A stretch of DNA of 33,484 nucleotides, taken from NCBI GenBank assembly GCA_903970555.1, contig CAJCJD010000074.1:1-33484 (forward strand), given 5' to 3'. Positions 1 through 33,484 of the stretch are shown in pieces. This stretch comes from Vulcanimicrobiota bacterium (GTDB taxonomy: Bacteria > Pseudomonadota > Gammaproteobacteria > Xanthomonadales > Rhodanobacteraceae). The notes under the pieces are model-generated. The model searched no databases. It had not been told where the DNA came from and saw nothing but the letters and a program-made list of their open reading frames with translations. Position 1 is the first letter of the stretch; each line of letters starts with the position of its first letter. Made by a program: the position numbers and the translations under genes.

Positions 1-727
1 GCAACACCGTGTCGGTGTTCGATCCCTTGGGGATTTTCAACTGGACCAAGCCGTGGAGCGTTGCGACCGCCGCCGTGGTGCCGAGCACCGCCTCGGGAAC
101 CGTCACCGGCAGGACCATACGAATGTCGAGATCCTTGCGAACGAATAGCGGATGCGGCTCAACGCTCACCTCGACGAACAGATCGCCGGGCGCGCCGCCG
201 CGGTTGCCCCGGCCGCCCTTGCCTTTCAGACGGAGCGTCTGGCCGTCTTCGGTCAGGGGCGGGATCACCAGATCGATTGCCCGGTCATCGGTCAGGCTCA
301 CCCGCTTGCGCGTGCCCAGGGCGGCCTCCGCGAAACTTAGTCGCAGCGATTGATAAATATCGGCGCCGCGGTGCAGTGGGCGCGCCGATTCGGCCTCGAA
401 ATCACTCTCGAAGCCACGCGTCGTCTGACCAGCTCGGGATTGTTCGCCGGGTTTCCAGGTTCGCCGGAAAAACCCCTCGAGCGACTCGTCGAAGCTTTGG
501 GCGCGGCTTCGAGCGGCGGCGGCGACCTCGCGATCATACTGGCGCCGCTTGGTATCGTCGGAAAGGACCTCATAGGCGGCGGTCACGTCGCGGAAACGGC
601 GCGCGTTCGACGGATTGTCGGGGTTCAGGTCGGGATGCAGCGCTTTGGCGAGGCGCCGATAAGCCTGTTTAATGTCCTCGGTGGTCGCATCCCGCGGAAC
701 CTGCAAAATCGTATATGGGTCGAGCAT
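1..727 (-). CDS. DnaJ/CbpA-like J-domain co-chaperone, 5' part (runs off the window)
   Basis: The first 242 codons of a class B (zinc-finger-free) Hsp40 are visible; the C-terminus lies beyond base 1. The J domain covers about residues 1-68 and has the HPD triad at residues 31-33 that stimulates DnaK ATPase. A linker follows, then the first DnaJ C-terminal substrate-binding domain from about residue 120 (GADIYQSLRLSFAEAALG). There is no CxxCxGxG zinc motif, so it resembles CbpA rather than DnaJ. The reading frame is open and free of stops from the ATG at 727-725 to the window edge. It is divergent from pdxH across about 150 bp. Assignment to the Hsp40 family is secure; the choice between CbpA and another DnaJ-like paralogue is inferred from the missing zinc domain. 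Confidence 0.93.
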   Translation of the reverse strand, partial: MLDPYTILQVPRDATTEDIKQAYRRLAKALHPDLNPDNPSNARRFRDVTAAYEVLSDDTKRRQYDREVAAAARSRAQSFDESLEGFFRRTWKPGEQSRAGQTTRGFESDFEAESARPLHRGADIYQSLRLSFAEAALGTRKRVSLTDDRAIDLVIPPLTEDGQTLRLKGKGGRGNRGGAPGDLFVEVSVEPHPLFVRKDLDIRMVLPVTVPEAVLGTTAAVATLHGLVQLKIPKGSNTDTVL

Positions 728-876
728 GCCAGAACTATTTCGATCGCTTTGCTATGATTCGGTAAACCCTGGATCGACGCGACCGGGCCGGGCGCGGGGC
801 CTTGGCGGATGCCGACAGACGATATCGATGGTGATATGGTAATGCCGTTAGGACGTTGCGAGAGGGACAAAAAACC
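728..876. promoter_or_regulatory. Divergent intergenic region between the J-domain gene and pdxH
   Basis: These 149 bases must carry the 5' signals of both divergent genes. A TATGAT resembling a -10 box lies at 753-758 on the + strand, but no convincing -35 sits 16-18 bp upstream of it. The clear element is a Shine-Dalgarno-like GAGAGGGA just upstream of the pdxH ATG at 877. No promoter is asserted. Confidence 0.3.
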
Positions 877-1464
877 ATGGTAGAGCAGAGCTCCGAACCG
901 GTCGAGTTCTTCAAGCGATGGTTTGAAGAAGCAGCGCGGACCGAGCCGTCGGATCCCAATGCCATGACCTTGACGACCGTCGATGCCTGGGGGAAGCCGC
1001 GCGCCCGAATTGTGCTGCTGAAGGAAGTCGACCGGCGCGGTTTCAGCTTCTTCACCAATTTCGAAAGCCACAAGGGTCGCGAACTCAAGGGCAATCCCCA
1101 CGCCGCGCTGTGTTTCCACTGGAAGAGCCTGCGCCGGCAGGTGCGCATCGAAGGTCAAGGAGCGCCGGTCGATCCGGCCGAATCGGACGCCTATTTCGCG
1201 ACCCGGCCGCGTGAGAGTCAGATCGGTGCCTGGGCCTCGCTGCAATCGCAAACCCTGCCACAGCGCGAAGTGTTCGAACAGCGCGTAGCGCATTACGAAC
1301 AGCAATTTGCCGATCGCGAGGTGACGCGTCCCCCGCATTGGGGCGGCTACGTGGTCGAGCCGGACATGGTCGAATTCTGGTATGGCGCAAACTTCCGCCT
1401 GCACGAGCGTATGCGTTGGGATCGTCACGGCCAGACCTGGACCAGCAGGCTTCTTTATCCATGA
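877..1464 (+). CDS. pdxH: Pyridoxamine/pyridoxine 5'-phosphate oxidase
   Basis: PdxH is the FMN-dependent oxidase that makes pyridoxal 5'-phosphate from PNP or PMP, the last step of the DXP-dependent B6 route and of salvage. The 195-residue protein has the family's FMN-binding run (ARIVLLKEVDRRGFSFFTN, then the FESHKGRELKGNP segment), the SQIGAWAS-type segment mid-protein, and the C-terminal signature with EFW.G...RLHER and a final RLLYP. The frame extends upstream to a TTG at 856, but the ATG at 877 is preferred because GAGAGGGA lies about 10 nt before it. The next gene, yjbQ, starts 13 nt after the stop, so the two are probably cotranscribed. Confidence 0.97.
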   Translation: MVEQSSEPVEFFKRWFEEAARTEPSDPNAMTLTTVDAWGKPRARIVLLKEVDRRGFSFFTNFESHKGRELKGNPHAALCFHWKSLRRQVRIEGQGAPVDPAESDAYFATRPRESQIGAWASLQSQTLPQREVFEQRVAHYEQQFADREVTRPPHWGGYVVEPDMVEFWYGANFRLHERMRWDRHGQTWTSRLLYP

Positions 1465-1477
1465 TCCGGGGCGCGCC

Positions 1478-1918
1478 ATGAGCCGGGCCACGCCTGCGGA
1501 ACATGTCGCGCAGAACGGCTTTACGGTACATACGCGCGGGCGCGGCTTCAGCGAGATCACCGACAAGGTGGCCCAGCTGGTGTCGGCCAGTGGCGTGCAG
1601 GTTGGCCTCGTGCATGTTTTCACCACGCACACCAGCTGTTCGCTGCTGATCAGCGAAAATGCCGATCCGGCGGTACGCGCCGACCTTGAACGCTGGTTCT
1701 CCCGCGCCGTGCCCGATGGCGATGCAATCTTTCAGCATGATGCCGAAGGCCCCGATGACATGCCTTCCCACGTGCGGGCCATTCTCACCGGCGTCAGCCT
1801 CACCCTACCGGTGCATGGCGGCAAGCTGCTGTTGGGTACCTGGCAGGGGATTTACCTGTGGGAACACCGGGTGGATCCGCATCAGCGAAAGGTGACGGTC
1901 ACCGTGCTTGGCCACTAA
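1478..1918 (+). CDS. yjbQ: YjbQ family protein (UPF0047), possible secondary thiamine-phosphate synthase
   Basis: This 146-residue protein carries the UPF0047/YjbQ signatures THTSCSLLISENADP and GTWQGIYLWEHR, the latter close to the C-terminus. E. coli YjbQ has weak thiamine-phosphate synthase activity and rescues thiE mutants; its physiological role is unsettled, so the enzymatic name is tentative. The frame is open upstream to 1382 inside pdxH, but the ATG at 1478, 13 nt after the pdxH stop, gives the usual family length and N-terminus. Placement after pdxH puts two cofactor-associated genes together. Confidence 0.93.
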   Translation: MSRATPAEHVAQNGFTVHTRGRGFSEITDKVAQLVSASGVQVGLVHVFTTHTSCSLLISENADPAVRADLERWFSRAVPDGDAIFQHDAEGPDDMPSHVRAILTGVSLTLPVHGGKLLLGTWQGIYLWEHRVDPHQRKVTVTVLGH

Positions 1919-1940
1919 TTTCCGCATCCTGACGACCTTA

Positions 1941-2759
1941 ATGACAACACTTCCTGTTAGCGATGCCTTTCCGCAACGCATCGTTTGCCTCACCGAAGAA
2001 CCCACCGAAGTTTTGTACGCACTGGGCGAAGAGCACCGCATCGTAGGCATCTCGGGTTTCACCGTGCGGCCGCCGCGTGCGCGCAAGGAAAAACCGAAAG
2101 TGTCGGCGTTCACCAGCGCGAAGGTTGGGGACATTCTCGCGCTCAAGCCGGATCTGGTGATCGGCTTTTCCGACATCCAGGCTGATATCGCGCGCGAGTT
2201 GATCCACGCCGGTATCGAGGTTTGGATCAGCAATCATCGCAGCGTTGAAGGCATCGTCGCGTACATGCGACGCCTCGGTGCGATGGTCGGTGCGTACGAA
2301 AAGGCCGAACGTTACGCGCAAAGTGCCGAAGCGCACCTGGAAAAGGTGCTTGCCGCGGCGGCGCAGTTGCCGCGCCGGCCCAAGGTGTACTTCGAGGAAT
2401 GGGACGATCCGATCATTACTGGCATCCGCTGGGTGGCAGAACTGATCGGTATAGCCGGTGGTGATGATGCGTTTCCCGAGCAGGCGCGCGAACCTTTGGC
2501 GAAACACCGCATTCTTGCCGATGGCGAGGAAGTGATACGGCGCGCGCCGGATATCATCCTCGGTTCATGGTGCGGTAAACGCTTCCGCCCTGAACGTGTC
2601 GCTGCGCGGCCCGGCTGGGATGCGATACCTGCGGTGCGCAATGGCGATATTTACGAGATCAAGTCACCGATCATTCTGCAGCCAGGGCCGGCGGCTTTGT
2701 TCGATGGGCTCGATGCTATACACGCATTGATCGCGAGTTGGGCTGCGCGCCTAAGCTGA
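1941..2759 (+). CDS. BtuF-like periplasmic-binding-protein-fold protein without a visible signal peptide
   Basis: This 272-residue protein has the helical-backbone class III substrate-binding fold used for cobalamin and Fe-siderophore uptake. The N-terminal lobe starts RIVCLTEEPTEVLYALG and includes ILALKPDLVIGFSDIQ. A long linker helix region spans about residues 100-150. The C-terminal lobe contains PRRPKVYFEEWDDP and ends with RNGDIYEIKSP and a PGPA turn. The chosen ATG (1941) is followed by a polar stretch and no hydrophobic h-region. An in-frame TTG at 1908, overlapping the yjbQ stop, would add only 11 residues and no signal. No btuC/btuD-like permease or ATPase gene is nearby. It may bind a cobalamin-like ligand in the cytoplasm, or the export signal may be unconventional. 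The ligand is unproven. Confidence 0.8.
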   Translation: MTTLPVSDAFPQRIVCLTEEPTEVLYALGEEHRIVGISGFTVRPPRARKEKPKVSAFTSAKVGDILALKPDLVIGFSDIQADIARELIHAGIEVWISNHRSVEGIVAYMRRLGAMVGAYEKAERYAQSAEAHLEKVLAAAAQLPRRPKVYFEEWDDPIITGIRWVAELIGIAGGDDAFPEQAREPLAKHRILADGEEVIRRAPDIILGSWCGKRFRPERVAARPGWDAIPAVRNGDIYEIKSPIILQPGPAALFDGLDAIHALIASWAARLS

Positions 2760-2776
2760 TCGGCTGGGGTAAAAGC

Positions 2777-3331
2777 TCACTTGTGCCGATAACCCGGCAA
2801 ACACGGTATAGCGACTTTTTCCAATGCTTTGCTTTGTGCCGCATCCGGTGCAAATTGCGCTGCGAGTGGTGGCGTTTGCAGATTGCCGCTGATCTGCACC
2901 CAGGTCAGCGTCACGCCCGGTTTGCCGAGCGCAGCGGCGACTGTCGTTGCCGTATTGCGCTGGCCCAGAGTGGCGGCAATGCCAAACACAAATGCGCCAT
3001 CGATCTCACCGTTACGCCAGCCCGCCACGTTGATGGGCGCGAATCGCTGCTTCCCCACTTGCAGGTGCGCGCTCGGCTGATACGAAGCTGGTGCGCGTGG
3101 ACCTTCATAGGCATCGAAAGGGAAATCGGGCGCGGCGTCGATCCCCAGCGCAAGCTGGAGCGATAGCGCAGCACCCGTACCTTGCGTGCAGATGAGCGTG
3201 AGCCATGCAGGATGCTCGCCGCTGTCGGTGGTGACCGTGCCACGCACGACAACTTGCGGCGGCTCCGAAGGCAACGCTAGGGCTGCGCTAGGTGCCATGC
3301 CTAGGCAAAGCCATAGTGCATGCCTACGCAT
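2777..3331 (-). CDS. Exported protein of unknown function
   Basis: The protein has 184 residues and I do not recognise the family. The first 20 residues form a signal peptide: MRRH, a hydrophobic core, then SAALA as a probable signal peptidase I site. The mature part has two cysteines (in LICTQG and in IPCLPG near the C-terminus) that could form a disulfide in the periplasm. The rest looks like a soluble beta-rich domain. It begins 6 nt after the yggT stop on the same strand and is probably the distal gene of a proC-yggT operon. It converges with the BtuF-like gene with only 17 nt between stops and no obvious terminator there. Confidence 0.8.
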   Translation of the reverse strand: MRRHALWLCLGMAPSAALALPSEPPQVVVRGTVTTDSGEHPAWLTLICTQGTGAALSLQLALGIDAAPDFPFDAYEGPRAPASYQPSAHLQVGKQRFAPINVAGWRNGEIDGAFVFGIAATLGQRNTATTVAAALGKPGVTLTWVQISGNLQTPPLAAQFAPDAAQSKALEKVAIPCLPGYRHK

Positions 3332-3337
3332 GAATAC

Positions 3338-3925
3338 TCAGCCGCCCAGACGCACGCCCAAGCTAAGCAAGGGCGCGACCAGCAGCAGGCGAGCCAACAG
3401 CAGCACGATCATGACTACTGCAGGCGAGAAATCGATGTTTCCCAGTACAAGCTTTCCGCGCAAAGGACGCAACAACGGCTGGACAATCGCGCCCGCGAGG
3501 CGAATCAAAGGTTGATGCGGATCAGCGGAAAGCATGCTGAGTAAGGACCATCCGAAGATCACGATGAGGTAGAACAGCAGCACGAAGTCGAGGAGGTCTG
3601 CGAATGACAGAATTAACAGCCCCGATAGCGTCGGCATCGAACTAACTAAGCCCAATATCAGTGCTAATCCAGATATCGCGACGCGTTCCAGCAGCACGGC
3701 CAACCACACGATCAACAACGCCGCGAGATTGATGCGCCGCCAATTGGGCAAGATGCGCCGCATCGGCGCCAGTACCGGATTGGTATAGCGATAGATGAAT
3801 TGGCTGAGGGGATTGTGAAAATCGGCGCGATTGGCCTCGGCCAACAAGCGCAGCAGAAACAAGGTGGCGATGGCGCCGAAGGCAACCTGGATCAGCAGCG
3901 ACAGTGCGCTAAGTAGATAAACCAT
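3338..3925 (-). CDS. yggT: YggT family integral membrane protein
   Basis: YggT proteins are small inner-membrane proteins of poorly defined role, usually found next to proC. The 195-residue sequence shows the family's internal duplication. Each half has hydrophobic helices followed by a P-rich turn: NPVLAPMRRILP in the first half, and VQPLLRPLRGKL with NIDFSPAVVMIVLLLAR in the second. About four to five transmembrane segments are evident. The frame extends back into proC, but the start at 3925 (MVYLLSALS) lies 7 nt after the proC stop and has an AAGGAC Shine-Dalgarno about 10 nt upstream. It is translated with proC and the downstream exported protein. Confidence 0.93.
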   Translation of the reverse strand: MVYLLSALSLLIQVAFGAIATLFLLRLLAEANRADFHNPLSQFIYRYTNPVLAPMRRILPNWRRINLAALLIVWLAVLLERVAISGLALILGLVSSMPTLSGLLILSFADLLDFVLLFYLIVIFGWSLLSMLSADPHQPLIRLAGAIVQPLLRPLRGKLVLGNIDFSPAVVMIVLLLARLLLVAPLLSLGVRLGG

Positions 3926-3932
3926 AAATAGA

Positions 3933-4754
3933 TCAGTCCTTGTCCAGGGCAGCAGCCATTTCTTCGCCACGGCGTGTGGCTGCAGCCACCGCACGGGCTA
4001 CGACGCGTGGCAGTTGGTCGGCGCTGAAACTTTCCAGCGCCGCTTGCGTAGTTCCATTCGGCGACGTAACGCGTTGCCGCAACAGCGTCGGCGATTCATT
4101 GCTTTCAACCAGCATGCGCCCAGCGCCCAGGCAAGTCTGCGTGGCCAGGATGCGTGCGGTGTCGCGCGGCAATCCCTGCGCTACGGCGGCATCTTCGAGT
4201 GCTTCAACGATAGCGAAGAAATATGCGGGGCCGGAGCCGGAGATCGCGGTGACCGTATCCATCTGCGTTTCGTCGTGAATCCAGCGGGTGACGCCGACTG
4301 CATCGAGGATGTGCTGCGCTTGCTCCCGCTGCTGTGGTGTCACGCGCAAGTTGGCACACAGACCGGTGGCGCCAGCGCCGATCAGCGCTGGCGTGTTGGG
4401 CATGCAGCGCACGATGGGCAGCAGATTGCCAAACCAGCGTTCCAGTTGATCGATGCGCACGCCCGCGGCAATCGAAATCAGCAAGGGACGATTGCGTTGC
4501 AAGCTGTCGCGCAGTTCGGCATGGATCGCCGGCATCACCTGGGGCTTGACCGCCAGCAGCAGCACGTCGGCCTCCGCGGCGGCCAAACGGTTGTCGGCGA
4601 AGGTTGCGACGCCGAAATCGCGCCCGAGGGATTCGCGAGCTTGCGCCGAAGGCTCGGCGACCCGCAGGTTGGCGGCGGCCACGCCGGTCTTGAGCAGGCC
4701 GCCAATCAGGCTTCGCGCCATGTTGCCGCCGCCGATGAATGCAATACGTGTCAT
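3933..4754 (-). CDS. proC: Pyrroline-5-carboxylate reductase
   Basis: ProC reduces 1-pyrroline-5-carboxylate to proline with NAD(P)H, the last step of proline synthesis. The 273-residue protein has the Rossmann motif FIGGGNMA at its N-terminus, CMPNTPALIGAG in the middle, the dimerisation/active-site signature SGSGPAYFF, and the C-terminal LRQRVTSPNGTT. The length is normal for the family. In many gammaproteobacteria yggS lies between pilT and proC; here it does not, and proC is directly divergent from pilT across 294 bp. Confidence 0.97.
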   Translation of the reverse strand: MTRIAFIGGGNMARSLIGGLLKTGVAAANLRVAEPSAQARESLGRDFGVATFADNRLAAAEADVLLLAVKPQVMPAIHAELRDSLQRNRPLLISIAAGVRIDQLERWFGNLLPIVRCMPNTPALIGAGATGLCANLRVTPQQREQAQHILDAVGVTRWIHDETQMDTVTAISGSGPAYFFAIVEALEDAAVAQGLPRDTARILATQTCLGAGRMLVESNESPTLLRQRVTSPNGTTQAALESFSADQLPRVVARAVAAATRRGEEMAAALDKD

Positions 4755-5048
4755 GTCGCCTTGGTCCGGCTTGTTCCAGGAGGCATACCTTACCGGACCT
4801 GACGTGACGTTGGATAAGACGCGGGTTCGGTGACAGGGTAGGCAAACTGCGCTGCCCCTGTGCGGCGAGGCAAAGGAAAGACTGGCCGCCCGACCGCTGC
4901 CGCGAGTAGTATCAGGTCGGCTGCAAGGGATCGGGGGAACGGCGGGGCAGGTATGCCCTTAGCCAGTACGTCCATCCACGGTGAACCACCGTCGTCCTGT
5001 TTGTGGCATGCACTTTCTTACTGACGATCGGTTGAGGGGATACATCCG
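4755..5048. promoter_or_regulatory. Divergent proC/pilT intergenic region (294 bp), no gene seen
   Basis: I find no credible gene here. A 61-codon frame at 4790-4975 (-) has no family features. The space is where yggS often sits in related gene orders, and none of the PROSC-family motifs is visible. The region must hold the promoters of proC and pilT. The only clear signal is a GAGGGG Shine-Dalgarno about 10 nt before the pilT ATG. A modest inverted repeat, ACAGGG (4833-4838) with CCCTGT (4856-4861), is present; its role is unknown. Confidence 0.4.
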
Positions 5049-6086
5049 ATGGACATCGCCGAACTGCTTGCGTTCTCGGTGAAGAACAAAGCGTCCGACT
5101 TACACCTGTCGGCGGGTCTGCCGCCGATGATTCGCGTGGATGGCGACGTACGCCGCATCAACATCCCTGCGCTGGAACACAAGCAGGTGCATTCGCTGAT
5201 CTACGACATCATGTCGGATAAGCAGCGCCGCGATTACGAAGAATTCTTCGAGGTCGACTTCTCGTTCGAGATTCCCGGCCTGGCGCGCTTCCGCGTCAAC
5301 GCGTTCAACCAGAACCGCGGTTCGGGTGCGGTGTTTCGTACCATTCCGTCCGAAGTGCTGACGATGGACGACCTGGGTTGCCCGAAGGTTTTCCGCGAGT
5401 TGATCGAGCAGCCGCAGGGTTTGATCCTGGTCACCGGCCCCACGGGTTCTGGCAAGTCCACCACGCTGGCGGCGATGGTCGACCACATCAACAAGAACGA
5501 ATACGGCCACATCCTCACCGTCGAGGATCCGATCGAATTCGTGCACACCTCGCAGAAATGTCTGGTCAACCAGCGCGAAGTGCATCGCGACACGCACGGC
5601 TTCAACGAAGCATTGCGTTCGGCACTGCGTGAAGACCCAGACTTCATCCTGGTCGGCGAGTTGCGCGACCTGGAAACCATCCGCCTGGCGCTCACCGCTG
5701 CGGAAACGGGCCACTTGGTGTTCGGCACGCTGCATACCAGTTCGGCCGCCAAGACCATCGACCGTATCATCGACGTGTTCCCGGCCGGCGAAAAGCCGAT
5801 GGTGCGCTCGATGCTTTCAGAATCGCTTCGCGCGGTCATTTCGCAGACGCTGCTAAAGAAAGTCGGCGGCGGCCGTATTGCGGCGCACGAGATCATGGTG
5901 GGCATCCCGGCGATCCGTAACCTGATCCGCGAGGACAAGGTGGCGCAGATGTACTCCTCCATCCAGACCGGCCAGCAGTACGGCATGCAGACGCTGGATC
6001 AGATCCTGATCGACTTGGTGAAGCGCGGTCTGGTCACGCGGCAGCAGGCGATCGGCTACGCCAAGAACAAGGAAGTGTTCAAGTAA
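5049..6086 (+). CDS. pilT: Type IV pilus retraction ATPase PilT
   Basis: PilT is the cytoplasmic hexameric motor that depolymerises the type IV pilus and powers twitching. The 345-residue protein has an N-terminal PAS-like domain starting KASDLHLSAG, a Walker A GPTGSGKST at residues 130-138, the Asp box around residue 160 (TVEDPIEFVH), a Walker B at about 199-206 (FILVGELRD), the His box (ETGHLVFGTLHTSSA) and the AIRNLIRE motif near the C-terminus that is diagnostic of PilT and needed for retraction. A GAGGGG ribosome site precedes the ATG. pilU follows 51 nt later, so they form an operon. Confidence 0.98.
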   Translation: MDIAELLAFSVKNKASDLHLSAGLPPMIRVDGDVRRINIPALEHKQVHSLIYDIMSDKQRRDYEEFFEVDFSFEIPGLARFRVNAFNQNRGSGAVFRTIPSEVLTMDDLGCPKVFRELIEQPQGLILVTGPTGSGKSTTLAAMVDHINKNEYGHILTVEDPIEFVHTSQKCLVNQREVHRDTHGFNEALRSALREDPDFILVGELRDLETIRLALTAAETGHLVFGTLHTSSAAKTIDRIIDVFPAGEKPMVRSMLSESLRAVISQTLLKKVGGGRIAAHEIMVGIPAIRNLIREDKVAQMYSSIQTGQQYGMQTLDQILIDLVKRGLVTRQQAIGYAKNKEVFK

Positions 6087-6137
6087 TACGGGAAGGGGGC
6101 ATCCCCATCCCGACGCCCGTTTCTGTGGGAGATCGCC

Positions 6138-7307
6138 ATGAGCGAATTCGACTTCACCTCGTTCCTGAAATTGATGGTCCACAAGAAGGCCTCGGACCTG
6201 TTCATCACTGCCGGCGTGGCGCCTTCGATGAAGGTGCAAGGACGCATCGTGCCGATCACGCAAAGCCCCCTGTCCGCGCAGCAGTCGCGCGACATGGTGA
6301 TCAACGTGATGACGCCGTCGCAACGCGAAGAGTTTGAAAAAACCCACGAATGCCAATTCGCGATTTCCGCGCAAGGCGTGGGCCGCTTCCGCGTCTCGTG
6401 CTTCTACCAGCGCAACTGCGTGGGCATGGTGCTGCGCCGGATCGAGGCCAAGATCCCGTCCATCGAGGAATTGGGCCTGCCGCCGGTGATCAAGCAGCTG
6501 GCGATGACCAAGCGCGGCATCATCATCTTCGTGGGTGCGACCGGTACCGGTAAGTCCACCTCGCTGGCGTCGATGGTCGGCTATCGCAACCAGAACTCGA
6601 CCGGGCACATCATCACCATCGAAGACCCGATCGAATACGTGCACAAGCACGAAGGCTGCATCATCACGCAGCGCGAGCTGGGCATTGATACCGATAGCTG
6701 GGAAAACGCGCTGAAGAACACGCTGCGCCAGGCGCCAGATGTGATCCTGATCGGCGAAGTGCGTACGCGCGAGACGATGGAATACGCGATCAACTTCGCC
6801 GAAACCGGTCACTTGTGCCTGTGTACCTTGCACGCCAATAACGCCAACCAGGCCATCGACCGCATCCTGCACTTCTTCCCGGAAGACCGTCGCCAGCAGC
6901 TGTTCATGGATCTTTCGCTGAACTTGAAGGGCATCGTGGCGCAGCAGTTGATTCCCACGCCCGATGGCAAGGCGCGTCGCGTGGCGATGGAAGTAATGCT
7001 GAGCACGCCGCTGGTGCAGGATTACATCCGCCAGGGCGAGATCCACAAGCTCAAGGAAGTGATGAAGGAATCGACCAACCTCGGCATGATGACCTTCGAC
7101 CAGAGCCTTGTGACGCTCTACCAAGCTGGCGAGATCAGCTACGAGGATGCGCTGCGCCACGCCGACAGCTCCAACGAAGTGCGCTTGCGCATCAAGCTCT
7201 CGCAGGGCGGCGACGCGCATACCCTGTCGCAGGGCTTGGAAGGTGTCGAGATCGAAGAGGATCGGGCGAACCAGAACGGCATCGGCGGCGGCTTCCTGCG
7301 CCGTTGA
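6138..7307 (+). CDS. pilU: PilT-like ATPase PilU
   Basis: PilU is the accessory retraction ATPase that works with PilT under load. It has 389 residues, with KASDLFITAGVAPSMKV at the N-terminus, Walker A GATGTGKST at 133-141, an Asp box (TIEDPIEYVH), a Walker B around 201-208 (DVILIGEVR) and a His box with CTLHANNANQ. PilU differs from PilT by its longer C-terminal tail (about residues 350-389, acidic then Gly-rich), seen here. GGGAGA at about 6127-6132 is the ribosome site. A strong terminator follows the gene. Confidence 0.97.
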   Translation: MSEFDFTSFLKLMVHKKASDLFITAGVAPSMKVQGRIVPITQSPLSAQQSRDMVINVMTPSQREEFEKTHECQFAISAQGVGRFRVSCFYQRNCVGMVLRRIEAKIPSIEELGLPPVIKQLAMTKRGIIIFVGATGTGKSTSLASMVGYRNQNSTGHIITIEDPIEYVHKHEGCIITQRELGIDTDSWENALKNTLRQAPDVILIGEVRTRETMEYAINFAETGHLCLCTLHANNANQAIDRILHFFPEDRRQQLFMDLSLNLKGIVAQQLIPTPDGKARRVAMEVMLSTPLVQDYIRQGEIHKLKEVMKESTNLGMMTFDQSLVTLYQAGEISYEDALRHADSSNEVRLRIKLSQGGDAHTLSQGLEGVEIEEDRANQNGIGGGFLRR

Positions 7308-7326
7308 TCGTCAGCGTTCAATGCAC

Positions 7327-7356
7327 AAAAAAAGGAGCCTAGCGGCTCCTTTTTTT
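7327..7356. terminator. Bidirectional Rho-independent terminator between pilU and the lipoprotein gene
   Basis: A perfect hairpin GGAGCC (7334-7339), loop TAGC, GGCTCC (7344-7349) is flanked by A7 on the left and T7 on the right. It is therefore a U-tract terminator on both strands. It lies 20-50 nt after the pilU stop and about 27 nt after the stop of the convergent lipoprotein gene, so it can end both transcripts. Confidence 0.95.
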
Positions 7357-7382
7357 GTTGGGCAACGCCGCAACGAGTTCGG

Positions 7383-9155
7383 TTACTTGAGCTCAGTGTG
7401 CGTGGTGATCACCAGGCCCTGATCGTCCATGCGCACATTGGCGCCAATCGCCTTGATGTGTGCCGCTTCCGATTCCATGGCCGAGAACTGCGCCTTGGTG
7501 CTGGCAAGGGCCGCGGCTGTGTTCTTTTGATCATCCTGGTTGTCGGAATCATCAGGATTCATGGCGGCAGCCATGTTCGCTGCATTCTCGGCGCGCTGTT
7601 CCAGCAGGTGAATCCAGCTGGCGTACATGTCGCCATCAAGATGCACGCGCATCAGCTCACCGGCATCGCCGCCGGGCTGCTTCATCAGGTCGGCCAGCTT
7701 GCTGTCTTCATCGGCACCCACGGCGAAGCCGAGCGATTTTGTGCCCATCGCAGCCCAGCCTTGTTCGCCGAGTGCGTTGGTGATCTGGGCCGGAAGAACG
7801 ACCGGCTTGCCGTCATTGGTGAGTTTCACGCCCGCGATCAGCGGACTGGTGACCTGCGCCATGGCCAACAGGGCACTGGGATTGTTGCTGCCAACGACCA
7901 CGCGACCGGAGAACTTCGGCATGCCGCCGCTGGGATTGGTGGTGTAGCTGTCCAAGGCGACATGCAGGCCCAGCAGATCGCCGATAGGTGGCACGGCAGC
8001 CTTCTGCACGCTGTCACCGAGGCTGCTGAAGCTCTCGTTGAGGTTCTCAAGCACTGGGCAGGTGAACGGCTTGGCCGCTACGGCATCGGCCTGAGCGCCC
8101 CAGAAGCTGCGCAGCTCGGTGATCGGCAGTGCGAGGCTGATTTCGAACGGGGCGGTAGCATCACTACCCAGGCCCGGTAGTTCGACCTTCAGGCCGCTGA
8201 AGGCGCTGATGATGTCGCTGGCCAGCGACACATCGAAACGCATGTCGCGGTGTTTGTCGTCGAGCGTGGTGTAGCCCAGGCTCATCTGCGGTATACGCGC
8301 TGCGATACGGGCTGCGTCGGTCTGGCAGCTAGCGGGCACCTGCATCAGGTTCGCCACCGGTTCACCGGTCTTGGCCGATTCGTTCTCGGCGCGGGTCTTG
8401 AGCAGTGCTTGCGCCAGCGGATCGTTGCCGTCGGTAAGCAGCGGCAGCAGGCGCGTCAGATCCATCTGGCCGACTGCCCACGGGGCATAGCCCTTGGCCT
8501 TGGCCAGGTCGGTCAATCGGTCGGTGTCCTGCACGCTCTTGGCCGGGCGATCGAGGCCTAGTACCTGGCGCAACATCGGTTGCGTAGCATCTTCGGGCAG
8601 CATCGCCAGCACCGCCTGCTTGCCGACCACGGCGATGACGAATTGCAGGTGCGACACCTTCATCACGTAGCGCTGGTAGCTCTGCGTGCCGAGTGTGGCT
8701 GCCTCGAATTTCTTGCCGTAGTCGTTCTGGATCTTCGCGACGAAGCTCTGGAAGGCGTTGGCGTCGGCAAGTTCGATACGCAGCACGGGCGACAGGCCAA
8801 GACCGTAGAGCGCGGCGCGGCCCTTGGGATCGATACCGGTGTCCTGAACGACCTGGGCGGTCGTCTTGCCGTCGAATTCACCCGCGACGGTGCGCAGGTA
8901 CTTCGCCATGTCCGGGTCGTTGGCGGCAAGCTGGTCGGCCTGCGCCTTCATCTGCGTTACCTGGGCCGGCATTTCGGCGTCGACCTGGGCGAAGATCGCC
9001 TGGCGCGTGTCGTTGTCCAGCACATCCAGATTCGCCAGCACATACGGCGTATCCGCCGGCGCGAAGGCCAGGGGGGCATCCTTGTCTTTGTGCGAGCAGG
9101 CAGCCAGCATGAAGCCGGACAGCGCCAGTGCAAGCACGCGCTTGGTCATACGCAT
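7383..9155 (-). CDS. Large lipoprotein of unknown function
   Basis: This 590-residue protein starts with a type II signal peptide; the lipobox is MLAAC with the acylated Cys at residue 20, followed by SHKDKD. The mature protein is presumably anchored to the inner leaflet of the outer membrane. The position-2 residue is Ser, so no Asp retention signal is seen. It is a long mixed alpha/beta sequence with two further Cys (PASCQTD and FTCPVLEN) and an Asp/Gln-rich segment near residues 533-545. I do not recognise a characterised family. ATGs at 9155 and 9149 are both possible starts. It shares a bidirectional terminator with pilU and follows pyrB on the same strand, separated by a stem-loop, so it is probably its own transcription unit. 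Confidence 0.85.
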   Translation of the reverse strand: MRMTKRVLALALSGFMLAACSHKDKDAPLAFAPADTPYVLANLDVLDNDTRQAIFAQVDAEMPAQVTQMKAQADQLAANDPDMAKYLRTVAGEFDGKTTAQVVQDTGIDPKGRAALYGLGLSPVLRIELADANAFQSFVAKIQNDYGKKFEAATLGTQSYQRYVMKVSHLQFVIAVVGKQAVLAMLPEDATQPMLRQVLGLDRPAKSVQDTDRLTDLAKAKGYAPWAVGQMDLTRLLPLLTDGNDPLAQALLKTRAENESAKTGEPVANLMQVPASCQTDAARIAARIPQMSLGYTTLDDKHRDMRFDVSLASDIISAFSGLKVELPGLGSDATAPFEISLALPITELRSFWGAQADAVAAKPFTCPVLENLNESFSSLGDSVQKAAVPPIGDLLGLHVALDSYTTNPSGGMPKFSGRVVVGSNNPSALLAMAQVTSPLIAGVKLTNDGKPVVLPAQITNALGEQGWAAMGTKSLGFAVGADEDSKLADLMKQPGGDAGELMRVHLDGDMYASWIHLLEQRAENAANMAAAMNPDDSDNQDDQKNTAAALASTKAQFSAMESEAAHIKAIGANVRMDDQGLVITTHTELK

Positions 9156-9182
9156 AGTCGTTCCCAGGGGTGTCTTATTTAC

Positions 9183-9199
9183 GCGGGCATTATGCCCGC
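9183..9199. terminator. Stem-loop between pyrB and the lipoprotein gene
   Basis: GCGGGC (9183-9188) pairs perfectly with GCCCGC (9194-9199), with an extra A-T pair and a TTA loop. It is followed by TTTGTT on the + strand but by no T run on the - strand, the direction of pyrB. It lies 38-54 nt after the pyrB stop. It could stabilise the pyrB 3' end, or terminate antisense transcripts from the + strand. Confidence 0.5.
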
Positions 9200-9236
9200 T
9201 TTGTTGCAGTGCCGCTGAAGAAAACGCTTGGGGCGC

Positions 9237-10163
9237 TTATCGCGCCAGCATTTCGCCCAGCACGGCCATGCGCACGAAGACCCCATTGCCGACCTGCTCG
9301 AGGATGCGCGACTGCGGCCCGTCGGCGACTTCCGGCGCGATCTCGATACCTCGATTGATCGGGCCGGGGTGCATCACCAGGCATCCCTTTGCGGCCTTGG
9401 CCAGGCGGCGGACATCCAGGCCGTACTCGCGGAAATAGGCGTTTTCGTCAGGCAGGTCGATGGTCGCCATACGCTCTTTCTGCAAGCGGAGCATGATCAC
9501 CGCGTCGGCGCCTTCGATCGCCTTATCGAAGTCTTCATAGAGTTTGCATTGCGGGAATTCGCTGGCGTCGGGCATCAATGCGGCGGGTCCACATAGGCGG
9601 ATTTCGCCGGTGCCCAGCTTGGTCAGCGCATGCACGTCGGAGCGTGCGACGCGGGAATGCTTTACGTCTCCGCAAATCACCACCGTGAGCTTGCTGAAAT
9701 CCGGGCGATGCTGGCGGATCGTCAGCGCATCGAGCAGACCCTGGGTAGGATGCGCGCGGTTGCCGTCGCCGGCATTGATCACCGATACGCCGCTCATGGC
9801 ATGGCGCACCAGTTCGTCGGGGGTGCCGGACACCTTGTGTCGCACGATGATTGCGTCCAGGTGCATCGCTTCAAGCGTGTGCAAGGTGTCGAACAGTTCC
9901 TCGCCCTTGCTGGTGGAGGACAGGCCAATGTCGAAATTGATCACGTCCGCGCTCAAGCGCCGCGCGGCCAGTTCGAACGAGGTGCGCGTGCGCGTGGACG
10001 GTTCGAAGAACAAATTGAGTACGGTACGGCCGTTGAGCAGATCCAGCTTGCGTGTGCCGTGTGCGCAGGCGTCGCGCATGGTGATGGCGCGATCCAGCAA
10101 GCGCTCGATGCATTCGCGTGAGAGATTTTCCAGCGTGGTGAGGTGGCGCAGGCGTGGGATCAT
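9237..10163 (-). CDS. pyrB: Aspartate carbamoyltransferase catalytic subunit
   Basis: PyrB catalyses the first committed step of pyrimidine synthesis: carbamoyl phosphate plus aspartate to N-carbamoyl-aspartate. It has 308 residues, with the carbamoyl-phosphate loop FFEPSTRTRTSFE, the HPTQGLLDALTI segment, and the C-terminal aspartate-binding HPGPINRGIEI. The frame is open upstream to 10283, within ruvX. The ATG at 10163 gives the standard N-terminus (RHLTTLENLS) and a 43-nt gap after ruvX. No pyrI regulatory gene or pyrC-like gene is adjacent. The yqgE-ruvX-pyrB order is common in gammaproteobacteria. Confidence 0.97.
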   Translation of the reverse strand: MIPRLRHLTTLENLSRECIERLLDRAITMRDACAHGTRKLDLLNGRTVLNLFFEPSTRTRTSFELAARRLSADVINFDIGLSSTSKGEELFDTLHTLEAMHLDAIIVRHKVSGTPDELVRHAMSGVSVINAGDGNRAHPTQGLLDALTIRQHRPDFSKLTVVICGDVKHSRVARSDVHALTKLGTGEIRLCGPAALMPDASEFPQCKLYEDFDKAIEGADAVIMLRLQKERMATIDLPDENAYFREYGLDVRRLAKAAKGCLVMHPGPINRGIEIAPEVADGPQSRILEQVGNGVFVRMAVLGEMLAR

Positions 10164-10206
10164 GGTGACCGTCTTGGTTTTGTTATGCGATGCGTGCAGG
10201 GATGGT

Positions 10207-10638
10207 TCATGGCGCGCTGGTTCCCTCATGCAGCCAGCGTTCGAGAATAACGGCAGCGGCTTCGGCGTCGATTTGTGCAGCATCGCGGCGACGCTTCAGG
10301 CCTGCGGCGCGTGCATCGGCGAAACGTCGCGCCGCTTCGCGTGAGCTGTGGCGTTCGTCGACCAGCATCACCGGCACGCGATAGCGTTCGTGCAGGCGTT
10401 CGGCGAAACGTCGCGCGCGTTGGCTTGCTGCTTGCTCCGCGCCTTCCAGCGTGAGCGGCAGGCCAACCACGAGCGTGTCCGGCAACCACTCGCTGCGCAA
10501 GGCGTCGAGGGCTGTCCAATCGGGATCGTCGTCGCGCATCGCAATGGTGGTGACGGCACGAGCGCTTGCCGTTACACGATTGCCGACCGCCACGCCGATG
10601 AGCTTGCTGCCGACATCGAAGCCGAGCGCGCAACTCAT
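10207..10638 (-). CDS. ruvX: Putative pre-16S rRNA nuclease / YqgF-family RNase H-fold protein
   Basis: The 143-residue YqgF/RuvX protein has an RNase H-like fold implicated in maturing the 5' end of 16S rRNA. The acidic catalytic positions are visible: the Asp of GFDVGSKLIGVAVG at the N-terminus, the VVGLPLTLEG strand-turn, the conserved DERHSS motif, and a C-terminal RRRDAAQIDAEAAAVIL helix with an acidic residue. Its ATG overlaps the yqgE stop by 4 nt (ATGA), indicating translational coupling. Confidence 0.96.
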   Translation of the reverse strand: MSCALGFDVGSKLIGVAVGNRVTASARAVTTIAMRDDDPDWTALDALRSEWLPDTLVVGLPLTLEGAEQAASQRARRFAERLHERYRVPVMLVDERHSSREAARRFADARAAGLKRRRDAAQIDAEAAAVILERWLHEGTSAP

Positions 10639-11204
10639 GCGTGGCCCGCGTAGCCAGGCAGTTGCAGTGGATCGACGCCGACCAGTCCGGCGGCTGCGCT
10701 CCAGCGTTCTTCCAGTGGCGTGTGGAACACCACCCGCTCGCTGGCTTCCGCCGTGAGCCAGGTGTTGTCCTTCAATTCTTGTTCGAGTTGGCCTGCGCTC
10801 CAGCCGGCATAGCCCAGCGCCATCAACGCCAGACGCGGGCCTTCACCGGCGGCCATCGCGACGAGGATGTCGCGCGAGGTGGTCACCGACCAGTCGCCGT
10901 TAATGCGGTAACTCGACTCCCAATGGCCATGCTCACGATGCAGCACGAACCCGCGCTCCTGCTGCACAGGACCGCCGATCAGCACCGGCGCGTCGGCCAG
11001 CTCTTGATCGTTGCAGCCCAGTTTCATCTGTGCGAGTACGTCGCCGAAGCGGTATTCCGAAAGCTGGTTGACCAGCAGCCCCACGGCGCCATCCTCATCG
11101 TGCTGGCAGAGGAAGGCTACGCCACGTGAAAACGGCGGCTCGGCCAGGCTGGGCATGGCGATCAGGAACTGTCCGGCGAGGGACTGGGGAGTCTTGGCGC
11201 TCAT
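10635..11204 (-). CDS. yqgE: YqgE/AlgH family protein (UPF0301)
   Basis: This 189-residue cytoplasmic protein starts SLAGQFLIAMPSL and continues with FSRGVAFLCQHDEDGAVGLL, both signatures of the AlgH/YqgE family. AlgH affects alginate and other phenotypes in Pseudomonas, but its biochemical role is unresolved. The frame runs upstream to 11264; the ATG at 11204 matches the family N-terminus. It heads the yqgE-ruvX-pyrB operon and is divergent from the histidine phosphatase gene. Confidence 0.95.
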   Translation of the reverse strand: MSAKTPQSLAGQFLIAMPSLAEPPFSRGVAFLCQHDEDGAVGLLVNQLSEYRFGDVLAQMKLGCNDQELADAPVLIGGPVQQERGFVLHREHGHWESSYRINGDWSVTTSRDILVAMAAGEGPRLALMALGYAGWSAGQLEQELKDNTWLTAEASERVVFHTPLEERWSAAAGLVGVDPLQLPGYAGHA

Positions 11205-11366
11205 GTGGCCATTGTAAGCGTTGTGGCGCGACCGCGTCTGCCGCATGAGCGATCTGTTTTCCATGCTGAATGCCTGCTTGCGCAGGTTGTCGCGGTGTTA
11301 TCCGCGTGTGAGATGCAGCGTTATGCTGGTCGGCGTTGCCATTTTCCGCGTATCTGGGCATTTCCG

Positions 11367-11960
11367 ATGAAGCAGCTGATCTGGTTCACCCTGTCTATGA
11401 TGCTGATCGCCCCCGCAGTTGCGATAGCCAAGCACGATCATGTTTACGCCGGAAATGGGCTAGCCGACACCACCGTCATGATCATCCGTCATGCGGAAAA
11501 GCCCGACAGCGGCCCGGGCCTGACGCCGGAGGGCGAGGCGCGAGCTCGGGCTTATGTGAAGTACTTCCAGCATTTCACTTTGGATGGTCAGTCGATGACG
11601 CCGAATGCGCTCTATGCGGCGGCCGATTCGAAGTCGAGCATGCGGCCGCGGTTGACCATCGAGCCGTTGAGTCGGGCCTTGGGCTTGCCGATCGACGATC
11701 GATTTGCCGACAAGCAGACCAGGGGCATCGCCGATGCATTGCGCACGAAGACGCATGGCAATCACGTGCTGATCTCTTGGCATCACGAAGAGATCCCGAA
11801 GCTGATCCGCGACCTAGGTGGCGATTCGGCGGCGTTGATCCCCGGCGACAAGTGGCCTTCGGATGTGTTCGGCTGGGTGGTGGTGTTGCGGTACGACCAC
11901 GAAGGGCGACTCGCCGGTTCGCAGGTGATCCATGAACACCTGATGCCGGACGATCATTGA
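11367..11960 (+). CDS. Exported histidine phosphatase superfamily protein
   Basis: The protein has 197 residues. The first 21 residues look like a signal peptide (MKQLIWFTLS start, hydrophobic core, AIA before KHD), so the enzyme probably acts in the periplasm. The mature part opens with the phosphohistidine motif MIIRHAEKP (R41, H42). A second conserved His lies in LISWHHEEIP at 139/140. Length and sequence match short single-domain branch members; the substrate is not predictable. The frame extends upstream to 11205, but the ATG at 11367 is the one that places a signal peptide at the N-terminus. Confidence 0.87.
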   Translation: MKQLIWFTLSMMLIAPAVAIAKHDHVYAGNGLADTTVMIIRHAEKPDSGPGLTPEGEARARAYVKYFQHFTLDGQSMTPNALYAAADSKSSMRPRLTIEPLSRALGLPIDDRFADKQTRGIADALRTKTHGNHVLISWHHEEIPKLIRDLGGDSAALIPGDKWPSDVFGWVVVLRYDHEGRLAGSQVIHEHLMPDDH

Positions 11961-12030
11961 TCGTTGGTGTTTCTTCTTCCGCAGGGACATAGGCGACGAT
12001 GCGCCCGCCTCACGACGGCGATCTAATCAT

Positions 12031-12897
12031 TCAACGCGTCTTGAGTACATCGCCCGGCTGGAATTCCCACGTGCGGGTGATGTAGAGAATGTCCACTTTC
12101 TCGCTCTTATCCGGCGGCAATGCGGGGAACGGTGCGCACAAACGGACGATGGCTTCGGCGGCCTTGTCGATCACCGGGTAGCCCGAACTTTGCGTGACAT
12201 CGATGCTGTTGACGCTGCCGTCGCGATTCAGGCCGACGGTCAGGATCACATCGCCATGCAGGTTTTGTTCGCGCGCTCGTGCGGGATAGTTCAGATTGCC
12301 GACGCGCTCGACACGATTCACCCAGCCGCGCATATAAGCCGCGTATGCGTATTCCTTGGTGCTTGCCGAGATGTATTTCTTGTGCGGGCGTTTCGCGTAG
12401 GCCTGGCGTTCTTGGCTCACTTCCGCGGCAAGTTGCGCTTCCTGTTGCTCGATCTTGGCTTCGTCGGCGTCTGCCGCGTCGGGCGTATCACGTGCATCCT
12501 TCGCGGTATCGCTGTTGACGTTGAAGCTGGCGTTGCCCGTGGTCGTCAGCATGCGTTGGTTAGTCGCCTGCTGGGGAGATGGCGTGGCGGCCTGCACCGC
12601 GTGGGATGCTGTGCCTTCGCTAGGCGTGGGCAAAAGTCCTGAAAACGGTTGCGAAGGCCGGTTCGCTTTATCGCTGTCGCCGCCACCCTTGTTGTTCGCC
12701 TGCGCTAGGAAATCGGCCTTGTCGGGCGCATCGTTGTTGGCCACGTTGACCAGCGTCACATCCAGCGTGGGTAACGCAGGGCGTGTGGCGACATAAGTGA
12801 CGCCAATGCCGAACAGCAGCAGGCCGTGGACCAGCAACGAGAAGATGAAGGTGGCCCCGATCTTGTTATCGCCAGGGCGGCGGGCAACGGCATTCAC
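12031..12897 (-). CDS. tonB: TonB family energy-transducing protein
   Basis: TonB links the proton-motive force of ExbB/ExbD to outer-membrane TonB-dependent receptors. It has 288 residues: a short cytoplasmic N-terminus, one transmembrane helix at about residues 16-37 with the conserved His (SLLVHGLLLF), a long polar periplasmic spacer rich in Gln, Ala, Asp and Asn rather than the usual Pro-Lys repeats, and a C-terminal TonB domain (NYPARAREQNLHGDVILTV, then SSGYPVIDKAAEAIV). The start is a GTG whose last bases overlap the gshB stop as GTGA, a 4-nt coupling. No exbB or exbD gene is in the window. Confidence 0.92.
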   Translation of the reverse strand: MNAVARRPGDNKIGATFIFSLLVHGLLLFGIGVTYVATRPALPTLDVTLVNVANNDAPDKADFLAQANNKGGGDSDKANRPSQPFSGLLPTPSEGTASHAVQAATPSPQQATNQRMLTTTGNASFNVNSDTAKDARDTPDAADADEAKIEQQEAQLAAEVSQERQAYAKRPHKKYISASTKEYAYAAYMRGWVNRVERVGNLNYPARAREQNLHGDVILTVGLNRDGSVNSIDVTQSSGYPVIDKAAEAIVRLCAPFPALPPDKSEKVDILYITRTWEFQPGDVLKTR

Positions 12898-13856
12898 GCA
12901 GAAGTTTTCTCGATCGCGTCGAACAGCAATCCGGCAATATTAAGCCCGAACTGATGGTCGAGTTCGCGCACGCACGTCGGCGATGTGACGTTGATCTCGG
13001 TCAGGTAGTCGCCGATCACGTCCAAGCCAACGAAACGCAGGCCACGTCGACGCAGATCCGGGGCGACTTCGGCAGCGATCCAACGGTCGCGCTCGCTCAG
13101 CGGCACGCCTTCGCCACGGCCACCGGCAGCAAGGTTGCCGCGGAATTCATCGCCCTGAGGAATGCGTGCCAGGGCGTAAGGCACCGGTTCCCCGTCAATG
13201 AGCAGAATCCGTTTGTCGCCGGCACTGATCTGCGGGATGAATTTCTGGGCGATAGCGAACTGGCGACCCTCGCCGTGCGCATCGCCGGCCAAGAGCGTTT
13301 CCAGCATGGAGTTGAGGTTTTTGTCGCCGGCCTTGACGCGAAAGATGCCACGGCCGCCCATGCCATCGAGCGGTTTGAGCACGGCGTCGCCATGCTCGGC
13401 CACGAAATGGCGAAGTTCGACGGGGTCGCGCGCCACCAGTGTGGGCGCCATGCACTGCGGAAACTGCATCGCGAACAGCTTTTCGTTGCAGTCGCGCAGC
13501 GAGCGCGGGTCGTTGATGACCTGCACACCTTCGCGTTGGGCGGCTTCCAGCACCATCGTGTCGTAGATGAACTGGGCGTCGACCGGTGGGTCCTTGCGCA
13601 TCAGCACCACGTCCAGCTCGCGCAGGTCGGTCCAGCGAGCCTCGCCCAGGGTGAACCAGCCAGCCGGATCGTCCTTCACCCTCAGCGGGCGCAGACGAGC
13701 CCAAGGAGCGCCGTCGCGCAGCGCCAGGTCACCCTGTTCCATGTAGTAAACGCGGTAATCGCGACGGCCAGCCTCCAGCAGCATGGCGAACGTAGTGTCC
13801 TTGGCGATCTTGATGGCGCCGATGGGGTCCATCAGCACGGCAACCGAACGAGGCAT
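12894..13856 (-). CDS. gshB: Glutathione synthetase
   Basis: GshB joins gamma-glutamylcysteine and glycine with ATP. The 320-residue ATP-grasp protein has the family N-terminus (VLMDPIGAIKIAKDTTFAML), an ATP-binding LKPLDGMGGRGIFRV segment, KRILLIDGEPVPYAL, and C-terminal EINVTSPTCVRELD. Two ATGs compete: 13865 and 13856. GGAG lies about 9 nt before 13856 but abuts 13865, so 13856 is preferred. tonB is translationally coupled downstream. It is divergent from pilG across a 403-bp region. Confidence 0.96.
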   Translation of the reverse strand: MPRSVAVLMDPIGAIKIAKDTTFAMLLEAGRRDYRVYYMEQGDLALRDGAPWARLRPLRVKDDPAGWFTLGEARWTDLRELDVVLMRKDPPVDAQFIYDTMVLEAAQREGVQVINDPRSLRDCNEKLFAMQFPQCMAPTLVARDPVELRHFVAEHGDAVLKPLDGMGGRGIFRVKAGDKNLNSMLETLLAGDAHGEGRQFAIAQKFIPQISAGDKRILLIDGEPVPYALARIPQGDEFRGNLAAGGRGEGVPLSERDRWIAAEVAPDLRRRGLRFVGLDVIGDYLTEINVTSPTCVRELDHQFGLNIAGLLFDAIEKTSA

Positions 13857-14259
13857 CGGGGTCATTCTCCAGTGGCCGGTGAAGTCGGCGGGGTGGGGCA
13901 TGCATGTTCGCTGAGGTGGTCCCTGCGCGACAAGGCGGCAGGTGGGCATCGCGCACCAAACGATCTGCTGATTACTCCGCCACGGCGGGTGGAGTGGGGC
14001 TTGGCGACCATACTCTCAAGCTGTGACAGTGTGCGCTCTTCACATATGTCTTCGCGTTTCCGATGGTAAAGGTTGCTGCCATAAGTGATTTTTCCTTGAC
14101 TGAATGCCGTGCAGGCAGTAAACAGCAAAGACGGGGTGCCCTGACGAAGAGCAGGCGCCTAAGAAGCGTTTGTGCAGGATTTTTTCATCAGCGTCCGGTG
14201 GGGGCCTGGCCGCCTGCCGGGTGTCGTACCTGAGCCTGGGCAGGCCGCAGGGGGGTTAA
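13857..14259. promoter_or_regulatory. gshB/pilG divergent regulatory region with candidate pilG promoter and leader hairpin
   Basis: There is no credible gene in these 403 bp; an 88-codon frame at 13862-14128 (-) looks spurious. On the + strand TTGACT (14096-14101) and TAAACA (14119-14124) are spaced 17 bp apart. The -35 is good and the -10 is weak (3 of 6), and they would give a leader of about 130 nt. In that leader GCCTGCC (14212-14218) pairs with GGCAGGC (14239-14245), ending 4 nt before the AGGGGGG ribosome site at 14249-14255, so folding could influence access to the pilG start. Confidence 0.4.
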
Positions 14260-14661
14260 GTGAACTTGAACGTAGGTACGAACGGCTTGGCCGGTCTAAA
14301 GGTCATGGTTATCGATGACTCCAAGACCATCCGCCGCACGGCGGAAACCTTGCTGAAGAAGGAAGGCTGTGACGTGCTGACCGCCGTCGACGGCTTCGAG
14401 GCGCTGGCTAAGATTTCCGATCAGAAACCGTCGATTATTTTCGTGGACATCATGATGCCGCGACTCGACGGCTATCAGACCTGCGCGCTGATCAAGAACA
14501 ATCCGCAATTTCGAGCGACGCCAGTCATCATGCTGAGCTCGAAAGACGGCCTGTTCGACAAGGCGCGTGGTCGCATCGTCGGTGCCGAGCAATATCTCAC
14601 CAAGCCGTTCACGCGCGATGAACTGCTTGGCGCCATTCATCGTCATGTCAGCACGGTTTAA
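14260..14661 (+). CDS. pilG: Twitching motility response regulator PilG
   Basis: PilG is a single-domain CheY-like receiver of the Chp system that promotes pilus extension signalling downstream of ChpA. The 133-residue protein starts at a GTG with AGGGGGG 4 nt upstream. The receiver landmarks are intact: acidic pair in VMVIDDSKTIRR, phospho-acceptor Asp in IIFVDIMMPRLDGYQ, Ser/Thr in VIMLSSKDG, and Lys in YLTKPF. There is no output domain. It is first in pilG-pilH-pilI-pilJ-chpA-(cheB-like)-chpC. Confidence 0.96.
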   Translation: MNLNVGTNGLAGLKVMVIDDSKTIRRTAETLLKKEGCDVLTAVDGFEALAKISDQKPSIIFVDIMMPRLDGYQTCALIKNNPQFRATPVIMLSSKDGLFDKARGRIVGAEQYLTKPFTRDELLGAIHRHVSTV

Positions 14662-14693
14662 CGCCAGTGACTGCAGCATCTAAGGGGGGCGCT

Positions 14694-15065
14694 GTGGCCA
14701 ACATCCTCATCATCGATGATTCGCCGACCGACGTGCGCGTGTTCACCACGCTGCTCGAGCGCGCGGGTCATCGCGTCGATGCCGTCAACAATGCCGAGGA
14801 CGGTATCGAGCGCGTGCGCGCTACGCAGCCCGATCTCGTCATCATGGACGTCATCATGCCGGGCATGAACGGGTTTCAGGCGACGCGCACGCTTACGCGC
14901 GACCCGGCGACCGCCGGTGTGCCGATCGTGATCATCACCACCAAGTCGATGGAAACCGACCGAGTGTGGGGTATGCGTCAGGGAGCAAAGGCCTTCATCA
15001 CCAAGCCGGTGAACGAGAAGGAATTGCTGACGTGTATCGACGAATTGCTGCCGAACGCGGCATGA
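14694..15065 (+). CDS. pilH: Twitching motility response regulator PilH
   Basis: PilH is the second CheY-like receiver of the Chp operon, thought to act as a phosphate sink or retraction-side regulator. It has 123 residues. Landmarks are ILIIDDSPTDVR at the N-terminus, phospho-acceptor Asp in LVIMDVIMPGMNGFQ, TT in VIITTKSMETD, and Lys in FITKPVNEKE. The open frame begins at 14667, but the GTG at 14694 has an AAGGGGGG ribosome site 4 nt upstream and gives the usual PilH N-terminus. It starts 32 nt after pilG. Confidence 0.95.
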   Translation: MANILIIDDSPTDVRVFTTLLERAGHRVDAVNNAEDGIERVRATQPDLVIMDVIMPGMNGFQATRTLTRDPATAGVPIVIITTKSMETDRVWGMRQGAKAFITKPVNEKELLTCIDELLPNAA

Positions 15066-15072
15066 GGTGAGC

Positions 15073-15618
15073 ATGAACGCGACCGTCGGCCAGACCCCGT
15101 TCGAAATCCTTGCCCGTTACGAGCGGCTTTCGCTCGCGCATGCCTCCGGCACGCAGGAACGCCTGGAAGCGCCCGGTCTTTGGCGCGGTATCGGTTATCG
15201 CGCCGGCAATCGCTTGTTCGTCAGCGGCATCGAAGAGATCAACGAACTGCTGGCGGTACCTTCGCTGACCCAAGTGCCGGGCACCAAGCCCTGGTTGCTG
15301 GGCGTAGCGAACGTTCGCGGCAACCTGGTGCCGGTAATCGATCTGGCGCGTTTTCTTTTCAGCGAACGTACGCAGCATTCCGAGCGCACCCGTTTGTTGG
15401 TCGTGCGCCAGGGCAGCGGCAACGTGGCACTGCTGGTGGACGAGGTGTTCGGCCAGCGTACGGTGGACGTGGAGCAGCGTCGCGGCGCCGAGCCCGAGGA
15501 CGATCCACGGCTCAGCCGCTTTGTCGACGATCGTGTGGACGTGGACGGACAGCGCCTGGCGCTGTTCAGCATGGGCAAGTTGGTGCGCGCACCTGACTTC
15601 CGTCAGGCCGCCGCCTGA
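15073..15618 (+). CDS. pilI: CheW-like coupling protein PilI
   Basis: PilI couples the PilJ receptor to the ChpA kinase. The 181-residue protein is one CheW domain. Typical CheW elements are GNRLFVSGIEEINELLAVPS, the GVANVRGNLVPVIDL core around residues 78-92, and LLVVRQGSGNVALLVDEVFG. The ATG at 15073 lies in GAGGTGAGCATG just after the pilH stop; a GTG at 15067 is an alternative two codons earlier. A 111-nt gap with a small hairpin separates it from pilJ. Confidence 0.95.
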   Translation: MNATVGQTPFEILARYERLSLAHASGTQERLEAPGLWRGIGYRAGNRLFVSGIEEINELLAVPSLTQVPGTKPWLLGVANVRGNLVPVIDLARFLFSERTQHSERTRLLVVRQGSGNVALLVDEVFGQRTVDVEQRRGAEPEDDPRLSRFVDDRVDVDGQRLALFSMGKLVRAPDFRQAAA

Positions 15619-15656
15619 TGGGGCGCAGCAGGACCGGCGCCGAATGGGTCGGAGCG

Positions 15657-15670
15657 GGGGCAAACGCCCC
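15657..15670 (+). other. Intercistronic stem-loop between pilI and pilJ
   Basis: GGGGC (15657-15661), loop AAAC, GCCCC (15666-15670) form a short GC-only hairpin in the 111-nt pilI-pilJ gap. No T run follows, so it is not a canonical terminator. It could mark an mRNA processing or stability site. Confidence 0.5.
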
Positions 15671-15729
15671 AGAATTCTTAACTGGCATGTGTTGCGGCTG
15701 GTGTGCAGTAGACGGATGAGGTGAAGATC

Positions 15730-17763
15730 ATGAGCACTACAGGGGGCGTCGGCAGGGAACGGGGTTACACCATCCTCATTGTCCTGCTGGTGGTTTCGAT
15801 CGGCTTTGCGGCCGTCGACTTCGTTCTACTCAACCTCAAGAACGGCGAAGATCGCCAGGCGATTGCGTTGACCACGCAGATCCAGGTGTTGTCGCAGCAG
15901 ACGGCCAAGTATGCGCTGGAGGCTTCCGGCGGTAACCCGGACTCGTTCGCCGAGCTGGAAAACGCGCGCGACACGATCGATTCTGCCGTGCAGCGTCTCG
16001 TCGCGGGCGACACCAAGACCGGCATGAAGGCGTATGCCGACAAGGGTGCCACCAACACGGGCCGCTCCGTCAGCAAGCTGGCCGACGCGTGGAAATCGCT
16101 CGATGGCGACATCGGCAAGATCCTCTCCAACAAGGCAGTTGTGCTCGATTCGTCGCAGCGCGCTGACGATCTCTCCAAGCAGCTACCGTTGCTCAACTCC
16201 AACATGGAGCAGGTAGTCAACATCCTGCAGCAGCGCAAGGGCACAAGCGCGGACGAAATGCTGGGTGCTTCGCGCCAAATGTTGCTGGCCGACCGTATCA
16301 CCCGCCGCGTGCAGGAGGTGCTGCAGGGTGGCGAATCCGAGCAGGCTTCCGCCGATGGTCTTTCACGCGACGCGCAAAACTACGGCGAAGTGTTGAACGG
16401 CCTGTTGCAGGGCAACCAGGGCATGGGCGTGCAGCAGTTGGGCGACGCCAATGCACGCAAGATTCTTTCCCAGATGCAGGGCGATTGGGACAAGCTGAGC
16501 GAGCCGGTATCGAAGCTGGTCGCCGCGGCAAGCAACATCGCCGAAGTGAAGAGCGCAGGCAACCAGGCCTCGCTGGATTCGTCCAACGTGCTGCTGCGCG
16601 CGAACGATGTCGCCGATCAGATCGGCCAGCTGCCGGTACGCCGCTTGTTCCCGAACATCGGTTGGGGCGTGCTCGGTGCCATCGGTGCCGTGCTATTCGC
16701 CATCGTGCTGGTGTGGCAGTTGGTGCGCGACCAGCGCCGCCGGTTCCAGGAGAGTACCGAACTCAACCAGCGTAACCAGGAGGCCATCATGCGCCTGCTG
16801 GACGAAATGGGTTCGCTCGCCGAAGGTGACCTGACGGTAAAGACCACGGTATCGGAGGACATCACCGGCGCCATCGCCGACTCGGTGAACTACGCTATCG
16901 ACGAGTTGCGCACCCTGGTGACAACGATCAACGAGACCTCCGAACAGGTGTCGTCCTCCGCACAGGAAACGCAGACCACAGCGCGCCACCTGGCCGATGC
17001 TGCGCAGAACCAGGCGCATCGCATCAGCACGGCGACCACCGCGATCAATCAGATTGCGAGTTCGATGGACAACGTGTCGAAGAACTCCGCCGAGTCGGCC
17101 GACGTGGCCGAACGCTCGGTGCAGATCGCCTCGCACGGTGCTGAGGTGGTACGCGAAACGATCTCGGGCATGGACTCGATCCGCGATCAGATTCAGGAAA
17201 CCTCCAAGCGTATTAAGCGCCTGGGTGAGTCCTCGCAAGAGATCGGCTCTATCGTGGAACTGATTAACGACATTGCCGAGCAGACCAACATCCTCGCCTT
17301 GAACGCCGCTATCCAGGCGGCATCGGCCGGCGAAGCGGGTCGCGGTTTCGCGGTCGTGGCGGACGAAGTGCAGCGCCTCGCGGAACGTTCCGCGAGCGCC
17401 ACGAAACGAATTGAAACGCTGGTGCAGACGATTCAGTCCGACACCAACGAAGCGGTGAACTCGATGGAACAAACCACCGCCGAAGTGGTGGCCGGTGCGC
17501 GTAAAGCAGAAGACGCTGGCAGCGCACTGGGCGACATCGAACGCGTTTCGCACGATTTGTCCGCACTGATTCAGAACATCTCCACCGCCGCACGTCAGCA
17601 ATCCATCGCTGCAACAGATATTTCGCAATCCATGAACGCGATCCAGGAAATCACCTCGCAGACGTCGCAAGGCGCAAGCCAAACGGCGGAATCGATTGGT
17701 TACCTGGCACAGTTGGCAAGCGATCTGCGCCGTTCAGTGGCGCACTTTAAGCTGCCGGGTTGA
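15730..17763 (+). CDS. pilJ: Chp-system methyl-accepting chemoreceptor PilJ
   Basis: PilJ is the transmembrane receptor of the Chp system. It has 677 residues: TM1 at about 12-34, a helical periplasmic sensor region of about 275 residues with the PilJ-type repeated helices, TM2 at about 311-332, a HAMP region, and a long coiled-coil signalling domain. The highly conserved hairpin tip is at about 507-547 ([19 protein letters not shown] followed by [16 protein letters not shown]). The ATG at 15730 has GAGGTGA 5 nt upstream; a GTG at 15721 is the longer alternative. In Pseudomonas pilK (a CheR methyltransferase) follows pilJ. Here only 85 non-coding bases separate it from chpA. Confidence 0.96.
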
Positions 17764-17793
17764 GACGGGTTGATACTGGGCCATAACAAGAGG

Positions 17794-17830
17794 GCAACCT
17801 CGACGGTTGCGTGATGCGCTAAAGAAGCGC
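17794..17830 (+). other. Two consecutive small hairpins between pilJ and chpA
   Basis: GCAACC (17794-17799), loop TCGAC, GGTTGC (17805-17810) is followed by GCGCT (17816-17820), loop AAAGA, AGCGC (17826-17830). Both stems are perfect and neither is followed by a T run. They sit just upstream of the AGGGGGG ribosome site of chpA. They could act on mRNA stability or on differential expression of receptor and kinase. Confidence 0.5.
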
Positions 17831-17848
17831 AGCCGCTGAGGGGGGCGC

Positions 17849-20800
17849 ATGAGACTTCAAGACCACATCGATTTCACAACTCTGCAATGGGTCAAGCCCG
17901 AGCTTGACGAGACGCTTGCGCTCGCACGTCAGGCGCTGGAGTCCTACGTCGACAATCCCGGCGAGCGCGATGTCATGCGCGCTTGCGCAGACAACCTGCA
18001 TCAGGTGCAAGGCACCTTGCGCATGGTCGAGCTCTACGGCGCGGCGATGGTCGCCGAGGAGATGGAAACACTCTCCATCTCGCTGCTCGAAGACCACGTG
18101 CGCAATCGCGAGGATGCCTACGCCGCGCTGATGCGTGGCCTGATGCAGCTGCCCGATTACCTCGAGCGTCTGTCTAGCGGTCACCGTGACGTACCGGTCG
18201 TGCTGCTGCCGCTGCTAAACGAATTGCGCGCAAGCCGCGATCAGGATGCGCTGAGCGAATCGGCACTCTTTACGCCGAATCTCGACGCCGCACTGCCCAT
18301 TCATGCACCGGCGCCGACCAACGCGGCGGATGCGCAGCGTCACAAGAACGAGATTGCCGAACTGCGCCTGCGCTTCCAGCAGCAGATGCTGGCCTGGTTC
18401 CGCGGCCAGGGTGCCGTCAATCAGCTTGCCGGCATGCGCAAGACGCTCAATGCGATTGCCACGCGCTGCGTGACCACGCCAGGTCGTCGCCTGTGGTGGA
18501 TTGCGGCCGGTGTGTTGGAGGGTCTTGACCACGGCATGCTGAAAAACCACGCTGCCGAGGTTCGTCAGCTGATCGGCCGCGTCGATCGCAGCATCCGTCA
18601 GTTGATCGAACAGGGCGAGGAAACACTGCAAGGCGGTGACGCCGACGATCTCGCACGCAAACTGCTGTATATCGTGGCGCAGTCCAAGCAGCGCAGCCCG
18701 CAGATGGTGCAGCTGGCGCAGACCTACAACCTTGACGGCTTGGTTCCTGACGCCAGCGAGCTGGAACACGCCCGCGGCTCGATGACCGGTCACAACCGTG
18801 CACTGCTCGACTCCGTCGCACGCGCGCTGAAAGACGATCTGCTGCGCGTGAAAGAAGCGCTGGATCTGTTCCTGCGCCAAGCCGATGCCGACCCGGCACA
18901 GCTGGGCGCGCAAGCCGAAGTGCTTGAGCGCGTCGGCGATACGCTAGGCATGCTGGCACTCAACGTGCCGCGCCGCGTGATCAACGAACAGCGTCGCGTA
19001 CTCGAGGAAATAGCCAGCCGCCTGCGCAGCCCCGATGAGGATTCGCTGCTCGACGTCGCCGGTGCGCTGTTGTATGTCGAAGCATCGCTCGACGATCACA
19101 TCGAAAGCCTCGGTGCGGAAAATGAGCACGCCGAGGAACACTCGACCGCCATGCTGCCGCGCAGTGAGGCACGCCACATTCTTGCCACGCTGATGAGCGA
19201 AGCCGTCGCCAACACCGGCAAGGTGAAGAACGGCATCGTCGCGTTCGTGGAATCGGGCTGGCAGCACGAACAGCTCACCGGCATGCCGGCGCTGATGGAC
19301 GAAGTGGCCGGCGCGATGCGCATGCTTTCTTCGCCGCGTCCGGCGCAAATCGCCGAAGGCGTGGGTCGCTTCATCGGCAACGAGCTGTGCGTGGACCAAC
19401 GCGTGCCAAGCAGCGCGCAGATGGACCAGCTCGCCGATGCCCTGGCGGCGCTTGAGTACTACCTCGAAGCCGCCCGCGAACATCGCGGCGGGCTCGAACA
19501 CATCCTCGATGTGGCCGAACATAGCCTCGGCGGACTGGGTTACTGGCCGCCACCGCTGGCCAAGGCGCTGCCGGAAGATGCCGAAGAAGTCCACGCCGAA
19601 GCACCCGCGCCGGTGTTGAACGAATCCGTCAGCCTCGCACATGGCAACGATGCCACCGAATTGTTCCTCGGCAGCAGCGAGACGCTTGCGCCGCTGGCTC
19701 ACGATCTGACTGGGCTGCATCTGGTCGAAACCGAAGCGACTTCAGGCAGTTCGCTGTCCGATGAGGGCGACGACTGGGTCGAGATCGAAGAAGAAATCGA
19801 AGAGCAGGTATCCGCTCACGATCCGCTTGCAGCTGGCGCCGGTTTCCAGACCAGCACCGAAGGCATCGACGACGATATCCGCGAAATCTTCCTGGAAGAA
19901 ATGCAGGAAGAGATCGCCAGCCTGCGGCACGCGCAGCAGACTTGGCTGGCCGATCCAAGCCAGCTTGGCGAACTCACCTCGATCCGCCGCTCCTTCCATA
20001 CGTTGAAGGGGTCGGGTCGTCTGGTCGGCGCCAGCACGCTAGGCGAATTCGCCTGGCGCGTGGAGAACATGCTCAATCGCGTGCTGGATGGCACCATCCA
20101 GCCGCACGAAGGCGTGCAGACGCTGGTCGGGCGTGCCATCGAAGCGTTGCCGGAACTGCTGGCGATGCTCAAGGACGGCGTCGTGCCGACCGCGCCGCTT
20201 AGCGCGATCATGCAAGCCGCTGATCACCTCGCTGCTGGCGAGCAGGCCAGCGTGGAGCAGTACGCGTCTAGCGCAACGGAAACCGTGCGCCGCGTCGTGC
20301 GTCGTCGCGTGCCGCGCGTGGATGCATCGATCGATGCCATCCCCGCCGCCACGCACACCGATCACTCCGTTGCCGCGAGCCAGTCTGTCGAAGAGACAGT
20401 CGCTACGCCATTCACCGGCATCATCCACGAGCCGGTGTTGCCGCCGGTGGATCCGGTGCTGTTGGAAATCTTGCGCAGCGAAGTGGCCCAGTACCTGCAA
20501 ACCATCCGCAACGCGGTCGACTTCGCCGACAACGAATTGCCGGTCGACGACGGCTTGCTGCGTGCCGTGCATACCTTGCACGGCGCCATTGCGATGGTCG
20601 ATATCCCGCTGCTGATTCATCTGTTGTCGCCGCTGGAAAGCTTGCTCAAGCGTTTGCGCGCAGCCGGCCAGCCGCTGTCCAACGAAGGCGTTCGCCTGCT
20701 TCGCCAGAGCGCGGATGTGGTGGACGAAGTGATGGCGCAGTTCGATGCTGCCCATCCGCAATTGCCCGATGCATCAGCGCTCATCGCACGCCTGGACGAA

Positions 20801-23770
20801 CTGCGCGATCACCAGCCCGAACCGCAGATCGCACACGTGGTGTTCGAGCCGCATAGCATCGAGCCGGAACATATCGAGCATGCCGAAGCCGAAACGCACG
20901 TCGATCCTATCGAGGCGGCTCCGGTGGCCGAAGAGACAGAGGAAGCGCCTGCGTCTGCCTTGCACGCCGAGCCTGTTGAGGACGACTACACCGCCGAACT
21001 GCTGGAAGAGCTTTCCCAGCACGAGTCGAGCCAGGTTGTCGAGGAAACGCCGGCTGCCCACCACGTTCACGTGCCTAGCACCGAAGACGAAGAGTTCGCC
21101 GCGCTGCTCGCCAGCCTGGAAGCGCTAGAGCCCGATCAGCCTGCTGCAGCGACACCTGTCGACGAGGCGGCACCGCTCGAGCGTGCCATCGAATATGTCG
21201 CCGCTAACGAACCGATCGACGAAACACCCGCCGACGAAGAGGCGATTGCCGAAGTTGAACACGTTGTTCCGGTTCCTCACGAAGAGGTGCCCGTAGCGGA
21301 GACCGAGACCGCGCACGAAGAGGAATTCGTCGCGGAAACCGAAATCGCGCACGAATCGATCGACGCCGTTCCGGCTGGCGATTTGATGAGCTTCGGCCAC
21401 ATCGATCCCGATCTGCTGGAAATCTTCAGCGAAGAAGCCCGCGAAATTCTCGACGACGCTGATGGCGTGCTGGCTCAATGGCATGCCGAGCCGACGGAAG
21501 TCGCGCACATGGCAGGCCTGCTGCGCGCCTTGCACACCCTGAAGGGTGGTGCGCGCATCGCCGGCCTGACGCCGGTAGGCGACCTCAGCCACGCCATTGA
21601 AACCTTGCTGGAGCGTTCGCACGGCATCGATCCGCAGCGCACCGCGCCGCTGATCGGCACACTCGAAGCCGCCTTCGATCAGATGCACGGCCTGGTACAG
21701 CTCGTATCGCAGGGCAACGCTATCGCCTATCCGCACGCAATGATCGAACGCCTACTTGGCGGCGTCGAAAGCGCGCAGGAAGCGGTTGTCACCGAGGCCG
21801 TTGTTCAGCCGCAAGCACCAGCGCACGCACAAGCGCCACAACATCAGGCTGTGGATCTGCCCTCGCTGCTTCCCGACGAAGACCTGCAGCAGGAAGAATC
21901 CTCACGCACCGGTCAGGAACAGATCCGCGTACGCGCCGACCTGCTCGACAACCTCGTCAACAACGCCGGCGAAGTTGCGATCTACCGTTCGCGCCTGGAG
22001 CAGCAGGTTTCTGCCTACCGCTTCAACCTGGTCGAACTTGAGCAAACCGTCGCACGTCTGCGCGGTCAGCTGCGCATGCTGGAAATCGAAACGGAAGCGC
22101 AGATCATCGCGCGTTTCCAGCGCGAACATCGCGAAGCTGGTATCGGGGTGTTCGATCCGCTCGAGCTCGATCGCTTCTCCCAGTTGCAGCAGTATTCGCG
22201 TGCGCTGGCCGAATCGGTATCGGACTTGGTGTCGATCCAGAACATGCTGGACGAACTCACCCGTCAGGCCGAAACGCTGCTGATCCAGCAGTCGCGCGTC
22301 AGTTCGGAATTGCAGGAAGGTCTGCTGCGCACCCGCATGCTGCCGTTCGACACCATGGTGCCGAACCTGCGCCGCACGCTGCGCCAGGCCGCACAGGAAG
22401 AAGGCAAGAGCGCCCAGCTGTACGTGGAAGGCGCGCACGGCGAAATGGATCGCAACCTGCTCGACCGCATCAAGGCGCCGTTCGAGCACATGCTGCGTAA
22501 CGCCGTTGCACACGGTATCGAGTCGCCGAAAGACCGTCTCAAGGCGAACAAACCGGAAGAGGGCGCCGTGCGCATTCGCGTCGCACGCGAAGCCACTGAG
22601 GTGGTCGTGCGCGTCAGCGACGACGGCCGCGGTCTGGACCGCGATGCGATTCGCAATTGCGCGATCGAGCGCGGCCTGGTCCGTCCGGAAACTCGCCTCA
22701 GCGACGACCAGTTGCTGGCGCTGATCACCCAGACAGGCTTCTCCACCGCCAGCACCGTCACCCAGCTTGCCGGTCGCGGCGTGGGTATGGACGTGGTGGC
22801 CAACGAGATCAAGCTGCTTGGCGGTTCGCTGGCGATCGAGTCGCACAAGGGCGAAGGCACCACCTTCGTGTTGCGCCTGCCGTTCACCCTCGCGGTGACG
22901 CAGGCCATCCTGGTGCGCATCGGCGAATCCAACTTCGCCATTCCGATGACCTCGGTGCAAGGCGTGGCCCGCATCAGTCCGGACGAACTGGCGCAGCGGA
23001 TGGCCGAGGACAATCCGCAGTTCGAATACAACGGCGAAGAGTACGGTATTCACGACCTGTCGGAGCTGCTGGGTCTAGCCGCCGGTCACGTTGGCGACGA
23101 GGAACAACTGCCGTTGCTGCTGACCCGCGCAGGTGAACTGCGTGCCGCCATCCGCATCGATGCCGTGATCGGTTCACGCGAAATCGTGGTGAAGTCGGTC
23201 GGCCCGCAGGTGAGTTCGGTGCCGGGCATTCTTGGCGCCACCATCATGGGCGACGGCTCGGTGCTGGTGATTCTCGACCTGGCGCCGCTGGTGCGTCATG
23301 GCCTCGCCCGTCGTGAGCAGCGTTTGATCGAGGGCATCGAGCACGCCACCACCGCACCGGTCATCGAAGATGTACGCACCCGGCCGCTGGTCATGGTGGT
23401 GGACGATTCGATCACCATGCGCAAGGTCACCGGCCGCGTGCTCGAACGTCACGAGTATGAAGTGGAAACCGCGAAGGACGGTCTCGATGCGTTCGAGAAA
23501 TTGCACGAGCGCGTGCCCGATCTAATGTTGCTCGACATCGAAATGCCGCGCATGGACGGTTACGAGCTGGCGATCCAGATGAAGGCCGATCCGCGATTCC
23601 GTAACGTGCCGATCATCATGATCACGTCGCGTACCGGCGAAAAGCATCGTCAACGCGCTTTCGATCTCGGTGTCGAACGTTACCTCGGCAAGCCCTATCA
23701 GGAAGCCGAGTTGCTGGCGCAAATCAGCGAAGTGCTGGAGCAGCGCGCGCAGGAGCCGGTGAATGACTGA
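17849..23770 (+). CDS. chpA: Hybrid chemotaxis histidine kinase ChpA (PilL)
   Basis: ChpA is the central kinase of the Chp system: it autophosphorylates, relays phosphate through Hpt domains, and signals to PilG and PilH. It has 1973 residues. Hpt histidines with the canonical HTLKG context are H717 and H1229. H51 (HQVQG) and H908 (HTLHG) lie in weaker Hpt-like repeats, and other helical repeats between about 160 and 560 have no such His. Acidic linkers lie at about 620-660 and 1000-1180. The CheA core has the N box near 1547-1558 (HMLRNAVAHGIE), DDGRGLD near 1591, and GRGVGMDVV at 1642-1650. A CheW domain follows at about 1683-1815, then a receiver with phospho-acceptor D1896 and K1948. The start has GAGGGGGG 3 nt upstream. 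The stop overlaps the next gene by 8 nt. Confidence 0.97.
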   Translation: MRLQDHIDFTTLQWVKPELDETLALARQALESYVDNPGERDVMRACADNLHQVQGTLRMVELYGAAMVAEEMETLSISLLEDHVRNREDAYAALMRGLMQLPDYLERLSSGHRDVPVVLLPLLNELRASRDQDALSESALFTPNLDAALPIHAPAPTNAADAQRHKNEIAELRLRFQQQMLAWFRGQGAVNQLAGMRKTLNAIATRCVTTPGRRLWWIAAGVLEGLDHGMLKNHAAEVRQLIGRVDRSIRQLIEQGEETLQGGDADDLARKLLYIVAQSKQRSPQMVQLAQTYNLDGLVPDASELEHARGSMTGHNRALLDSVARALKDDLLRVKEALDLFLRQADADPAQLGAQAEVLERVGDTLGMLALNVPRRVINEQRRVLEEIASRLRSPDEDSLLDVAGALLYVEASLDDHIESLGAENEHAEEHSTAMLPRSEARHILATLMSEAVANTGKVKNGIVAFVESGWQHEQLTGMPALMDEVAGAMRMLSSPRPAQIAEGVGRFIGNELCVDQRVPSSAQMDQLADALAALEYYLEAAREHRGGLEHILDVAEHSLGGLGYWPPPLAKALPEDAEEVHAEAPAPVLNESVSLAHGNDATELFLGSSETLAPLAHDLTGLHLVETEATSGSSLSDEGDDWVEIEEEIEEQVSAHDPLAAGAGFQTSTEGIDDDIREIFLEEMQEEIASLRHAQQTWLADPSQLGELTSIRRSFHTLKGSGRLVGASTLGEFAWRVENMLNRVLDGTIQPHEGVQTLVGRAIEALPELLAMLKDGVVPTAPLSAIMQAADHLAAGEQASVEQYASSATETVRRVVRRRVPRVDASIDAIPAATHTDHSVAASQSVEETVATPFTGIIHEPVLPPVDPVLLEILRSEVAQYLQTIRNAVDFADNELPVDDGLLRAVHTLHGAIAMVDIPLLIHLLSPLESLLKRLRAAGQPLSNEGVRLLRQSADVVDEVMAQFDAAHPQLPDASALIARLDELRDHQPEPQIAHVVFEPHSIEPEHIEHAEAETHVDPIEAAPVAEETEEAPASALHAEPVEDDYTAELLEELSQHESSQVVEETPAAHHVHVPSTEDEEFAALLASLEALEPDQPAAATPVDEAAPLERAIEYVAANEPIDETPADEEAIAEVEHVVPVPHEEVPVAETETAHEEEFVAETEIAHESIDAVPAGDLMSFGHIDPDLLEIFSEEAREILDDADGVLAQWHAEPTEVAHMAGLLRALHTLKGGARIAGLTPVGDLSHAIETLLERSHGIDPQRTAPLIGTLEAAFDQMHGLVQLVSQGNAIAYPHAMIERLLGGVESAQEAVVTEAVVQPQAPAHAQAPQHQAVDLPSLLPDEDLQQEESSRTGQEQIRVRADLLDNLVNNAGEVAIYRSRLEQQVSAYRFNLVELEQTVARLRGQLRMLEIETEAQIIARFQREHREAGIGVFDPLELDRFSQLQQYSRALAESVSDLVSIQNMLDELTRQAETLLIQQSRVSSELQEGLLRTRMLPFDTMVPNLRRTLRQAAQEEGKSAQLYVEGAHGEMDRNLLDRIKAPFEHMLRNAVAHGIESPKDRLKANKPEEGAVRIRVAREATEVVVRVSDDGRGLDRDAIRNCAIERGLVRPETRLSDDQLLALITQTGFSTASTVTQLAGRGVGMDVVANEIKLLGGSLAIESHKGEGTTFVLRLPFTLAVTQAILVRIGESNFAIPMTSVQGVARISPDELAQRMAEDNPQFEYNGEEYGIHDLSELLGLAAGHVGDEEQLPLLLTRAGELRAAIRIDAVIGSREIVVKSVGPQVSSVPGILGATIMGDGSVLVILDLAPLVRHGLARREQRLIEGIEHATTAPVIEDVRTRPLVMVVDDSITMRKVTGRVLERHEYEVETAKDGLDAFEKLHERVPDLMLLDIEMPRMDGYELAIQMKADPRFRNVPIIMITSRTGEKHRQRAFDLGVERYLGKPYQEAELLAQISEVLEQRAQEPVND

Positions 23771-25598
23771 CAAGCAAGTCGCGGTCGCGCTGTTCTTCGA
23801 TGATGCTGAACTGGGTGGTCACCTGCGCACTGCGCTCTGCGAGCACGGTGCGCAGATTGCGCATGAAGGTCCGCTAAGCAGTTTCGACGAGGCAAAGCTG
23901 CGTGCGGCAAAGGTCGACGTGCTGGTGGTTAATCTCGATGATGCCGTGGATGACACCACGCTCGATCGTATCTATGGCTTGATCGATGCCGGCAAGACAC
24001 CTGTGGTGTTCAATGATGCGCAGGCCAGCCGCGGTTTGGACGGTTGGGATCGCGCACGTTGGGCGCGGCATTTGGCGTCCAAGGTACTCAACAACGACAC
24101 GATCGACCCGCCGCGACCCGACAACGCGCGAGAGGTCGAGACGCCTCACGTTTCAACGCTTGAAGCAGAGCAGCAAGCAGAACCTGTCCCGGCCGAATCA
24201 CTGGCCGAGGAAACAGCAGCCGACTCGATCGAAGATCTGCCACTCGAACACGATGACTCCGCGCCCGATACCGAAACTCTCGCGGCCGAGCTGGAAGCGT
24301 TGCTAGCTTCCGACGAATCGGTCGACGTGCCGGAAGACGAGTTCGGCTCGGGCCTGAAATACAACGCGGACGATGCGGTGCCGTTGTTGCACGACGGCGA
24401 GTTCGGTGAACACGATGCGCAATTGCACGACGCGCTCCTCGAATCGACACCGTCGACACGCGTCGAGCCACCGGCTTTCAACGCCGATATCGACCACATC
24501 TCCTTGGCTACCGAGTCGGTCGACGGTGCTGAGGATGAGTTCGGCTCCGGCCTGAAGTACAACGCGGATGATGCGTTGCCGCCACTGCACGACGGCCATT
24601 TCGGCGAGCACGACGCGTTCATCGAATCGGAGCCATCGCCGCTGCACATTGAGCCACCGGCTTTCAGCGCCAATATCGATCACCTTTCCCTGGCGTCGGT
24701 CGACGACGAAGACTTCACGCCGGCGGTCATCGAAAAAGCCACACTCGCCCAGCAAACGCCAGCGCCGTCCGCTCCGGAATGGGGCTTTGTCGAAGAAGAT
24801 GAATTCACGGCGCCCAAGGCCTCGGATGACAAGCCAAAACAGAATTTCGGCGTCGAGAAAGTCAGCGCGGCCGATTACCTGGCCCCCGATGCGGACGAAG
24901 TGGAGTCGCCCATCGAGCCTGGCATGACACTGGAGTTAGTTTCGCTTGAGGAAGCTATCGCGCCCAAGCAAGATTACGAGCCCCAGGAAACCCATCTGCA
25001 CGAACTGGAGACCGCATTTGCGCGTTTGTTGGTGCTAGGTGCTGCGCGGGATAGCCAGGCTTCGCTGGCGGTATTTCTTGCCGGCTTGCCCGGCAATCTC
25101 AAGCTTCCGATCTTGCTGACCCAACATCAGAGCAATGGATCGGCCGAACAATTGGCCCAATCGCTCGCGACTCAAAGTGCGTTGCCCGTGAAAGTTGCCG
25201 TTGTCGGAATGCGCGCAAAGCCAGGCGAAATCCTGCTTGTGCCGCGTGGCCAACAAGTGCGCATCTTGCGCGACGGGCAGGTGGAACTTACTGCCGCGAA
25301 CGAGGATACGAACGAACAGGCGCCGTCTATCGATAGCAGCTTTACGATGGCAGCGAATGTGTTCGGGCGTGACGCACTGGCGATCGTGTTCGCCGGGCAA
25401 GCCACCGACGCGGTGGCGGGTGCGCAGGCGATTCATGATCGCGGCGGACAGGTTTGGGTCGAATCGTCCTCCAACGATCATTACGCAAACATGGTGCATG
25501 GCGTGCTAGCCGAACGGCTGGCCAGTTTTTCCGGCTCGCCGCAAGAGCTCGCGGTGCGCCTAATGGATGATCTGAACCATTCTGGGCGGATGTCATGA
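23763..25598 (+). CDS. CheB-like protein of the Chp operon (ChpB-like), predicted to lack the catalytic Ser
   Basis: The 611-residue protein has three parts. Residues 1-110 resemble a degenerate receiver: the strand where the phospho-Asp is expected reads VLVVNLDD, with Asn at that place. Residues 110-410 are acidic and low in complexity and include a tandem repeat (185-250 and 251-312). Residues 420-611 match the CheB methylesterase domain in order: LLVLGAARDS, ILLTQHQSN, LPVKVA, PGEILLVPRG, IVFAGQATDAVAG, GGQVWVE. Aligning to the CheB triad spacing puts A428 at the nucleophile, with H455 and D549 retained. It starts inside the chpA stop region (8-nt overlap). Its last 11 codons form one arm of the downstream structured element. 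ChpB in Pseudomonas occupies the same operon role, so orthology is likely; activity is doubtful. Confidence 0.85.
   Translation: MTDKQVAVALFFDDAELGGHLRTALCEHGAQIAHEGPLSSFDEAKLRAAKVDVLVVNLDDAVDDTTLDRIYGLIDAGKTPVVFNDAQASRGLDGWDRARWARHLASKVLNNDTIDPPRPDNAREVETPHVSTLEAEQQAEPVPAESLAEETAADSIEDLPLEHDDSAPDTETLAAELEALLASDESVDVPEDEFGSGLKYNADDAVPLLHDGEFGEHDAQLHDALLESTPSTRVEPPAFNADIDHISLATESVDGAEDEFGSGLKYNADDALPPLHDGHFGEHDAFIESEPSPLHIEPPAFSANIDHLSLASVDDEDFTPAVIEKATLAQQTPAPSAPEWGFVEEDEFTAPKASDDKPKQNFGVEKVSAADYLAPDADEVESPIEPGMTLELVSLEEAIAPKQDYEPQETHLHELETAFARLLVLGAARDSQASLAVFLAGLPGNLKLPILLTQHQSNGSAEQLAQSLATQSALPVKVAVVGMRAKPGEILLVPRGQQVRILRDGQVELTAANEDTNEQAPSIDSSFTMAANVFGRDALAIVFAGQATDAVAGAQAIHDRGGQVWVESSSNDHYANMVHGVLAERLASFSGSPQELAVRLMDDLNHSGRMS
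24315..24698 (+). repeat. Tandem in-frame repeat in the CheB-like gene
   Basis: Two adjacent copies, 24315-24512 (66 codons) and 24513-24698 (62 codons), each encode EDEFGSGLKYNADDA, then LHDG.FGEHDA, an ES.PS segment, EPPAF, and IDH.SLA. DNA identity is high across the conserved parts, as in a fairly recent duplication. Copy 1 has four extra codons near QLHDAL. A shorter related DEFTAP stretch appears further on at residues 346-351. Confidence 0.9.
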
Positions 25599-25832
25599 TG
25601 TGCAGAAGGCCAGCAGGTTGTGTTGCGCGGCGCAGGGCAGACTGGCCGTCTGTTCAAGCCGCGCGGCGCAGCATGCGGGCCTTCTGCACATCACCCTTCG
25701 GGCCGGCCCTGTCTGTCCGCATATCTGCGGTCCATCGTCTCGACAGACGGGCAGTCCGCCTTCGCCGATGGCCCTGTGATCTGCGATCAGACACGGCCGG
25801 TGACATCTGTCCAGAATGGTTCAGGGCATCCA
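25564..25832 (+). ncRNA. Candidate structured RNA element: three-way junction between the CheB-like gene and chpC
   Basis: The closing helix pairs 25564-25595 with 25801-25832: 28 Watson-Crick pairs, 3 G-U and 1 A-G mismatch. Helix 2 (25596-25693) starts on the next base. Helix 3 is closed by 25703-25715 with 25788-25800 (12 pairs, one C-C) and abuts the closing helix with no gap. A 9-nt linker CCCTTCGGG (25694-25702), with a UUCG-type mini-loop, joins helices 2 and 3. Helix 3 encloses a perfect CCGCA-TATC-TGCGG hairpin (25717-25730) and other short stems. The 5' arm is the last 11 codons of the CheB-like gene and its stop codon opens helix 2. The 3' arm ends 2 nt before the chpC Shine-Dalgarno (GAGGA, 25835-25839). 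It could be an attenuator, a translation-coupling device, a processing site or a MITE-like insertion. I know no named family that matches. Confidence 0.75.
25596..25693 (+). repeat. Long near-perfect hairpin (helix 2 of the structured element)
   Basis: A perfect 16-bp inverted repeat, 25596-25611 with 25678-25693, continues inward through an A-G mismatch, three pairs (25613-25615 with 25674-25676), a G-A mismatch, and a 15-bp helix (25617-25631 with 25658-25672, four G-U). It ends in an apical hairpin 25635-25642 with 25648-25655 (two G-U) and loop TGGCC. All six wobbles are G-U in the + strand transcript. No T run follows, so it is not an ordinary terminator. Confidence 0.88.
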
Positions 25833-25845
25833 ATGAGGACTTCCG

Positions 25846-26322
25846 ATGAGCGAACAGCCACTACCCCGCGAAATCCGCTGCGTCCTGGTGCCGGTGGGCG
25901 ATCTGCGCCTGCTGTTGCCCAACGCCACCGTGGCCGAAGTGATCACGTTGACTACCCCTGAACCGATCCCCGGCGCGCCCGAGTGGTTGCTTGGCCGTAT
26001 CGCGTGGCGCGGTTGGCGCGTGCCGCTGGTTTCCTTCACCAAGCTGACCGGTGCGCAGGAAGGCGATTCGGACCTGAGCGTGCGCGTGGCCGTGCTCAAG
26101 GCACTCGGCGGCAATGCCGAACTACCGTTCGTGGCGGTGGTGACGCAAGGTTTCCCACGCCTGACCACGCTCAATGCGGAGTTGATCATTCCGACACACG
26201 ACGGCAAGCCGTTGCCACGTGGCGTGAAGGCGCAGGTGCTGGTGCGCGACGACGTCGCGATGATTCCGGATCTGGAAGGCATCGAAAACGAAGTGAACGA
26301 GTTGTTGCAGCAGGCGAGCTGA
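25846..26322 (+). CDS. chpC: CheW-domain protein of the Chp operon (ChpC-like)
   Basis: The 158-residue protein is a single CheW-like domain. It starts REIRCVLVPVGDLRLLLPN, continues EPIPGAPEWLLGRIAWRGWRVPLVSF, the CheW core with Gly-Arg-Ile in place of the usual GxxNxRG, and ends in an acidic helix (ENEVNELLQQAS). ChpC in Pseudomonas is a second CheW-type adaptor of the Chp system, probably for additional receptors. GAGGA lies 6 nt before the ATG. It is separated from the CheB-like gene by the structured element, unlike the overlapping genes upstream. Confidence 0.87.
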   Translation: MSEQPLPREIRCVLVPVGDLRLLLPNATVAEVITLTTPEPIPGAPEWLLGRIAWRGWRVPLVSFTKLTGAQEGDSDLSVRVAVLKALGGNAELPFVAVVTQGFPRLTTLNAELIIPTHDGKPLPRGVKAQVLVRDDVAMIPDLEGIENEVNELLQQAS

Positions 26323-26323
26323 A

Positions 26324-26345
26324 CCTTCTCCGTAATCGGAGGAGG
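26324..26345. terminator. Stem-loop between convergent chpC and rsmE
   Basis: CCTTCTCCG (26324-26332), loop TAAT, CGGAGGAGG (26337-26345) form a 9-bp stem with one G-T pair. It lies 1 nt after the chpC stop and 9 nt after the rsmE stop on the other strand. No clear T run follows on either strand, so it is a candidate terminator or 3'-end stabiliser only. Confidence 0.55.
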
Positions 26346-26354
26346 TAGCCAAAG

Positions 26355-27089
26355 CTAAACGTCTCCGTGCAGGGCCTGCAAGGCAGCAAGGGCGGCCAAT
26401 CCAGCTGTTTCCGTGCGCAGAATGCGCGGCCCCAATCGCAGGCCCGCAAAACCTGCGTCTTGCAACGCCGCAATATCACGATCGCCCAGGCCACCTTCTG
26501 GGCCGACTACCAGCAAGCCGCCTGCTTCGCCAAAGCGCAATTCACGTGCGCGCAGCGTGCCCTCGGGTAACAGGGCAAGACGCTGAACGCTGTCATCGGC
26601 GAGGCTATCCAGCCATGCCTGCAGCGGTAGCGCGGCTAGAACCTCCGGTACTCGGACACGGCCGCTCTGTTCACAGGCGCTGGCCGCCACAGCTCGCCAA
26701 TGCAGCAGCCGCTTCTCTGCCCGGGATGGCTCCAGTTTCACTTCGGAGCGTTCGGTAAACAGCGGCACGATTCGGGCCACGCCCAGCTCCGTGGCTTTTT
26801 GCACAATCAGATCCATCTTCTCGCCGCGCGCCACACCTTGTGCGAGCGTGAGCCTGAGCGGCGATTCGTTGGCGACCGATTCACGGCCATCGATACGCAA
26901 CGTAACGTCGCGCTTGCCGACGGCAATCAGCGTGGCGGTGTAGTCATAACCATCGCCATTGAATACGGTAAGCGCATCGCCCGGATTCATTCGCAACACG
27001 CGCGCTACGTGCTCGGCAGCCTGCGACGGCAGCGCGAGTTCTGCGTTCATGGAGAGCGGTTGATCAATATGAATGCGGGTTGTGCGCAT
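26355..27089 (-). CDS. rsmE: 16S rRNA (uracil-1498-N3)-methyltransferase
   Basis: RsmE uses SAM to methylate U1498 of 16S rRNA. The 244-residue protein has the N-terminal PUA-like domain (HVARVLRMNPGDALTVFNGDG) and the SPOUT domain: QKATELGVARIVPLFTERS, LLVVGPEGGLGDRDI, and the knot LRLGPRILRTETAGLAAL at the C-terminus. The frame is open to a TTG at 27107, with further ATGs at 27101 and 27089. MRTTRIHIDQ at 27089 fits the family N-terminus; none of the starts has a strong ribosome site. Confidence 0.95.
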   Translation of the reverse strand: MRTTRIHIDQPLSMNAELALPSQAAEHVARVLRMNPGDALTVFNGDGYDYTATLIAVGKRDVTLRIDGRESVANESPLRLTLAQGVARGEKMDLIVQKATELGVARIVPLFTERSEVKLEPSRAEKRLLHWRAVAASACEQSGRVRVPEVLAALPLQAWLDSLADDSVQRLALLPEGTLRARELRFGEAGGLLVVGPEGGLGDRDIAALQDAGFAGLRLGPRILRTETAGLAALAALQALHGDV

Positions 27090-27267
27090 ACGGATAGGCA
27101 TTAACAAACAGATCGCTCAGCATACAACTTGCACGGCTGGTCGTTCATTCATCTGAACGCAAGAGCGCTCGGGGCCATGGACCCTTGCGGCAGTTGCTGC
27201 TCCGTATCAGCATGGTTGGCGACCCACAACATGCTCGCCGTCCCCGCGTTGCGAGCAGGAGGTTGCT

Positions 27268-27588
27268 ATGTCCAGGTTTATTTCACTCGCAGTGCTGCTG
27301 GCTACCAGTTTCGCCGCGCCGGTATGCTCCTCGCCGCAAAGTGCACAGCCGCCAGCCCCTGCCGCCACGGCATCGAGTGCCACGCCGCATGCTTCGCCGA
27401 TCAGGCCCGGCGACCACAATTGCATACGCGATACGGGCAGTTTGATCCCGCCCAAGAAGGGCGAGTGCCTGCCAGTTCCAGGTCGCAGCTATACCCAGCA
27501 AGACCTCGAGAGTACGGGCGAGCGCAACCTGGGGCCGGCCCTGCAGAAGCTCGATCCGAGCGTGACCATCCACGGAAACGGATATTGA
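27268..27588 (+). CDS. Small exported protein of unknown function
   Basis: The protein has 106 residues with a strong ribosome site (AGGAGG at 27258-27263, 4 nt before the ATG). Residues 1-20 form a signal peptide (MSRFISLAVLLATSFAAP). The Cys after PV does not make a standard lipobox. A Pro/Ala-rich stretch (about 24-46) precedes a compact conserved-looking C-terminus: NCIRDTGSLIPPKKGECLPV, GRSYTQQDLESTGE, LQKLDPSVTIHG. The two Cys in that part could pair in the periplasm. I do not know the family. It lies alone between rsmE (divergent) and bioA (convergent). Confidence 0.8.
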   Translation: MSRFISLAVLLATSFAAPVCSSPQSAQPPAPAATASSATPHASPIRPGDHNCIRDTGSLIPPKKGECLPVPGRSYTQQDLESTGERNLGPALQKLDPSVTIHGNGY

Positions 27589-27619
27589 CCGCAGTACTTC
27601 TCGCGTCAGTCGCCAAGCA

Positions 27620-28987
27620 TCAAGACGCGATGGCGCGTGCAATACCTTCGACGGCGACATTAACGAGATGATCGATGTCGCTCTCGCTGACAACGTAGGG
27701 CGGCATGAAATAGACGATGTCACCTAACGGCCGCAGTAGCGCGCCGTGTTCCAGCCCATGCATGTAAACCCTCAGGCCCCGACGATCTTTCGCCGGGAAA
27801 GGGCGGCGCGTTGCTTTATCGGCGACCAGTTCCACGGCGGCGATCATGCCTTGTTGGCGCACGTCCGCCACGTTGGGATGGTCGCGCAATGGTGCGAGCC
27901 GCTGTGCAAGATGTGCAGATAACGCGCGATTGCGTTCCAGCACCGGTTCGTCGCGGAAGATCGCCAGTGTTTCCAGCGCGGCGCGACATGCCAACGGGTT
28001 GCCGGTGTAGCTGTGCGAGTGCAGGAAGGCTTTGCCTGCGCTGTATTCGGCGTAAAACGCATCGTAAACATGCTTGGTCGTCAATACGACGGAAAGCGGC
28101 AATGTGCCGCCCGTCAATCCTTTGGACAGGCACATGAAATCGGGCGATACGTTGGCTTGTTCGCAAGCGAACATAGTGCCGGTGCGGCCGAAACCCACGG
28201 CGATTTCATCGGCGATGAAGTGCACGTTATAGCGATGGCAAAGCGCGCGCAGGCCGGTGAGATAACTGGGGTGATACATGCGCATGCCGCCAGCACACTG
28301 CACCAGCGGCTCGACGATGACGGCGCAGGTTTCATGCGCATGCTGTTCGAGCAGCACACGCATGGCTTCCAGTCGACGCGCAGCAGTCTGTTCCGGCGAT
28401 TCGCCCGGCTCGCCCTCATAGGTATCCGGCGACGGCGCGAGAATTGGCGTGAGTAACAGCGGCGCGTAGGTTTTGCGATAAAGCGCGACATCGCTCACCG
28501 ACAAGGCACCGAGCGTTTCGCCGTGATAGCTGCCAGTCAGCGCGATAAAGCGCGTCTTCTCGCCATGGCCCTGATTCAGCCAGTAGTGAAAGCTCATCTT
28601 CAGCGCCACTTCGATTGCCGCTGAACCATTGTCGGCGAAGAATACTTTCTCCAGTCCGGGCGGGGTGATGCGCACCAGCTGCTCGGCCAGCTCGATCGCG
28701 GGCGGATGGGTGAAGCCGGCGAAGATGACGTGTTCCAGTGTCTTCGCCTGGTCGGCCAACCCCGCAGCAATACGCGGATTCGCGTGGCCGAAGAGGTTGG
28801 TCCACCACGAGCTGATGCCGTCGAGATAGCGGCGGCCGTTGGCATCGATCAGCCAGGGGCCTTCGCCGCGCACGATCGGCACCATCGGCACCTGTTCGTG
28901 ATCGTGCATCTGCGTGCAAGGGTGCCAGATGTGTTGTAGGTCGCGCCGGGCGAGGGCGGCGTTGTCGGCGTCAGGGATGCGGGTCAT
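27620..28987 (-). CDS. bioA: Adenosylmethionine-8-amino-7-oxononanoate aminotransferase
   Basis: BioA transfers the amino group of SAM to KAPA to make DAPA in biotin synthesis. The 455-residue class III PLP aminotransferase has the BioA N-terminus (HIWHPCTQMHDHE), SSWWTNLFGHANPRI, GSYHGETLGALSVSD, the Asp of HFIADEIAVGFGRTG, the PLP Lys in CLSKGLTGGTLPLS, and SYTGNPLACRAAL. The frame continues upstream to 29128, overlapping gspN. The ATG at 28987 gives the normal family length. No other bio genes are in the window. It diverges from gspN over 67 bp. Confidence 0.96.
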   Translation of the reverse strand: MTRIPDADNAALARRDLQHIWHPCTQMHDHEQVPMVPIVRGEGPWLIDANGRRYLDGISSWWTNLFGHANPRIAAGLADQAKTLEHVIFAGFTHPPAIELAEQLVRITPPGLEKVFFADNGSAAIEVALKMSFHYWLNQGHGEKTRFIALTGSYHGETLGALSVSDVALYRKTYAPLLLTPILAPSPDTYEGEPGESPEQTAARRLEAMRVLLEQHAHETCAVIVEPLVQCAGGMRMYHPSYLTGLRALCHRYNVHFIADEIAVGFGRTGTMFACEQANVSPDFMCLSKGLTGGTLPLSVVLTTKHVYDAFYAEYSAGKAFLHSHSYTGNPLACRAALETLAIFRDEPVLERNRALSAHLAQRLAPLRDHPNVADVRQQGMIAAVELVADKATRRPFPAKDRRGLRVYMHGLEHGALLRPLGDIVYFMPPYVVSESDIDHLVNVAVEGIARAIAS

Positions 28988-28992
28988 CCGGC

Positions 28993-29038
28993 TATGATCG
29001 GGGCAGTAGCGGTGTCGCTCAAGCGTCACCGCGTTTTT
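28993..29038 (+). promoter_or_regulatory. Candidate -10 box and terminator-like leader hairpin upstream of gspN
   Basis: On the + strand TATGAT (28993-28998) could be a -10 box, though its -35 is poor. Starting a few bases beyond the expected +1, GCGGTG-T-CGC (29009-29018) pairs with GCG-T-CACCGC (29023-29032) around loop TCAA, and GTTTTT follows (29033-29038). This is the layout of an intrinsic terminator, placed 16 nt upstream of the gspN ATG between two divergent genes. It could attenuate the gspN-mazG operon or block transcription coming through bioA in antisense. Confidence 0.55.
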
Positions 29039-29054
29039 ATGCGGATCAGGATGG

Positions 29055-29837
29055 ATGAAGACCTTGCGCATCGTGCTGGCCGGATTGGCCGCATTCCTGC
29101 TGGCGCTGGCCGCGCTGGTGTGGTTCATGCCGGCAAGCCTGGCGCTCCCTTTGATGCAGTCGCGCCTGCATGGGCTGCAGTTCGAGCACGTGAGCGGGAC
29201 GATTTGGCAGGGCCACGCCGACCAGGTATCGACCGCAGGGGGCCCTTCACTTGGCAGCGTTGCGTGGACGCTCTCGCACCGTGCCCTGATCGGCGATATC
29301 CGGTTAGGCCTGGATCTTCGTCAGCCGCAGCTTCAACTGCATGGACAGATGCACCGACTCTCCCCGACGCAGGATGAGTGGCGGGACGTCACCTTGCACG
29401 TGGATATGGCTTTGCTCGCCCTACAGCCCTGGTTGCACGGCCAGCCACAAGGACAGCTGGACGTGCACATTGCGCAAGCGCAGCTGCAGGGCAATTGGCC
29501 GATGCAGGTCGAAGCGACGGGTCATTGGTCGCAGGCTGCCATACACACTGTGCAAGGAACATTTCCGCTCGGTGTGCTATCGCTCAACGTCAGCGGACAA
29601 TCCGGCGTACTTCAGGCCACACTCAACGATGATCGCACGGGTCCCTTGCAGACGGCTGGACGGCTATCCTTCAGTCCGCTTGGATGGGATCTGAGCATGG
29701 ACCTGAAGCCGCATCGCAGCGATCCAGCGTTTTTGCACTGGTTGCACACGCTAGGCACCCCCACACCGGACGGCAGCGTAAGACTCCGCTATCGTGGAGG
29801 CCTGACCCAACTCAATGCACCGACAGGAAATCCATGA
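29055..29837 (+). CDS. gspN: Type II secretion system protein N (GspN) homologue
   Basis: The 260-residue bitopic inner-membrane protein has an N-terminal transmembrane helix (about residues 5-30) and a beta-rich periplasmic part. The family motif region FEHVSGTIWQGHADQV follows the membrane anchor, as in T2SS N proteins. It ends with DGSVRLRYRGGLTQ, a typical strand-rich C-terminus. No other gsp gene is in the window, so it is an orphan here. Its stop overlaps the next ATG by 4 nt (ATGA), making it the first gene of a five-gene coupled operon with phosphatase and pyrophosphatase genes. The family call is good; a role in a T2SS of this organism is inferred. Confidence 0.88.
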   Translation: MKTLRIVLAGLAAFLLALAALVWFMPASLALPLMQSRLHGLQFEHVSGTIWQGHADQVSTAGGPSLGSVAWTLSHRALIGDIRLGLDLRQPQLQLHGQMHRLSPTQDEWRDVTLHVDMALLALQPWLHGQPQGQLDVHIAQAQLQGNWPMQVEATGHWSQAAIHTVQGTFPLGVLSLNVSGQSGVLQATLNDDRTGPLQTAGRLSFSPLGWDLSMDLKPHRSDPAFLHWLHTLGTPTPDGSVRLRYRGGLTQLNAPTGNP

Positions 29838-30610
29838 ACGACCAGCGATGGGATGCAGCGCTGAAAGCAGCACGCGAAGCCGCGGAGGCGGCGGCGGAGG
29901 TGATTCGGCATTACTGGCGTCGAGGCGTCGAGGTCGAAATCAAATCCGATGCCACGCCGGTGACGATCGCCGATCGCGAAGCAGAGCAAGCCATTCGCGC
30001 GGTGCTTGCACCTGCATTGCCCGGTGCGGCGATTTATGGCGAGGAATTCGGCCTGGATGGCGATCGCGACGGCTTGCTCTGGCTGGTCGATCCGCTGGAT
30101 GGCACCAAGAGTTTCGTGCGGCGCACGCCGTTCTTTTCGACGCAGATCGCACTGATGCATCGCGGCGAGTTGGTGCTTGGCGTATCGAGCGCGCCGATTT
30201 ACGGCGAAACGATGTGGGCCAGCGCCGGCGGCGGCACGTGGTTCAACGGTGAACGCGTGCATGTGGCGCAAACATCGGACATGGCGCAAGCCTCCATTTC
30301 CACGGGCAACATCAAAACGCTCACCACCGATGCGCGCTGGCAATCCCTCGGCGCCATGATCCGCGATAGCAATCGGATACGTGGCTACGGCGATTTCTGC
30401 CACTACCATCTGCTCGCACGCGGCGGCCTGGACCTGGTGATCGAGTCGGACGTAAATATCCTCGATATCGCCGCCTTGGCGGTGATCGTGCGCGAGGCTG
30501 GCGGCACATTCACCGACCTGGAAGGCAAGCCGCTCACGCTGGAGACCCGCAGCGTGCTGGCAGGCACCCCGGCGATCCACGCGCAAGCGTTGCAGCGGCT
30601 GGCTTTATGA
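29834..30610 (+). CDS. Inositol monophosphatase family phosphatase (probable histidinol-phosphatase, HisN type)
   Basis: The protein has 258 residues with the metal-binding motifs of Mg-dependent IMPase-fold enzymes: GEEFG near residue 71, LVDPLDGTKSF (residues about 86-96), and the C-terminal DVNILDIAALAVIVREAGG. The GTKSF and TPFFSTQIALM segments resemble bacterial HisN-type histidinol-phosphatases more than SuhB, but substrate cannot be fixed from sequence alone. The start ATG overlaps the gspN stop and has AGGAAA upstream. It stands two genes before cysQ, a second member of the superfamily. Confidence 0.85.
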   Translation: MNDQRWDAALKAAREAAEAAAEVIRHYWRRGVEVEIKSDATPVTIADREAEQAIRAVLAPALPGAAIYGEEFGLDGDRDGLLWLVDPLDGTKSFVRRTPFFSTQIALMHRGELVLGVSSAPIYGETMWASAGGGTWFNGERVHVAQTSDMAQASISTGNIKTLTTDARWQSLGAMIRDSNRIRGYGDFCHYHLLARGGLDLVIESDVNILDIAALAVIVREAGGTFTDLEGKPLTLETRSVLAGTPAIHAQALQRLAL

Positions 30611-30648
30611 CCCGCCGGGCACCGAGCGACACGGGTTACAATGACCGG

Positions 30649-31206
30649 ATGCCACGCTATCCCATCATCCATGCGACACGCGACTCGGACGCCAGCAGCT
30701 TTCTGCGAGCGGAACAGGTGGATCTCGAGTTCTCCAACGGCGAGCACCGAACGTACGAACGCCTCAAGGGCAGCGGCCTGGGCGCGGTGATCATCGTGCC
30801 GATGCTTGACGACGAAACCGTGCTGCTGGTGCGCGAATACGGTGTGGGCGTGGAGCGTTACGAACTGGGTTTGCCCAAGGGGCGCCTCGACCGCGACGAA
30901 ACCGTGGAGCAGGGCGCCAACCGCGAGTTGAAGGAAGAGGTGGGCTACGGCGCGCATAAGCTCAAGATCCTGCACAACCTGTCGCTGTCGCCGTCCTACA
31001 TGACGCATATGGCGCACGTGGTATTGGCGCAGGATCTCTACCCCGAGCGCCTGATCGGCGATGAGCCCGAACCGCTCGACGTCGTGCCGTGGAAAATGGC
31101 CGATCTGCACACCCTGGTCTCGCGTGACGATGTCACCGAAGGCCGCTCCATCGCCGCGCTGTTCATGGCGCGCGAATATCTTGCCGGACGCCTGCAACGA
31201 ACATGA
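30649..31206 (+). CDS. nudE: ADP compounds hydrolase NudE
   Basis: NudE is a Nudix enzyme that hydrolyses ADP-ribose, Ap3A and NADH. The 185-residue protein closely follows the E. coli NudE pattern: VDLEFSNGEHRTYERL, VREYGVGVERYELGLPKGRL, the Nudix helix GRLDRDETVEQGANRELKEE with REL and EE in place, LSLSPSYMTHMAHVVLAQDL, and DEPEPLDVVPW. The start at 30649 (MPRYPII) is preferred. An upstream ATG at 30607 would overlap the previous stop as ATGA and adds 14 residues, so it cannot be excluded. The stop overlaps the cysQ start by 4 nt. Confidence 0.94.
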   Translation: MPRYPIIHATRDSDASSFLRAEQVDLEFSNGEHRTYERLKGSGLGAVIIVPMLDDETVLLVREYGVGVERYELGLPKGRLDRDETVEQGANRELKEEVGYGAHKLKILHNLSLSPSYMTHMAHVVLAQDLYPERLIGDEPEPLDVVPWKMADLHTLVSRDDVTEGRSIAALFMAREYLAGRLQRT

Positions 31207-32024
31207 GTAACGCCCCCGATCACCCCTTGTTGCTGGAGATCGGCGCACTGGCGCGCCGCGCTGGCGAAGCGATCATGGCCGTTTATCGCGAGGACTTCGA
31301 CGTCGAGCTCAAGGACGATCATTCACCGCTCACCGCGGCCGATCTCGCCGCACAGCAAGTCATTGTCGCAGGGCTCGCAGAACTCGACCCGGTATGGCCC
31401 GTTTTGTCGGAAGAGGCGAAGAATTCCCCGTGGGAAGATCGTCGCCACTGGTCGCGCTATTGGCTGGTTGATCCGCTCGATGGCACGCGCGAATTCGTCA
31501 AGCGCAATGGCGAGTTCACCGTCAACATCGCCTTGATCGAGAATGGCGAGACGGTGATAGGCGTGGTGCTGACGCCAGTTACCGGCGACCTGTTCGTCGC
31601 TGCACGCGGGCATGGTGCATGGTGGCAAGTGCAGGCGGAGGCCGATTGGGAGCGCATCTTCACTCGCGAGCTGGCCAATCCGCCCGTTGCAGCCGGTAGC
31701 CGCTCGCATGGCGGCTCGGAGGAAGCGGTGATGCGTCGCCTGCTCGGCGAGGAATACCAACTGCATCCCCTCGGTTCCTCGCTGAAGTTCTGTTTGATTG
31801 CACGCGGCGCGGCGGACGTCTATCTGCGTCGCGGCCCAACCTGCGAATGGGATACCGGCGCCGCCCAATGCGTGTTGGAAGAAGCCGGCGGCGCGGTGCT
31901 CGATCTCGCCGGGCAGCCTTTGCGCTACAACCGTGGCGAGTCGCTGCTCAACCCCGAATTCCTGGCCATCGGCGATGCTGGCATCGATTGGGCCGCACGC
32001 ATGCGTGAAGCCGGTCTGCCATGA
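31203..32024 (+). CDS. cysQ: 3'(2'),5'-bisphosphate nucleotidase CysQ
   Basis: CysQ removes the 3' phosphate of PAP, a by-product of sulfate assimilation that inhibits exoribonucleases. The 273-residue IMPase-fold enzyme has DHSPLTAADLAAQ (residues about 39-51), LSEEAKNSPW, WLVDPLDGTREFVKRNGEFT, the HPLGSSLKFCLIARGAADVY region, and CEWDTGAAQCVLEEAGG. The DGTREF form is typical of CysQ. It is coupled to nudE upstream and mazG downstream by ATGA overlaps. Confidence 0.95.
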   Translation: MSNAPDHPLLLEIGALARRAGEAIMAVYREDFDVELKDDHSPLTAADLAAQQVIVAGLAELDPVWPVLSEEAKNSPWEDRRHWSRYWLVDPLDGTREFVKRNGEFTVNIALIENGETVIGVVLTPVTGDLFVAARGHGAWWQVQAEADWERIFTRELANPPVAAGSRSHGGSEEAVMRRLLGEEYQLHPLGSSLKFCLIARGAADVYLRRGPTCEWDTGAAQCVLEEAGGAVLDLAGQPLRYNRGESLLNPEFLAIGDAGIDWAARMREAGLP

Positions 32025-32833
32025 CGGAAGCAACGCGCGACGGCCTCACCGATCTGCTTGCGATCATGGCGCGCTTGCGCGATCCAGAGCGCGGTTGTCC
32101 GTGGGACGTGAAGCAGGATTTCAGCACTATCGCGCCCTACACCATCGAGGAAGCCTACGAGGTTGCCGACGCCATCGACCGCCGCGATTGGCATGACCTG
32201 CGCGATGAACTGGGCGATCTGCTGCTGCAAGTGGTCTTCCACGCGCAAATGGCGCAGGAGCAGGGGCTATTCGAATTTAACGACGTGGCGCGAGCCATCA
32301 GCGACAAGATGCGCCGCCGCCACCCGCACGTCTTCGGCGATGTCATCTATGCCGATCTGGACGAGCAGAAGCAGGCCTGGGAGACCATCAAGGCCAGCGA
32401 GCGCGCCGCCAAAGGCGATGCCCACGATGACAGCGTGCTGGCCGGCGTGTCGCGCGGCCAGCCGGAATGGCAGCGCGCGCTGAAACTGCAGCAGCGAGCG
32501 GCCACCATTGGTTTTGACTGGCCCGATCACCGTCCGGTGATCGACAAACTGCACGAAGAATTGGCCGAAGTGCATGCCGAATTCGAGGCTGGCGCCGACC
32601 CAGGCCGGCTGGAAGACGAAATTGGCGATGTGCTGTTTGTGGCGGTGAACCTGGCACGCCATGCGGGAGTGGATTTCGCCCGGGCGCTGAAGCATGCCAA
32701 TGCAAAGTTCGAACGGCGCTTTCGCCGGATGGAGCAATTCGCCGCTGCCGAGGGGCAGCCGCTGTCGGCATCGGATCTTGCCGGGCAGGAGGCGCTTTGG
32801 CAGCGGGCGAAGGCCGAGGAACGCAAATCCTGA
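32021..32833 (+). CDS. mazG: Nucleoside triphosphate pyrophosphohydrolase MazG
   Basis: MazG hydrolyses (d)NTPs to monophosphates and in E. coli also lowers (p)ppGpp. The 270-residue all-alpha protein has the tandem MazG domains. The first has RLRDPERGCPWDVKQDF, TIEEAYEVADAI and LRDELGDLLLQVVFH; the second has KLHEELAEVHAEFE and EDEIGDVLFVAVNLARH with its Glu/Asp metal ligands. The ATG overlaps the cysQ stop (ATGA). A terminator-like hairpin follows. Confidence 0.96.
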   Translation: MTEATRDGLTDLLAIMARLRDPERGCPWDVKQDFSTIAPYTIEEAYEVADAIDRRDWHDLRDELGDLLLQVVFHAQMAQEQGLFEFNDVARAISDKMRRRHPHVFGDVIYADLDEQKQAWETIKASERAAKGDAHDDSVLAGVSRGQPEWQRALKLQQRAATIGFDWPDHRPVIDKLHEELAEVHAEFEAGADPGRLEDEIGDVLFVAVNLARHAGVDFARALKHANAKFERRFRRMEQFAAAEGQPLSASDLAGQEALWQRAKAEERKS

Positions 32834-32840
32834 GCGGCCG

Positions 32841-32858
32841 GCCCCGATTTGGGGCTTT
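32841..32858 (+). terminator. Candidate terminator after mazG
   Basis: GCCCC (32841-32845), loop GATTT, GGGGC (32851-32855), then TTTCT form a short intrinsic-terminator-like hairpin 7 nt after the mazG stop. The T run is short, so efficiency is uncertain. Another small hairpin, CAACC (32897-32901) with GGTTG (32908-32912), lies in the same 118-bp gap before the next gene. Confidence 0.6.
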
Positions 32859-32951
32859 CTGCACAGGTCCGCGCTCTGAAGATCGAGGCAGGAGTTCAAC
32901 CTTTTTCGGTTGCCCAGCATCTCAGCAACGTACACCGACTGGAGATTCTGC

Positions 32952-33484
32952 ATGCGTCGCACCCTCGTCATTCTCGCCCTTTTGTTGATCCCCCTAACCG
33001 CTGCGGCGGACGAATGCCGTTATTCGGCGCCACGAAGCCTGCATGAGGACCTATCCGGTGTGCGTGGTGTGCAGATCGAGCTGCACAGTCACGACATGCA
33101 CCTGGTCGGCAACGGCAGTTCCGGGGCGCTCGACCTCAATGGCCGCGCCTGCGCTTCCTCGGAGTCGGCGCTAAACAACCTGCAAGTGACCTCGCACCGC
33201 GAGGGCGATCAACTGATCATCGACGTCGGCAGCGAGCACTCCTTCAATATCGGCGTGTTCGGTGTGTCCTACGCCTACCTCGACCTGCAGGTACAGCTTC
33301 CGGCGAACATGCCGGTGACGCTCACCGGCGGTTCGGGCGATGCGTACATCAGCGGCCTGACGCAGTTGGATGCGCAGACTGGCTCGGGCGATCTGCACAT
33401 TGCGCGTATTGCTGGTGCAGTCAGCGTGACCGCCGGCTCTGGCGACATAGAGCTCTCCGACATCGGCAGCTTGCACGCCGGCTC
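32952..33484 (+). CDS. Exported DUF4097-like beta-helical protein, 5' part (runs off the window)
   Basis: The first 177 codons are visible. Residues 1-19 are a signal peptide (MRRTLVILALLLIPLTAAA). The mature protein has repeated strand-turn units, GGSGDAYISGLTQLDA, TGSGDLHIARIAGAV and AGSGDIELSDIGS, typical of DUF4097 and related putative adhesin beta-solenoids. GGAG lies 7 nt before the ATG. The C-terminus is missing, so total length is unknown. The function of the family is not established. Confidence 0.8.
   Translation, partial: MRRTLVILALLLIPLTAAADECRYSAPRSLHEDLSGVRGVQIELHSHDMHLVGNGSSGALDLNGRACASSESALNNLQVTSHREGDQLIIDVGSEHSFNIGVFGVSYAYLDLQVQLPANMPVTLTGGSGDAYISGLTQLDAQTGSGDLHIARIAGAVSVTAGSGDIELSDIGSLHAG

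Follow-up and report, generated by a model that had tools for sequence, protein, structure and literature searches.

According to the accessible text of two reviews (PMC10969869, PMC2229807), processing by RNase III has been reported for the stem-loops of the Correia/NEMIS repeats, and orientation-dependent effects have been reported for ERIC sequences located in mRNA. In parallel, multi-base matched stem changes in RNA genes were explained by copying through template switching, as described in the available part of that study (PMC8794818). Here we analyze the segment at positions 25564–25832 of the window, as we call the whole 33,484-nucleotide stretch of Rhodanobacteraceae DNA under study, and we propose, from the sequence comparisons given below, that this folded segment is very probably a MITE copy with ends common to IS5-family insertion sequences of the genus, and not an in-place chpB–chpC riboregulator.

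Structure of the Folded Segment

The segment sits on the plus strand at the junction of a CheB-like gene (chpB, 23763–25598; Pfam CheB_methylest, E 1.6e-29) and a CheW-like gene (chpC, 25846–26322; Pfam CheW, E 5.6e-16), both gene names being taken over from the earlier note on this DNA, and Pfam identifies upstream of the CheB-like gene a 1973-aa Hpt/CheA-like kinase and a PilJ-like transducer. Its fold energy is −183.7 kcal/mol, compared with a mean of −111.6 (sd 5.7) in 200 dinucleotide shuffles (z −12.6), none of which (0/200) matched it. Refolding reproduced the three-way junction that had been claimed, with a closing stem made of a left outer arm (25564–25595) and a reverse-complementary right outer arm (25801–25832), helix 2 at 25596–25693, and helix 3 at 25703–25800, the tip motif of the latter lying on the minus strand; at the junction there is, in addition, a 3-bp mini-hairpin, CCCTTCGGG (25694–25702), at whose position 20 of 45 aligned copies of the element carry a longer AT-rich insert. 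All these parts were placed on the plus strand from the fold and, except for helix 2, from the alignment of copies, the left arm, which encodes the last codons of the CheB-like ORF, being homologous to the left arm of the other copies. A near palindrome with two inner hairpins accounts for this three-way geometry.

The same note was also right in placing the end of chpB at the foot of helix 2, where TGA at 25596–25598 closes the CheB-like ORF, and in its reading that the 3′ arm stops 2 nt short of the chpC Shine-Dalgarno, GAGGA at 25835–25839. Its failure to match a named RNA family was reproduced as well, with 0 matches at gathering score in an Rfam search of the window, and with 4 microRNA models alone (E 0.64–3.6, far under gathering scores) in a permissive scan of 25450–25950. 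Within the element, no terminator-like site was found, and the sole promoter-like match (9/12) falls within the left arm on the minus strand. By eye, the N-terminal part of the CheB-like ORF (24460–24700) contains near-repeats, with two stretches like CCACCGGCTTTCA.CGCC.ATATCGA.CAC.

A Dispersed Family of Repeats

Sequence matches to the segment occur elsewhere in its own genome, the longest, on contig C239, being 77% identical over most of the query; 30 matches were listed in this search, many of them short and chance-like. Among the matches listed at E <= 1e-4, similar elements were found in 26 of 61 genomes, the own genome included, and in 15 of 16 genomes of the genus. Many of these matches span exactly positions 2–268 of the query, which defines a unit of 267 bp (25565–25831, ends GGATG...CATCC), and these common boundaries, together with the dispersed copies in the same 26 genomes, are what is expected of a MITE. 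The fixed end points in relatives, an alignment of 45 copies, and the empty site of 15/15 congeners described below delimit the inserted copy on the plus strand. Most aligned copies measure 265–290 bp, against 267 bp for the window copy; the 120 stretches used were taken from the genome-search matches listed, with one place entering twice (L149/L370).

The family was also traced with short probes. In a collection of 84,980 species, 74 stretches contained an exact match to a 25-mer of the helix 3 tip, their titles naming Dyella, Rhodanobacter, Mizugakiibacter, and metagenome bins named Lysobacterales or Lysobacteraceae. Of the 151 genomes covered in the order, 13 contained the helix 2 tip pattern (nine family members besides the own genome, and three from outside the family), against one match in each of four genomes for its reversed control, and a 13-mer end motif was found in 29 of 78 family genomes, compared with one match in each of two for the reversed control. 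The same element adjoins many unrelated genes. A literature search, limited in its coverage of subscription journals, returned no paper on the element in Dyella or Rhodanobacter.

Several partial or related structures were seen besides. A 46-bp perfect-looking hairpin (L181, about 1054–1099; G009:C1:4735553-4735598) consists of the two ends of the element alone, L182 and L183 carry the element's ends around other interiors, and two loci of the own genome (L006 on C207 and L010 on C225) are long palindromes with different outer arms (AAGAGCCTGCTTTCAT...) that have the tip GACTGGCYGTC in common with the element.

Insertion at the chpB–chpC Junction

The chpB–chpC junction is without the element in 15/15 congeners (chpC loci L062–L076), and in 14 of these 15, chpB ends in ...VRLVEDFR or similar, with its TGA overlapping the chpC ATG. 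In the window, by comparison, chpB (ORF 23763–25598) ends in ...VRLMDDLNHSGRMS within the left arm, at a new stop codon inside the element (25596–25598), and chpC starts 247 nt past it; the chpC Shine-Dalgarno, located in the old chpB 3′ end, survives on the right of the element, as the empty-site comparison indicates. From the same comparison, the left junction reads CTAATG (25560–25565), its CTAA fitting YTAR, and AAT or AATG is repeated at the right junction (AATG, 25832–25835). With CTAAT as its left flank and AATG as its right one, the window copy shows no cleanly readable target duplication.

The MITE was probably delivered in trans by an IS5-type transposase into a YTAR-like target at the chpB 3′ end. 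The insertion itself, which the uninterrupted junctions demonstrate, swapped the last chpB codons, supplied a new stop, and moved chpC 247 nt beyond that stop while keeping its Shine-Dalgarno. Judged by the congeners, the insertion replaced the ChpB C-terminus and split the overlapping chpB and chpC genes, and a loss of chpB–chpC coupling or an altered chpC level is a plausible consequence. The locus represents a natural break of the chpB–chpC overlap in a chemotaxis-like operon.

One congener differs at this place in another way: its junction (L072, genome G005) is about 30 nt longer, and a stretch of it matches the element's end at 16 of 20 nt, a match equalled in 8 of 5000 shuffles for a stretch picked after the fact. 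This may be what is left of another, separate insertion close to the same point.

Target Sites and the Probable IS5-Family Partner

The IS5 subgroup has a 4-bp YTAR target. Empty sites, as expected for an inserted MITE, were found for four copies, including that of the window: for L122, the site reads GCGT-CTAG-TGCTG in one genome where it is empty, and CTAG flanks the inserted copy left and right; the empty site of L105 is also at CTAG; and the L123 junction is uninterrupted in 14 other genomes. Among 45 full-length copies, YTAR stands at the left end in 13, at the right end in 16, and at both in 6, against a flank background of 0.2%, as would be expected of an IS5-subgroup derivative. The flanking 4-mers are identical on both sides in 5 of 45 copies only; over all copies, 94 of 180 positions carry the same letter left and right, against a mean of 77.6 after shuffling, with 7 of 5000 shuffles as high. 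On these alignments, the target sites fit the IS5 subgroup.

We also considered a TA target duplication of the IS630/mariner type, which was rejected because the 4-bp CTAG empty sites fit better. One base outside the ends, 13 of 39 full-length copies have identical dinucleotides left and right (10 of them TA by eye, in an uncontrolled count); 12 of 61 rows were skipped by the pattern, and 39 of the other 49 were full-length.

A DDE_Tnp_1 transposase was found in 10 of 16 genus genomes. Among the 30 transposase loci listed, L312 and L320 have GGATGCTCTGA on both sides at IS distance, as do L327 with one changed letter at one end and L310 with two, and L315, L319, L332, and L339 have GGATGCTCTGA at one end only. 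The four transposases that were scanned all pass as IS5_4 at the NCBIfam threshold. At its right end, L312 matches the end of a sister type of the element, which has another helix 3, at 27 of 33 nt, through GGCATG, and scores lower with the window type (26 vs. 36 for the sister type), its left end matching the window type at 15 of 17 nt. As is typical of a MITE, then, the 267-bp element has no transposase and has putative autonomous relatives with the same ends (L310, L312, L320, L327); the transposase frames of L312, L320, and L327 are interrupted or shortened. In the own genome, no IS with exactly the element's ends was found, the locus there (L311) having a variant end, GGAAACTCTGA, that flanks a 318-aa open frame on both sides, and in G009, no IS-sized pair of end motifs was seen among the matches listed. 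PF01609 gave no match in the copy-bearing genomes G001, G006, G010, G012, and G014, so either the partner was lost in these five or another enzyme served, and their lack of PF01609 counts against current activity. Genome G003 has many near-identical transposase copies (L310–L339, L151–L175), with 37 PF01609 and 18 Y1_Tnp matches.

Covariation and Proposed Re-Matching of the Arms

RNAalifold predicted 105 pairs in the 45 aligned copies, 64 of them with changes on both sides. By direct count, 97.8% of cells pair in these copies, and there are 349 cells with both-side changes, compared with 75.7 in shuffles and 21–57 with partners slid. The outer stem alone, with 31 pairs and 98.0% of cells paired, has the character of a terminal inverted repeat. 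Covariation, which is usually read as a sign of functional RNA, had been proposed in the earlier note as a check on its RNA element. It is indeed strong, but the sequences that show it are copies scattered over other loci. A transposable element can thus look like a strongly covarying RNA, and covariation by itself is no proof of a functional one.

The one-sided departures from Watson-Crick pairing were counted in 78 full-length independent copies. In the outer stem they are balanced, with 36 G.U vs. 34 A.C cells at 11 vs. 11 positions; in helix 2 they favor G.U on the plus strand (90 vs. 19 cells, 16 vs. 4 positions, p 0.012), G.U being also the commonest state at four further positions; and helix 3 leans the opposite way (29 G.U vs. 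44 A.C cells, 8 vs. 14 positions, p 0.29). Insertions common to two genomes were compared as well: the one common to G011 and G006 (L105/L348) has mirrored substitutions and a mirrored 1-nt deletion in both arms, and the one common to G010 and G009 (L372/L385) has three mirrored substitutions, both-sided changes being accompanied in these orthologous pairs by one-sided ones. Since a constraint on a one-strand RNA should favor G.U, the balance in the outer stem speaks for a DNA-level process there, and together with the mirrored deletion, it indicates copying of one arm onto the other at the DNA level. The re-matching of the outer arms thus points to a DNA-level process, most simply a template-switch (quasi-palindrome) correction by which one arm would be rewritten from the other and the two would be kept complementary. 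Selection by the transposase for matched ends could account for the terminal part only. In a further pair (L119/L150), copies in two species share their flanks and have quite different outer arms, either because the arms were exchanged or because the same spot was struck by two insertions.

Orientation Relative to Genes

The strand of neighboring genes was called from codon usage in 400-nt flanks of 124 sequences, L367 being left out for a short flank, and 115 insertions remained after joining copies with shared flanks, with the call missing for 19 right and 30 left flanks. Over all types, the right-hand genes are 72 sense and 24 antisense. When the insertions were divided by helix 3 type, a split made after the first count, the 86 window-type copies gave 63:10 on the right, a balanced 35:31 on the left, and 28 to 5 codirectional pairs, the 23 copies with another helix 3 gave 7:11, and 6 others gave 2:3. 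A second caller, working without training, gave 61:10 and 28:6, the two callers concurring on 122 of the 123 joint calls. A second set, mostly of other genera, contained 66 copies, of which 36 were new with enough flank; 2 of the 36 matched insertions already counted, and 31 independent ones were scored. These gave a weak, non-significant 15:13 overall, and 9:6 by row count for 15 window-type copies. The sense bias is thus strong in the first, mostly Dyella set and is not established elsewhere, and where it holds, it would be compatible with an RNA-level effect of the element family as a whole. About 20 of the 63 sense right-hand genes appear, by eye, to have their start codon no more than about 12 nt from the element's end, which would place any Shine-Dalgarno of theirs inside the right arm.

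Alternative Explanations

The earlier note had proposed a junction-specific cis-regulatory RNA, in which a terminating ribosome melts the 5′ arm and thereby sets chpC expression. Such a reading draws on the very stable fold, on the positions of the chpB stop, at the foot of helix 2, and of the chpC Shine-Dalgarno, just past the 3′ arm, and on the strong covariation within the family. As a conserved device it is contradicted by the congeners: 0/15 of them have the element at the orthologous junction, an outcome that the earlier note had itself named as refuting, so a conserved role in sensing chpB translation is excluded. The element's occurrence beside many unrelated genes and the lack of strand preference in the outer stem also speak against this regulator, which we regard as very improbable. 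This does not concern the present genome taken singly, in which the insertion may affect chpC; considering the mRNA effects reported for Correia/NEMIS and ERIC in the review text available to us, such an effect would not be unusual. Equally little credit is due to a REPIN/BIME-like element with two inversely oriented hairpin units that a Y1 (RAYT) transposase would mobilize. The inner hairpins do bear related tip motifs on opposite strands and lean opposite ways in their G.U/A.C counts, helix 3 not significantly so by position, but G006, with 13 element matches among those listed, has no Y1_Tnp, and the end motif (12-mer, <=2 mismatches) at 26 Y1 loci is single in 8 and paired in 0, so no association with Y1 transposases was found. 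Furthermore, the ends and the target sites of the element fit IS5.

More serious is the question of what keeps the arms matched, given the same MITE. Compensatory selection on a folded RNA or cruciform, instead of template switching, would agree with the both-side changes in 64 of 105 pairs and with the G.U preference of helix 2 on the sense strand, but not with the G.U/A.C balance of the outer stem or with the deletion that is mirrored between the two arms in one orthologous insertion, and we hold it to be a minority possibility, less likely than the copying of arms proposed above. With a similar degree of reserve, we put forward tentatively that the MITE may act as a mobile 5′-leader module, with template-switched outer arms, a helix 2 under RNA selection on the sense strand, and copies of the window type retained in sense before genes. 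The covariation would then have been made partly by DNA copying, and the G.U/A.C strand balance would separate the two causes. If the sense bias holds, this would be a transposon spreading a structured mRNA leader. The family, with many independent insertions, some of them present in two species, provides material for testing template switching against compensatory selection.

Comparison with Known Systems

The closest relatives of the element are, in our reading, the IS5-family insertion sequences of Dyella (NCBIfam NF033581, transpos_IS5_4, e.g., L312), which share with it the terminal GGATGCTCTGA, YTAR-type flanks, and a right end that resembles the sister type over 33 nt, and from which it differs in having no transposase and a palindromic interior. 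Going by the accessible text of the two reviews (PMC10969869, PMC2229807), Correia/NEMIS and ERIC are likewise small dispersed non-autonomous elements, found beside genes or fused to them, whose transcripts form stable stem-loops; they have other hosts and other ends, and a three-way structure is not named for them in that text. The Caulobacter CIR repeats, compared here through their description in the available part of one review (PMC2229807), also have two arms and a linker, without the closing 5′–3′ stem of our element. As for the maintenance of hairpins by template switching, the likeness lies in matched stem changes produced by copying, which the part of the study available to us (PMC8794818) treats in RNA genes, whereas here the same process is proposed for a dispersed MITE.
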